From an uncultured Metabacillus sp. (GTDB lineage: Bacteria > Bacillota > Bacilli > Bacillales > Bacillaceae), in NCBI RefSeq assembly GCF_947503125.1, contig NZ_CANNCR010000027.1, forward strand, positions 1 to 55,518: a stretch of DNA of 55,518 nt. Direction: 5' to 3'. Numbering within the stretch: position 1 is the first letter of the stretch; every line of letters starts with the position of its first letter. Below the pieces are notes generated by a model. The model was not told the DNA's origin. It worked only from the letters and a program-made list of their open reading frames with translations, and searched no databases. Below are positions 1 to 55,518 of this stretch, one piece after another. Position numbers and translations under genes: made by a program.

Positions 1-70
1 CTAAGGGTTGATATACTTATTTCTCTATCAGTCTGCTAGCCCTTAATTTTTTTGTCCAGCTAAGTGTAAC

Positions 71-922
71 CTATCCATTAATAACCAAACTAGAATATAA
101 ATCTTCTCGTCCATACTGCTTAATTGCTAATCCAATTTTATTTTCAACTTTGATGGATTCTTCATTTGATTCCTCTCTATTCCTATTATAAATTAAGCTA
201 TACAATAGCTCTCGAGATGATTTATCTATACAACTTAATTTTTTAATTAGAATATTTATATCCTTTACAATATCCATTGCATTGGTTGAATTTAATGACT
301 CCCCAAAATAATCTACTATAAACGTTTTTGCATTTTTAAACTTTTTTATCTCTTCTTTCTCTTCTTTAGGTAAATATCCTGTATTATATGCCAATTCGTT
401 GAGGAAATGGCCATCTATATTAGCACCTATATATTCAACTACCTCTTCAATTAATTCTTCTTTACTATTAATAATTACACTTATTAGGTCATATATATCA
501 ATAATTTGTAGTCGATACTTTTTTTTAATCACACTATCAAAAGTTTTATATTCCTTTTTTTCACCGATAATAAATACGTATAGTATTTTATTGTATTTCT
601 TGTACAGCTTTAAACTTTCATCTTCAAAAGCTGTTATAGTATCTATAATCTTTTTCCTTTTAGTACTAGAAGTAATTTGCATTGCTATCGAATTTTGTTC
701 GTCACCTAGATCTATACCTTTGTGATCCTTTTTTATCTTTTCAAGTCTTATAAGATTACTCTGTAAAACAATATTAAATAAACCAGCAAAAAATTCTTCA
801 CAATCTTTATTAATGTCTGTATAACCCGCTGATTTATTACGACTTTTTACATAGTAGTGTATTAGAGTGAGATTCTTTATTATTTTATCCACTTTTTTAT
901 TTCTATTAAACACTTTTAGCAT
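71..922 (-). CDS. SMEK-domain-like protein, fourth gene of the ABC-3C-type operon
   Basis: This 283-residue protein has an N-terminal domain (about residues 10-130) that resembles the SMEK domain found with ABC-three-component systems. It shows a D-I-N-K-D-C-E-E-F-F helix near residue 36, then I-D-L-G-D (70-74) and A-M-Q-I-T-S-S (80-86). The D...D and Q-x-T pattern is reminiscent of a divergent PD-(D/E)xK fold, but I do not see a full catalytic set. The C-terminal half is helical and unrecognised. It lies 86 bp downstream of the ATPase gene on the same strand, so it is probably the last gene of that operon. The SMEK assignment is from recalled family pattern. No signal peptide or membrane segment is visible. 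Codon use is very AT-rich like the other island genes and unlike the core genes to the right. Confidence 0.6.
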   Translation of the reverse strand: MLKVFNRNKKVDKIIKNLTLIHYYVKSRNKSAGYTDINKDCEEFFAGLFNIVLQSNLIRLEKIKKDHKGIDLGDEQNSIAMQITSSTKRKKIIDTITAFEDESLKLYKKYNKILYVFIIGEKKEYKTFDSVIKKKYRLQIIDIYDLISVIINSKEELIEEVVEYIGANIDGHFLNELAYNTGYLPKEEKEEIKKFKNAKTFIVDYFGESLNSTNAMDIVKDINILIKKLSCIDKSSRELLYSLIYNRNREESNEESIKVENKIGLAIKQYGREDLYSSLVING

Positions 923-1008
923 CTCCTACCGACATTTTATACTGCATAGAATATAGTTTTGTTTGCTTTCGAATAGAGAAATTTAAGCTTTACTCAAAAA
1001 GATTAAAG

Positions 1009-3048
1009 TTAATTTAGAGGTTTTATCGCCTTTTCATCTAACATAATAATCTTGCTATTATCTTTATCTAACGATTTGATAGTTTTCCTAGTTTCTTCAT
1101 CTTTTATAGTGATACCAATAATAACCTGGCACTTCTCTTGAGAATCTATGATATTCTTGAAAAAGTTCTTCATATCATTTGTAATGATACTTTGTTGATC
1201 CGGTTCATCAAAGATTAGTAAATTTGAATGATTACCACCAAATTGATTTGATGTTTTCATTAAAGCTAGAGTGAATGCCCATATAGCCCTAATATTATCA
1301 CTAGCTGAAGAGTCAAAAGTCATATTAAACCCATCACTCGAAGGTAATAAGCTATTCTCATCAATCTGTATAATTGATTTATCTATAATACTTTTATAGC
1401 CAAAACTATTCAAATTATTGACAAAGCTATTTCTCAAATCCTTTATAATTTTTCTATCATTAATTGAATATTTGTCATCAGGTAAACTATTCTTATTCTC
1501 CATTAACTCTCTCCACTTAATCGATAAATCTTTTATATCTTTTAATAATTTATATATTTCTTGCTCAACTTTAAATAGTTTGTCTAACTCGTTTTCTATC
1601 ATTATTTTTTCACGTATAACTTTTTCTGAAAGCTCTTCATCATTTGAATAAATGTCATTAACTATCGACTTTATAATTTTTGTCAAACTTAATATTTTAT
1701 TCTTATAGTAAGCAACTGTTTCTTGTGCCCTTTTTAATTCCTGTTTATTTGTATTTAGTCCATATTCCAACAATAACTTTTGTGACTCTAAGTGTTTTAT
1801 GTTCTCCTCAATACTCATAAACTCATAATCCACTTTTTGAGGTAAAAGACTATCACTAATTTCCTGATGGCAAACCGGACATTGGTTGTCGCTAGTAAAC
1901 CAGTCAGCAGAAGATCCCATTTTTTTAAGTTTTAAAATATCCTTATTATTTATAATATCGTTGTTAATTATATCCAAGCTATTTAACAAAGAATTAATAC
2001 TTCCTTCTTTAAATATTAATTCATCTTGTGTGCTTGCTAGTTCAGATTCATATTTTGATACTAAACTTTGTAACTTAATAAGATCATTTTGCAACTCATC
2101 ATTTATTTCTCCAATTTTAATATTTCTCTGCATATAGTTATTTAATTTATTTTTTGTGTTATTGATATAATCACCAAGTTTTAATTCTTTACCTTCATCA
2201 TTAATTTTGTATATACTTACTTTCTTTATTAATTCATCTTCTAGGATTTTCGGTGAAGTGGGCACTCCATAAAGTTTACAATTTATCTCATATAGTTCTC
2301 TATTAATTAGTTTAAGTTTGTTTGTCCATAGATTAGTTATATAGTTTTCTGTCTCTTTATACTTAATTCTCAATTTCTCATTCTTTAATGAATCTAACCC
2401 TAAAAGAAACTCGATAACTCTTTTCTTTGGTTCTTTAATTTTAAAATATGTTGGTAATGTAGCTAATATATTAGACCATCCTCTTTTTTGTTCAATAAAC
2501 ATAGCTGAAAAAACTACTTGTAGATACAACTTTCTATCATTGTCTTCATACGATGGTACTAGAGGTAGAGACCAACCAAGAAATTCTTCCAAATAATAAT
2601 GGAACCCTTTTAAATTTGTTGCCGAACCTGGTGAGTGTAAATACATATCATCCGATTTTACAAAAGTCTGTTCAATTTGCTTAATATCACCATAATATAC
2701 AGTTACTAAATTTGAATCCACATTCGGTTTATTAGCTGATCTATTTATTGTTATGACCTTTCCTAACTCGTTTTCGACTTCTAAGTAAAAATTAGACTCT
2801 ATTACTGCAATTTCCTTACCGTTATACTCAACTGCCTTTTTGAAAACAGGTTTTAAAGTTTTCTCCTTTCTCCCCCCAATTAGTTCCTCAAGCCCAAGAC
2901 AGTAATAGATAGCCTCCAAACAAGAGCTTTTACCTTGGGTATTTTCATTACTTGCAATAAAAGTTACTTTTTTATCAAAGATCTCATCAACTCCATAGTT
3001 ACCATCTACTGTAACAACTACGATTTTCAACCTATTAATTTTTAACAT
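1009..3048 (-). CDS. Rad50/SMC-like ATPase of an ABC-three-component system
   Basis: An SMC/Rad50-type ABC ATPase, 679 residues from the preferred start. Walker A is N-E-N-T-Q-G-K-S-S (about residues 34-42). Two long charged coiled-coil stretches flank a zinc hook C-P-V-C near residue 390. A degenerate signature region reads S-A-S-D-N-I-R near 583, and Walker B is L-L-I-F-D-E-P near 613. This arrangement matches the ATPase of ABC-3C conflict systems more than housekeeping RecN or SbcC. The open frame extends upstream to 3108, but the ATG at 3048 has a GGAG eight bases before it and begins directly with the conserved beta strand. It overlaps the end of the middle-component gene by 14 bp, which suggests translational coupling. 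It probably senses a nucleic-acid or invader state and gates the effector protein; that role is inferred from the family. Confidence 0.82.
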   Translation of the reverse strand: MLKINRLKIVVVTVDGNYGVDEIFDKKVTFIASNENTQGKSSCLEAIYYCLGLEELIGGRKEKTLKPVFKKAVEYNGKEIAVIESNFYLEVENELGKVITINRSANKPNVDSNLVTVYYGDIKQIEQTFVKSDDMYLHSPGSATNLKGFHYYLEEFLGWSLPLVPSYEDNDRKLYLQVVFSAMFIEQKRGWSNILATLPTYFKIKEPKKRVIEFLLGLDSLKNEKLRIKYKETENYITNLWTNKLKLINRELYEINCKLYGVPTSPKILEDELIKKVSIYKINDEGKELKLGDYINNTKNKLNNYMQRNIKIGEINDELQNDLIKLQSLVSKYESELASTQDELIFKEGSINSLLNSLDIINNDIINNKDILKLKKMGSSADWFTSDNQCPVCHQEISDSLLPQKVDYEFMSIEENIKHLESQKLLLEYGLNTNKQELKRAQETVAYYKNKILSLTKIIKSIVNDIYSNDEELSEKVIREKIMIENELDKLFKVEQEIYKLLKDIKDLSIKWRELMENKNSLPDDKYSINDRKIIKDLRNSFVNNLNSFGYKSIIDKSIIQIDENSLLPSSDGFNMTFDSSASDNIRAIWAFTLALMKTSNQFGGNHSNLLIFDEPDQQSIITNDMKNFFKNIIDSQEKCQVIIGITIKDEETRKTIKSLDKDNSKIIMLDEKAIKPLN

Positions 3049-3547
3049 CAAAGTCACTCCACACTGTTTTAAGTTGTTCAATTTTCTCTTCAGTAAGTCT
3101 ATCTGCAATTATATTAAGCTGTTTCTTCTCTAATAAAAAAATCTCTTTATCTTTTATAATTTCGTTTATAAATATTTTCCCTTTATTTGACAACTTGAAA
3201 AGACCATTCTTTTGCCTGTGAATTATTTTTTCAGCAATCGCAAAATCAATCCCCCTATTTACAGAAGGATCAAACCTTATAATGTCTAAGGGGGATTTTC
3301 CATCATTCAGGAACGTTATTAATTTTTCAAATTCCTTTCGGGAACTAATCGCAGTTGAAATTATCTGGACTTTTAATAGTGAACTGGCTCGTTTCCCACC
3401 ACATATATGTAAAATTAAACTAATTTGTGAAATCATATATAAAATCCTATACTTATAGGGAACTGAAATAGCCCTTTTATTTATACGAATAATTTCTACA
3501 TTCTTGGGTATAATAGAATCCATACTAATTTTATGCCTCCAATTCAC
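3035..3547 (-). CDS. ABC-3C middle component, winged-helix-type adaptor
   Basis: A 170-residue protein between the REase-like gene and the ATPase gene, exactly where ABC-three-component systems carry their small middle component. About residues 30-135 read as a helical, winged-helix-like fold: a G-G-K-R-A-S-S-L-L-K loop, then R-K-E-F-E-K-L-I-T-F-L, then I-A-E-K-I-I-H and a wing-like K-L-S-N-K-G-K. No catalytic motif is visible, so an adaptor or DNA-binding role is likely. The GTG at 3547 overlaps the TGA of the upstream gene (GTGA). The ATG at 3523 is an alternative, with GGAGG 12 bases upstream. The identification rests mainly on gene position and fold impression. Confidence 0.65.
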   Translation of the reverse strand: MNWRHKISMDSIIPKNVEIIRINKRAISVPYKYRILYMISQISLILHICGGKRASSLLKVQIISTAISSRKEFEKLITFLNDGKSPLDIIRFDPSVNRGIDFAIAEKIIHRQKNGLFKLSNKGKIFINEIIKDKEIFLLEKKQLNIIADRLTEEKIEQLKTVWSDFDVKN

Positions 3548-4485
3548 CTAAATTCTAGTGGACAATCAGCTAGCCAGGCACTAACCAAGTTATTCTTTAA
3601 TTCTGAGATTGAAGTAGCTGTAATTACCTCTCCAAAAGCTTCTTTTAACTTAAGTTCGAAATCAACTAGCAACTGCTGAAATAAGGTATTATTTAAAGTC
3701 CTACTAATATTTAAATCACACTTCATTTGTGCTTCGACTTGAAGTGTATGAGAAAATTGAATTATATTTTCATACAAAACAGGACTATTTATACGTAAAT
3801 TATCAAGTGTTTCTATTCCTTTTGTATAAAAGCTAACATATAAATTCACTAGTCTCTTATAAGGCATCTCATCAACAGTTCCATCCTCTTTTATCAATAT
3901 TGCTTTTAATTTTCTCTGTATGTTTTCTAACTTTTCAGATGGACATAAACTCCAATCAACTTCTCCAGTATGTCTAAAAGCAAAATCTAATTTATAGTCT
4001 TTTTTTAAGTTTAACAACATTGATAATTCCTCAAAAAAGTCAGCTTCAACTTTTATTAGTATTTCAAAATTGTCCGAAATATGGGTTAGACCTTTTTCAA
4101 TTTTACTTTTTATAACATCCTTTTTCTTATTTGTTCGATGAATCAATATCCTTTTATCCCTATATTCCGGTATAACAAAGTGCCATTCTCTAACTTTATT
4201 TATCCCTATACTTCTTAATCCGTCACCATTGTTAATTAATTTATTTAGGTCATCCGTCATCTTTTTTCTTTGATGTTTATATAGATCATCATCATTATAT
4301 TCTTTTTCTGGATAGTAACACTGGTATACTATACCACTACTAGTAAAACCTTCTATACCAAAATCCCCTTTATAATTAGCTGGAACTGTGTGGAATCCCT
4401 TGGACTGATATCTTTTTCTATAACACTCACTACATATATCTTCCCATAAGTTTGCATCTATCTTCTTATCTAGCAAATTTAACAA
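3544..4485 (-). CDS. REase-fold-like effector protein of ABC-3C-type operon
   Basis: First gene of the operon, 313 residues. The N-terminal domain contains G-D-F-G-I-E-G-F (40-47) followed by I-V-Y-Q-C-Y-Y-P-E (52-60). This is the D...(E/Q)x pattern of divergent restriction-endonuclease-like domains associated with ABC-3C systems, with D41, E45 and Q55 as the acidic/polar set. The C-terminal half is a helical domain without known motifs, plausibly the part that contacts the middle component. Translation probably starts at TTG 4485, with AAGGAG eight bases upstream. The gene follows a strong hairpin terminator at 4546-4589, so its promoter should lie between about 4490 and 4545. That stretch is very AT-rich and I cannot fix a -35/-10 pair in it. 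Nuclease activity is a family inference. Confidence 0.62.
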   Translation of the reverse strand: MLNLLDKKIDANLWEDICSECYRKRYQSKGFHTVPANYKGDFGIEGFTSSGIVYQCYYPEKEYNDDDLYKHQRKKMTDDLNKLINNGDGLRSIGINKVREWHFVIPEYRDKRILIHRTNKKKDVIKSKIEKGLTHISDNFEILIKVEADFFEELSMLLNLKKDYKLDFAFRHTGEVDWSLCPSEKLENIQRKLKAILIKEDGTVDEMPYKRLVNLYVSFYTKGIETLDNLRINSPVLYENIIQFSHTLQVEAQMKCDLNISRTLNNTLFQQLLVDFELKLKEAFGEVITATSISELKNNLVSAWLADCPLEFR

Positions 4486-4545
4486 TTAAGACACTCCTTA
4501 GAAAACTTCCCCAGTTTGTAATGCATTAGAAATGAATAAAATAAA

Positions 4546-4589
4546 AAAATTAAGGTAAACTAATAATATTATTAGTTTACCTTAATTTT
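4546..4589 (-). terminator. 44-bp perfect palindrome with T-run (terminator)
   Basis: A perfect inverted repeat without a loop, with half-site TTAAGGTAAACTAATAAT (4550-4567) mirrored at 4568-4585 and extended by four A/T pairs. On the minus strand the last arm runs into a seven-T stretch, as expected for an intrinsic terminator. It overlaps the stop codon of the short frame at 4577-4762 and separates it from the ABC-3C-type operon. Confidence 0.7.
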
Positions 4590-4762
4590 ACATCATAGTC
4601 ATTCTTAACTATTACTTCATTTAGTTCTAAGTAATTATTTTTGGGAATTATTAATTTTAAGGGACATATAATTTGTATATTATGGTTATCATAGATAAGA
4701 CTAGTTGTTAAGAAACCCGACTGCCAACGATCATCATTTGCCACAAAGAAAAATGGATTCAC
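4577..4762 (-). pseudogene. short unassigned frame, probable 3' remnant of a lost gene
   Basis: A 61-codon frame with a GTG first codon and no convincing ribosome binding site. In-frame stops lie a little upstream. Its end coincides with a strong terminator hairpin, which suggests that it is the surviving 3' end of a larger gene. Residues N-N-Y-L-E-L-N-E-V-I-V-K near the end look like a folded C-terminus, but I cannot assign a family. It lies between the ABC-3C-type operon and a clearly broken PemK/MazF gene, so general decay of this stretch is the simplest reading. Confidence 0.35.
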
Positions 4763-4857
4763 TGAGAATTTTTCAGTGTTCCTTTTTTCGTTTCAACTAC
4801 TTTATATATCCTTTATTTTTTTCTTGTTATAAATGAAAAGTGTTACAATCTTACATT

Positions 4858-5286
4858 TTACAAGTTTATATTATAGATAGATAATTTATTTAATAAGGGG
4901 GCAACATCTTCTCTAAGAAATAAATACTTCCGCACCCCATCAACTGATGGGCCAGTAACAGGCATATTTACTATAATTTTAAGCGAAAACAAAGTTCTCA
5001 GTGTTTCTTTAACTATCCTGTATTCCTCATCCGTTTTTTTACAAATTTCCCCTCCAAAAATTCTCCATTAATTGTAGTTATTTGATCTAATAGCACAGAA
5101 CCATCTTTAAATGGATATAAATCACCAGTCATATTAATATGAGTTGCTATAGGGCTATTAATTGATCTTAATGGTGCTACAATTACTGAATTATTATTCG
5201 ATTGGTCGTTAGATAAAACTAAAAATGGTCTTTTACCCGATACACCTGTATTGTCAGGTATATTTCCCCAATATTGATAGCCTTGT
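4858..5286 (-). pseudogene. PemK/MazF-family toxin gene, frameshifted
   Basis: The reverse complement encodes an unmistakable PemK/MazF core: Q-G-Y-Q-Y-W-G-N-I-P-D, then G-K-R-P-F-L-V-L-S-N-D, V-I-V-A-P-L, and G-S-V-L-L-D-Q-I-T-T-I-N. The reading frame is broken at both ends. A TAA directly precedes Q-G-Y-Q-Y where the family has its N-terminal strand. At a run of seven A (T-run at 5034-5040) the core frame enters V-K-K-R and then a stop, while the +1 frame continues K-K-T-D-E-E-Y-R-I-V-K-E-T-L, which is the expected C-terminal helix. That frame runs on to a TAA at 4858-4860 with an extra tail. No antitoxin frame is recognisable upstream. A shift at the homopolymer could also be a sequencing artefact, but two lesions favour a pseudogene. 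Confidence 0.72.
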
Positions 5287-5289
5287 TAC

Positions 5290-6150
5290 TTCCAAACACC
5301 TCTTAAGTTTTATATTATTTTAGATACTATCAAACATTAGATCCAATTTTTATCAGTCTCACCATTAAAATTTACTGCGGTTAACTTATGTGCATTCCTT
5401 CTCAAAAACATTCAAAAGTAAAGAATCTTATTAATCAGTATGTGTCTACTACGTATTACAGTTTTCGACTAGCGTATGGTTTAAAGCACTGATAAGGATC
5501 ACCATAACAATCCTTGTTCAACTATTCTGCTCCTATAGTTCAATAATTTCTATATGAATAGGCATTAACCATACTTGGATCAACGTACCCATTAGTAAGT
5601 ATGGAAGGTCAACATCTTTTCCTCTTATTAATTACAGTAGAACCTGCTGCAATAAATAAAACCCTGTTTGTATTTCATTAATATATTAAAGTTTATTGAG
5701 GATGGATATCCTGGTTTCTTGATTAAGGAATGATATTTAATATAAAATAAAAATGAACGTTAGTGCTAGCTAACACTAAACGTTCATAATTTAATTAATC
5801 AGTATTTCACAAAACATTTCTGAAATTCTTTCAGCTTTTAGAACACACTAGTTGGAAAACAGAATATCAAACCTGGGTTGATATAAAAGAGGTTAAATGA
5901 CTAAGGAAATATTAAAGGAACACATTGATATAACATTTAATGTTTTTTAGAAATTGAAAGCAGCTTTAACTCTTTGGAATCTCTCTTCCACGATTATGAT
6001 TTTTGAATGAAGGCATCCAAAAATATAAGTACAGAATCCATTTTATGCCAATATGCTTATACGATAGTAAGAGAAGAGCGAAGAATTATTACGGATATTT
6101 AAAAGATTTTTAGGCACTATAAAGTGGCCAACCGGCCATTATATGGTAAT
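5290..6150. other. gene-free accessory stretch next to the tmRNA 3' end
   Basis: About 860 bp without a supportable coding region. All frames are closed at short intervals. Short islands such as a 17-codon frame from the ATG at 5896 (M-T-K-E-I-L-K-E-H-I-D...) may be relics, but none has a family signature. I found no integrase, transposase or direct repeat of the tmRNA 3' end. The segment contains the hairpin at 5754-5786 and nothing else I can name. Confidence 0.5.
5754..5786. terminator. hairpin, possible bidirectional terminator
   Basis: TGAACGTTAGTG (5754-5765) pairs with CACTAAACGTTCA (5774-5786) with one bulged base. A/T-rich tracts flank it on both sides. No intact gene is adjacent, so it probably ended a gene that is now lost. 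Confidence 0.4.
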
Positions 6151-6154
6151 AAGC

Positions 6155-6191
6155 ATAAAAAACAACAACCACCAAATTATGTATTTGGTGG
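6155..6191 (-). terminator. intrinsic terminator of ssrA, sharing the CCACCA end
   Basis: On the minus strand CCACCAAAT (6191-6183) pairs perfectly with ATTTGGTGG (6177-6169) around a five-base loop, followed by a T-rich run (6168-6155). The 5' arm of the hairpin begins inside the last six bases of the tmRNA, so the encoded CCA end is part of the terminator stem before 3' processing. Confidence 0.8.
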
Positions 6192-6202
6192 AGACGGTGG
6201 GA

Positions 6203-6481
6203 CGTGCTATTCCATGCTTTCGTCATGGCACTGACTATATCTTGAACCTGATCGTCAGGTCCTTCGGCGTCTTATACGAAAAGTAGATTTACCTAAAAGC
6301 TTTGGCAGATTTTCGTATCCTAGTACTACCACAAGTCATGGCAGCCTATAAGTCGATACACGGCTGTTGGATTGCTCCACATACCGCTCGGCATTGCCCT
6401 ATCACAGTTACTGTGACTTAGGTTTCACCGATAAAGCCGAATTTTCACTTATGTGTTGCCACATAAGGCGACTAATAATTA
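6203..6481 (-). other. group I self-splicing intron in the tmRNA T-loop
   Basis: A 279-nt insert exactly splits the tmRNA T-loop between positions equivalent to 59 and 60. Several group I features are visible on the minus strand. The 5' exon ends in U and the intron ends in G. The exon bases CGAT plus intron bases TAA pair with TTA and GTCG a few bases inside the intron, forming P1 with a U.G wobble at the splice site. A typical P7/J8-7 signature, GGTTCAAGATATAGTC, lies about 55 nt before the 3' splice site. A P4/P6-like AGGGCAATGCCGAGC lies in the middle. There is no homing-endonuclease frame and the size is too small for one. I recall that T-loop group I introns are known in a minority of tmRNA genes. 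Splicing itself is inferred. Confidence 0.88.
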
Positions 6482-6701
6482 ATCGAACCCACGTCCAGAA
6501 ATATCGCCACTTAAGCATCTACGAGCGTAGTCGATATATTTGCGGTTTCGCTAACTCCTATGCCTATCGACAGGCGTCAGAACAGCTAGTCTGATTGGTC
6601 TCTTCCATCATCCCCAGACGGAGGAATTAGGCGTAGTCCACTATGAGTGAGTCCCTTACCCTACCACATGGACGATGGAGGGAGGAACAGCTAAGCAGTT
6701 A

Positions 6702-6737
6702 TTAAGCTGCTACAGCTAAGTTATTGTTAGTTTTGCC
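6702..6737 (-). other. tmRNA tag-peptide reading frame
   Basis: The resume codon region follows the usual AAUAACUGGC context. The frame reads GKTNNNLAVAA followed by TAA-TAA. With the alanine from the charged tmRNA the tag is AGKTNNNLAVAA. The start (GKTN) and the hydrophobic A-A end match Bacillus tags. It has 11 encoded residues against the 14 (GKTNSFNQNVALAA) I recall for B. subtilis, and ends V-A-A instead of L-A-A. Confidence 0.88.
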
Positions 6738-6927
6738 AGTTATTATTGGCGTGACGTTTTAACGAAGACGATCCCTTCGGCCCGCAACCTAAGCTCGATC
6801 TACCCCTGTCGAATCCGTAACGTCCCCATGATAAGCCGTATATGCCATCTTTGGGAATACGGGAAGTTATAAAAGTTAGATAAGCTTAATTGCTTATGAA
6901 ATTGTGTTGTGATGTCTTACAAAATCT

Positions 6928-6955
6928 ATTATAACAGACTTGGACGAGATTGCAA
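6928..6955 (-). promoter_or_regulatory. sigma-A promoter of ssrA
   Basis: On the minus strand a TTGCAA box (6955-6950) stands 16 bp before a perfect TATAAT (6933-6928), about 100 bp upstream of the mature 5' end. It allows tmRNA expression apart from smpB. Confidence 0.65.
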
Positions 6956-6971
6956 TTGTAAGGTTTTACCT

Positions 6972-7439
6972 TTAGATCTTTTGTCGTTCTCTAAAGGCGC
7001 GTTCAATGTCACGCTTCGCTTCTTTTTTCTTCAGATCCTCACGCTTATCGTATTTCTTTTTACCCTTTCCAAGACCAATTAAAACCTTGGCATAGCCATT
7101 TTTCAAATACATTTTCAATGGTACAAGCGCATATCCTTCCTCTTTTGTAGCTCCGATGAGTTTAACTATTTCCCGCTTATGCAAAAGAAGCTTTCTTGTC
7201 CGCAACGGATCGTGGTTGTATCGGTTTCCTTGTTCATACGGACTAATATGCATATTGTGCAAAAATACTTCACCGCGTTCAACACGTGCGAAGGAATCCT
7301 TTAATTGGACACGGCCATTTCGAACCGATTTGATTTCAGTACCTTGAAGGACAATGCCTGCTTCATATGTTTCCTCAATAGTGTAGTCATGATTCGCTTT
7401 TTTGTTTTGAGCGACTGTTTTTCCCATTCCTTTTGGCAT
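6972..7439 (-). CDS. smpB: SsrA-binding protein SmpB
   Basis: SmpB, 155 residues, the RNA-binding partner of tmRNA that brings it to stalled ribosomes. The N-terminal oligonucleotide-binding barrel is clear: N-K-K-A-N-H-D-Y near residue 12, [13 protein letters not shown] near 28, and H-N-M-H-I-S-P-Y near 61. The basic C-terminal tail ([13 protein letters not shown]) is the part that mimics an anticodon arm in the decoding centre. The start ATG has AGGGAGG upstream. The gene directly precedes ssrA, so the two trans-translation partners are encoded together. Length and order are normal for Bacillaceae. Confidence 0.97.
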
Positions 7440-7559
7440 TGCGTAAGCCTCCCTTCAATAGCTATTACGTATAGCGATAACTTCTATTTTAGCAAAAATT
7501 GGACTTCTTCTCAATAATTATGCGTATTTGAAGGATAAACAAGTGTGGCTAACCTGCTT

Positions 7560-7710
7560 CATCTTTTAAATTGCAGCTGACTTTCATCATCTTTTAACAA
7601 GTTAAATGGTTTATTTTGCAACTTTTGACTATTTTTTTGCAGCTTCCCTTGTTAATCTTGCAACTTTCTTCGATAATTTTGCAACTTTAGCTATTTATTT
7701 TGCAACTTAA
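7560..7710. repeat. degenerate ~21-bp tandem array, core TTTTGCAACTT
   Basis: The smpB-rnr gap (7440-7779, about 340 bp) holds no gene. It contains at least six loose units with the core (T)TTGCA(A/G)CTT, near 7571, 7615, 7636, 7658, 7678 and 7699. Most of them are 20-22 bp apart and separated by variable A/T-rich spacers. No dyad symmetry or protein frame explains it. Two comparable arrays with other cores occur at 39.3-39.55 kb and 54.1-54.29 kb. Confidence 0.7.
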
Positions 7711-7779
7711 ATAGTTTGAGCGATTTATAAAATGGAAGAAACCGAAACGAGGGACTGTGCTAGTCCCTCGTTGTTAAGG

Positions 7780-10116
7780 TCATCGTTTTTTCTTCTTTTT
7801 CCGCTTTGCCTTCGGTGCATTTTCATAATGTTTTTTCTTCTTTTTCTTCGGTGGACGTGTTGACCATTCCTCGTCACCATTGCGTTTGCCCCGGTCATCC
7901 TTCTTGTCTGATTTTTTTCGGCCTTGTCCGGCTAAAATAATTTTCGGTGTTTCCTTGGCCGAACGTCTTCTTGTTCCTTTCATGCCAACAATTTCAAAGT
8001 CAATAGAGCGTTCTTCTTTATTGACATTTACGACACGGACGGTGATTTCATCGCCAATCCGGTAAACATTGCCCGTACGCTCACCGATCATCGCATAATG
8101 ACGTTCATCGTAGCGGTAATAATCGTCTGTCATATAGCTGACGTGTACAAGACCTTCAATTGTATTTGGCAGCTCGACAAACATTCCAAAGTTAGTGACA
8201 GAACTAATAATGCCGTCATATTCTTCACCAATTTTATCAAGCATGTATTCAGCCTTTTTCAATTCATCTGTTTCACGCTCTGCTTCAACTGCTCTGCGCT
8301 CCATATTAGAAGACTGCTCAGCAATAACAGGCAAGCTCTCTGCCCATTTCGTGCGAGTCTCTTCATCCACCTTGCCTTCTATTAAATAGGTTCGGATTAA
8401 ACGGTGTACAATCAAATCCGGATAGCGGCGGATTGGTGAAGTGAAATGTGTATAATATTCTGTTGCTAATCCAAAGTGCCCGAGACTTTCCGGATCATAT
8501 TTTGCTTGCTTCATGGAGCGAAGCATAACTGTGGAAATCACAGTTTCCTCTGGTGTTCCCTGTACCTCTTCTAAAATGCTTTGCAGGGCACGGGGATGAA
8601 TTTCGTTTGATTTCCCTTTAACTGCATAGCCGAAGTTTGTAATAAATTCTAAGAAGCGCTGCAGCTTTTCAGCATTAGGATCCTCATGGATACGATAAAT
8701 GAAGGGAACATTCATCCAATGGAAATGCTCAGCCACTGTTTCGTTGGCAAGAAGCATGAACTCCTCAATTAACCGCTCTGCTACAGAGCGCTCGCGGAGC
8801 ACAACTTCCGTAGGGTTCCCTTCTTTATCGACAAGGACCTTTGCTTCTTTGAAATCAAAATCAATCGCGCCGCGGTTCATCCGCTTTGTTCGCAGGATTT
8901 GCGCAAGCTCGCCCATCAGTTCAAACATTGGTACAAGCTCATTATATTTTTCGATCAGCTTTTCATCGCGGTCCTCAAGGATTTTATTTACATCTGAATA
9001 GGTCATTCGCTCCGTTGTTTTAATCACACTTTGGAAAATTTCGTGCTTCACGACAGTGCCGGATTCGTCCACTTCCATTTCACAGGACAATGTCAATCTG
9101 TCCACCTTCGGATTTAAGGAACAAATTCCATTTGAAAGGCGATGCGGAATCATCGGAATCACACGGTCTACGAGATAGACACTTGTCCCGCGCTCCAATG
9201 CTTCGCGATCAATTGGCGACTGCTCTGTTACATAATGGCTGACATCAGCAATATGGACGCCAAGCTTGTAATTTCCGTTCTCTAGTTTTTGCACGGTAAC
9301 TGCATCATCTAAATCCTTTGCATCCGCCCCATCAATGGTCACGATGGTTTCATTACGGAGATCACGACGATCCTTTAAATCTTCCTCGTTGATCGAATCC
9401 GGCACATCATTTGCTTGTCCAAGTGCCTCTGCAGGAAACGGACCAGGCAGTCCATGCTTATGGATTACCGATAAAATATCGACACCTGGATCATTTTTAT
9501 GACCCAAAATCGTCACAACTTCCCCTTCAGCACTCATGCGGCCTTCAGGATAGGTCGTTAGCTTGACAACAACCTTATGGCCCTCAATAGCCCCGTTTGA
9601 CGCATTTTTCGGAATAAAAATATCATTTGCGATTTTTTTATCGTCCGGGATCACAAAGCCAAAATTTTTGCTTTCTGTATAAGTCCCGACAACCTCTTTT
9701 ACACCGCGATCTAAGATACGGATAATTGTCCCTTCCTGCCGTGTTCCGGATGTTTTTGGACTTACGCGAACTAAAACAGTATCCCCGTGCATCGCTGTTT
9801 TAAGCTCGGTAGGGGGGATGAACACATCATCTAAGCTTGCATCATCCGGGTCAACAAAAGCAAAGCCCTTTGCATGACCAATCAGCTTCCCTTTTATTAA
9901 ATTCATTTTTTCCGGTAAGCCGTAGCGATTGCTCCGCGTTCTAACGACCAGCCCCTGATCCTCCATAGCGACCAAAGCTTTTACAAACTCTTTAAATTCT
10001 GTAGAATCCTCTATTCCAAACGCTTCTTCAAGCTCTTGGACTGTTAGTGGCTTGTAAGCCTCTTCCTTCATAAAAGCAAGCAGCTTATCGATATGTACTT
10101 GAATTTCTTGCTCCAT
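7780..10116 (-). CDS. rnr: ribonuclease R
   Basis: RNase R, a processive 3'-5' exoribonuclease that degrades structured RNA. The protein has 778 residues, a normal length. Domains in order: an N-terminal helix-turn-helix-like region (1-60), cold-shock OB domains (about 65-215), the RNB catalytic domain with [11 protein letters not shown] near 258 carrying the metal-binding aspartates, an S1 domain ([14 protein letters not shown] near 640), and a lysine-rich tail. The start ATG follows AAGGAGG. It lies between the carboxylesterase gene (15 bp upstream) and smpB, the common Bacillus order that couples trans-translation with decay of the released mRNA. Confidence 0.97.
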
Positions 10117-10131
10117 CTAGTATCCTCCTTT

Positions 10132-10872
10132 TTACCAATCTAGGCTCTCTAAAAATTGGTAGACATCTTCGTGCAGTTGATCACGCTCCTTATCAAGCGT
10201 AATAACATGGCCAGACTCCTCATACCATTTTATTTTCTTGTGATCATTTTCTACCTCGTTATAAATAATATTCGCACTATCTGCGTTGATCATGTGATCA
10301 TGTCTAGCTTGAGCGACAAATGTAGGGGAATAAATCATGTCAACATTGTTGCGGACATCTGAAATAAGATCCTGCAATGCTTTTAACGTATTCATCGGTG
10401 TCTTCGCAAACTCTTTCATTTCTTCTTCTATTTTCTCAGGTGATTTTCCCTCAAACTTCTTATAATTTCTAGCATAGTCAAGAATCCCTTGATACATAAC
10501 CTCTTCACTTTTTATGTACATTGGGGCACACATGGTAACAATACCCTTTACAGGTACAGTGTAACCTAATTTTAGCGAAAACACTCCGCCCAGCGATAAT
10601 CCCCCAACCGCAATATCTTCAAAACCCATGCTTTTTAAATGCTCATAGCCTTGCTGGACATCCTGCCACCAATCATCAGGACCCGTATGAACAAGCTTCT
10701 CAGGAGGAACACCATGTCCTTTATATTGCGGTGCATGACATGTATAGCCTCTTTCACTTAGGAAACGTGCAAGCATTCGAACATCTGCTGTATTTCCTGT
10801 AAATCCATGTAATAATAAAACGGCTTTGTCCCCGCCTTCAAATGTAAACGGTTTTGGTAATACTATTTTCAT
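10132..10872 (-). CDS. carboxylesterase (Est30 type)
   Basis: A 246-residue alpha/beta hydrolase of the Est30 carboxylesterase family. The oxyanion region is L-L-L-H-G-F-T-G (19-26). The nucleophile elbow is G-L-S-L-G-G, with Ser near residue 93. The acid Asp is in H-D-H-M-I-N near 193, and the catalytic His is in S-G-H-V-I-T near 222. These proteins hydrolyse short-chain esters; the natural substrate is unknown. The gene sits 15 bp before rnr and downstream of secG on the same strand, the usual Bacillus position (yvaK in B. subtilis from memory). Confidence 0.93.
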
Positions 10873-11033
10873 ACTTAGTTACTCCTTTTTACGACAAGTT
10901 CTTTTCGTTAGTTTAACCTAAATATTCCGCAGTAGTACTGCTCATTATGTTCCATCTATTCTATTTAAACAAACCTTTTGGTTGTTTACCAAGATGTTTG
11001 CTTAATACATGATTTAGTCTAATTAATCCTAAT

Positions 11034-11059
11034 AAAAAAAGAGCCTGAATCCAGACCCT
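11034..11059 (-). terminator. intrinsic terminator after secG
   Basis: On the minus strand AGGGTCTG and CAGGCTCT pair with two G.U wobbles around a four-base loop, followed by seven T. It directly follows the secG stop and should limit read-through into the esterase-rnr genes. Confidence 0.65.
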
Positions 11060-11071
11060 TTGCTTCTACCA

Positions 11072-11305
11072 TTACTCAACTATATAGGCTACCAAGATTG
11101 TCAAAATAAAAAATAGTACAGATAACACAATGGTTGCTCGGTGCAAAATTAAATCAAGTCCGCGGGCCTTTTGCTTTCCAAAAAGCTGCTCGGCACCACC
11201 AGAAATTGCACCTGATAAACCAGCGCTTTTACCGGACTGTAATAAAACAACAGTGATTAACGCGATTGATACTAAAACAAGTAGGATAATTAATGCTGTA
11301 TGCAT
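11072..11305 (-). CDS. secG: preprotein translocase subunit SecG
   Basis: SecG, 77 residues, the small auxiliary subunit of the SecYEG channel in the cytoplasmic membrane. Two hydrophobic segments (about 3-21 and 53-74) flank the conserved cytoplasmic loop [16 protein letters not shown] (23-38). The start ATG has AGGAGG upstream. It is the first gene of the secG-est-rnr-smpB-ssrA series. Confidence 0.95.
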
Positions 11306-11486
11306 GAAATGACACCTCCTGATATGCGCACAAATAGATACCTTAAATGTATCATAAATAGTTAATCTTCACAATAATAAGTAAGAGTTTAGATTGCTGC
11401 CTTTAAATCCTACAAAAATTATTTATCAAATAAGTCAAAAAACCTTTAAAAACCGCAATTTTTCACCACATAAATAGAACTTGTTT

Positions 11487-11735
11487 TTAATTATTTCCTT
11501 TATGCTCATCTTTCAATAAAGAAAGTAACATTTCTTTTTTCATAGTATCACTATGATTTAATTCTAAAACCTTTTGAATTCTAGCTTTAATTATTTCATC
11601 TTTTTCTGATATGGTGAGCAATCGAATTAAATCCTTCTTTTCTCTCTCTTTAAATGGTTTTGTATTAATTCCAAATATAATATTTAATGCATCGTACCCT
11701 AACGTACTAAGCATTTCACTATAAGTGGGAGTCAT
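11487..11735 (-). CDS. small hypothetical protein
   Basis: An 82-residue soluble, charged protein that I do not recognise. The N-terminus reads M-T-P-T-Y-S-E-M-L-S-T-L-G-Y-D-A. The rest is helical, with many K/E pairs and no cysteine motif, signal peptide or membrane segment. An ATG at 11735 has GGAGG eight bases upstream; an adjacent GTG at 11738 is an alternative. The good ribosome binding site and clean frame support a real gene. It is isolated between secG and the GntR operon, both with their own signals. Confidence 0.6.
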   Translation of the reverse strand: MTPTYSEMLSTLGYDALNIIFGINTKPFKEREKKDLIRLLTISEKDEIIKARIQKVLELNHSDTMKKEMLLSLLKDEHKGNN

Positions 11736-11954
11736 CACATGTACCTCCTTCCCAAAAACACTAGAACACAGACTACCGATTCAATAACGGACTACTGGTT
11801 AGCCCAATTTATTTTTAAGTTAACTTTATCAGAATCCTCCCTTAAAATCAAAGTTTATTTTGAAAAAATTATGTCCGACTGAATAACTTGCCCTATTATA
11901 TCCATAACAGTATATAGAAAAATCTAATTTTATCTAGAATTTAAATTATTCATC

Positions 11955-11983
11955 TTGACGTTCATTACTTTTATCCATATACT
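11955..11983 (+). promoter_or_regulatory. sigma-A promoter of the GntR/CoA-transferase operon
   Basis: TTGACG (11955-11960) and TATACT (11978-11983) are separated by exactly 17 bp, with transcription expected to start near 11990. The gene-free region 11739-12043 otherwise contains only A/T-rich DNA and the operator-like repeat at 11994-12011. Confidence 0.75.
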
Positions 11984-11993
11984 TTAGATAAAA

Positions 11994-12011
11994 GTGGACT
12001 AACCAGTGGAC
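11994..12011 (+). promoter_or_regulatory. candidate GntR operator just downstream of the promoter
   Basis: GTGGAC occurs at 11994-11999 and 12006-12011, one helical turn apart, around TAACCA. It covers the expected transcription start. A related ACTGGTTAG lies at 11791-11799. Autoregulation by the adjacent FadR-type repressor is inferred from position. Confidence 0.4.
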
Positions 12012-12043
12012 CAATACAATTAAAAATTTGAGGGGGTGTTCCC

Positions 12044-12748
12044 ATGAGTGATCAAATGTTCTCTGGAGTACAAAATGAAAGACTGTACGAAAAGATAGTC
12101 GTCCAAATCAGAAAGCTAATCGATGATGGAAAGTTGCAGCCAGGTGATCGTTTGCCAGGTGAGCGTGTTCTAGCACAAACATTAGGGTGCAGCCGTACTT
12201 CATTACGTGAAGCCTGCCGTGTGTTAGAGTCAGAAGGTTTAATCGTTTCGAAGCCTGGCGGCGGAAGATTTATTCAGCAAGTCGATCAAAACATGAAATT
12301 AGAGTACAAATTTAATACTGTTGATCTGATTGAAAAGACAGCTGTTATTTATTTTTTGGAGGCAAGAGAAACTCTTGAACCTAAAATTGCCGAATTAGCT
12401 AGTCAAAGAGCCACTGCTGAGAATATAAAAAAGATGGAGCAAGTCTTGTTGAAAATGGAAGAAAAATTAAAATATCCAGATGAAATGGTAGAAGCCGATA
12501 GCAGTTTTCATCTTGCATTAGCAGAAGCAACTCAAAACTTTGTGTTTGTGTCTATGATGGAAACGAATTTAAATATGAATCGCCAGGTTCGAAAACAAAC
12601 ATTGCATTCAAAAAAGCGTTATTTAGAATCTTTAGCTGAACATAGAGCGATTTTAGAGGCAGTTAAAGCACGGGACGTAAAAGGAGCGATCGAAGCTACT
12701 CATATTCATTTGCTGCATCTTCGAAATAGTGTTTTAGGAATTAACTAA
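12044..12748 (+). CDS. GntR-family (FadR subgroup) transcriptional regulator
   Basis: A 234-residue regulator. The N-terminal winged helix (about 10-75) has L-Q-P-G-D-R-L-P-G-E-R-V-L-A and S-R-T-S-L-R-E-A, typical of GntR. The C-terminal helical FCD domain (about 90-230) has the metal/ligand-type residues E...D-S-S-F-H and H-R-A-I-L and ends H-I-H-L-L-H-L. AGGGGG precedes the ATG. It is followed by the CoA-transferase and lyase genes on the same strand, with a repeat element in between. It very probably controls them in response to a carboxylate or acyl-CoA ligand, an inference from family and context. Confidence 0.9.
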   Translation: MSDQMFSGVQNERLYEKIVVQIRKLIDDGKLQPGDRLPGERVLAQTLGCSRTSLREACRVLESEGLIVSKPGGGRFIQQVDQNMKLEYKFNTVDLIEKTAVIYFLEARETLEPKIAELASQRATAENIKKMEQVLLKMEEKLKYPDEMVEADSSFHLALAEATQNFVFVSMMETNLNMNRQVRKQTLHSKKRYLESLAEHRAILEAVKARDVKGAIEATHIHLLHLRNSVLGIN

Positions 12749-12750
12749 TA

Positions 12751-12886
12751 AGAAAAGCGCAAGGCGCTAAGCATTCGGCGACAAGCATAAGGCGAATAGG
12801 AATAGAAGGTGTTCTTTACCTTCAATTCCTATTTGACTAGACCTTAGAGTCGATGGCGCCTGGAGCTAGACACAAAAACTAAGTAC
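12751..12886 (+). repeat. dispersed palindromic repeat, copy A
   Basis: Imperfect palindrome of about 135 bp starting AGAAAAGCGCAAGGCGC and ending GGAGCTAGACACAAAAACTA. Its central hairpin is AATAGGAAT-a-GAAGGT / ACCTTC-A-ATTCCTATT. It lies between the GntR gene and the CoA-transferase gene, so it is probably transcribed. Confidence 0.85.
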
Positions 12887-12929
12887 AAGAAGTTATACTA
12901 CTTTAAACTAATAAATAGGAGTGAGAATA

Positions 12930-14138
12930 TTGTCTCAACAAAATTATGGACCATTAACAGGTGTTCAAATATTGGATATTTCAACTATGATTGCTGCTCC
13001 TTTTGGTGCAACTTTGTTAGCCGATTTAGGTGCAGAAGTTACGAAAGTCGAGTTACCAGGAAAAGGAGACACGCTTCGAACAGTAGGACCTTGGAAAGGT
13101 ACTGAGCCTTTGAGATGGCCTGGGTTAGCTCGAAATAAAAAGTCTGTTACATTAGATATTCGTTCAGACGAAGGAAAAGAAATCTTCAAAAAGTTGATTA
13201 GTAAAGTAGATATTTTAATTGAGAATTTTCGCCCTGGTACATTAGAAAGATGGAATTTAGGCTATGAAGAATTAAAAAAAGTGAATCCTAAACTAATTAT
13301 GGTACGAGTTTCCGGTTATGGACAGACAGGTCCTTATCGAGAAAAAGCTGGGTTTGGGACTCCAGCAACGGCATTTAGCGGACATACAGCTATTCAGGGA
13401 TATCCAGATCGGCCGCCTGTCAGTCCTTCGTATTCTTTGTTAGACTATATTACAGGTGTTTATGCTGCTTTCGCTGCTGTAAGCGCTCTCTACAACCGCG
13501 AAGCAAACGACGAGCCAGAAGGACAAGTTGTTGAAATGGGTTTATATGAATCTATATTCCGTATGCTGGAGTTTTTAATTGCTGAGTATGATCAAAACGG
13601 AAAAGTAAGAGAGCGAAGCCCTGGTTTAGCAGGTCATTCAAGTCCAGCCGGAACATACGAAACAAAGGACGGAAAATTTGTTGTCCTTGTTTGTAGTACA
13701 GACTCTACTTTCGACCGTCTGGCGGAAGCCATGGAAAGAACAGATATGTTATCTGATCCTCGTTATTATACAAATTCTGAAAGATTAAAGCATGATCAAG
13801 AAGTACAAGAAATTGTATCTGGATGGATCCGTCTTCATACGAAAAATGAACTGCAAGAAAAATTAGACTCATTTGGCGTTCCAGTAAGTCCGATTTTAAC
13901 GATAGAAGATATTTTTAATGATCCACAATACCAAGCGAGAGAAAATATTGTAGAAGTTGACCATCCTCGTTTAGGTAAAATTAAAGTCCCAGGAGTTGTA
14001 CCAAAATTTTCACATACACCTGGAGCAATTAGACATCGCGCTCCAGAATTAGGAGAGCATAACGAAGAGATTTTAGGCGGCAAGCTTGGTTTATCTACTG
14101 AAGAGCTTGCAGTTTTAAAAGAAAAGGGGGTTATTTAA
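12930..14138 (+). CDS. class III CoA-transferase (CaiB/BaiF family)
   Basis: A 402-residue family III CoA-transferase, which moves CoA between carboxylates through Asp-linked intermediates. Visible family motifs: G-V-Q-I-L-D-I-S-T-M-I-A-A-P-F-G near the start, L-A-D-L-G-A-E-V-T-K-V-E, L-A-R-N-K-K-S-V-T-L-D-I, I-E-N-F-R-P-G-T-L-E-R-W, R-V-S-G-Y-G-Q-T-G-P, and the probable catalytic Asp in L-L-D-Y-I-T-G near 167. Translation probably starts at TTG 12930, since GGAG lies eight bases upstream; the in-frame GTG at 12921 overlaps that site. The lyase gene starts at the base after its stop. Together they could activate a hydroxy-dicarboxylate (for example HMG or citramalate) to its CoA ester and cleave it. 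Confidence 0.9.
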   Translation: MSQQNYGPLTGVQILDISTMIAAPFGATLLADLGAEVTKVELPGKGDTLRTVGPWKGTEPLRWPGLARNKKSVTLDIRSDEGKEIFKKLISKVDILIENFRPGTLERWNLGYEELKKVNPKLIMVRVSGYGQTGPYREKAGFGTPATAFSGHTAIQGYPDRPPVSPSYSLLDYITGVYAAFAAVSALYNREANDEPEGQVVEMGLYESIFRMLEFLIAEYDQNGKVRERSPGLAGHSSPAGTYETKDGKFVVLVCSTDSTFDRLAEAMERTDMLSDPRYYTNSERLKHDQEVQEIVSGWIRLHTKNELQEKLDSFGVPVSPILTIEDIFNDPQYQARENIVEVDHPRLGKIKVPGVVPKFSHTPGAIRHRAPELGEHNEEILGGKLGLSTEELAVLKEKGVI

Positions 14139-15098
14139 ATGAGTAGATTACTAGAAATGACATTACCTGCTAAAGTGACAATTTGTGAAGTGGCCCCTCG
14201 TGATGGCTTTCAAATGGAAAAGGAATGGATTCCAACAGAGGAAAAAATACGAATCATACGTGAACTTGCAAAAACCGGTATTCAATCTATGGAAATTACA
14301 TCATTCGTTCATCCTCGTGCAATTCCACAATTAAGGGATGCCGAGGAGGTCGTTAAAAGTGTCCAAGATTTAACTTCTATTAAGTTTCGGGCATTAGTAC
14401 CCAATGTTAGAGGTGCACAGCGTGCGATTGATGCAGGGATAAAAAAGTTAAAGCTAATGCTTTCTGCCACAGACTCTCATAGCCTTTCAAATGCCAACTG
14501 TCTTGTAGAGGAAGCGCAAAATGGCTTTGCTCCTATTATTGAATTAGCTGAAAAACATAGAGTGAAGGTTGGCGGTTCTATCTCAGTAGCATTTGGATGC
14601 CCGTACGAAGGTAAAGTTCGATTAGAGCGTATTGTTTCAATTGTTGAACGTTACACGACAATGGGAATTGATGAAATATCGTTAGCAGACACTACCGGTA
14701 TGGCAAACCCTAAGCAAGTATTTGAGATGCTAGGACATTTAAAGTCCAGCTTTCCACAAATGACTTTTTCCATGCATTTGCATAACACTCGAGGAATGGC
14801 CCTTGCGAACGCTGTCGCTGCTCTTCAGCAAGGAATCGTCCATTTTGATAGTTCAATTGCAGGTTTAGGTGGTTGTCCATATGCACCTGGTGCGAGTGGC
14901 AATATTGCTTCAGAAGACCTTGTTCACAGTCTAGAGGAAATGGGCATTGATACAGGAATTAATCTCGAGGCACTGATCAAAGTAGCAAACGATGTCAAAC
15001 ATTCACTTGGGCATGATGGAGGCAGCTATATGCTTCAGGCTGGTCCATGCTCTCAATTGCATATGAAACCAGAAAGTCAAGAGAAGATTGAACAGTAA
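14139..15098 (+). CDS. HMG-CoA lyase family protein
   Basis: A 319-residue HMG-CoA lyase-like TIM barrel that cleaves a 3-hydroxy-3-methylacyl-CoA. The N-terminal V-A-P-R-D-G-F-Q supplies the catalytic Arg and metal Asp. H-L-H-N-T-R-G near 207 gives the two metal-binding histidines. The family signature S-S-I-A-G-L-G-G-C-P-Y (about 234-244) carries the active-site Cys. The gene begins immediately after the CoA-transferase stop, with AAAGGGGG upstream, so the two are translated together. HMG-CoA to acetoacetate plus acetyl-CoA, or citramalyl-CoA to pyruvate plus acetyl-CoA, are the two likeliest reactions. There is no mevalonate or leucine catabolic gene nearby to decide between them. Confidence 0.9.
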   Translation: MSRLLEMTLPAKVTICEVAPRDGFQMEKEWIPTEEKIRIIRELAKTGIQSMEITSFVHPRAIPQLRDAEEVVKSVQDLTSIKFRALVPNVRGAQRAIDAGIKKLKLMLSATDSHSLSNANCLVEEAQNGFAPIIELAEKHRVKVGGSISVAFGCPYEGKVRLERIVSIVERYTTMGIDEISLADTTGMANPKQVFEMLGHLKSSFPQMTFSMHLHNTRGMALANAVAALQQGIVHFDSSIAGLGGCPYAPGASGNIASEDLVHSLEEMGIDTGINLEALIKVANDVKHSLGHDGGSYMLQAGPCSQLHMKPESQEKIEQ

Positions 15099-15102
15099 AT
15101 AG

Positions 15103-15136
15103 TAAGAGGTTAATCCTTAATTGGATTAACCTCTTA
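15103..15136. terminator. bidirectional terminator between convergent genes
   Basis: A perfect 14-bp stem, TAAGAGGTTAATCC (15103-15116) with its complement at 15123-15136, around a six-base loop. It separates the convergent lyase and dehydroquinate dehydratase genes. Confidence 0.8.
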
Positions 15137-15221
15137 TTAGTTTCAAAAGTATGAATAGAACAAGTTACGAATAAAATCGAGCTATAGTACGCTTAAATAT
15201 AATATTTTTCCTTTCCTTCTC

Positions 15222-15968
15222 CTACTCTACTGATTCTTTTACTAATTCTATGATTTTTCTAAGATTTTCTATTGGAATTTGACCTGGTGCTGAACTTGTT
15301 TCTCCGACGGCAAAGGTTACCGCAGAACCATAAATCCAGCCTAGCATTCTGCTAATTGCCCCCATGCCACCCATTGACATCGTAATGATTGGAATATTCA
15401 ATTCATCTTGGGCATCTTTCGTCACTTCTAATAATGCTAATACATCCTTTTCATCTTTTGGCATAACAGCGAGCTTAGCTACATCTGCACCATAAGACGC
15501 TGCCGTCCGTAAGCGATCTAATAACTCAGGCTTTTCCGGTGTATATTCAAAATTATGATAGGAAAGAATGAATGTTTTCTGATGATTGCTTGAAACTTCT
15601 TTAAGCCGTTTTATATGTTCAAGCTTATTAGACACCTCAAAATCTATCATCTTTACAAAATCAGTCTGACAAATGTTACTAAGCAGATCTACTATCCCTT
15701 CTTCTGTTAAAGGAATTGCTTGTCCCCCTTCTTTATGGGAACGAATTGTAAATAATATCGGAATACCGTTACAATTTTTAAATATCTCTCCGGCAGTACG
15801 AATTACTTGATCAAACTGGTCAATTTGATCATAAAAATCAGCACGCCACTCAATTAAATCAGGTTTTTTAGGTACAATACTATTCAGTTCTACGATAAGT
15901 TCTTCAGTATTTCTACCCGTTAATGGTGTACAAATAGATGGCCATTTTTCCAATAACTCCCTTTCCAT
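15222..15968 (-). CDS. aroD: type I 3-dehydroquinate dehydratase
   Basis: Type I (Schiff-base) 3-dehydroquinase, about 248 residues, converting 3-dehydroquinate to 3-dehydroshikimate. Substrate and catalytic residues are present: E-W-R near 40, S-Y-H-N-F-E with the catalytic His near 143, and A-K-L-A-V-M-P with the Schiff-base Lys near 170. M-G-G-M-G-A-I-S-R and the closing S-S-A-P-G-Q lie towards the end. Of two adjacent ATGs the one at 15968 has the better spacing from GAGGAGG. It is not in an aro operon. It lies after the MFS carrier of the catabolic island, so a role in using an external quinate- or shikimate-like compound is possible; a biosynthetic role cannot be excluded. Confidence 0.93.
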   Translation of the reverse strand: MERELLEKWPSICTPLTGRNTEELIVELNSIVPKKPDLIEWRADFYDQIDQFDQVIRTAGEIFKNCNGIPILFTIRSHKEGGQAIPLTEEGIVDLLSNICQTDFVKMIDFEVSNKLEHIKRLKEVSSNHQKTFILSYHNFEYTPEKPELLDRLRTAASYGADVAKLAVMPKDEKDVLALLEVTKDAQDELNIPIITMSMGGMGAISRMLGWIYGSAVTFAVGETSSAPGQIPIENLRKIIELVKESVE

Positions 15969-16172
15969 CATTACTCCTCCTCATAATGCTATTTCGTTTC
16001 GAACAATTTTTGTTTTTTCGTCATTTAATAATTATCCGATATTAATTTTACACTATTTTTAATATTAAGAATAAAAAACGATTTCAAATTTAAGGGTTGA
16101 TTTCTATATGCATTATGCTGCCAACGGAAATAGAAATATGATAATACCCGCAGCAACTCACTTTTGAATTCC

Positions 16173-17471
16173 TTATGAAATTAACTCATTTTGCGATGAT
16201 GATTCTGAGGTGGCACTTTCAATTGGTTCTAGATCTTTCAGCAGGAACGTATAGCTCAAAATTCCAGCGACTAGAAAAGCTGCTGCTAATAGGAATGCAT
16301 ACATAAAAGAACCTGTGGCCTGAACGATAAATCCTGTGGTAATTGGAGCTATGATTGCCATCGAATTGTTTCCAAAGGTTAGAAGTCCTGTCAACGTTCC
16401 CACACTCCCCTTAGGAGCAATAAAAGTAGGAATGCTATAGGCAACCGCAGATGTAACGACAAGACCACCAAGCGCCATCGAAATCCAAAATACAGCCATA
16501 TTTGCACTATGGGTAAACGCTGCACCAATGATTGACAAACCGAAAATCATTCCCGTAACTAAAAACACTTTGCACACACGTGTTCGATTGTAGCCCTTAT
16601 TGATGAGACGATCCACGAGCCAGCCGCCAATGACAAGTTCTGTGATTGTACCGACAATCCATGGAATCGCCGAGTACCATCCAGATTTCAAGATCGACAT
16701 ACCCATTTCTGTTGCAAGGTATCCAGGAAGCCATGTCAAGAATAAAAACCATGAATATCCATAGGCTGCAAATCCAATAAATACTGCCCACACTTTTCGT
16801 TTTGTTAATAGGTAACGTAAGTTTTTCATTGCACTACCAGTCGATTCTTTTGAACTTTGTGAACCACCTTCGGTAATATATTGATACTCTTCTTTCGTCA
16901 AACGTTTATCTTCATGAGGTTCGCGGTACCACACCCAAAACACGATGGCATAGACCAAACTAAGAATGGCAGTTGCTAAAAAACCGCCGCGCCATCCCCA
17001 TTCAGTCACAATCAAGGCCAGTATAGGAGCACCAATTGCATTTGAAAGTTTAGACTGCGAATCATAGGCAGCTATGGCCCTCCCTCGTTCATTTCGAGGA
17101 ACCCAGTGACTGACTGCTTTAGCAGCAGATGGGAAAAACGGAGCCTCCCCAATCCCCAACAAGACCCGAGATAATATGATTAATCCCCATCCATTAGCGA
17201 CTGCAGTTAATAGGCAGGCTACTGTCCATATCACTGTAGCCACTCGCGTTACCCATTTGACTCCTATTTTATCCAGCAATGGCCCGACAGGAAGTTGAAG
17301 AAGAGCGTATGACCATGCAAAGGCAGATAAAAAAATCCCCATCTGACCTGCTGTCAAATCAAATTCCTGTTGTAATAACGGCATTGCGATTGACATATTA
17401 ATTCGATCAAAATAGTTAACGATCACACCAATAGCAATTAATAGTACTATTGTCCAACGATGTTTTTTCAT
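16173..17471 (-). CDS. MFS transporter, anion:cation symporter type
   Basis: A 432-residue major facilitator with twelve predicted membrane helices. It begins W-T-I-V-L-L-I-A-I-G-V-I-V-N-Y-F-D-R-I-N-M-S-I-A, the start typical of the ACS family (hexuronate, galactonate and related organic anions). G-I-G-E-A-P-F-F-P-S-A-A-K-A near 106 and the central acidic loop near 185-210 fit as well. GAGGG precedes the ATG. A cre-like site lies at 17523-17538. A hairpin at 17646-17685 separates it from the TIM-barrel gene, so it probably has its own promoter. It would import the substrate of the island, probably an organic acid. Confidence 0.9.
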   Translation of the reverse strand: MKKHRWTIVLLIAIGVIVNYFDRINMSIAMPLLQQEFDLTAGQMGIFLSAFAWSYALLQLPVGPLLDKIGVKWVTRVATVIWTVACLLTAVANGWGLIILSRVLLGIGEAPFFPSAAKAVSHWVPRNERGRAIAAYDSQSKLSNAIGAPILALIVTEWGWRGGFLATAILSLVYAIVFWVWYREPHEDKRLTKEEYQYITEGGSQSSKESTGSAMKNLRYLLTKRKVWAVFIGFAAYGYSWFLFLTWLPGYLATEMGMSILKSGWYSAIPWIVGTITELVIGGWLVDRLINKGYNRTRVCKVFLVTGMIFGLSIIGAAFTHSANMAVFWISMALGGLVVTSAVAYSIPTFIAPKGSVGTLTGLLTFGNNSMAIIAPITTGFIVQATGSFMYAFLLAAAFLVAGILSYTFLLKDLEPIESATSESSSQNELIS

Positions 17472-17522
17472 CCTTTTCCCTCACTTAGTTAAATTTTTTT
17501 ATTCTTTCGTAAATATATCCTC

Positions 17523-17538
17523 TGGTAAACGTTTTCAA
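17523..17538. promoter_or_regulatory. cre-like site upstream of the MFS gene
   Basis: TGGTAAACGTTTTCAA differs from the CcpA consensus WTGNAANCGNWWNCAW only at the second position. It lies about 55 bp upstream of the MFS start codon, so catabolite repression is likely. Confidence 0.5.
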
Positions 17539-17645
17539 AATAAATTTCCTGTCAAACCAACATCAACATTAACTAAATCTCCCTCAATAAATCAAGTTAC
17601 TTCAACAATAGACTCTATTAAAATTGGTGTAAAGCGAAAAAGGAC

Positions 17646-17685
17646 AACGTAATCTCATGACACTTTTACGTAACGAGATTACGTT
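17646..17685 (-). terminator. long-loop hairpin after the TIM-barrel gene
   Basis: AACGTAATCTC (17646-17656) and GAGATTACGTT (17675-17685) form an 11-bp stem with an 18-base loop. On the minus strand a short T-rich run follows. It is a probable weak terminator between the isomerase and MFS genes. Confidence 0.45.
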
Positions 17686-17721
17686 TTCAGGTTCTCATGT
17701 ATATCTACTTCGTTTGTTAAT

Positions 17722-18552
17722 TTATCTGATCTGTTGTTTAAGCGAGTGGGCCTCGAAATAATCCTTTGCAGATTGCAAGCAACGTCGCGCATGTTCCTCA
17801 TAACCTAGCTCCTGAGCACGTTTATCGTGCGGCAGCTCAATCGAATATGGGATCTCGGGAATACGATTCACGATACTCGCAATATCAATGCCGCCCTCTC
17901 CTACATATAAGCGTGCCTCGCGAAGGATTTTCGTCATCTCTTCTATCGAGGTCGGAATTTCCGCAGGTGCATCGCAAAGATGAAGATAACGGAACCATTC
18001 ACGCGGCACCGCATCAAGATCCTCCACCTTATCTCCTGAGCGATGGAAATGATGGATATCGATCATCAGACCGGCATTTTGCTGTTTTACTGTGCGAAGT
18101 ACATTAAGTGCTCCCGCAAGATTTGTAACACTGGCAATTGGGACAAATTCTAATTCAATTGTCAGTCCGAAAGGTTTGGCTAGCTCGCAAAGTTCAGCAA
18201 AACGCTCAATATAACAATTGCGGTCGTTCGTCCAAATACTACTAAGAACATGACGTCCGCCAAGTTCCGCAGCTACTTCCATAGCAGGTACATATTTTTT
18301 CGGATCGATGTCATTGCTGATCCGTGCTAGTTCGATGTCAAGCAGCTTGACACCCGTTTCTCTAAGGGCGGCTTTCGTTTGCCGCAGCATCTGCTTGTTT
18401 TCTGCTAACGCGTAGTTAGGTTCGTCAGGCAGACCCATGTAAATGGGTCTGAGACTGACGAAATCATAGCCGGCTCTCGCTGCTAGGTAAGTCATTTCAG
18501 GTGGTGTACAACCAAGCGCGGTAAGGTGGGCTAGCGAAAATTGTTTTGTCAT
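17722..18552 (-). CDS. sugar phosphate isomerase/epimerase-family TIM barrel
   Basis: A 276-residue AP-endonuclease-2-like TIM barrel, the superfamily of xylose isomerase-like enzymes, inosose dehydratase and 3-dehydroshikimate dehydratase. The metal-ligand set is visible: E in I-E-L-E-F-V-P near 148, D and H in M-I-D-I-H-H-F near 181, H in Y-L-H-L-C-D near 208, and E in S-I-E-L-P near 242. The ATG at 18552 has GGAGG eight bases upstream and is preferred over an in-frame ATG at 18567. It follows the ThDP-enzyme gene by 29 bp in the same operon. With a dehydroquinase and a shikimate-kinase-like gene in the cluster, a dehydratase or isomerase acting on a carbocyclic or sugar acid is plausible but unproven. 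Confidence 0.8.
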   Translation of the reverse strand: MTKQFSLAHLTALGCTPPEMTYLAARAGYDFVSLRPIYMGLPDEPNYALAENKQMLRQTKAALRETGVKLLDIELARISNDIDPKKYVPAMEVAAELGGRHVLSSIWTNDRNCYIERFAELCELAKPFGLTIELEFVPIASVTNLAGALNVLRTVKQQNAGLMIDIHHFHRSGDKVEDLDAVPREWFRYLHLCDAPAEIPTSIEEMTKILREARLYVGEGGIDIASIVNRIPEIPYSIELPHDKRAQELGYEEHARRCLQSAKDYFEAHSLKQQIR

Positions 18553-18581
18553 CTTGTATTCCTCCAATCTGGTATCTGACC

Positions 18582-20345
18582 TTAGGCTTCAACAGCTACG
18601 TGGTGAACCTTTTTACCAGGAGAGTAAATATCCATGATATTCCAATGCCCGGCAGTCGGAGTCGGGATATTCTGCATTTGAACATCAATGACAAATGGTT
18701 TATTAGCTTCAATTGCTTGCTTCAATGCAGGCTTAAATTGTTCTGCCGATTCAATTTTCACTCCTTCGATCCCATATGCCTTTGCGATTTGTGCATAATC
18801 TGGTGAAAAAGTTTCCCCATCCTTTTGGAAGATCGTTCCGAATGTTGTGCCAAAATGAGCTTGTTCTAGCCCTGCAATGGTACCAAATGCACAGTTATTC
18901 ATTACTACCCAAATGACAGGGATATTCGATTCTGCTGCTGTTGCAAGGACCGCTGGATTTTGTCCAAAGCCGCCATCACCTACTAATGAAACAACTATCT
19001 TTTCCGGTTGTGCGAGTTTGGCTCCTAAAGCAGCTGGTGCTCCAAATCCCATTGTCGCAAAGCCGCCTGGTGTAAGAACGGTTCCAGCTTCATAAATCGG
19101 GAATTGCTGCCCAACTCCGTTTTTATTCCAGCCTACATCTGTCGTGATATATGCATCTCTAGGAAGCACTTCGCGAACCTCATGTAAAATACGCTGTGGT
19201 TTCATTGGGAAAGAATTGTCTGTAATATATTTTTTATTGCTGTTCTTAAATTCTTCTCTATTTGCAACAATTTCTTGTTTTAGCTCATCATTCTGCAGTC
19301 CGTTAGGCACCAATTCTTTTGCTGCTCGATTTAACACCGTTAAAGCCTGTTTTAAATCTGCAACAACACCGATTTCAACTGGATAGTTTCTGCCGATTTC
19401 ACTTGGATCGATATCAATTTGAATTAATTTAGTTGGTGGAAAATTAAAGGTATATTCTGGTTCCCATGAACTTGAATCAGCTTCTGCAAATCGAGTTCCT
19501 AAAGCTAGAATATAATCTGCTTCCTTACATTTATCATTAATGAATTTTGTTCCCCAGAATCCTGTCATTCCAAGCGTCAATGGATTATCATCTGATACTG
19601 CACCTTTCCCCATAAGCGAATGTGCGACAGGAATACTTAAGTGATCAACCAATTCTCTTAATTCTTCAGCAGCATCAGCTAACATAATTCCACCGCCAAC
19701 ATAGAAGAGAGGGTTTTTAGCATTGACTAATGTTTTAATAATTGTTTTTGCAGTTTCATCATCAATAGAGGGTTTATGCAGAGATTTTGTGTTATGGTTT
19801 AATCTTTCAAATAAAGCGGTATCAACTTCTTTAGAGAAAATATCCATTGGTACCGAAACTAAAACCGGTCCAGGGTTTCCGCTTTCAGCTAACTGGAAAG
19901 CCTTTTCAATAATTTCCGGAAAAAGGTCTGGACGATCGACACGCCATGCGCGTTTTACAAAAGGACGATAAATTTCATATTGTGAGGCATCCGCATGTAA
20001 ATTGACTTCTTGGTGTGGATGTTTTCCGTAATAATGACTCGGAACATCTCCGGCAATGACAACCATCGGTATAGAATCTAGGGCTGCGTTTGCCACACCA
20101 GTTGCAGCATTTGTTAAACCAGGCCCTAAATGACTTAAGATAACAGAAGTTTCTTTTTTCGCTCTTGCATATCCATCAGCTATATGTGCTGCAATTTGTT
20201 CATGTCTGGTGTTAATAAATTTAATTGAGCTTTTTTCTAAGGCTGAAAGTACGGCAATATTTGTATGTCCGCAAAGTCCAAAGATATGTTCTACGCCTCT
20301 ATTTTCTAGGTATTTGATTAATTGATGTGAAATTAAATCTTTCAT
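18582..20345 (-). CDS. thiamine-diphosphate enzyme, acetolactate synthase-like
   Basis: A 587-residue ThDP-dependent enzyme of the acetolactate synthase/decarboxylase superfamily, with Pyr, central and PP domains. The catalytic Glu that protonates ThDP is in N-T-R-H-E-Q-I near 49. The ThDP/Mg motif starts at G-D-G-G-F-G near 460 and ends V-M-N-N about 28 residues later. There is no regulatory-subunit gene and no ilv neighbours. The start overlaps the stop of the dehydrogenase gene by four bases (ATGA), showing a catabolic operon with the ALDH, dehydrogenase and TIM-barrel genes. It could cleave or condense a 2-keto acid or cyclic dione, as IolD does in inositol breakdown. The reaction cannot be deduced from sequence alone. 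Confidence 0.85.
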   Translation of the reverse strand: MKDLISHQLIKYLENRGVEHIFGLCGHTNIAVLSALEKSSIKFINTRHEQIAAHIADGYARAKKETSVILSHLGPGLTNAATGVANAALDSIPMVVIAGDVPSHYYGKHPHQEVNLHADASQYEIYRPFVKRAWRVDRPDLFPEIIEKAFQLAESGNPGPVLVSVPMDIFSKEVDTALFERLNHNTKSLHKPSIDDETAKTIIKTLVNAKNPLFYVGGGIMLADAAEELRELVDHLSIPVAHSLMGKGAVSDDNPLTLGMTGFWGTKFINDKCKEADYILALGTRFAEADSSSWEPEYTFNFPPTKLIQIDIDPSEIGRNYPVEIGVVADLKQALTVLNRAAKELVPNGLQNDELKQEIVANREEFKNSNKKYITDNSFPMKPQRILHEVREVLPRDAYITTDVGWNKNGVGQQFPIYEAGTVLTPGGFATMGFGAPAALGAKLAQPEKIVVSLVGDGGFGQNPAVLATAAESNIPVIWVVMNNCAFGTIAGLEQAHFGTTFGTIFQKDGETFSPDYAQIAKAYGIEGVKIESAEQFKPALKQAIEANKPFVIDVQMQNIPTPTAGHWNIMDIYSPGKKVHHVAVEA

Positions 20346-21352
20346 AGGTCACAGCCCTCCTTAAAATTTAAGACAATTTTTCCATACTTCCCTGAAACAG
20401 CCGCTTCATATGCTCTTTCATATTCTTTAAAAGGAATAATCTCTGAAATAATCGGTTCAACATAAAAATCATCCTTCATTAAATACTCAAGAGTCTGCTC
20501 AAAATCATCTGGGAAGTTATAAATGATCGATCCATATACAGTCAATTCATTTCTAACAATTCGTACAGCTGGGAAGTTTGCTTCTGGTGCAAGTCCGATG
20601 AGTACAACAGAGCCGCCAGGCCCCGCAATTTGCATCGCCTGTTCCACCGCTTGTTGTACACCAGCTGCTTCAATAACAACATCAAATTCTTCGTCCCCTA
20701 TTTCTTCTGGATGTGCGGTTCTAATATCGCCAAAGCTTTTTACTTTATTTAATTTCTCTTTGCTTATATCTATAGCTGTTATATTTGCTCCTAAATAAGT
20801 GGCTAACGCAATAGCGAGCATACCCTCCGTTCCACAGCCGATCACTGCAACAGATGTCCCTTTTGTAATCACAACCTTTTTGAAGGCATGGACGATTACC
20901 GCAAAAGGTTCGATTAACACAGCTCTTTCATCTGGCAATTTATCAGGAATTGGTAATACATACTTAGATAAAATAATAAACTCCTCTGAAAATCCGCCGT
21001 CCGTGTTCACGCCTAACGACTTTTTATTCCGGCAAATATTGGTCTTACCTTTTAAACACAGGTCACATTTTCCGCAAAATGAATTAGGCTGCACGACAAT
21101 TCTCGTACCAATTCCGTATTTAGAATCCTCGCCTGCTTCAATAATTGTTCCTAATAATTCATGACCTGGTCTGATCGGATATGAGGCATGTGGAATCTTC
21201 CCTTTGAATACACCAATATCTGATCCGCAAATTCCGCCATATATTAATTTGACTCTCACTTCATCCGCTTTTAAAGAGGGTGAAGACGGAAACTCTTTTA
21301 GTTCTAAATCACCTGGATTGTTTATAAATAATCCTTGCACCTTTTTCACCAC
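20342..21352 (-). CDS. zinc-dependent medium-chain dehydrogenase
   Basis: A 336-residue MDR-family polyol or alcohol dehydrogenase. The catalytic zinc region G-G-I-C-G-S-D (36-42) and G-H-E near 62 are present. The structural zinc loop C-G-K-C-D-L-C-L-K-G-K-T-N-I-C (about 93-107) has all four cysteines. The cofactor-binding strand is A-V-I-G-C-G-T-E-G-M near 168, with D at the end of the next strand suggesting NAD. It lies 52 bp after the aldehyde dehydrogenase gene and overlaps the next gene by four bases. It probably oxidises a secondary alcohol of the unknown substrate. Confidence 0.9.
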   Translation of the reverse strand: MVKKVQGLFINNPGDLELKEFPSSPSLKADEVRVKLIYGGICGSDIGVFKGKIPHASYPIRPGHELLGTIIEAGEDSKYGIGTRIVVQPNSFCGKCDLCLKGKTNICRNKKSLGVNTDGGFSEEFIILSKYVLPIPDKLPDERAVLIEPFAVIVHAFKKVVITKGTSVAVIGCGTEGMLAIALATYLGANITAIDISKEKLNKVKSFGDIRTAHPEEIGDEEFDVVIEAAGVQQAVEQAMQIAGPGGSVVLIGLAPEANFPAVRIVRNELTVYGSIIYNFPDDFEQTLEYLMKDDFYVEPIISEIIPFKEYERAYEAAVSGKYGKIVLNFKEGCDL

Positions 21353-21404
21353 CAGTTCACTACTTTCTTAACTCTTTTTTCGCTAACGTTTCATTTATCT
21401 GTAA

Positions 21405-22844
21405 TCACTTATTTACAGGGAGATGTAATACAATCATCTTAGTTTCAGTCATATCCTCAATCGCATAGCGGGGGCCCTCACGACCAATACCACTGTTTTT
21501 GACGCCGCCATATGGCCAGTGATCCAATCTATAATTAGATGTTCCATTTATTACTACCCCGCCAACTTCAAGTGAGTGTGCTACTTTGTATGCTAAGTCC
21601 ATTTGATTTGTAAAAAGCCCTGCTTGAAGTCCGAATGATGAATCATTTGTTTCTTCAATCGCCTCATCAATCGTTTCATAAGGGATAATGCTGACAATAG
21701 GCCCGAAGACTTCTTCACACACGACTTTACTTGTTTTTGGCGGATTGAATAACACGGTAGGTTCTACTGTTGCTCCATATTGTTTTCCTCCACAGATTAA
21801 TTCCGCTCCCAAACCAACTGCTTCATCGATCCATTCCATCACACGGTTTGCTGCTTTTTTATCAACTAGACAACCTACATCAGAATCCGGCTGCAGGGGA
21901 TCTCCAACTTTAAGCTTTAACACTTCTTGTTTTAGAAGTTCAGTGAACTTCGGAATGACTGATTGATGAACATAGATTCTTTGTACCGAAATACAGCTTT
22001 GCCCGGAATTACTATATCCAGTTCTCGCACACATAGCTGCAGCTCGGTCTAAATCAGCATCCTCATGAACGATCGTTGAAGCGTTTCCACCTAACTCAAG
22101 AAGAACTTTTTTCATACCGGCAAGTTCACAAATATTTCTGCTGGCCACTACTCCGCCTGTAAATGAAATAATGTTTACACGGTCATCTTTTACAATTTGC
22201 TGACCTGCTTCGACACCGCCTAAGACCATATTTACTGCATTTTCAGGAAACCCTGCTTTAAGCAATAATTTTAAAAGTTCTGTAGCGATTAAAGCAGTTT
22301 GTGGAGCTGGCTTTAAAATCACGCTATTACCAGCGGCAAATGCAGGGCCAACTTTATGACAAACTAAGTTTAATGGAGCATTGAACGGCGTAATAGCTGC
22401 TACTAAGCCGACTGGTACCCGGAACGTTGAAGCAATCGCCTGTGTTCCCCGCTCAGATGCGTCTCCAGGTAATGTTTCACCTATTAATCTTTTCGCTTCT
22501 TCACCAGACAGTTCCAATGTTTCAATTGAACGTGACACCTCATCAAGCGTATTTTTTAAAGGTTTTCCCAATTCTCTAGAAATCAGGTTTGCAAATCTTT
22601 CTTTCTCATCTTCTAATAAGCTTGCAGCTTTCTTTAAAATCTTCGCTCTTTGATGTGAAGGAATGCTTGCAATCTGCTTTTTCGCTTTATAAGCTGCTGC
22701 CAGAGCATTTTCTACATCTTCATTTGTTGCAAAAATTTGTTCGCCTATTACTTCCTGTGAATATGGACTGATGATAGGAGCACTCTTACCGCTGGAAGAA
22801 ATCCATTCACCGTTAATATAAGGTTGTGCGATGTTTACACTCAT
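21405..22844 (-). CDS. NAD(P)-dependent aldehyde dehydrogenase
   Basis: About 479 residues, an aldehyde dehydrogenase superfamily member resembling lactaldehyde/succinic-semialdehyde dehydrogenases. I see N-G-E-W-I near the start, the P-F-N-A-P-L-N region near 157, the general-base Glu in L-E-L-G-G-N near 252, and the nucleophilic Cys in S-G-Q-S-C-I-S near 286. E-E-V-F-G-P-I-V lies near 382 and G-G-V-K-N-S-G-I-G-R-E near 454. ATG 22844 follows AGGTGG; an in-frame GTG at 22853 is possible. It is first in the operon, and one 16-bp palindromic operator lies 24 bp upstream of its start. Confidence 0.92.
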   Translation of the reverse strand: MSVNIAQPYINGEWISSSGKSAPIISPYSQEVIGEQIFATNEDVENALAAAYKAKKQIASIPSHQRAKILKKAASLLEDEKERFANLISRELGKPLKNTLDEVSRSIETLELSGEEAKRLIGETLPGDASERGTQAIASTFRVPVGLVAAITPFNAPLNLVCHKVGPAFAAGNSVILKPAPQTALIATELLKLLLKAGFPENAVNMVLGGVEAGQQIVKDDRVNIISFTGGVVASRNICELAGMKKVLLELGGNASTIVHEDADLDRAAAMCARTGYSNSGQSCISVQRIYVHQSVIPKFTELLKQEVLKLKVGDPLQPDSDVGCLVDKKAANRVMEWIDEAVGLGAELICGGKQYGATVEPTVLFNPPKTSKVVCEEVFGPIVSIIPYETIDEAIEETNDSSFGLQAGLFTNQMDLAYKVAHSLEVGGVVINGTSNYRLDHWPYGGVKNSGIGREGPRYAIEDMTETKMIVLHLPVNK

Positions 22845-22867
22845 GTTTTCCACCTGCTTTTCTTTTT

Positions 22868-22883
22868 ATTAGATCGATCTAAT
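22868..22883. promoter_or_regulatory. palindromic operator, copy 1
   Basis: A perfect 16-bp palindrome, ATTAGATCGATCTAAT with a central CG, placed 24 bp before the aldehyde dehydrogenase start, where a repressor would block the minus-strand operon. The LacI-family gene at 25331 is the likely source of the binding protein. Confidence 0.8.
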
Positions 22884-22898
22884 TGTTGGCTGAAATAA

Positions 22899-22919
22899 AT
22901 AGTACATGCTATGTACTAT
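22899..22919. promoter_or_regulatory. second inverted repeat between operators 1 and 2
   Basis: ATAGTACAT (22899-22907) and ATGTACTAT (22911-22919) form a perfect nine-base dyad around GCT. It differs from the 16-bp operator and may bind another regulator or lie inside the promoter. Confidence 0.45.
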
Positions 22920-22932
22920 AGTTTAATCGTTT

Positions 22933-22948
22933 ATTAGATCGATCTAAT
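22933..22948. promoter_or_regulatory. palindromic operator, copy 2
   Basis: A second perfect ATTAGATCGATCTAAT, 65 bp from copy 1 centre to centre (close to six helical turns). The spacing would suit looping or cooperative binding at the minus-strand promoter. Confidence 0.8.
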
Positions 22949-23035
22949 TATTCGATAGTAAATAATAACGTATTACAACTTGAACATTTTCGACTACTTC
23001 ATCAGGGCTTGCCTTCTTTGCCGTCTACAAAATTT

Positions 23036-23051
23036 ATTAGATCGATCTAAT
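23036..23051. promoter_or_regulatory. palindromic operator, copy 3
   Basis: A third perfect ATTAGATCGATCTAAT, 103 bp from copy 2, on the rightward side of the divergent intergenic region and 30 bp before a perfect cre site. Confidence 0.8.
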
Positions 23052-23080
23052 AAAACAGACTATCAAAATGAAAATGTTTA

Positions 23081-23096
23081 TTGTAAACGTTATCAA
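23081..23096. promoter_or_regulatory. CcpA cre site
   Basis: TTGTAAACGTTATCAA matches WTGNAANCGNWWNCAW at every fixed position. It lies in the 438-bp divergent region between the aldehyde dehydrogenase and membrane-protein genes and indicates carbon catabolite control of the island. Confidence 0.75.
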
Positions 23097-23247
23097 CATC
23101 TTACAATATAAACAAATACCTTGCAATACCTTTTTTAATATTCTCACTATTTCGATTTATTAAGATTGTTTTCCTCTAGACGATATGAGAAGATTTTGTT
23201 AGTATTCATCTAATATTTAATGCCTATTTAATAAAGTAAATGCTGTT

Positions 23248-23263
23248 ATTGGATCGATCTAAT
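23248..23263. promoter_or_regulatory. palindromic operator, copy 4 (one mismatch)
   Basis: ATTGGATCGATCTAAT, one base off the palindrome of copies 1-3. It ends just before the AAAGGAG ribosome binding site of the rightward gene, so a bound repressor would block its transcription. Confidence 0.75.
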
Positions 23264-23282
23264 TGAAAGGAGCAAATTTGAA

Positions 23283-24629
23283 TTGACTATTTTTATTTAT
23301 ACATTGCTTATCATCTTATATATCGTCTCAAGATTTTTCACAGATCTTTTTTTCAGCTATTGTATAGGTATTCTTGCACTAGTTACACTACTACTTTCAT
23401 TATTCCGCGCGAAAGGCTTATATTTAATATCTGGTATTTGCTTTCTTGCCATCGGCATTCTATTGTTTCTAACAGGTGATCATCCTTGGTATGCTTTCTT
23501 ATTACACTTCGAATCTATGCTGGGAGTTCTTTCATTATTTTTAGTTCTACCTTTTATCAACTCTATTATTCGTGTTGGCCGGTACGATATTAATCTCGGT
23601 CTCTTATTAAAAAATGAAGTAGATCGTTTGAGTAAACTATATAAACGAAGCTTCCTGGTTACTCATTTTCTTGGTTTATTTTTAAATATAGCCACTCTTC
23701 CGCTATTGAAAAAATCATTAGATCGAACATTGTCCCAGCTGCCAAAAATAATGGCAGATAGATACTACACCCAAAATATATTACGCAGCTATGCTTTATG
23801 TCTAACATGGAGTCCGATGGAAGTTATGGTCAGTACATCCATTGATTTAACCAACAAAGGATATTATCAAGTATTTCCAATTGCATTTTCCATTGCCATC
23901 ATCACAATCCTTTCAGATTGGTTGCTCTCATATTTCAAGTATCGGAATGTTTCATTAGTTATCGAAAACAGCTCAGAAATTTCATATAAAAAGGTTTATA
24001 GAAAAATAGTTGAAATGCTATTCATGCTGTTTCTCTTTATTGTTTCCGTTTCCTTATTACAAAAGGGGATCGATAGAGGCTTTCTTTTTGCAGTTGTACT
24101 TTTGATTATTCCAATTTCAATTGTTTGGGCACTATATATCCGTAAAATACGCAGATATTTTTCGATTACCATTCCCCATTGGAAAGAACGAACAAAAGGC
24201 TTGTCTAACTACTTTTTTATGTTTTTAAGTGCGGGATTATTTGTTGAAATGCTTTCACTTTCAGGACATCTTACGTTTTTACAATCAGCATTCCGTTCAA
24301 TCACTGATCAATCATTCGTTTTTTATTTAATGGTTGGGGGATATTTTTTATTTACCTCATTTATAGGGTTTCATCCACTCGTATCACTGACACTCCTAGC
24401 AGAATTATTGAAACCTATTTTACCTGAGGTATCAACGATTTCCTTTACAATTGTATTAATATCTTGCAGTTTAGCAACTGTCATGTTCAGTCCTTTTAAT
24501 TTATCTGTTTCGATCCTTTCAGACGAATTAAAAATAAATCCATACAGATTAGGTTTATGGAATATCGTTTTCGCTATTTTCTATATGCTATTAAGTATTT
24601 TTATTGCTTTTTCGCTAAACTCGATATGA
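23283..24629 (+). CDS. polytopic membrane protein, possible permease
   Basis: A 448-residue protein with roughly ten to twelve hydrophobic segments and short loops. I do not recognise the family with confidence. The arrangement, two halves each ending in a long hydrophobic stretch with a conserved-looking T-L-P-L-L-K-K near 130 and F-S-P-F-N-L-S-V near 408, recalls ion-transporter-superfamily carriers for organic acids. Translation starts at TTG 23283, with AAAGGAG ten bases upstream; the next possible starts lie well inside helix 1. The fourth operator copy lies directly before it, so it belongs to the LacI-controlled regulon. A second uptake or export route for the same substrate is the best guess. 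Confidence 0.7.
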   Translation: MTIFIYTLLIILYIVSRFFTDLFFSYCIGILALVTLLLSLFRAKGLYLISGICFLAIGILLFLTGDHPWYAFLLHFESMLGVLSLFLVLPFINSIIRVGRYDINLGLLLKNEVDRLSKLYKRSFLVTHFLGLFLNIATLPLLKKSLDRTLSQLPKIMADRYYTQNILRSYALCLTWSPMEVMVSTSIDLTNKGYYQVFPIAFSIAIITILSDWLLSYFKYRNVSLVIENSSEISYKKVYRKIVEMLFMLFLFIVSVSLLQKGIDRGFLFAVVLLIIPISIVWALYIRKIRRYFSITIPHWKERTKGLSNYFFMFLSAGLFVEMLSLSGHLTFLQSAFRSITDQSFVFYLMVGGYFLFTSFIGFHPLVSLTLLAELLKPILPEVSTISFTIVLISCSLATVMFSPFNLSVSILSDELKINPYRLGLWNIVFAIFYMLLSIFIAFSLNSI

Positions 24630-24756
24630 TAAAAGTCTTTTTACAAAATCGGAATTTTATACTATAATTTTAAGTGTCATTTTTCGAAACATTATAATTA
24701 TTTCGTATATACTATGGAATGATAAACATTAAAAATAAATGAAAGAGGCTTACTAA

Positions 24757-25305
24757 ATGATAAACAATAAAATGTCTCTTAGAGAAAAAAGTATCGTTTT
24801 TATAGGGTTCATGGGAGTTGGTAAAACCACTATTGGTGAACTAGTCGCAAAAAAACTATACAGAGATTTTGTTGATATAGATAAGGAAATTGAAAAGGAA
24901 TATAATATGCCTACTTCAGAAATTTTCAAAACTGTAGGTGAAAAAGTGTTTCGGGAAAAGGAAAAAAGCATTATTAACCACTTTTCTAAGCAAAGATTGA
25001 AAATCATCTCAGTAGGTGGCGGCGCTTTTTTACAAGAGGAGATCCGGAAGATTTGCTTATCAAATTGTATTGTATTTTTTCTAGACTTATCCTGGGAATC
25101 CTGGAAAGAAAGAATCAGTTTAATCATTGACAGCCGCCCAATTTTACAAGGCAGAACATTGGAGGAAATAGAAGAGCTTTTTTATAAAAGGCAAGAAATC
25201 TACTCTTTACATCATTCAAAAGTCGAAACAGACAATCTTGATATCGAATCTGTTGCTGATTTTATTGTTGATTCACTAAAAACAGCATGGGAGCTTTATG
25301 ATTAA
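24757..25305 (+). CDS. shikimate kinase-like protein
   Basis: A 182-residue P-loop kinase that matches shikimate kinases closely. Walker A is G-F-M-G-V-G-K-T-T (17-25). D-I-D-K-E-I near 41 carries the shikimate-binding Asp, and F-R-E-K-E near 67 supplies the substrate Arg. G-G-G lies near 89, and the lid R-P-I-L-Q-G lies near 127. AGAGG precedes the ATG. It lies 127 bp after the membrane-protein gene, outside any aro operon, and shares the LacI-controlled region. It may phosphorylate a shikimate-like ring compound in catabolism, or be an extra biosynthetic copy; the sequence does not separate these. Confidence 0.85.
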   Translation: MINNKMSLREKSIVFIGFMGVGKTTIGELVAKKLYRDFVDIDKEIEKEYNMPTSEIFKTVGEKVFREKEKSIINHFSKQRLKIISVGGGAFLQEEIRKICLSNCIVFFLDLSWESWKERISLIIDSRPILQGRTLEEIEELFYKRQEIYSLHHSKVETDNLDIESVADFIVDSLKTAWELYD

Positions 25306-25346
25306 AAAAGCTTGTAAAGGAATTTTTCCTTCACAAGCTTTTTTCT
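25303..25346. terminator. bidirectional terminator
   Basis: AAAAAAGCTTGT and ACAAGCTTTTTT form the outer stem, with an inner AAGGAA/TTCCTT pair. It serves the convergent kinase and LacI genes and overlaps the stop codon of the latter. Confidence 0.85.
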
Positions 25347-26368
25347 TTTGTGACCAATGAAGATTCACGAACAACAAGCTCTGGACTTAGGATAATACGT
25401 TCGTTTTCACGATCAAATTCCAAAATTCTTTTGTGAAGAAGCTCTGCAGCATTGGAACCAATTTGACGAGCAAAAGACGACACGGTTGTTAAGGGAGGAT
25501 TTGCTAGTCTTGATTCTGGTATATTATCAAATCCAACAACAGCAATATCTTTTCCAGGGATTAAACCTGAATTTCTCATACCAAGCATAACGCCAAAAGC
25601 TACTAAATCACTAAAACTAAAAATGGCTGTCGGGGGATAATCAAGTTGTAAAACCTTCTCCACCGCTTCCATCCCGCCTTCTCTTGTTGGAGCTGAGTCG
25701 ATAATTAAGGTTGGATCGATTTCTAAACCTGCTTGCTGGAATGCCCTGCTGTAACCCTCCATTCTGTGCTTCCAAGTAGAGGATTCAGAACGACCTCCTA
25801 GAAAGGCAATTCTATGGTGGCCTTTCTTAATAAGGTGACTGACAGCCATTTGTGCCCCGCTTACATAATCAACACCTACATAATCGCAGTTTGTATCAGA
25901 TAGTTCTCTAACAGCATGCACAATTGGTATATCCAATTGTTTGATTCGATCAATTGTTTCCTTAGAAGTGCCTGAAACAGGACACAGTATAACTCCTCCA
26001 ACTCTATGTTCAAGCATTGTAGAAAGAAGTTTATCCTGCTTTACATCTGAGTCAAAAGTGGTACCAAGCAGAACGGTATACCCTTTCTTCTCTAATGCTT
26101 GATGGACACCTATCAATAATTCTGAAAAGAATGTATTAGCGATATCTGTAATAATGATTCCTACTGTGGAAGAACGCTGTGAGCGCAAATTAGCCGCAAC
26201 ACGGTCGTAAACATAACCAAGTTCACGCATTGATGCTAACACTTTTTTTCGAGTTTTTTCTGATATATTTGGACTATTTCTAACGATAAGTGAAGCGGTA
26301 GCACGAGATACACCTGCATGTTCAGCTACTTGCTGCAAGGTAACACGAGGACGTTTTTCTCGTTTCAT
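25331..26368 (-). CDS. LacI-family transcriptional regulator
   Basis: A 345-residue LacI/GalR repressor. The N-terminal helix-turn-helix is T-L-Q-Q-V-A-E-H-A-G-V-S-R-A-T-A-S-L (10-27), followed by the hinge helix R-S-Q-R-S-S near 63. The periplasmic-binding-like core includes V-G-I-I-I-T-D-I-A-N near 69, R-I-A-F-L-G-G near 186 and V-V-G-F-D-N-I-P near 283. LacI proteins bind palindromes with a central CG, as in the four sites at 22868-23263, so it is the probable regulator of the island. A degenerate related site, CTTAAATCGATTAAAA, lies at 26440-26455 upstream of its own start. Confidence 0.92.
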   Translation of the reverse strand: MKREKRPRVTLQQVAEHAGVSRATASLIVRNSPNISEKTRKKVLASMRELGYVYDRVAANLRSQRSSTVGIIITDIANTFFSELLIGVHQALEKKGYTVLLGTTFDSDVKQDKLLSTMLEHRVGGVILCPVSGTSKETIDRIKQLDIPIVHAVRELSDTNCDYVGVDYVSGAQMAVSHLIKKGHHRIAFLGGRSESSTWKHRMEGYSRAFQQAGLEIDPTLIIDSAPTREGGMEAVEKVLQLDYPPTAIFSFSDLVAFGVMLGMRNSGLIPGKDIAVVGFDNIPESRLANPPLTTVSSFARQIGSNAAELLHKRILEFDRENERIILSPELVVRESSLVTKEKSL

Positions 26369-26602
26369 AGTAAAAAATCACCTGCTAACTGCAAAATTCA
26401 TCTACTTCTTTCACTTTTAGATTTTTCAATTTCTTGCGCCTTAAATCGATTAAAACAAATCAAAAGCGACACCATTGCAACTAATTGCCTGCTAATTTTA
26501 TGTTTTGTAAGTTATATTATATGTACGATTTAAGCCACCTGTCAAATGAAAGCAAGTACTCATGTAATGAAATAGTCTTCTCAATTAGCAAATAATTATT
26601 AA

Positions 26603-26730
26603 AAAAAGCGCAAGGCGCCTGCCTATCGGCGACAAGCATAAGGCGAACAGGAATAGAAGGTGTTCTTTACCTTCAATTCCTGTTTGACTTATGACCTCGA
26701 GCCGATGGCGCCTGGAGCTAGATTCAGAAA
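26603..26730 (+). repeat. dispersed palindromic repeat, copy B
   Basis: Same element as copy A: AAAGCGCAAGGCGCC...GATGGCGCCTGGAGCTAGA, with hairpin AACAGGAAT-a-GAAGGT / ACCTTC-A-ATTCCTGTT. It lies in the gap between the LacI gene and eno (26369-26883), which otherwise holds only the truncated copy B' and the eno terminator. Confidence 0.85.
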
Positions 26731-26833
26731 CGCAAGCTATGTTAAGAAAATATATAAATTCTGATATTATAAGAAAAGCGCAAGGCGCCTGGAACGCAAG
26801 CTATGTTAAGTAAATATATAAATTCTGGTATTA
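26729..26833 (+). repeat. 41-bp direct repeat flanking a truncated copy (B') of the palindromic repeat
   Basis: A 41-bp sequence beginning AACGCAAGCTATGTTAAG occurs at 26729-26769 and again at 26793-26833 with two mismatches. Between them is AAGAAAAGCGCAAGGCGCCTGG, the left end of the palindromic element with its whole centre missing. It looks like a local duplication followed by internal deletion. Confidence 0.8.
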
Positions 26834-26834
26834 C

Positions 26835-26871
26835 AAAAAAGGAACCACCCTTTTCACCAGGCAGTTCCTTT
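26835..26871 (-). terminator. intrinsic terminator after eno
   Basis: On the minus strand AAAGGAAC pairs with GTTCCTTT (partly extended inward) and is followed by T6, 13 bp past the eno stop. Confidence 0.8.
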
Positions 26872-26883
26872 ATCGTTCTTTCC

Positions 26884-28233
<1,350 letters not shown>

Positions 28234-28302
28234 TCATTTTTCATTTTGATGTCAGAGGCCGGATTAGATACAATCGGCGATTACCGAATGTTTTTTTAAA
28301 CA

Positions 28303-30595
<2,293 letters not shown>

Positions 30596-30690
30596 TTACA
30601 CCGTCCTTATGGCATTCGAAAATGAGCAAAAAAGCAATCAAGATGTCGCGACAAATCTTGAGCGTATTTCACAACTATTTCCGAATGTTT

Positions 30691-31875
30691 TTATTTATCG
30701 TTTAATGCTACAACACCTGGAAGCTCTTTACCTTCCATAAATTCAAGAGAAGCTCCGCCGCCTGTAGAAATATGGCTCATTTTATCAGCCAAGTCAAACT
30801 TTTCGACAGCAGCAGCCGAATCTCCTCCTCCAATGACCGAATATGTATCATTTGCTTCGGCAAGTGCTTCGGCAACAGCTTTCGTTCCACCTGCAAATGC
30901 ATCTAATTCAAATACACCCATTGGTCCGTTCCAAATAACTAATTTGGATTTATTAATAACATCCGCATAAATTTCACGTGTTTTCGGACCAGCATCAAGA
31001 CCTTCCCAATCGCTTGGAATGCTGTCGATTGCAACGATTTGAGTGTTTGCGTCATTTGAGAAATCATCTGCTACAACAACATCTACCGGCATATAGAAAT
31101 TAACGCCTTTTTCTTTCGCTTGATCAAGGAAAGATTTTGCTAAATCAACTTTATCTTCTTCTAAAAGTGACTTACCAACATCATGACCTAACGCTTTAAT
31201 AAATGTATAAGCCAATCCACCGCCGATGAGTAAGTTGTCTACTTTATCAAGTAAGTTTTGAATAACACCGATTTTATCTTTAACCTTCGCACCACCGATG
31301 ATAGCTGTGAATGGACGATCAGGGTTTGATAGAGCTTTACCTAATACTTCAAGCTCTTTTTCCATTAAGAAGCCGGCAACAGCTGGAATATGCTTTGCAA
31401 TACCTTCAGTTGATGCATGGGCACGGTGTGCTGCACCAAATGCGTCATTTACATAAACATCAGCTAATTCAGCAAAAGCCTTCGCTAATTCTGGATCATT
31501 CTTTTCTTCGCCAGGATAGAAGCGTACATTTTCTAATAATAAAACGCCGCCTTCTTCTAATTTAGCAATTTCAGCTTTCACTGTTTCACCGTAAGCTTCA
31601 TCTGTTTTAACAACATTTTTGCCAAATAGCTCTTGAAGTCTTTCAGCAACTGCATTCAAGCGAAGTTCTTCCACTACTTGTCCTTTTGGACGGCCTAAAT
31701 GGCTTGCCAATACAACCTTTGCCCCTTGCTCAGTAAGGTACTGAATCGTTGGCAAAGCAGCCCGGATCCGTGTGTCATCTGTAACTTGTCCATCCTTCAT
31801 CGGTACGTTGAAATCAACGCGACAAAAGACGACTTTCCCTTTAACATCAATGTCTTTAACTGACTTCTTGTTCAT
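30691..31875 (-). CDS. pgk: phosphoglycerate kinase
   Basis: Phosphoglycerate kinase, 394 residues. R-V-D-F-N-V-P (about 19-25), S-H-L-G-R-P and [10 protein letters not shown] line the substrate side. G-G-A-K-V-K-D-K near 210 and W-N-G-P-M-G-V-F-E near 330 form the nucleotide side, and G-G-G-D-S-A-A-A lies near 365. The open frame runs upstream to 31938, but that extension is repeat-element sequence. ATG 31875 begins M-N-K-K-S-V-K-D-I and has AGGAGG upstream, so it is the real start. A palindromic repeat and a terminator separate it from gapA. Confidence 0.97.
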
Positions 31876-31893
31876 GAAAAGCCCTCCTATTCG

Positions 31894-32020
31894 AAATGCG
31901 GAAGCGCCTTGACCAGCTCCGACAAGCATAAGACGCATATGAATAGAAGGCGTTCTTTGCCTTCAATTCATGTGTGGCTTATGACTCGAGGAGCTAGGCG
32001 CTGCAGCTAGACACCAAAAC
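31894..32020 (+). repeat. dispersed palindromic repeat, copy C
   Basis: AAATGCGGAAGCGCCTTGAC...GGAGCTAGGCGCTGCAGCTAG, with hairpin CATATGAAT-a-GAAGGC / GCCTTC-A-ATTCATGTG. It sits in the gapA-pgk gap and ends 18 bp from the pgk start codon, so its RNA would form the 5' leader of pgk on the minus strand. Confidence 0.85.
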
Positions 32021-32055
32021 TTCAGTGTCAAAACTTAGAGTCAAAAACAACAAAA

Positions 32056-32078
32056 GGAAAGGGGATGAACCCCTTTCC
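32056..32078 (-). terminator. intrinsic terminator after gapA
   Basis: GGAAAGGGG pairs with CCCCTTTCC around a five-base loop, followed on the minus strand by TTTTGTTG. It would uncouple cggR-gapA expression from the rest of the glycolytic genes. Confidence 0.8.
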
Positions 32079-32137
32079 CCGTTTATGATTATACCCTTAT
32101 TTAGTTCATTCTTAAAACAAGAATTTCTTCTTAAGGA

Positions 32138-33160
<1,023 letters not shown>

Positions 33161-33255
33161 TTAATTATGTTCAAGGCTTAAACCTTTGAACGTTAAATAC
33201 AAAATTAGTTGTTTGATCCCTTAATTAGGAATAAAACATATATAATTAGGGATAA

Positions 33256-34275
33256 TTAATCCCTTATTAACTCATTTGCGGCACCTTCATCTGTAACAAG
33301 AACAGAATCTAACCCTTGTTTCATATAGGCTTTTATTGCCTTTGCTTTAGATGCACCGCCGGCAACTGCGATAACATCCGGCACTTCACCAACGTCATCA
33401 AGCTGAATCCCCACCGTTTGCACCTTATGTACAATTTCACCCTCTTGATCAAAATAATAGCCAAACGCTTCTGCAACAGCATTTCCGTTTATGATTTTCA
33501 GCATATCCTTTTCCGAAGTTCTCCGGCGCTCTGCCATTGTCTTAGCGTCTCCTATTCCATGTATGACCATACTTGGGGATTTCATTGTCGTAAGAAGCTC
33601 TTTGATTGAGGGTTCCTCAATAATCGATTGGTAAGCTTCCTTGCTTAGCTGGTCTGGGACATGCAAAAGCCGATAATTTCCGCTAGCACGTTCAGCCATC
33701 TTTGCACAGATTGTGTTCGCTTGATTCTCCACTGTCTCTCCCAGCCCGCCTCGTGCAGGGACAAAAAGAATTTCACGATTTTTACTGTCAGGAGTCATCA
33801 TTTCCGCAACAGCGGCTAGTGTGGTTCCTCCGGTAACAGCGACGATATTATTCCCGTCCAATCGTTTTTTTATACATGACACACATGCTCTTCCCATTTC
33901 TTTTTTAACCCATGGGGATTGATCACTATCTCCAGAAACGACGATCACTTTATTAAGATTAAATTTCTCCTTTAAGGTATTTTCCAAAAGAGATAATCCT
34001 AAAACATCCTTCATCATTTCTTCGAGATCCGACAAAAGAGATTTTCCTTCCTTTGTTAAGCTCATACCTGAAGTGTGAATATCAACCAAATTCTGATCTT
34101 TCAGAAATTGAACTTCATTTCTAAGTATTCGTTCACTTAACCCAAGGCTAGTTGAGAGACTTCTGCGTCCAATCGGCTGCATTAATCGAATGTATTGCAG
34201 AACTTGATAGCGTTTTTGCATAACCTCTAAAAGGTCAGGCAATAATTTTTTTTGTACTTCTATTAATGATTTCAT
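33256..34275 (-). CDS. cggR: central glycolytic genes regulator CggR
   Basis: CggR, about 339 residues, the SorC-family repressor of the gapA operon that responds to fructose-1,6-bisphosphate. The N-terminal helix-turn-helix contains G-R-R-S-L-S-T-S-L-G-L-S-E-R near 40. The sugar-phosphate domain has V-V-S-G-D-S-D-Q-S-P-W-V-K, V-T-G-G-T-T near 152 and V-A-G-G-A-S-K near 312. The frame starts at 34347, but ATG 34275 (M-K-S-L-I-E-V-Q-K-K) aligns with the known family start and lies after the operator, so it is preferred. The operator lies 28 bp upstream. Confidence 0.95.
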   Translation of the reverse strand: MKSLIEVQKKLLPDLLEVMQKRYQVLQYIRLMQPIGRRSLSTSLGLSERILRNEVQFLKDQNLVDIHTSGMSLTKEGKSLLSDLEEMMKDVLGLSLLENTLKEKFNLNKVIVVSGDSDQSPWVKKEMGRACVSCIKKRLDGNNIVAVTGGTTLAAVAEMMTPDSKNREILFVPARGGLGETVENQANTICAKMAERASGNYRLLHVPDQLSKEAYQSIIEEPSIKELLTTMKSPSMVIHGIGDAKTMAERRRTSEKDMLKIINGNAVAEAFGYYFDQEGEIVHKVQTVGIQLDDVGEVPDVIAVAGGASKAKAIKAYMKQGLDSVLVTDEGAANELIRD

Positions 34276-34302
34276 TTTGCTATCCCTTTCTGAGTCGAAC
34301 TG

Positions 34303-34338
34303 GACCAATATCGTCCCGCTATGACTTATTATGTCCCA
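34303..34338 (-). promoter_or_regulatory. CggR operator
   Basis: On the minus strand TGGGAC-N6-AGTC-N4-CGGGAC-N6-GGTC fits the known CggR pattern CGGGAC-N6-TGTC-N4-CGGGAC-N6-TGTC with three substitutions. It lies between the upstream terminator and the cggR start codon, as in B. subtilis, where CggR blocks the promoter-proximal polymerase. Confidence 0.85.
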
Positions 34339-34345
34339 CTCACTC

Positions 34346-34384
34346 AAAAAAAAATCTCCCTGCTACAATTTCATTTTAACAGGG
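34346..34384 (-). terminator. intrinsic terminator after the glutaredoxin gene
   Basis: CCCTGTTA pairs with TAGCAGGG (one G.U) around an 11-base loop and is followed by nine T on the minus strand, just before the CggR operator. Confidence 0.8.
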
Positions 34385-34419
34385 TAAAATCGGAGTTTCA
34401 AGAATTGTTTCTTAAAGTT

Positions 34420-34653
34420 TTAAAGTAAGCGTTTTCTAATTGCATCTTTTTCCAATATTCCATATGAGACAACCTCATCATCAATTTTCACGACCGGAAT
34501 CATAATTTGATAAAGCTCTAATAACCGATCATCCTGATAAATGTCCACAATCTCATATTCAAATGGAAGATCTTTTTGAATGTCCTTTAAAATCCCAAGG
34601 CCCTTATCACATAATGAGCAATTTTCTTTTGAGTAAAAAATGACCTTTTTCAT
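34420..34653 (-). CDS. glutaredoxin-family protein
   Basis: A 77-residue thioredoxin-fold protein with the redox motif C-S-L-C near residue 12. I-P-V-V-K-I-D lies near 53, supplying the cis-proline. Length and pattern fit the short glutaredoxin-like proteins of Bacilli rather than classical glutaredoxin. It is co-oriented with rpoN upstream and cggR downstream but has its own terminator. The partner is unknown. Confidence 0.88.
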   Translation of the reverse strand: MKKVIFYSKENCSLCDKGLGILKDIQKDLPFEYEIVDIYQDDRLLELYQIMIPVVKIDDEVVSYGILEKDAIRKRLL

Positions 34654-34800
34654 GTTAACTCCTAGCCTTTCTCAAATTATGTACTGTTTATGGCTTTGTA
34701 TAACTTGCAAGCTTGTTGTCTGTTTCCTTCGCTCACTGATATATGGTCCGGGAGTCCCAACAACTATGCACCTGCAAGGTCTCCCCCTTTTCCCGCCAAG

Positions 34801-36090
34801 CTAATACTGTCTTCTTATTGCAGATGTAGGAACATTCAGCTGTTCGCGGTATTTTGTAACCGTTCTTCTTGAAATAGTTATACCATACCTCGTTTTTAGC
34901 TCATTTGCAATTTTTTGATCTGAAAAAGGCTTCTTTTTATCTTCAGATTGAATTAATTCCTGAAGCTTCATTTTGACAGATGCAGTTGAAATTTCTCCAT
35001 TGTCTTCATCAAGCTTATTGGAAAAGAATGATTTCATGCTTAGTAGCCCTTGTGGGGTTTGAACAAATTTATCCTTGATTGTTCTACTGACTGTCGATTC
35101 GTGAATTTCTAAAATATCTGCTACATCTTTAAGCGTTAACGGCTTAAGGACCGTTTTACCGTGAACGAAAAATTCCCTCTGTTTTTGGGCAATGACCTTC
35201 ATCACATTCATCATGGTTTCTTTTCGTTGCTCGATTGCTCGTTGCAGCCATTTCCCTTGTGATAGTTTTTTAGAATAATAATCTTTCGTTTCTGAATCCA
35301 ATACTGGATTAGATGGTTCTAAGGGCTCACTGACAATTAATTGTGGAAGAAGTTCATCATTAAAGATGATCTGCAGCTTGTTATTTGCCCTTTTCACAAT
35401 AATATCAGGTGTCACATACCCTTCTTCATCACTTTCATATTTCAACCCCGGCCGCGGCTCAAGCTTTTTAATTTCATCCTGAATTTCTTGGATGTCACTG
35501 ATCGAAATATTTATCTTCTTTGCGAGGTCTTTCCATGATTTTTCTGCAAACGAACGGAAATGATCAGAAATAATCGTTTCAGCAAGCGTGTTCCTGACCG
35601 GCAATCGCCTTAGCTGCAATAAAATGCATTCTTGCAAAGAACGGGCCCCAATACCTGCTGGCTCCAGGCTTTGGAGAAAATACAGCTTGCTTTCTAACAA
35701 TTCTTCCTGAACATTTAATACTTTTGCCAGGTCAGCAAGATCATCCTTTAAATACCCATTTGCATCAAGCGCGTCAATTAATAAATCAAGACAAGCGCGT
35801 TCGGTCTTATCCAACGAAAAATCAATTAGCTGATTACGCAAATGGTCTCGTAAACTCGTTTTCTCTTTAAAAGTATTTTCAATAAAGGATTGTTTATCAG
35901 ATTTGGCACTTTTCTTCCGAAAACGCGAGCTATAGGTTTCTTTCACTTCAATGAGAGGATTTTCCATTGTAAGTTCCTGGACATAAGAAAGGAGATCAGC
36001 AGAGGAATACTGCAATAGAGTAATAGCTTGCTGCAGTTCTTGAGTCATCTTTAGTTTTAACGTTTGTTCTTGAATTAACCCAATTTTCAT
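34801..36090 (-). CDS. rpoN: RNA polymerase sigma-54 factor
   Basis: Sigma-54 (SigL), 429 residues, which directs enhancer-dependent transcription from -24/-12 promoters. The N-terminal region I is Gln/Leu rich (L-K-M-T-Q-E-L-Q-Q-A-I-T-L-L-Q). The core-binding domain covers roughly 80-290. The helix-turn-helix is L-K-D-V-A-D-I-L-E-I-H-E-S-T-V-S-R near 328. The RpoN box reads S-R-R-T-V-T-K-Y-R-E near 407. AGGAGGAG precedes the ATG. No sigma-54 activator gene or -24/-12 promoter is evident in the window. Confidence 0.96.
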   Translation of the reverse strand: MKIGLIQEQTLKLKMTQELQQAITLLQYSSADLLSYVQELTMENPLIEVKETYSSRFRKKSAKSDKQSFIENTFKEKTSLRDHLRNQLIDFSLDKTERACLDLLIDALDANGYLKDDLADLAKVLNVQEELLESKLYFLQSLEPAGIGARSLQECILLQLRRLPVRNTLAETIISDHFRSFAEKSWKDLAKKINISISDIQEIQDEIKKLEPRPGLKYESDEEGYVTPDIIVKRANNKLQIIFNDELLPQLIVSEPLEPSNPVLDSETKDYYSKKLSQGKWLQRAIEQRKETMMNVMKVIAQKQREFFVHGKTVLKPLTLKDVADILEIHESTVSRTIKDKFVQTPQGLLSMKSFFSNKLDEDNGEISTASVKMKLQELIQSEDKKKPFSDQKIANELKTRYGITISRRTVTKYREQLNVPTSAIRRQY

Positions 36091-36525
36091 TTTAACTCCT
36101 CCTATAACTACATTTTACTCAAAATTATGAAAAAACGTACTTCGTTAAGCGTGATCACCTTGATCAGCAGCATACTAACCAAACAATCTGTAAAAAGTCC
36201 CAGGCATTTGAGCTAGGGCAAAAGTAAAACGCTTACAATTTACTGAAGCTAAATAACAGCTTTCTAAGCTAATCTAACTACCCATCATTAATTATCCTAC
36301 TACATGCTTATGTTTTTGTCATAAAAAAATGCTGAAATTAGAAGAATTATCGCTAAAACGAGTATAATTTTTAGTCTGGTTCTTCTTAAAATTTCTTGAA
36401 TTGTTACATTGCTATAAAGGAATGTTTAATAATGGAAACATCCAGTTTGCCGATTGCTTCAAAGTGCAAAAATTGTTTGAAATCATAATAATTTAATCGC
36501 ATCAAAGTTTACGAAAACAGCCTAA
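36091..36525. other. gene-free region upstream of rpoN
   Basis: About 435 bp between the rpoN start and the terminator of the GGDEF/EAL gene. All frames are short. It should contain the rpoN promoter, but I cannot fix one with confidence, and I see no repeat or RNA motif. Confidence 0.5.
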
Positions 36526-36564
36526 AATAACGGGGCTGCCTAAAGGTGGTTCAGCCCCGTTATT
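36526..36564. terminator. strong hairpin after the GGDEF/EAL gene
   Basis: AATAACGGGGCTG and CAGCCCCGTTATT form a perfect 13-bp stem with a 13-base loop, 28 bp past the stop codon of the minus-strand gene. The trailing T-run is short. Confidence 0.75.
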
Positions 36565-36591
36565 TACTTCTCTTTGTCTAGTCGTTTAGCT

Positions 36592-37890
36592 TTATTGTCC
36601 AAAAAATGAATCAATGATCTCTTCAAATAAGCTTGAAGGGACAGGCTTACTAAAGTAATAACCTTGACTTTCATTACAAAGATGTTGCTGAAGAAATTCA
36701 AGATGTTCCCTATTTTCTATTCCTTCTGCAACCACGTTTAAATTTAAGTTATGGGCCATGGAAATAATCGTTTTTACAATCGTTTCATCGTGATAATTAT
36801 TGTGAAGCTCTCGAACAAAAGACTGATCGATTTTTAACGTATTAACAGGAAACCTTTTTAAATAATTCAACGAGCTGAATCCTGTTCCAAAATCATCGAT
36901 GCTAATTCTGACGCCCAGGCATTTTAATTCCCGTAACGTAGTGATGGCCCGTTCAATATCTGCTGTCATGCTTTCTGTTATTTCAAGCTCTAAATACTGC
37001 GGTTCCAGTCCTGTTCTCTTTAGAATATCTGCAATAGCATCAACAAGATTTGCCCTGGAGAATTGTCGTGCTGATAAATTAACAGATATGATAAATCCTG
37101 AAAAACCTTTCTTATGCCATTCCTTCGCCTGGATGCAAGCAGTATACATGGCCCATTCACCAATGAAAAGAATTTGCCCTGTTTCCTCTGCTATTGGAAT
37201 AAATTTCTCAGGCGGAATCATTCCCCATTTTGGATGGTTCCAGCGTATTAAAGCCTCGGCGCCAATAATGCGGCCTGATTTAAGATTAACCCTTGGCTGA
37301 TAATGCAAAACGAGTTGTTTTTTATCGATCGCTTTATGCAATTCCATTTCCAGTTGTAAAGAATTATAGCTGCTGTCTTCCTTTATCAATGAGTAAAATT
37401 TATATGTTTTCTTACCGGCCGACTTTGCCTGGTACATCGCAAAATCGGCATGTTTGATAACTTTCTCCACAGTATCGCCATCATCAGGATATAAGCTGAT
37501 TCCAATACTTGGAGAAGTAAAAACATCATATTGATTTATTTTATGCGGCACTGATAAAACTTGAATCATTCGTTCGGCCACTTTAGCTGCCTCATCACGA
37601 TCGGCATCCTCCAAAATCACGATAAACTCATCTCCGCCCTGACGGAAAATTTCATCCTTTGCTTTTACAGAACCTCGCAATCGTTTTGCTACTTCTTTTA
37701 ATAAAAGATCGCCCATCGCATGCCCCAATGTATCATTAATTACTTTAAAACGATCAAGGTCAATAAATAAAATGGCTTTTTTAACCTCTTTGTTTCCTTC
37801 ATGTTCCAAACAAGTTGAGAGATATTTTTCAAGCATATTTCTGCTAGGTAAATCTGTTAAATAATCGTGGTATGCCAAATGTTGAATCAT
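36592..37890 (-). CDS. GGDEF-EAL cyclic-di-GMP enzyme without sensor domain
   Basis: A 432-residue cytoplasmic protein with a diguanylate cyclase domain (about 1-165) and a phosphodiesterase domain (about 180-430). The active loop R-Q-G-G-D-E-F lies near 83 and the inhibitory-site region is ordinary. The second domain has E-A-L-I-R-W near 218 and later E-I-T-E-S, D-D-F-G-T-G and E-G-I-E, so both halves look catalytically competent. It begins M-I-Q-H-L-A-Y-H-D-Y-L-T-D-L-P-S-R, the linker that normally follows a PAS or membrane sensor, and an in-frame TGA closes the frame 14 codons upstream. The spacing to a ribosome binding site is poor. It may be an N-terminally truncated descendant of a sensor-GGDEF-EAL protein. 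Confidence 0.88.
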   Translation of the reverse strand: MIQHLAYHDYLTDLPSRNMLEKYLSTCLEHEGNKEVKKAILFIDLDRFKVINDTLGHAMGDLLLKEVAKRLRGSVKAKDEIFRQGGDEFIVILEDADRDEAAKVAERMIQVLSVPHKINQYDVFTSPSIGISLYPDDGDTVEKVIKHADFAMYQAKSAGKKTYKFYSLIKEDSSYNSLQLEMELHKAIDKKQLVLHYQPRVNLKSGRIIGAEALIRWNHPKWGMIPPEKFIPIAEETGQILFIGEWAMYTACIQAKEWHKKGFSGFIISVNLSARQFSRANLVDAIADILKRTGLEPQYLELEITESMTADIERAITTLRELKCLGVRISIDDFGTGFSSLNYLKRFPVNTLKIDQSFVRELHNNYHDETIVKTIISMAHNLNLNVVAEGIENREHLEFLQQHLCNESQGYYFSKPVPSSLFEEIIDSFFGQ

Positions 37891-38085
37891 ATCCTGAGCA
37901 AAAAATTGTTTCGAGAAGAACCTAATTGTTCAACATGTGGCAGGGCAATCAAAGGTGATGAGCTTGTTTATGTAAAATTGCGTTACCCAAAACGGCGAGG
38001 TATGACTGAAATAAAAGCCTATTTAAAAAATGAAGGAAGATTTATTTGTGAAGAATGTTTCCAAAATAAAAATAGCAAGAGTTGA
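37867..38085 (+). CDS. small zinc-ribbon-like protein with two CxxC motifs
   Basis: A 72-residue frame with C-S-T-C near 21 and C-E-E-C near 62 around a basic central part (Y-P-K-R-R-G-M-T-E-I-K-A). This looks like a small zinc-ribbon protein common in Bacilli, whose function is unknown. The real start is uncertain: GTG 37867 and ATG 37879 lack a clear ribosome binding site, and TTG 37906 would start closer to the conserved part. Its 5' end overlaps the start of the divergent GGDEF/EAL gene, and its stop lies in a terminator hairpin. Confidence 0.6.
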   Translation: MVCQMLNHILSKKLFREEPNCSTCGRAIKGDELVYVKLRYPKRRGMTEIKAYLKNEGRFICEECFQNKNSKS

Positions 38086-38108
38086 GCTAATCTCAACCCT
38101 TGCTATTT
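38070..38108. terminator. bidirectional terminator
   Basis: AAATAGCAAG (38070-38079) pairs with CTTGCTATTT (38099-38108), with an inner GTTGAG/CTCAAC stem. It ends the zinc-ribbon gene and also follows the tRNA-Arg on the other strand. Confidence 0.8.
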
Positions 38109-38112
38109 ACGA

Positions 38113-38188
38113 CGCGCTCGGAGGGATTCGAACCCCCGGCAGACGTGGTACCGGAAACCACCGCTCTATCCAACTGAGCTACGAGCGC
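38113..38188 (-). tRNA. tRNA-Arg (anticodon CCG)
   Basis: A complete cloverleaf on the minus strand. The acceptor is GCGCTCG with CGAGCGC, the D arm GCTC...GAGC and the anticodon arm GTGGT-TTCCGGT-ACCAC with CCG at 34-36. The T arm has loop TTCGAAT, and the discriminator is G. CCA is not encoded. The gene is adjacent to clpP as I recall for B. subtilis trnQ-Arg. It reads the rare CGG codon. Confidence 0.95.
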
Positions 38189-38409
38189 ATATTATTGTCA
38201 GTAAGGAAAATTATACGGGAAACAGCAGAGAATTTCAACTGTCTTTTTATAGTAAAATAACGAAAATATGTGTTATTACGTTAAACACGGATTTTCATGA
38301 TTTAATCTGTTTGAAATACTGGAAATGTGGGAAACATGATTACATGTTATGATGATGTAGTACATATTATAGGATAAACATGGTTAAAAAGGTTTTTATA
38401 GTCTTTTCG

Positions 38410-38426
38410 TTTGACCTTTATTGACC
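38410..38426. promoter_or_regulatory. CtsR operator at clpP
   Basis: TTTGACC-TTT-ATTGACC is the reverse complement of the tandem heptamer RGTCAAA-NAN-RGTCAAA with one mismatch. It overlaps the -35 box, so CtsR would repress clpP until heat or protein stress. Confidence 0.8.
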
Positions 38427-38439
38427 ATAGTTGTATGAT
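38411..38439 (+). promoter_or_regulatory. sigma-A promoter of clpP
   Basis: TTGACC (38411-38416) and TATGAT (38434-38439) are 17 bp apart, about 110 bp before the clpP start codon. The rest of the 362-bp gap between the tRNA and clpP holds nothing else that I can identify. Confidence 0.75.
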
Positions 38440-38550
38440 GGAATTACATAAGCAATACAATTGGTAGTCACAGAATTATGTTCTAAAGGATTACATAAGA
38501 CAGATTTTCCTTTAGTACAATCTTTCTTACTTTTAAAGGAGGAATGGAGA

Positions 38551-39147
38551 ATGAATTTAATCCCTACAGTTATCGAACAAACAAATCGTGGTGAGCGTGC
38601 GTATGACATTTACTCTCGTTTATTAAAAGACCGTATCATTATGCTTGGAAGCGGTATTGATGATAATGTCGCAAATTCAATCGTGTCACAGCTATTATTC
38701 TTAGAAGCAGAAGATCCAGAAAAGGATATTTCTATTTATATTAACTCACCAGGCGGATCCATCACTGCTGGTATGGCAATCTATGACACAATTCAATATA
38801 TCAAACCAAGCGTTTCAACGATTTGTATTGGAATGGCAGCTTCTATGGGTGCATTCTTGCTTGCTGCTGGTGAAAAAGGCAAACGCTATGCCCTTCCTAA
38901 CAGTGAAGTTATGATCCACCAACCACTTGGCGGAGCACAAGGTCAAGCAACTGAAATCGAGATTGCTGCAAAACGCATTCTTTTCTTACGTGATAAATTA
39001 AACAGAATCCTATCTGACCGCACAGGCCAGCCTCTAGAAGTAATCGAACGCGATACAGAGCGCGATAACTTCATGACTGCTGAACGCGCCCTTGAGTACG
39101 GCTTAATTGATAAAGTGTTAGAGCGTAACATTCTTGGTGGGAAGTAA
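38551..39147 (+). CDS. clpP: ATP-dependent Clp protease proteolytic subunit
   Basis: ClpP, 198 residues, the serine peptidase that forms a 14-mer and works with ClpC, ClpX and ClpE. The catalytic triad is visible: Ser in A-A-S-M-G-A-F near 97, His in V-M-I-H-Q-P-L-G-G near 122, and Asp in R-D-T-E-R-D-N-F near 171. [10 protein letters not shown] is the normal propeptide start, and ATG 38551 has AAGGAGG upstream; the open frame before it is not coding. The CtsR box and a good sigma-A promoter indicate stress control. It also degrades proteins tagged by the tmRNA of this window. Confidence 0.98.
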
Positions 39148-39157
39148 TTTCTGTAGG

Positions 39158-39190
39158 AAGTCCTTCATCTTAATTGATGAAGGGCTTTTT
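39158..39190 (+). terminator. intrinsic terminator of clpP
   Basis: CCTTCATC pairs with GATGAAGG around TTAATT and is followed by GCTTTTT. Confidence 0.85.
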
Positions 39191-39303
39191 GTTTGCTTTT
39201 ATTGAACGTTTAAAAGAATTTGTATGATCGCAGTATCTGAACTTGCATGTTAAGCAGCGGAAGAGATCTGAGTACCCCTTTTCACCTTTTATAAAAAGAG
39301 GTA

Positions 39304-39550
39304 GATGCTGATATATTGGAAGAGCGCTGATAAAAGTGGGAATCACAGATATATGCTCGGGAAACGCTGATTTATAGTCAGGAAGCGGTTTGGCCCCCTT
39401 ATTTTGGACACCAATCTTTTGTTTTCTCGTTCTCTCTTAGTTTTTCATTTTCTGTTTTTCTTTGTCCCGAATAGCGATGATAAATCCCGAATAACGCCGA
39501 TATATTTCGAATAACGCTGATATCTCTTTTAAAACTCGTCGATATATCGA
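39304..39550. repeat. degenerate ~20-bp tandem array, core CGCTGATATAT
   Basis: The clpP-crh gap (39148-39681) has no gene. Between 39304 and 39550 the word (A)CG(C/A)(T/C)GAT(A/T)(T/A)AT recurs at least eight times: near 39306, 39325, 39346, 39365, 39473, 39496, 39515 and 39538. Units within each cluster lie about 20 bp apart, and several are preceded by CGAAT. A unit-free stretch (about 39390-39465) splits the array. It belongs to the same kind of structure as the arrays at 7.6 and 54.2 kb. Confidence 0.65.
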
Positions 39551-39635
39551 CTAAAGTCAATCCTCTAATAAATGTTCAAGAGAGAGCCCTGATAGAATTC
39601 ACTTCTCTTTCTCCAACACAGTTGCCAAAAACAAT

Positions 39636-39675
39636 AAAAAATAAGCACACCGTCAATTTCCTAAACGGTGTGCTT
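39636..39675 (-). terminator. intrinsic terminator after crh
   Basis: AAGCACACCGT (39643-39653) and ACGGTGTGCTT (39665-39675) form a perfect 11-bp stem; the minus strand continues ATTTTTTATTG. It ends the rapZ-yvcK-whiA-crh operon. Confidence 0.85.
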
Positions 39676-39681
39676 TTCACT

Positions 39682-39939
39682 TTATCCTTCTTGCTGGACA
39701 TATTTTGCTAAGGTTTCTACGGCGTCCTGCTCGTCATTGCCTTCTGCAATCAGGGTGATGATGGAGCCTGAGCTGATTGCTAAGCTCATGAGTCCCATGA
39801 TGCTTTTCGCATTTACTTTTTTACCGTCTTTTTCCAGAAATATATCTGATGCAAAACGGTTTGCTTCTTGAACAAATAAAGCAGCTGGACGAGCTTGTAA
39901 GCCCGTTTTCAGATGAACTTCAACTTGTTTTTCAACCAT
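39682..39939 (-). CDS. crh: HPr-like catabolite repression protein Crh
   Basis: Crh, 85 residues. It resembles HPr but has Gln in place of the phosphotransfer His (G-L-Q-A-R-P-A), so it cannot serve the PTS. The regulatory serine is kept in N-A-K-S-I-M-G-L near 46. HPr kinase phosphorylates it, and it then acts as CcpA co-repressor. ATG 39939 follows AGAGGAG; the longer frame to 39966 is not needed. It is last in the rapZ-yvcK-whiA operon, as in B. subtilis, and could act with CcpA on the cre sites of the catabolic island. Confidence 0.96.
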   Translation of the reverse strand: MVEKQVEVHLKTGLQARPAALFVQEANRFASDIFLEKDGKKVNAKSIMGLMSLAISSGSIITLIAEGNDEQDAVETLAKYVQQEG

Positions 39940-39967
39940 AATGATCTCCTCTTCTCTTTTTGTCATT

Positions 39968-40918
39968 TTATTTTAATGATAGCGGTTGTCCTGATCTAAG
40001 TTGTTCAGCAATTTGGTCTAGTTTTCGCAAGCGATGGTTTATACCAGATTTGCTAATTGTTCCGCTTGATACCATTTCTCCAAGTTCTTTTAAGGTGACA
40101 TCTTGAAATTCGACACGCAGCTTGGCAATTTCTCTGAGTTTATCAGGCAATGCATCCAAGCCGATTTTATCATCAATAAATCGAATATTCTCCACCTGTC
40201 TTAGTGCAGCACCTATTGTTTTGTTTAAATTGGCTGTTTCACAATTGACGAGGCGATTGACTGAATTCCTCATATCGCGGACAATTCTCACATCCTCAAA
40301 ACGCAGCAAAGCTTGGTGTGCGCCGATGATATTAAGAAATTCAGTAATTTTTTCAGCTTCCTTTAAATACGTGATAAAGCCTTTTTTTCTTTCTAGCGTT
40401 TTGCTATTTAAATCAAATGTATTCATTAACTCGCAAAGAGAATCATTATGCTCTTTGTATAGCGAGAAAATTTCAAGATGATAAGAGGAGGTTTCCGGAT
40501 TGTTTACGGAGCCGCCTGCAAGAAATGCACCGCGGATATAAGAGCGCTTGCAACACTTTTTCTTGACGAGTGATGGCGATATGTTCCGTATTAAGGAAAA
40601 ATCTTCCTCTAAAATTTGTAAATCCTCTAAAATATCTTTAGCTTTTTCAACAAGGCGAACAATATAAACATTGTTCTTTTTTAATTTCATTTTTTTCCGA
40701 ACAAGCAGTTCGACTGAAACTTCATATTGCCTTTTTAATAACGTATAGATACGCCTTGCGATTGCAGCATTTTCTGTTTGAATATCCACCATAATCATTC
40801 GATTAGAAAAGAAAAGCGATCCATTCATTCTAATGAGTGCAGACAGCTCAGCTTTAATACAGCAAGGCTTTAGATCTAAGTTTGTGAGTTCTTTTTTTGT
40901 TTCAGATGCAAATGACAA
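39968..40918 (-). CDS. whiA: DNA-binding protein WhiA
   Basis: WhiA, 316 residues from the TTG at 40918, a conserved Gram-positive protein with a LAGLIDADG-like N-terminal domain and a C-terminal helix-turn-helix ([21 protein letters not shown] near 279-299). In Bacilli it affects division and chromosome segregation. The TTG gives [11 protein letters not shown], the family start, and has GGGGGTG upstream; ATG 40933 and GTG 40927 are alternatives. It lies between yvcK and crh in the usual operon. Confidence 0.95.
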
Positions 40919-40947
40919 CCTCTGCACCCCCATTCTAAGACATGCAC

Positions 40948-41916
40948 TTATGTTAATTCCTGCTGAAGAATTCCATATAAAAGTTTAGCTACTTTATTTG
41001 TATCATGCCTAATCACATTATTTTCATAACTTACAATTTTGTCTGTTATGACTTGAAGTCCTAATGCCTTTAGATTTTCAATATCATAGTGGACAGGCTT
41101 GGCAAGCTCCTCTTCATATAATGCTTTAATATGATCAGGAATTTCTTCTTTGTTGACAAGAATGGTATCCATAAATGTGCACTTCATATGATCGTATAAT
41201 GCTCTGACATGATCACTGGCAGAATAATTTAATGTTTCTCCTGCCTGTGTCATCACATTGCAAATATAAACCTTTTTGGCTTTTGCCTTGCAAACCTCTT
41301 CTCCTATTTTTGGAACAAGAAGGTTTGGTAAAATACTTGTGTACAGACTACCCGGTCCGATGATAATTAAATCCGCTTCCTGAATCGCATCAATAGTTTC
41401 AGGCAATGGTTCAATCTCATCAGGGCTTAAAAAGACCCGTTTTATTTTCTTTCCAGAGAACGGAATTTTCGATTCACCGGAAACGAATGTGCCATCTTCC
41501 ATTTCCGCATGTAAAATCACGCTTGTATTAGCAGCAGGTAATACTCTGCCGCGTACATTTAACACCGTGCTCATTTCTTTTATTGCATGGACAAAATCAC
41601 CTGTTATGTTTGTCATCGCTGCCAGGATAAGATTTCCCAGTGAATGTCCTATTAGGTTATTCCCTTTATTAAAACGATGCTGAAAGAGCTCCTCAACAAG
41701 AGGCTCCACATCAGATAAAGCGGCCAATACATTGCGAATATCACCAGGAGGAGGGATGTTCAATTCATCACGGAGCCTGCCGGAGCTCCCGCCATCATCT
41801 GCGACTGTCACAATAGCTGTTATGTCAAGCGGGAACTGCTTTAATCCCCTCAAAAGAACGGATAAACCAGTTCCGCCGCCTATGATGACAACCTTTGGAA
41901 TATGTTCCTGTCCCAT
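40948..41916 (-). CDS. yvcK: YvcK (gluconeogenesis factor / CofD-like)
   Basis: YvcK, 322 residues, a UPF0052/CofD-related protein that binds UDP-sugars and is needed for growth on gluconeogenic carbon sources and for normal cell shape. [16 protein letters not shown] (10-25), [12 protein letters not shown] (38-49) and P-P-P-G-D-I-R-N are the family motifs. It starts directly after the rapZ stop and is followed by whiA. Confidence 0.96.
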
Positions 41917-41919
41917 TAA

Positions 41920-42825
41920 TTAACGATGCTTCCTCTTCTCAATATCCCGGTGAGATACTTGAGTATGATAGTCATCCTTAAAGTAGTTTGCAATGTATTC
42001 GGCAAGTGTAACTGAGCGATGCTGTCCTCCTGTACAACCGATCGCAACCACGAGCTGGCTTTTTCCTTCCCGCTTATAATTAGGAAGCATAAATGTCAGC
42101 AAATCAATGAGTTTTTCTAAGAACTTTTGTGTTTCATTCCATTTCAGCACATAGGAGGACACTTCCTCCTGCAAACCAGTTTTTGGTCGCATATGCTCGA
42201 TATAGTGCGGATTTGGCAAGAATCGAACATCAAATACAAGGTCTGCATCAATTGGAATACCATATTTAAAACCAAATGAAGTAACATTCACGGTGAATGC
42301 ATGCTCAACACTTGATGAAAATTGCTTCAAAATTTTTTCTCTTAAATCTCTTGGCTTCAGGTCGGACGTATCATATATAAGCTGCGCTCTGCCTTTTAGC
42401 TCCTCAAGAAGTTCGCGTTCTAATCCAATCCCCTCTAAAGGAAGTCCTTTTGATGCTAATGGATGTGACCTGCGCGTTTCTTTATATCTGGTTACAAGCG
42501 TTGCATCTTTCGCATCAAGGAATAGAATCTGCGGTGTGAGCCAAGTGCTTTCCGCCAAATCATCAAGAGCCTGGAAAAGATGATCAAAGAATTCCCTTCC
42601 ACGGAGGTCCATGACCAAGGCAACCTTATTCATTTTTGCTCCAGATTCCTTCATCAACTCTAAAAATTTAGGCAGCAGCGTTGGAGGCAAGTTATCAACA
42701 CAAAAATATCCTAGGTCCTCAAAGCTTTGAATGGCAACGGTTTTACCTGCACCTGACATACCTGTAATGATGACCATTTGTACATCATTAGGTGTTGTTT
42801 GCTGCTCATCTTTTTCATTTGTCAT
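41920..42825 (-). CDS. rapZ: RNase adaptor / nucleotide-binding protein RapZ (YvcJ)
   Basis: RapZ/YvcJ, 301 residues, a GTP/ATP-binding protein. The P-loop is G-M-S-G-A-G-K-T (22-29). The C-terminal domain contains D-V-R-F-L-P-N-P and [10 protein letters not shown] near 267. In enterobacteria it is an RNase adaptor; in Bacillus it has been linked to competence. AGGAGG precedes the ATG. It is upstream of yvcK in an operon conserved across Firmicutes. Confidence 0.96.
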
Positions 42826-42895
42826 CGTTTATTCCTCCTCTCTACTGATACCTAGCTCTTTTTTAATGTATCGTGAACTCTTCGAAGCTCGGTGA

Positions 42896-43354
42896 TTATT
42901 GTGGATCCAAACGATAAGAAATCAAATGATATTCAGGTGTATATGTAAAGGTTCCATATAGCATGCCCGTCCCTTTAATGACATAATCTAAAATATGATG
43001 ATCACCAGGAGCCATCGGCAAATGCTGTATGTCTTCCTTTTCATGCCACTTAATCGTTCCTTCCTCAGATTCCAAGACATTTGTTCCTTGATAATCTGTA
43101 GCCAGGAACGTAAACATCATCCATTCAGAAACGATCTCTTTTCCATCCTGAATGATGAAGGTAAATACGCCCTTCAACTGAGGGTTTTTAATGTATATGC
43201 CTGTTTCCTCACGATATTCACGGGTGACGGTATCCTTGATTGACTCCCCAAGCTCCATTTTTCCTCCTGGAGCTACCCACCAGCCTCTTTTTGGTTTTTG
43301 CAGGAGAAGAACTTTGTTTCCTTCTACTAAGACGCAATTTGTCACTCGCTGCAA
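42896..43354 (-). CDS. Nudix hydrolase (YvcI family)
   Basis: A Nudix hydrolase of about 152 residues. The Nudix box is complete: G-G-K-M-E-L-G-E-S-I-K-D-T-V-T-R-E-Y-R-E-E (20 and more residues from about 30). W-W-V-A-P and F-T-F-I-I support the fold. The C-terminus Y-H-L-I-S-Y-R-L matches the Bacillus YvcI type. TTG 43354 (M-Q-R-V-T-N-C) has GAGGTG six bases upstream and is preferred; GTG 43375 is a longer alternative without a good site. Substrate unknown, 8-oxo-dGTP-type nucleotides being possible. It precedes rapZ on the same strand. Confidence 0.92.
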   Translation of the reverse strand: MQRVTNCVLVEGNKVLLLQKPKRGWWVAPGGKMELGESIKDTVTREYREETGIYIKNPQLKGVFTFIIQDGKEIVSEWMMFTFLATDYQGTNVLESEEGTIKWHEKEDIQHLPMAPGDHHILDYVIKGTGMLYGTFTYTPEYHLISYRLDPQ

Positions 43355-43375
43355 CTTCTTCACCTCAATTTTCAC

Positions 43376-43709
43376 ATGAAATCAAAAACATAATGAAGCT
43401 TTTTATCTTCTGTCAAAAATAACCGCTAAAATCTAAGGAATGATTAGCTGAGAATGATCGACATTCCCTTCTAACGGATGACATTGCATCCCTTTAAGAA
43501 ACATTTGTTACGTTCTTCACTTTCTTTCATTTATTATACTATTTTAATTGTGTCTTAACAACGAACACGTCATTAGATGTTTTTATATGTATGTACGTCT
43601 GAAATGGAAAACAGTTTCAATAATTTTAAAAAAGTTGTTTTAAAAAAGAAACTCAGATAGATAACCTGTACTAATACATGGCCAAGCAAAAGTAAAACAG
43701 CTGGAGGAC
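43376..43709. other. gene-free region between trxB terminator and nudix gene
   Basis: About 330 bp, A/T-rich, with all frames short and no repeat element. It must hold the promoter of the nudix-rapZ-yvcK-whiA-crh operon, but I cannot point to a convincing -35/-10 pair. Confidence 0.45.
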
Positions 43710-43743
43710 AAAAAAGGGAGCATGGGAAAGGGCGCCCATGCTC
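43710..43743 (-). terminator. intrinsic terminator after trxB
   Basis: GAGCATGGG and CCCATGCTC form a nine-bp stem around an eight-base loop, followed by CCTTTTTT on the minus strand, about 130 bp past the trxB stop. Confidence 0.8.
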
Positions 43744-43870
43744 TAAAATAAGTCTATTTATAAAAGGGGGTCAATTACTAATTATATAATAACTTATAAT
43801 TGTTTCACCCATGTTACAGGTAAGTTAAAACAGAATTACGAATTTGTAAAACAAGCTTCATAATCGTTTC

Positions 43871-44827
<957 letters not shown>

Positions 44828-44978
44828 TCACTCCTCATACGTTGTTTTCTTAAATAACTTGTTATGTTAAGAAGACATCATCTTCTAATAGCTCTTTCTT
44901 CGTAATAAGTCTTCTTTTAGTTTACCCTACAAACATCCTATAAAATTACAACGAATCTTGCCATTTTTTTGCTCATGC

Positions 44979-45115
44979 GAAAAGCGGAAGCGCCTTGTTC
45001 AGCCCCGACAAGCATAAGCCGCTCAGGAATAGAAGACGTTCTTCGTCTTCAATTCCTGAGTGGCTTATGACTCGAGGGGCTAGGCGCTGCAGCTAGACAT
45101 CAAGACTAAGTACAA
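44979..45115 (+). repeat. dispersed palindromic repeat, copy D
   Basis: GAAAAGCGGAAGCGCCTTG...GGGGCTAGGCGCTGCAGCTAG, with hairpin CTCAGGAAT-a-GAAGAC / GTCTTC-A-ATTCCTGAG. It fills much of the trxB-TPR gap (44822-45148), which holds nothing else apart from the trxB promoter region. Confidence 0.85.
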
Positions 45116-45148
45116 ACTTTCATGTCTCAAACTAAAAGCATAAGCTCC

Positions 45149-46603
45149 TTAATCCGCCAACCTTCTCACTTGTTTTACATATTTTCCTATCGTCGAAACA
45201 GAAACACCGTACAATTCTGCGACAGCTGTTTGGCTTATAGGTTCGTCTTGCTGGTCTTTCCAAATATAATGCAGTGCTGCGGCCCAGCCAAGATGATTTT
45301 TCATTGAAGTCCCATTTTTAAACGCTTTGACAAGCGTGCGAAAAACAAATAAGAAGAACTCATCATCCTCTTCGTGAACAAATAATACATTTGCGATATG
45401 ATAAATAGAGGCTATTTTATCATAAGCGTTATAATCCTTTGATAAAGCCATCTCAATAAATTCTTTTTCTAATTGAGATTGTGGGACATTCGCTGTCTTT
45501 AGCCCAAGAATCTGATCTTCATTATTCGTTTGTACAGCAAGAAAAACTGCATACAATCTCTCTTCAAGTGTCAAGCTTTTCATACGCTGTTCGCTAGGAT
45601 CTCTTTGTTGATTCCACGGCTCAGAGCCAGCCTTGCTTTTATTTTCTTTAAGGACCCGCTCCCACATTTGCTCAGCAAACGTGATGTGACCGGTAAAATA
45701 AGCGGCATAGGATAGCCAATAATAAAAAGTGTCATCCCCTTCAAAGCCTTGCTTATAAAGGGAACGAAGCCATTTATATGCGAGCGGATAATACCCGACC
45801 AATGCGAAGGTTGCTCCAAGCTTATAGCGATGCTCGTATAGAAGCGGATGGACAGATGACAGCATGTTTGCAAGCTCCTCCACCTTGTCATCCTGGCGTT
45901 CATAATAATAAAAAACTAATAAATTGCAGTAAGCATGAAGATTACCAGGATTGCTCCGGAGAACAGTTTGCAAATATTCCTTCGCTTTATCAACCTCTCC
46001 AATATAGAAATAAGCGAGCGATAAATTATTATGAGCAGACCAAAATTCAGGGTATTCTGCGACAATTTCTTCAAGCAATAAAATCGCCTCTTCAAATTGA
46101 CTGCTTTCGAGGAGTGACTTTGCTGCATCCTGTTTTAAAATTAAATCATCAGGATCTTTTAAAAATGGATCATCATCATCATCATCTTCCATTGTAAGAA
46201 GCTCAATGAGATCTTCGTTTTCTATCGTAAATTCACCAAATGGTTCCTTATTTGCATATTCAGTTGCACACTTGTATGCTTCCTGAAATAATCCAAGATG
46301 TGCGTAATTGTTTGCCATAAAGTAGTGACATTCATTCATGTCTTTATCAACTTCATCAAGTATATAGGAAAGCAATTCATTTGATTGGCTGTACTTTCCC
46401 ATATCGGTATAAATAGTCGCGAGCTGGGAGAGCTTTACAGAGTCCTTTGGATCTAACTCGATTGCCTTTTGCAAATATTTGCTTGCTTTTTGAAGGTTTT
46501 GTTCTCGATAAGCCTTTAGGCCTTTATGATAATAATATTGTCCATCTTGGAGAAACGGGACAACCTGTGCTTTTTGTTGTTGTTTGCTCAATTGTTTTCC
46601 CAC
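45149..46603 (-). CDS. TPR-repeat protein with C-terminal HTH-like segment
   Basis: A soluble protein of about 484 residues built mainly of tetratricopeptide repeats, for example Y-Y-H-K-G-L-K-A-Y-R-E-Q-N near 23, A-S-K-Y-L-Q-K-A-I-E-L-D-P near 41, and A-H-N-N-L-S-L-A-Y-F-Y-I-G-E near 190. A highly acidic D-D-D-D-D stretch lies near 140. The last 30 residues, with Q-T-A-V-A-E-L-Y-G-V-S-V-S-T-I-G-K-Y, read as a helix-turn-helix. This matches the YvcD-type protein near trxB in Bacillus from memory. GTG 46603 has GGAGG six bases upstream and is preferred over the in-frame ATG at 46621. A scaffold or regulatory role is likely; the target is unknown. Confidence 0.85.
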   Translation of the reverse strand: MGKQLSKQQQKAQVVPFLQDGQYYYHKGLKAYREQNLQKASKYLQKAIELDPKDSVKLSQLATIYTDMGKYSQSNELLSYILDEVDKDMNECHYFMANNYAHLGLFQEAYKCATEYANKEPFGEFTIENEDLIELLTMEDDDDDDPFLKDPDDLILKQDAAKSLLESSQFEEAILLLEEIVAEYPEFWSAHNNLSLAYFYIGEVDKAKEYLQTVLRSNPGNLHAYCNLLVFYYYERQDDKVEELANMLSSVHPLLYEHRYKLGATFALVGYYPLAYKWLRSLYKQGFEGDDTFYYWLSYAAYFTGHITFAEQMWERVLKENKSKAGSEPWNQQRDPSEQRMKSLTLEERLYAVFLAVQTNNEDQILGLKTANVPQSQLEKEFIEMALSKDYNAYDKIASIYHIANVLFVHEEDDEFFLFVFRTLVKAFKNGTSMKNHLGWAAALHYIWKDQQDEPISQTAVAELYGVSVSTIGKYVKQVRRLAD

Positions 46604-46901
46604 TGAAATCCTCCATTTCATTCATTTCACCGTAGGTTAGTATACCACAAGATAAGCAGGGAACAATAGTATGAATAGAACAGACTCGGGGAGATTTTAT
46701 AATTGGAAAAAGAAGTAAGGGAAATTCAAGAGGCTGTTTTCATTTTTTTCTCAGAGATCAGTCAATACCTTTTTCTATAGAACCGCTACCTTGCTGAAGT
46801 TCCTGCAAATGCTATCAAGGCATTCAAACACATATTTCATCCTTTCTTGGTTATAAATAAAATTAAATTATCATTCGTTGGATCAGATTGGAGCTTTTTA
46901 A

Positions 46902-47588
46902 ATGATGAAGGTGGCATCTATAACTGTTGAACTGATCATTGGTTTTTTCCTATTGTTTATCCTTGTTAAGTTCGTGGGCAGAAAAATTATCACCCAAATC
47001 ACTCCATTTACATTTATTGCTGCCGTTGTATTAGGCGATTTGCTTGGAAATGCCTTATATGACCACCACATTGGTGCAGGCTATATTATTTATTCCATGG
47101 TCCTTTGGGGACTATTACTCTTTCTTGTTGAGTTTCTTGCACAAAAGATTTTATTTTTAAGAGGAATTTTCGAAGGGAAGCCGGCCGCACTCATAAAAAA
47201 CGGGGTAGTCGATCAGGAAGCCTTGAAAAAAAGCCGGATGAATCTAAATCAACTGCAAAGCCTGCTGCGCCAAAGCGAAACATTTTCTATTCGGGAAGTC
47301 GCCTTTTGCTATTTGGAGGCAAATGGTTCAATCAGCATCTTAAAGAAATCTCCTTATCAGAAAACAACCCAAGAGGATATGAATTTGTCAGTAAAGCCAG
47401 TCTATGTTCCGGTCACCCTCATTCGTGATGGACAAGTATTATGGGATGAACTAAAAGATCTCGGCTTTGATGAAAACTGGCTAAAGATTCAGCTGTTATC
47501 ACAAAATATCTCAGATTATAAAGATGTTTTTATTGCTGAATGGCTTGAGGAAGACGGGATTTTTGTACAGACTTATGTGAAGGCGTAA
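46902..47588 (+). CDS. DUF421 (YetF/YcaP-type) membrane protein
   Basis: A 228-residue protein with three N-terminal membrane helices (about 7-25, 36-52 and 59-80) followed by a cytoplasmic beta-rich domain. The sequences V-K-F-V-G-R-K (23-29), Q-I-T-P-F-T-F, and later K-P-A-A-L-I-K-N-G and R-E-V-A-F-C-Y-L-E fit the DUF421 family. Members in Bacillus are implicated in spore germination and envelope functions, but the biochemical role is unknown. GGAG lies eight bases before the ATG. It is monocistronic. Confidence 0.88.
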   Translation: MMKVASITVELIIGFFLLFILVKFVGRKIITQITPFTFIAAVVLGDLLGNALYDHHIGAGYIIYSMVLWGLLLFLVEFLAQKILFLRGIFEGKPAALIKNGVVDQEALKKSRMNLNQLQSLLRQSETFSIREVAFCYLEANGSISILKKSPYQKTTQEDMNLSVKPVYVPVTLIRDGQVLWDELKDLGFDENWLKIQLLSQNISDYKDVFIAEWLEEDGIFVQTYVKA

Positions 47589-47610
47589 CTGTATTTCATT
47601 TCTCTGAAAT

Positions 47611-47634
47611 AAAAAAGAGCATGGATAAGCCCTT
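47611..47634 (-). terminator. short hairpin terminator
   Basis: AAGGGC and GCTCTT pair (one G.T) around eight bases, followed by six T on the minus strand, 14 bp past the stop of the NTF2-like gene. Confidence 0.55.
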
Positions 47635-47647
47635 AATTTTTGATTCA

Positions 47648-48052
47648 TTATCCTATTTCAATCACATACGACGTCATTTCTTTTATTTTCGAATTCTTGC
47701 CTGCACTTGTAAACATGTAAACGTCACAGAATTCTAACTTTCTATTGTCTTCTAAAAGTAGCGTACCGTTAACAGCTCCGGACCGTCCATGGGTGATGAT
47801 GTTGCTAATCTGAATTTCCCATACGGGGCTATCGTTTATTTGTTGCAAAGCTTCAGCAAAGTGGTCTTTCCCTTCAATTTTTTCACAACCGATTTTATTC
47901 CACAGAATATCATCAGAAACATTCTCAAGAATAAAGCTTATATCTTTTTTGGCCAAGGCAATGATAAATTCCTTAAGCACGACTTTTTTAGGGGCATTTC
48001 CACAATCCTCTGGGCAGACAACATTTATATTATTGTAATTCGCATTATTCAA
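47648..48052 (-). CDS. NTF2-like (SnoaL-type) protein
   Basis: A 134-residue alpha+beta cone-fold protein. After a short N-terminal extension with C-P-E-D-C it shows the family pattern F-I-I-A-L-A-K-K-D-I-S-F-I-L-E-N-V-S-D-D-I-L-W (about 29-51), then a beta sheet with G-A-V-N-G-T-L-L-L and C-D-V-Y-M-F-T. The hydrophobic pocket is typical of nuclear-transport-factor-2-like proteins. A TTG start at 48052 follows GGAG by nine bases. The ligand is unknown and neighbours give no clue. Confidence 0.8.
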   Translation of the reverse strand: MNNANYNNINVVCPEDCGNAPKKVVLKEFIIALAKKDISFILENVSDDILWNKIGCEKIEGKDHFAEALQQINDSPVWEIQISNIITHGRSGAVNGTLLLEDNRKLEFCDVYMFTSAGKNSKIKEMTSYVIEIG

Positions 48053-48138
48053 GGGTTTATTCTCCTTTTATGCAACGATTAATCGTTTAGGTCTATTGTG
48101 GCCAATCACTTTTTTGATCCTTAAAAAATTCGCTCTGA

Positions 48139-48789
48139 TTATTCCGTTTCTTCCGCTGCGTTTTCCAATTTTAATTCGGCTTCCGTTTTCACCGTTTGAT
48201 CAATGTCTTCATCAAAAACTTGTGACCAATCTTCCTCTGGATCAAATTTCCCTTCTTCCAGTTCATATTCATTTACTGAAACATGCAGATTGTAAAGGGT
48301 TTTATAAATATGGTACACATTTTTTTGACTTTCAGTTTTACTTGCTGCTTGATTAATTCTTATTAACACGTTTAACAAATCTTGAGATGTGGAATCAGTT
48401 GATGAAATTTCTTCTGGCAAAAATTCATCAATCTCTACAGCACGCTGGTGAAGCTCATCTACAACTTTTGCTGACACCCAGCCGTCAGAGTAATTTCCAT
48501 CTGGTCCATTCCTTCTGGCATTTCGAAAATAATTTCCATTCACAAGTGAATCAAAATATTCAAATTGATTTTCCACCAGTTCTTTTAATTCTTCTTCTCG
48601 TTCTGCTTCGTCATTTTCATTTACGATTTTTTCAACCTCAGGTTCAGCAGCTGTTTCGATTTCCTCTGGAACACTTTCTTCCGTTGTATTTGAGCCTTCC
48701 GTTTCTTGAGAAGGCGTATTTATATTCATAAGTAATAAAATACCAATAATGATAACACCACAAAAAACTCCAAGAATACCTTTTTTCAC
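48139..48789 (-). CDS. membrane-anchored acidic hypothetical protein
   Basis: A 216-residue protein with an N-terminal hydrophobic segment (about 4-22, G-I-L-G-V-F-C-G-V-I-I-I-G-I-L-L-L-M) and no lipobox cysteine at a suitable position, so probably a single-pass anchor with the rest outside. A very acidic Thr/Glu-rich stretch (about 30-70) precedes a helical domain of about 140 residues. I do not recognise the family. The start is GTG 48789, with GAGGGG upstream. Confidence 0.7.
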   Translation of the reverse strand: MKKGILGVFCGVIIIGILLLMNINTPSQETEGSNTTEESVPEEIETAAEPEVEKIVNENDEAEREEELKELVENQFEYFDSLVNGNYFRNARRNGPDGNYSDGWVSAKVVDELHQRAVEIDEFLPEEISSTDSTSQDLLNVLIRINQAASKTESQKNVYHIYKTLYNLHVSVNEYELEEGKFDPEEDWSQVFDEDIDQTVKTEAELKLENAAEETE

Positions 48790-48950
48790 GTTTGAACTTC
48801 CCCTCTAAATTCCTTTGACTAATAGTATTATTTTAAGATAAAAACAAGTAAATTTTAAAGGAAAAGCTATGAATTTTACTTTTCCTCTATTATTCCTTTT
48901 ATTTTACCATATTGCACCATAGCCCTTCCTATCTATTTTTCCAATCACAT

Positions 48951-49086
48951 GAGAAAAGCGCAAGCGTCTTGATTAGCCTAGGACAAATAAGCCAATTTAG
49001 AAAAGAAGGCGTTCTTTCCCTTCAATTCTAAATTGGCTTATGACCTCAAGTGGCTAGGAGCAGGAGCTAGACACAAAAACTATGTT
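48951..49086 (+). repeat. dispersed palindromic repeat, copy E
   Basis: GAGAAAAGCGCAAGCGTCTTG...CAGGAGCTAGACACAAAAAC, with hairpin arms CCAATTTAGAA and TTCTAAATTGG. It lies in the 376-bp gap between two minus-strand genes (48790-49165), which otherwise contains only A/T-rich DNA. Confidence 0.8.
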
Positions 49087-49165
49087 AAAATTTTATAGTT
49101 TCCTTTTGAAAAAGGATCTTCCTTCGAAGACCTAAGCTGTTTTTTCTAGTAAAAAATCTCTTAAT

Positions 49166-49729
49166 CTATCCCTTATATTTTGCAAAAACACAAGTATCCC
49201 TTAATTCCTGTGTTCCTGGTGATATTCCATCATTTTTTAGAATTCCTTCTAATGTAAACCCTAATCTCTCCGGTATCGCTCTGCTTCTGACATTATTTGA
49301 ATCACAGCGTCTCTCTAGCCTTCTTGCATTTAGTTTATGAAAAGCCAAATCGGTAATACCTTGAACCGCCTCTGTCATATAACCTTTTCCGCTATAACGA
49401 GTATCAATCCAGTAGTCAATTTCAAATTTGGGAATCGACCAATTGATTCGATGTAATCCAGACGAAGCCACAAATTCACCCGTTTCTTTTAAAAAGACGT
49501 GAAGGCGCAAATCGTCTCTTTTCAAAAAATTTATATGTGCCTCTCTGACGTTAAGCTCTACATCCTGTTCCGTTTGCTCGTATTGGGCAAATGGCATCCA
49601 CGGCTTTAATTCATTGATAGACGCTTGAATCGCGCGATATACCTCAGGGCCGTCCCCAGGCCTTGGCATCCGAATGAGTAATCGTTCTGTTTCAACTTTT
49701 TCAGGGACATCAATTAACAATGGATTCAA
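49166..49729 (-). CDS. GNAT acetyltransferase (RimJ/RimL type)
   Basis: A 187-residue GNAT protein. The N-terminus V-E-T-E-R-L-L-I-R-M-P-R-P-G-D (12-26) is typical of RimJ/RimL-like enzymes. G-L-H-R-I near 115 and the acetyl-CoA loop Y-S-G-K-G-Y-M-T-E-A (about 134-143) follow. R-R-C-D-S-N-N-V-R-S lies near 163 and R-L-G-F-T-L-E-G near 178. The usual N-x-x-S motif is present. Translation starts at TTG 49729, with GAGGTGAG upstream. It could acetylate a ribosomal protein N-terminus or a small amine; the substrate is not visible. Confidence 0.88.
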   Translation of the reverse strand: MNPLLIDVPEKVETERLLIRMPRPGDGPEVYRAIQASINELKPWMPFAQYEQTEQDVELNVREAHINFLKRDDLRLHVFLKETGEFVASSGLHRINWSIPKFEIDYWIDTRYSGKGYMTEAVQGITDLAFHKLNARRLERRCDSNNVRSRAIPERLGFTLEGILKNDGISPGTQELRDTCVFAKYKG

Positions 49730-49932
49730 GCCGATCTCACCTCATCATCTCATGTTACTGCTTCATTGAAAGCTTCAGTCAACTACTGGGTTTCCTATTT
49801 CAATTAAGACCATGTCTATTCCTAAAAAAGTGGATAGGACAATGATCAGTAATCCTGTTTCATCAACTTGAGATTGAACGAGTTTCAATACGAAAGACCG
49901 CCAAGAATAACGGTCTTCCTAAAACTTATAAA

Positions 49933-50514
49933 TTAATTATTACCTGTATCAGGCCCAGGTCCTGGATCAATCTTAAATGGAACTTGTTTTGTTGAAACTG
50001 TTTTAAACTCTTTTACTAGTTTATTATATTTTACATCATTTTCAATGAGAAGGTCACCGTATTCCGGAACAAGGGTATGGAAGTTCTGTTCTTTGTTGTG
50101 TTTCGTAACGAATAAATATTTTTTTCCTTCCTCTAAAAGCTTATCATGTTCAATAACGTACGTTTTCTTTTCTTCCTCATCATAGCCACCTTGCTGGTTG
50201 ACAACAATGGTACCAGTCAATTCGCCTTTAAGATTTTTCTTTACTTCAACAGCGAATTGCGTTTCGGGTAATGTGTTTAATTTTTTTGAGCCTTTTTTCT
50301 TTACAACTTTTCCAACAAATACATTGTCGGCCCAGCCAACTAATTGATTACGATCAGACAAATCAAGGGCAGAGGTTGTGTGGACAATAACCGTTTCTGG
50401 CTCTTGTTTGTTTTCAAGAGCTTGATCCTTAAATGAATTGGCATTAGCATAAGAAAAAATACCAACTAAGGCAAGGATGATGCCTGCTGTTATCATGAGA
50501 GCTTTTTTATTCAT
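49933..50514 (-). CDS. secreted paralogue of the anti-sigma ectodomain
   Basis: A 193-residue exported protein. Residues 1-26 form a signal peptide or N-terminal anchor, ending S-Y-A-N-A. Residues about 52-185 match the extracellular domain of the anti-sigma factor at 51260-51913 throughout: L-V-G-W-A-D-N-V-F-V-G-K-V, P-E-T-Q-F-A-V-E-V, K-G-E-L-T-G-T-I-V-V-N-Q-Q-G-G-Y-D, H-T-L-V-P-E-Y-G-D-L-L-I-E-N and V-P-F-K-I-D-P. It begins 15 bp after the protease stop, with GGGAGGGG upstream, so protease and paralogue are one operon. I infer a role as protease partner, inhibitor or soluble decoy for the sigma switch. The domain itself has no function I can name. Confidence 0.85.
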   Translation of the reverse strand: MNKKALMITAGIILALVGIFSYANANSFKDQALENKQEPETVIVHTTSALDLSDRNQLVGWADNVFVGKVVKKKGSKKLNTLPETQFAVEVKKNLKGELTGTIVVNQQGGYDEEEKKTYVIEHDKLLEEGKKYLFVTKHNKEQNFHTLVPEYGDLLIENDVKYNKLVKEFKTVSTKQVPFKIDPGPGPDTGNN

Positions 50515-50529
50515 TATCCTTTCCCCTCC

Positions 50530-51021
50530 CTACCATAAACTGCGGTAATCGCTTTTGTCATGTGATTGCGGTGTATGGGCCATGTCGCTGACATATTTGG
50601 CCATAACCTGACCTGAGTAACTGTGGGCAAGACCTAGCGCATGCCCCGTTTCATGAATGCCGACAATTTCTTCTTTACGATCCCCATAAGGCACCATATA
50701 TTTCTTGTTGAAATAGATTTCATCTGCACCTGATGTATTTGTATATAAACCAGCCCATGTTACGTCATTTCTGGTTGTGCTCATATATGTGACATCTTCA
50801 TAAACCCAAGAGTCGTCTGGGGCGATATTAATTCTGCCGACACTATTCCACTGACTGCGAGCATGACTGATCGCATTATTGTAGCCAGTCTCGTCACCAT
50901 AACGAATTTCTCCATCATCAACAGAGTCATAACCTAAAAAGTGAGCCTTCGTACTAGTTGGAACTAGCAGCATCGTAAAAACTAAAGCACCAATGACAAG
51001 GGTGTACAGCTTTGCCTTCAT
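50530..51021 (-). CDS. secreted matrixin-type zinc metalloprotease
   Basis: A 163-residue small metalloprotease. A signal peptide (1-26) ends P-T-S-T-K-A. The zinc-binding motif H-E-T-G-H-A-L-G-L-A-H (113-123) is a perfect HExxHxxGxxH metzincin signature, and Q-V-M-A-K-Y at 128-133 gives the Met-turn. The mature domain is only about 137 residues with no propeptide or C-terminal domain, close to a minimal matrixin. ATG 51021 follows AGGAGAGGG; the longer frame to 51069 is not expected to be used. It is co-transcribed with the secreted ectodomain paralogue and lies just downstream of the sigma/anti-sigma pair. Confidence 0.92.
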   Translation of the reverse strand: MKAKLYTLVIGALVFTMLLVPTSTKAHFLGYDSVDDGEIRYGDETGYNNAISHARSQWNSVGRINIAPDDSWVYEDVTYMSTTRNDVTWAGLYTNTSGADEIYFNKKYMVPYGDRKEEIVGIHETGHALGLAHSYSGQVMAKYVSDMAHTPQSHDKSDYRSLW

Positions 51022-51218
51022 TTCATCCCTCTCCTTTTGATCATTTTTGTATGCTTTTAGTGATAACAAGAAACTGAAAACTATGTAAAATAATTCCCTC
51101 TCTTTTTATCACCTGTTTACAGTATTCAAAAATTTCATCACATATCCTGATTAATTGTAAAATATTGAAAAATAAGGATAATATCTCAAAATGTCCAAAT
51201 TTTGTAGTGCTTTTTACA

Positions 51219-51254
51219 TAAAAAAACAGTCCAACCAAAGAAGCTGGACTGTTT
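51219..51254 (-). terminator. intrinsic terminator after the anti-sigma gene
   Basis: AAACAGTCCA and TGGACTGTTT form a ten-bp stem with a long T-run on the minus strand, six bp past the anti-sigma stop. The protease operon downstream therefore needs its own promoter in 51022-51218. Confidence 0.85.
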
Positions 51255-51259
51255 GCTTT

Positions 51260-51913
51260 TCAAGGCTCAATCTTATAAGGAATTTGATTTTCATACGCTT
51301 TTTTATAGGTTTCGATTAACTCTTTCTGCTTCTCCTCATTTTCTATTAATACATCACCATAAGCAGGCACCAACGTATGCCAATTCTCTGATTCAAGGTA
51401 TTTTGTTGCAAACAAATAAGTTTTTCCAGGCTTTATGAGGGAATCTCCATTTATAACCGTTAATTGATTTCCATCATAGCCGCCATTCTGATTGATGATA
51501 ATGGTTCCGTTTAAATCACCTTTAATCGTTTCGAGCACCTTTACGTTGAATTGGGTTTCTGGAAACCCGCTGATTTTCTTTGTCCCAGCTTGTTCGATGA
51601 CTTTACCAATAAATACATGATCGGCATAACCTACCAGTTTACGAGGATCACTTACATCTACTTCATAACCCACATCCATGTTTATAATTTCTGTTTCCGA
51701 TGGTTGATTGACCATGTAATAAGTTCCAGTAAATAATCCAATCATCAATATTGCAGCCGATATCAAATAAGAGATACTATATTTTATCCTTTTTGAGTTT
51801 TTCCGTGGTAAATTTGCAAGTGTTTGATCGATTTTAGTAGAAATAGAATCTGGTACCTCAATTTTAAGGTGCTCCTCTTTTAATCTGGATAATTGCTCAT
51901 CAAGCTTGTTCAT
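51260..51913 (-). CDS. membrane anti-sigma factor with duplicated ectodomain
   Basis: A 217-residue single-pass protein. The cytoplasmic part (1-45) is short and charged. A membrane helix spans about 46-68 (S-I-S-Y-L-I-S-A-A-I-L-M-I-G-L-F). The outside domain (about 80-217) shares its whole length with the secreted protein at 49933-50514. The gene overlaps the end of the ECF sigma gene by 14 bp, so the pair is translationally coupled, which is the classical sigma/anti-sigma arrangement. There is no HxxxCxxC zinc anti-sigma motif. Release of the sigma factor by proteolysis of the ectodomain is inferred by analogy with SigW-RsiW. Confidence 0.82.
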   Translation of the reverse strand: MNKLDEQLSRLKEEHLKIEVPDSISTKIDQTLANLPRKNSKRIKYSISYLISAAILMIGLFTGTYYMVNQPSETEIINMDVGYEVDVSDPRKLVGYADHVFIGKVIEQAGTKKISGFPETQFNVKVLETIKGDLNGTIIINQNGGYDGNQLTVINGDSLIKPGKTYLFATKYLESENWHTLVPAYGDVLIENEEKQKELIETYKKAYENQIPYKIEP

Positions 51914-52430
51914 GTATATCCACTCCTTTCTCCGAACTCAAGGATTTTTCCAACTGTTTCTTTGCACGGTGAAGTCTTGTTTTGACAGTCCCTACGGGTA
52001 TATCCACAATATCAGAAATTTCCTTTATAGATAAATCTTCGAAATAAAATAAAACAATAACGGTACGTAATTCATTTGACAGTTTGTTGACGGCATCCCG
52101 TATTTCAACATGGTGGTAATCCTTTTCAACCCTAGGATAATCCTCCCACGTATCAGTTGGAATCACTCGCTTCTTCTTTCGTAAAATCGCATAGCACTCG
52201 TTTATGAGAATACGTATGATCCAAGTTTTGAAATAATCTGGTTCTCTTAAGGTTTTGATTGAATCAAACGCCTTTAAAATCGTTTCTTGAATCGAATCTT
52301 CGCATTCAACCTCTGATCTTAAAATAGATAAAGAGATACGATACAATTGTGCTTGATGACTTTTTATCAGCTGGCTAAATGCTTCTTTATCACCTTTTTG
52401 CGCCCTTATGACGTTATTATAGTCTGACAA
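51900..52430 (-). CDS. ECF-type RNA polymerase sigma factor
   Basis: An extracytoplasmic-function sigma-70 factor of about 176 residues. Region 2 has D-K-E-A-F-S-Q-L-I near 15, Y-R-I-S-L-S-I-L, and C-E-D-S-I-Q-E-T-I-L-K-A-F near 43. W-I-I-R-I-L-I-N-E-C-Y near 70 ends that part. Region 4 has L-S-I-K-E-I-S-D-I-V-D-I-P-V-G-T-V-K-T-R-L-H-R-A near 130-153. Two consecutive TTG codons (52433 and 52430) are possible starts, and the second is better spaced from GGAGG. I could not find a matching ECF promoter with certainty upstream of this gene or of the protease operon. Confidence 0.93.
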   Translation of the reverse strand: MSDYNNVIRAQKGDKEAFSQLIKSHQAQLYRISLSILRSEVECEDSIQETILKAFDSIKTLREPDYFKTWIIRILINECYAILRKKKRVIPTDTWEDYPRVEKDYHHVEIRDAVNKLSNELRTVIVLFYFEDLSIKEISDIVDIPVGTVKTRLHRAKKQLEKSLSSEKGVDIHEQA

Positions 52431-52570
52431 CAAGAACCCTCCCTTCTGTTCCTACACGTTAGATAATGCAAACACCTTAAAAGTTCATCTTAATTTAAAA
52501 AATTTTTTTAAGTTAGTTACTCTTATAATAGGATAAAATTTCCTCACAGAGGCTTTTTTATATCTTAAAA

Positions 52571-52597
52571 AGAGCGCTGATGCATAATCAGCGCTCT
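52571..52597 (-). terminator. intrinsic terminator after the VOC gene
   Basis: AGAGCGCTGAT and ATCAGCGCTCT form a perfect 11-bp stem with a short loop, followed by TTTTT on the minus strand, four bp past the VOC stop. Confidence 0.85.
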
Positions 52598-52601
52598 CAC
52601 T

Positions 52602-52964
52602 TTACATTTCTTTTATCATCTCTACTCGGTTACCGAAAGGATCTCTAAATTCAAAGCGTTCATAACTAGGGATCGGAACAGAGTCGATTATTTCTATATG
52701 ATGTTTCTCTAATACTCTTCTCCAATATGACACATCTTCTACTTCGTAGGCTAAATGGGCTTTTGTTGTGAATCGATCAAAGCCTTCTTCTGTTCCTACA
52801 TGTACCTCAAGATTCCCAACTTGCAGCCAAAACCCTCCTCTTCCTTTAAGGGAGTCCGGCTTTTCAATTTCCTTTAATCCTAGGATACGAAAATAAAAAT
52901 TCTTCCCTTCTTCCTCAGCACCTTTTGGAATCGTGATTTGTGCTTGATGCAATCCGATGATCAT
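52602..52964 (-). CDS. VOC-superfamily (glyoxalase-like) protein
   Basis: A 120-residue vicinal-oxygen-chelate protein with two beta-alpha-beta modules. The start H-Q-A-Q-I-T-I-P, the F-Y-F-R-I-L-G-L-K-E region and the closing F-R-D-P-F-G-N-R-V-E near 107-116 are typical. A possible metal set is His 6, His 55 or 69, and Glu 116. It may be a glyoxalase or a fosfomycin/bleomycin-resistance-type enzyme, but nothing here singles out a substrate. It is monocistronic with its own terminator. Confidence 0.87.
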   Translation of the reverse strand: MIIGLHQAQITIPKGAEEEGKNFYFRILGLKEIEKPDSLKGRGGFWLQVGNLEVHVGTEEGFDRFTTKAHLAYEVEDVSYWRRVLEKHHIEIIDSVPIPSYERFEFRDPFGNRVEMIKEM

Positions 52965-53038
52965 TTACATTCCCCCATTTTAAATTAACTCCATTATAAC
53001 CCATTTAGAATTAACAGGAGGGTCATTGGATTGTAATG

Positions 53039-53971
53039 TTACAAAAGATAGCTTATAAATAAGCCAATTGAGAGCAGAAAGCCAAAAATGGTATTCGTTT
53101 GGCCAGTTGCTTTCATCGCCATCACCATATTCAATGGATTATCTCTGCGTACAAACCCCTGTATAGCCTGAATCGGCTTTGGGATACTCAGGAAAATAAG
53201 AAACAGCCACGGACTTATATTCGTCGTAATGACTAAACCTGTAATCCATACATAAGCCAGAACAAATAAAAATGCCAAGAAATAAATGGCTCTTTTTTGT
53301 CCCATCAAAATCGCTAGCGTCTTGCGTCCGCCCTTTATATCCTCTTCTATATCACGAATGTTGTTCGAGAGATTGATAGCACCAACAAGAATCGCAATCG
53401 GAATGGAGATTAAAATACTTTGTGTATTGATCATGCCTGTTTGAATAAAGAAAGAAATCAGTACGAAAAATGAACCCATGCAAATCCCTGCAAATAGTTC
53501 TCCAAAAGGTGTATACGCAATTGGATAAGGTCCTCCTGTGTACAGGTATCCAATCGCCATACCTCCAAGTCCAACCACAGCCAACCACCAGCTGCTATTG
53601 CTGCAAATATAGACGCCTAGCAATAATGCAATTCCGTATGAAGCTAACGCTAATTGCAGCACCGTCTTTGGCTGCATCCCGTGACGTACGATCGCTCCTC
53701 CAATACCTACAGAGTCTTCCGTATCAAGCCCGCGTTTAAAGTCATAATATTCATTAAACAAATTCGTAGCAATTTGAATAAAAAGACAAGAAAAAAGCAT
53801 CGCAATAAAAAGCCAAATATCTATCTCCGCATAAAACATCGCTAAAACCGTTCCAATTAAGACAGGTACAAATGAAGCCGTTAATGTATGAGGACGAGTT
53901 AATTGCCATAATACTTTTCCTGTACTATGTTCTCCTGTATGTTTATGATTTTTTAATTTCTCCTGACTCAT
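53039..53971 (-). CDS. menA: 1,4-dihydroxy-2-naphthoate polyprenyltransferase
   Basis: MenA, 310 residues, an integral membrane UbiA-type prenyltransferase that attaches the isoprenoid tail in menaquinone synthesis. The first Asp-rich motif is N-E-Y-Y-D-F-K-R-G-L-D-T-E-D (about 77-90). The second is N-N-I-R-D-I-E-E-D near 202. L-T-R-P-H-T-L near 26 begins the fold, and about eight or nine helices are visible. ATG 53971 (M-S-Q-E-K-L-K-N) follows AAAGGAAAAG and is preferred over the frame start at 54013. No other men gene is in the window. Confidence 0.94.
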   Translation of the reverse strand: MSQEKLKNHKHTGEHSTGKVLWQLTRPHTLTASFVPVLIGTVLAMFYAEIDIWLFIAMLFSCLFIQIATNLFNEYYDFKRGLDTEDSVGIGGAIVRHGMQPKTVLQLALASYGIALLLGVYICSNSSWWLAVVGLGGMAIGYLYTGGPYPIAYTPFGELFAGICMGSFFVLISFFIQTGMINTQSILISIPIAILVGAINLSNNIRDIEEDIKGGRKTLAILMGQKRAIYFLAFLFVLAYVWITGLVITTNISPWLFLIFLSIPKPIQAIQGFVRRDNPLNMVMAMKATGQTNTIFGFLLSIGLFISYLL

Positions 53972-54084
53972 TAATCTTTTCCTTTCTATAAAAATAAATC
54001 TAACTGACTTCATTATACCTGTATGTTCATTAAAAAAGAAGATATTGCCGCAAAGCTAAGAATAGCAAAACTTTGGGACTATCC

Positions 54085-54290
54085 CTGAGTTCTTTGGGAT
54101 TGAACCACGGCTCCTCTTTTTTGAACCACTTCTCTCATTAATTGATCCGCTTCTCTTTTTTATTGAACCACTTACCGATTTTTTGAACCATTCACCTGTT
54201 CTGCGACCACTTATTCTGTTGATTGAACCACTCTTCTCATTAATTGAACCTGAACCACTCCTCTGTTCTGTGACTACTCATTCTCCTACT
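54085..54290. repeat. degenerate ~20-bp tandem array, core TTGAACCACTT
   Basis: The gap upstream of menA (53972-54365) has no gene. It contains about nine or ten units of TTGAACCACTT or variants, near 54099, 54121, 54142, 54163, 54182, 54203, 54222, 54243, 54250 and 54270. They are mostly 19-22 bp apart with pyrimidine-rich spacers such as CTCTCATTAA. The units are not palindromic and no frame runs through them. Confidence 0.75.
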
Positions 54291-54365
54291 TAAACGACAT
54301 TTCATGTTATATTTTCTTCCCCCTTCTCATATTGAAAAAGTAGAAAATTGAAAGGGCTGGTTGTT

Positions 54366-55082
54366 ATGAGGACAAATTATCGAAGGTGGTCAGAGTATCC
54401 TTATCAAGGAGAGCAAACCCCGCCTAAGGCTTATCAGGCTCCCGCTTATTTTCCGATGTTTTTTATTAAGAGACAAGGAAAAAATATATTTCTTGATCCC
54501 TTTGGGCAACGGATTCATTGGCAAATTAAACATCCTCTTGAGATTGATTGGGGTAAGGAGTTATCGATTGTTGAACAAACTTTAGCATCGTTAACACCTC
54601 AGCAAATCCGCCTCGCACAATACTGGGGAACGGTCGAAGCAACGGAGAACATGATACCAATGATTTTCAGCTTTGCAAAAAAATACCGGCTAGGCTCTCC
54701 GCATCTTGCCAGAGCACTTGGATATTTTCATGCTGCTGTTAATGATGCCTTTGTGATGTCCTGGTATTTTAAGTATCTTTGGGATGTGGCACGACCGAAT
54801 CAATATGGCAGGAACCTTTCTCCTGTATTGACAACACCGCGTTTTCCAGCCTACCCTTCTGCACACGCCACTGTTGCAGGATCTGCTGAGTCGATCTTAA
54901 GCTATTTCTTCCCGCCAGAGGCCGAAAATATTAAAAAGGTGATGGAAGGATGCGCCCTGTCACGTTTGTACGCCGGTGTTCATTTTAAAATAGATAATGA
55001 TGAAGGATTAAGATTAGGCAGGCAACTTGGGAATATCGTTGTACGCCTTTTAAGGACACAAAATGTAAATGATGCTTTATGA
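54366..55082 (+). CDS. PAP2 / vanadium haloperoxidase-like protein
   Basis: A 238-residue soluble protein of the vanadium-dependent haloperoxidase/acid phosphatase superfamily. All three phosphate/vanadate motifs are complete: K-Y-L-W-D-V-A-R-P (KX6RP) near 141, Y-P-S-A-H (PSxH) near 163, and S-R-L-Y-A-G-V-H-F-K-I-D (SRX5HX3D) near 205. No signal peptide or membrane helix is visible, unlike lipid-phosphate PAP2 enzymes, which favours the haloperoxidase-like or soluble phosphatase branch. ATG 54366 has AAAGGG upstream; a TTG at 54348 overlaps it. Bacillus relatives are found as uncharacterised haloperoxidase-like proteins. Confidence 0.85.
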   Translation: MRTNYRRWSEYPYQGEQTPPKAYQAPAYFPMFFIKRQGKNIFLDPFGQRIHWQIKHPLEIDWGKELSIVEQTLASLTPQQIRLAQYWGTVEATENMIPMIFSFAKKYRLGSPHLARALGYFHAAVNDAFVMSWYFKYLWDVARPNQYGRNLSPVLTTPRFPAYPSAHATVAGSAESILSYFFPPEAENIKKVMEGCALSRLYAGVHFKIDNDEGLRLGRQLGNIVVRLLRTQNVNDAL

Positions 55083-55205
55083 ACAAAAGTGCAAGCGCCT
55101 CGTTCAGCCTAGGGCAAATAAGACGATTTAGAATAGAAGGCGATCTTTGCCTTCAATTCTAAATTGCCTAGACCCTAGAGGGGCTAGGCGCTGGAGTTGG
55201 ATGTC
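55083..55205 (+). repeat. dispersed palindromic repeat, copy F
   Basis: ACAAAAGTGCAAGCGCCTCG...GGGGCTAGGCGCTGGAGTTGG, with hairpin GATTTAGAAT-a-GAAGGC / GCCTTC-A-ATTCTAAATT. It begins right after the stop of the haloperoxidase-like gene. The rest of the gap to 55451 is A/T-rich with no other signal. Confidence 0.85.
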
Positions 55206-55451
55206 GAAGCGCTTATCCACAGTTCAAGAAATTTATAATTTCCTGGCAGAGAAAAACCGAGAAAATGGAACAGCCCATTTTCTCTCCCCTCTTCTTCCCA
55301 CTTCTTCCCTAAAGAAATTTACAAAAACCAAATTATTTTCACAAAATCTTTACTTGACATCTACCTGACACATTTCACCTTTAGACTAACTATTGTGTTA
55401 ATCAACTAATTGATTACTATCTCCTTTAAAAAGGAGGTTTATAAGTCTGAA

Positions 55452-55518
55452 ATGAATACTCTGGGCACCCAGTTAAAAAATGGGCATAGCAAAACAAGCC
55501 ATCGATCGATGACTCAAC
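55452..55518 (+). CDS. 5' end of an unidentified gene, cut by the window end
   Basis: An ATG at 55452 opens a frame of 22 codons (M-N-T-L-G-T-Q-L-K-N-G-H-S-K-T-S...) that stays open to the window edge. AAGGAGG lies upstream, but with a 14-base spacing, so the start may be mis-set. Too short to assign. Confidence 0.4.
   Translation, partial: MNTLGTQLKNGHSKTSHRSMTQ

Follow-up and report, generated by a model that had tools for sequence, protein, structure and literature searches.

A TIMP-like domain on an ECF anti-sigma factor encoded beside a secreted matrixin–Tim pair in an uncultured Metabacillus

MMPs and TIMPs are textbook partners in animals, in which TIMP/netrin-like domains serve in inhibition or matrix binding. 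Members of the TIMP family carry an N-terminal CxC and disulfides; Cys1 is a zinc ligand, and the TIMP N-terminus blocks the zinc of the protease. In the literature searched, one paper describes a bacterial metzincin–TIMP pair, that of Listeria monocytogenes (LMRG_00713/LMRG_00714), with a gene for a secreted metzincin, Mtz, followed at once by one for a TIMP-like protein, Tim (PMC8235301). According to that report, Mtz cuts the lipoprotein Tim and removes about 50 N-terminal residues, the cut region being at about residues 49-55, and an inactive Mtz leaves Tim uncut. Similar metzincin–Tim pairs are recorded there across Gram-positives, often near mobile genes, and mtz-tim is carried by Listeria prophages. 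Secreted Tims are noted in other Firmicutes such as Bacillus, so the lipoprotein state of Tim appears to vary outside Listeria (PMC8235301). An earlier note on the DNA studied here knew of no described system of its kind. For the metzincin with its Tim partner this does not hold, since that pair was already published (PMC8235301), but a TIMP-like anti-sigma factor was not found in the literature searched (most subscription papers and supplements were outside its scope).

The window, that is the whole stretch analysed, comprises 55,518 nucleotides of one contig of an uncultured Metabacillus sp. (NZ_CANNCR010000027.1). On its minus strand, as read from the open reading frames, lie four genes, a sigma/anti-sigma operon first and then a matrixin/Tim operon. 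The ECF sigma factor (177 aa; 51900..52433) has a TTG start at 52433 or an alternative TTG at 52430, and overlaps the anti-sigma factor (217 aa; 51260..51913) by 14 bp (51900-51913). Just 3' of the anti-sigma stop, on the same strand, a terminator-like hairpin with a T-run (51224..51254; 13 pairs, 5 of them G-C) separates this operon from the next; the 3 kb contain 6 such terminator-like sites vs 1.6 in shuffled sequence. The second operon starts with a secreted matrixin of the Mtz type (163 aa; 50530..51021, ATG at 51021) bearing the zinc site HETGHALGLAH (aa 123-133; 50623..50655). Directly downstream follows a secreted TIMP-like protein, Tim (193 aa; 49933..50514), with a signal-like segment at aa 1-26 (50437-50514). 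The two are read as one operon because only 15 nt separate the matrixin stop from the Tim start, which has a GGGAGG-type site. Hence the ORF coordinates and the hairpin at 51254-51224 bear out the overlapping sigma/anti-sigma pair with its own terminator, and the zinc site, signal-like N-terminus and short gap bear out the operon of a minimal secreted metzincin and a secreted protein; the four-gene arrangement noted earlier is confirmed. Elsewhere in the window, the AT-rich left end (71-4485, 27-29% GC) holds a Lamassu-type defence set, with LmuB at 1009-3108 (E 3.5e-99), LmuA at 3544-4485 (E 2e-22) and a SMEK-domain protein at 71-922. Imperfect repeats, each about 85-150 bp long, lie scattered over the window (48954-49038, 55085-55169, 45014-45097 and more copies) and show inner inverted symmetry by eye.

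The matrixin, with a signal-like N-terminus and HEXXHXXGXXH present, scores 30.9 bits with the Pfam matrixin profile (PF00413; cut-off 24), and its Met-turn residue, Met140, is invariant in 16 alignment rows; a docking attempt using a one-chain model gave a pTM of 0.51. The secreted Tim matches the anti-sigma ectodomain, as the earlier note had claimed: it is 42% identical to the anti-sigma across 182 aa (E 3e-48), and within the domain itself 67 of the 132 residues aligned (51%) are the same. Judged by sequence, this paralogy is far beyond chance. A recent local duplication of the ectodomain is unsupported: the Tim domain of the anti-sigma is at least as similar to its counterparts in two other genomes, G432 (52%) and G094 (60%), as to the secreted copy in the window. 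The relevant forks of an ectodomain tree were left open, the bootstrap not having settled, and the draft genome (244 contigs) held no third Tim copy at E <= 1.

Sequence searches of Pfam, NCBIfam and the PDB gave the ectodomain no family name. A predicted model compared with known structures points to a netrin/TIMP fold of the OB type; the modelled alignment left out one diverged row (L062:1151-1699). None of 19 Tim family members matched Pfam TIMP. Both window copies have 0 cysteines and lack the N-terminal CxC and disulfides of the TIMP type; having no cysteine, the secreted Tim has no lipobox and thus would not be a lipoprotein. Against two bacterial Pfam-TIMP proteins, hhalign gave Tim 22.8% (E 9e-4) and the distant Tim group 0.4%, and a broad Tim profile matched one of the two (E 6e-4) and not the other. 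Two loci, L108 and L109, encode bacterial proteins that exceed the Pfam TIMP cut-off, begin with CxC and have a hydrophobic stretch at the C-terminus; no matrixin was seen there within the 3.3 kb read.

Profile comparison makes the Listeria Tim and the window Tim domain homologous. The published locus is recognisable in another strain (L173), and its LMRG_00714 ortholog, grouped with six distant members (7 rows), matches the ectodomain profile (hhalign 97.9%, E 4.6e-13); the ortholog alone gave no match to that profile. Another Listeria Tim is matched directly by the anti-sigma (E 1e-7), and the Listeria matrixin is related to that of the window (E about 1e-9). Listeria monocytogenes also carries a second matrixin–Tim pair near lmo1656 (L163:4485-5615, L164:4495-5624), whose Tim, unlike that of the published pair, matches the family profile (E 2e-41, 2e-44). 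The same Listeria record holds a lone diverged Tim-like gene (L168:1237-1845, E 0.003) without an adjoining matrixin.

The pairing extends well beyond these genera. With the window matrixin as query, six genomes among 397 of the order were found, its own included, and Tim is the next gene downstream in all six. A scan of named genomes with the matrixin rows gave at least 17 confirmed loci, in Streptomyces, Rhodococcus, Lihuaxuella, Listeria, Ruminococcus and others, plus a Methanimicrococcus MAG. Tim adjoins the matrixin in 15 of these by the first profile, and a broader profile found it in the remaining two (L056, E 1.5e-4; L066, E 1.5e-7). In the Methanimicrococcus MAG (L062), three matrixin–Tim pairs lie in tandem. 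Among four viral loci are two pairs, near copies of each other (L068, L069), and two weak matrixins without Tim. Two ORFs fuse matrixin and Tim, one at full length (L151) and one with its matrixin part cut short (L150); the latter adjoins a transposase-like ORF, by eye. Twenty loci hand-picked from the matches, and so not a random sample, comprise 13 with matrixin then Tim, one with Tim then matrixin, 2 fusions, 2 with matrixin alone (L152, L156) and 2 with Tim alone; judged by length, L144 and L051 are one contig, as are L054 and L016. A first contig scan with the anti-sigma as query returned no match. The proposal that the ectodomain is a protease partner is well supported by this recurrence across phyla, the two fusions, the predicted TIMP-like fold and the homology to the Listeria Tim, a reported substrate of its own metzincin.

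The sigma factor has ECF regions 2 and 4 (Pfam sigma70 r2 and r4_2). Its best NCBIfam profile, TIGR02954, scores 172 bits, below the cut-off of 188.5, and the SigV equivalog profile 122.9 bits, below 190. Hydropathy divides the anti-sigma into a cytoplasmic part (aa 1-49; 51767-51913), a predicted membrane span (aa 50-68; 51710-51766), a juxtamembrane segment (aa 69-85; 51659-51709) and the Tim domain (aa 86-217; 51263-51658). Against the RsiV profile it scores 17.2 of the 250 bits needed (E 0.0025), in the N-terminal part only; Pfam and NCBIfam gave no RsiV ectodomain match. According to PMC5014341, sigma V is set free when RsiV binds lysozyme, which it inhibits. The anti-sigma might likewise be a receptor, its Tim ectodomain binding and inhibiting a metalloprotease while remaining uncut, and the binding exposing the anti-sigma to a host signal peptidase or another site-1 protease. 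The N-terminal resemblance to RsiV (E 0.00039 in the anti-sigma of G094; none in that of G432) and a predicted fold shared with metalloprotease inhibitors are consistent with this. However, the Listeria Mtz does cut its Tim, and the available part of that report mentions no inhibition by a bacterial Tim (PMC8235301). The absence of cysteine from the window Tim also means that it lacks the Cys1 zinc ligand known from TIMP chemistry. We regard such a receptor as unlikely.

The reading that we tentatively prefer, at a little under an even chance, is that Mtz cuts the Tim-type anti-sigma at site 1 and so frees the sigma factor, while free Tim competes and the ratio of Mtz to Tim sets sigma activity. 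It builds on the architecture, the TIMP-like fold, the Listeria Tim homology and the recurrent matrixin–Tim pairing, established by sequence and model; that the matrixin frees this sigma factor is our inference. The membrane anti-sigma with its outer Tim domain would hold the sigma factor, and the neighbouring operon would supply secreted Mtz and free Tim. Mtz would recognise the Tim domain and cut within the short stretch that links it to the membrane, much as the Listeria Mtz cuts Tim. This would be the site-1 cleavage, after which a site-2 protease, for which the genome encodes an M50 candidate, may free the sigma factor. Free Tim would be a competing substrate and, once cut, perhaps a product inhibitor, because its new N-terminus would sit where the zinc-blocking one of TIMP lies. 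When the profiles are aligned, the Listeria ortholog has its residues 48-54 inserted between residues 19 and 20 of the model, and in several structures the first residue of TIMP falls on model residue 20; a cut there would thus create a TIMP-like N-terminus. The equivalent point in the anti-sigma, placed by alignment with a few residues' leeway either way, is residue 80/81 (codons 51671..51676, minus strand), which lies some 12 residues from the predicted span on its outer side. The letters at the cut site differ, which counts against this reading. The extracellular Mtz:Tim ratio would then set sigma activity.

The distribution of Tim-type anti-sigmas bears on what the trigger could be. An order-wide search found the Tim domain in 32 of 397 genomes at E <= 1e-3. 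It lies in a sigma/anti-sigma operon in 12 of the 32 (the window's included), beside a matrixin in 8 (2 of them distant) and in both arrangements in two, that of the window and G432, whose operons are on different contigs. In 14 genomes it adjoins neither gene within the fetched stretch, as judged by the first profiles and not the broader one; several Tim copies there are short or split, and G404 yielded no ORF. A constant pairing of Tim with the protease is therefore rejected: the neighbourhood search for the paired domain shows a pair that recurs, but also a domain that often stands apart from it. No Tim-type anti-sigma was found in the same-genus genomes G001-G020, and the two operons are adjacent only in the window among the 397 genomes. 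The four genes occupy a variable site, at which the sister genome G011 (L200) has different genes within the same flanks; the adjacency could thus be chance, the stretch being accessory. Between these flanks in L200 lie transporter-like and erythromycin-esterase-like genes, both identified by eye. Nine of the 11 other genomes with a Tim-type anti-sigma show no such matrixin, so their trigger must differ and may perhaps be a foreign Mtz.

These observations suit another explanation, which we consider rather unlikely for the window: the ectodomain would watch the matrixins of phages or competitors, or unrelated host enzymes, and the neighbouring pair, having come beside it on the variable stretch, would not be its trigger. 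Beyond the nine genomes without Mtz and the different genes in G011, mtz-tim occurs in Listeria prophages (PMC8235301) and on viral contigs L068 and L069. Identity of the sigma factor to three other Tim-linked sigmas is 34-36%, against 61-69% among those three; the ectodomain, in contrast, reaches 52-60% identity to its counterparts in two of these systems (G432 and G094). The N-terminal part of the anti-sigma reaches 24-33% there; the ectodomain, as its best-conserved part, would fit domain exchange between sigma lineages. Against a foreign trigger, the window operons are adjacent and co-oriented, and G432 keeps both operons too, though on different contigs. A wider proposal, in our view fairly improbable, would make Tim anti-sigmas a class of sentinels, in which a TIMP-like decoy detects matrixins of the cell itself, its neighbours or phages, and the cut frees the sigma factor and leaves a protease-blocking fragment; in genomes with Mtz and free Tim the trio would act as a protease-based density signal.

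A promoter common to both window operons, expected upstream of 51021 and 52430, was not found. The motif AGCCAAA-N12-15-CGTCTA precedes the sigma operon in 6 of 8 genomes searched, always with N13, and has no match in the window genome; reversed as a control, it matched 4 times across the 8 genomes, including once in the window genome. Further matches number one in G314 and three in G094, whose own sigma promoter departs from the strict motif. The three in G094 (C19:29991, C28:1530, C69:1679) are AGCCAAA-N13-CGTCTA sites away from the sigma operon, with no backward-control match in that genome, and may possibly be targets of its Tim-linked sigma factor. The missing common promoter, the nine genomes without a matrixin and the 14 with Tim beside neither gene weaken the self-sensing and decoy readings, and the earlier interpretation as a whole is partly supported.

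MMP- and TIMP-type folds thus occur as a pair in different bacterial phyla as well as in an archaeal MAG, and here the inhibitor-like half now forms the outer portion of a transcription switch. If cleavage by Mtz frees the sigma factor, the locus would offer a direct test of the role of bacterial TIMPs as substrate, inhibitor or sensor, a second class of enzyme-sensing anti-sigma in addition to RsiV, and a simple means of reporting matrixin activity.

In comparison with known systems, the window shares its predicted fold with TIMP/netrin-like domains (agrin NtA, PCOLCE, complement C345C; PF00965), but its copies lack cysteine and the 19 family members searched lack a Pfam TIMP match. Karilysin is a matrixin. 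It is among the proteases of the Tannerella potempin–KLIKK pairs, in which, as in the window, genes for a secreted protease and its partner, there a lipoprotein inhibitor, are adjacent; the inhibitor gene comes first, however, and the available part of PMC7296668 mentions no sigma factor. SigV-RsiV of B. subtilis likewise joins an ECF sigma factor to a membrane anti-sigma with an ectodomain for binding an enzyme outside the cell, but there lysozyme is the ligand and binding the trigger (PMC5014341), and the window proteins miss both equivalog cut-offs and the RsiV ectodomain. With Listeria Mtz-Tim the window shares a secreted metzincin followed by Tim, the Tims homologous by sequence and the matrixins related; unlike it, the Listeria pair is under a CI/Cro switch, has a lipoprotein Tim and a reported cell-wall effect, and is described without mention of a sigma or anti-sigma factor in the available part of PMC8235301. 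The locus is, in sum, a known protease–partner pair beside a sigma switch that bears the partner domain, and Tim as the ectodomain of an ECF anti-sigma is its new part.
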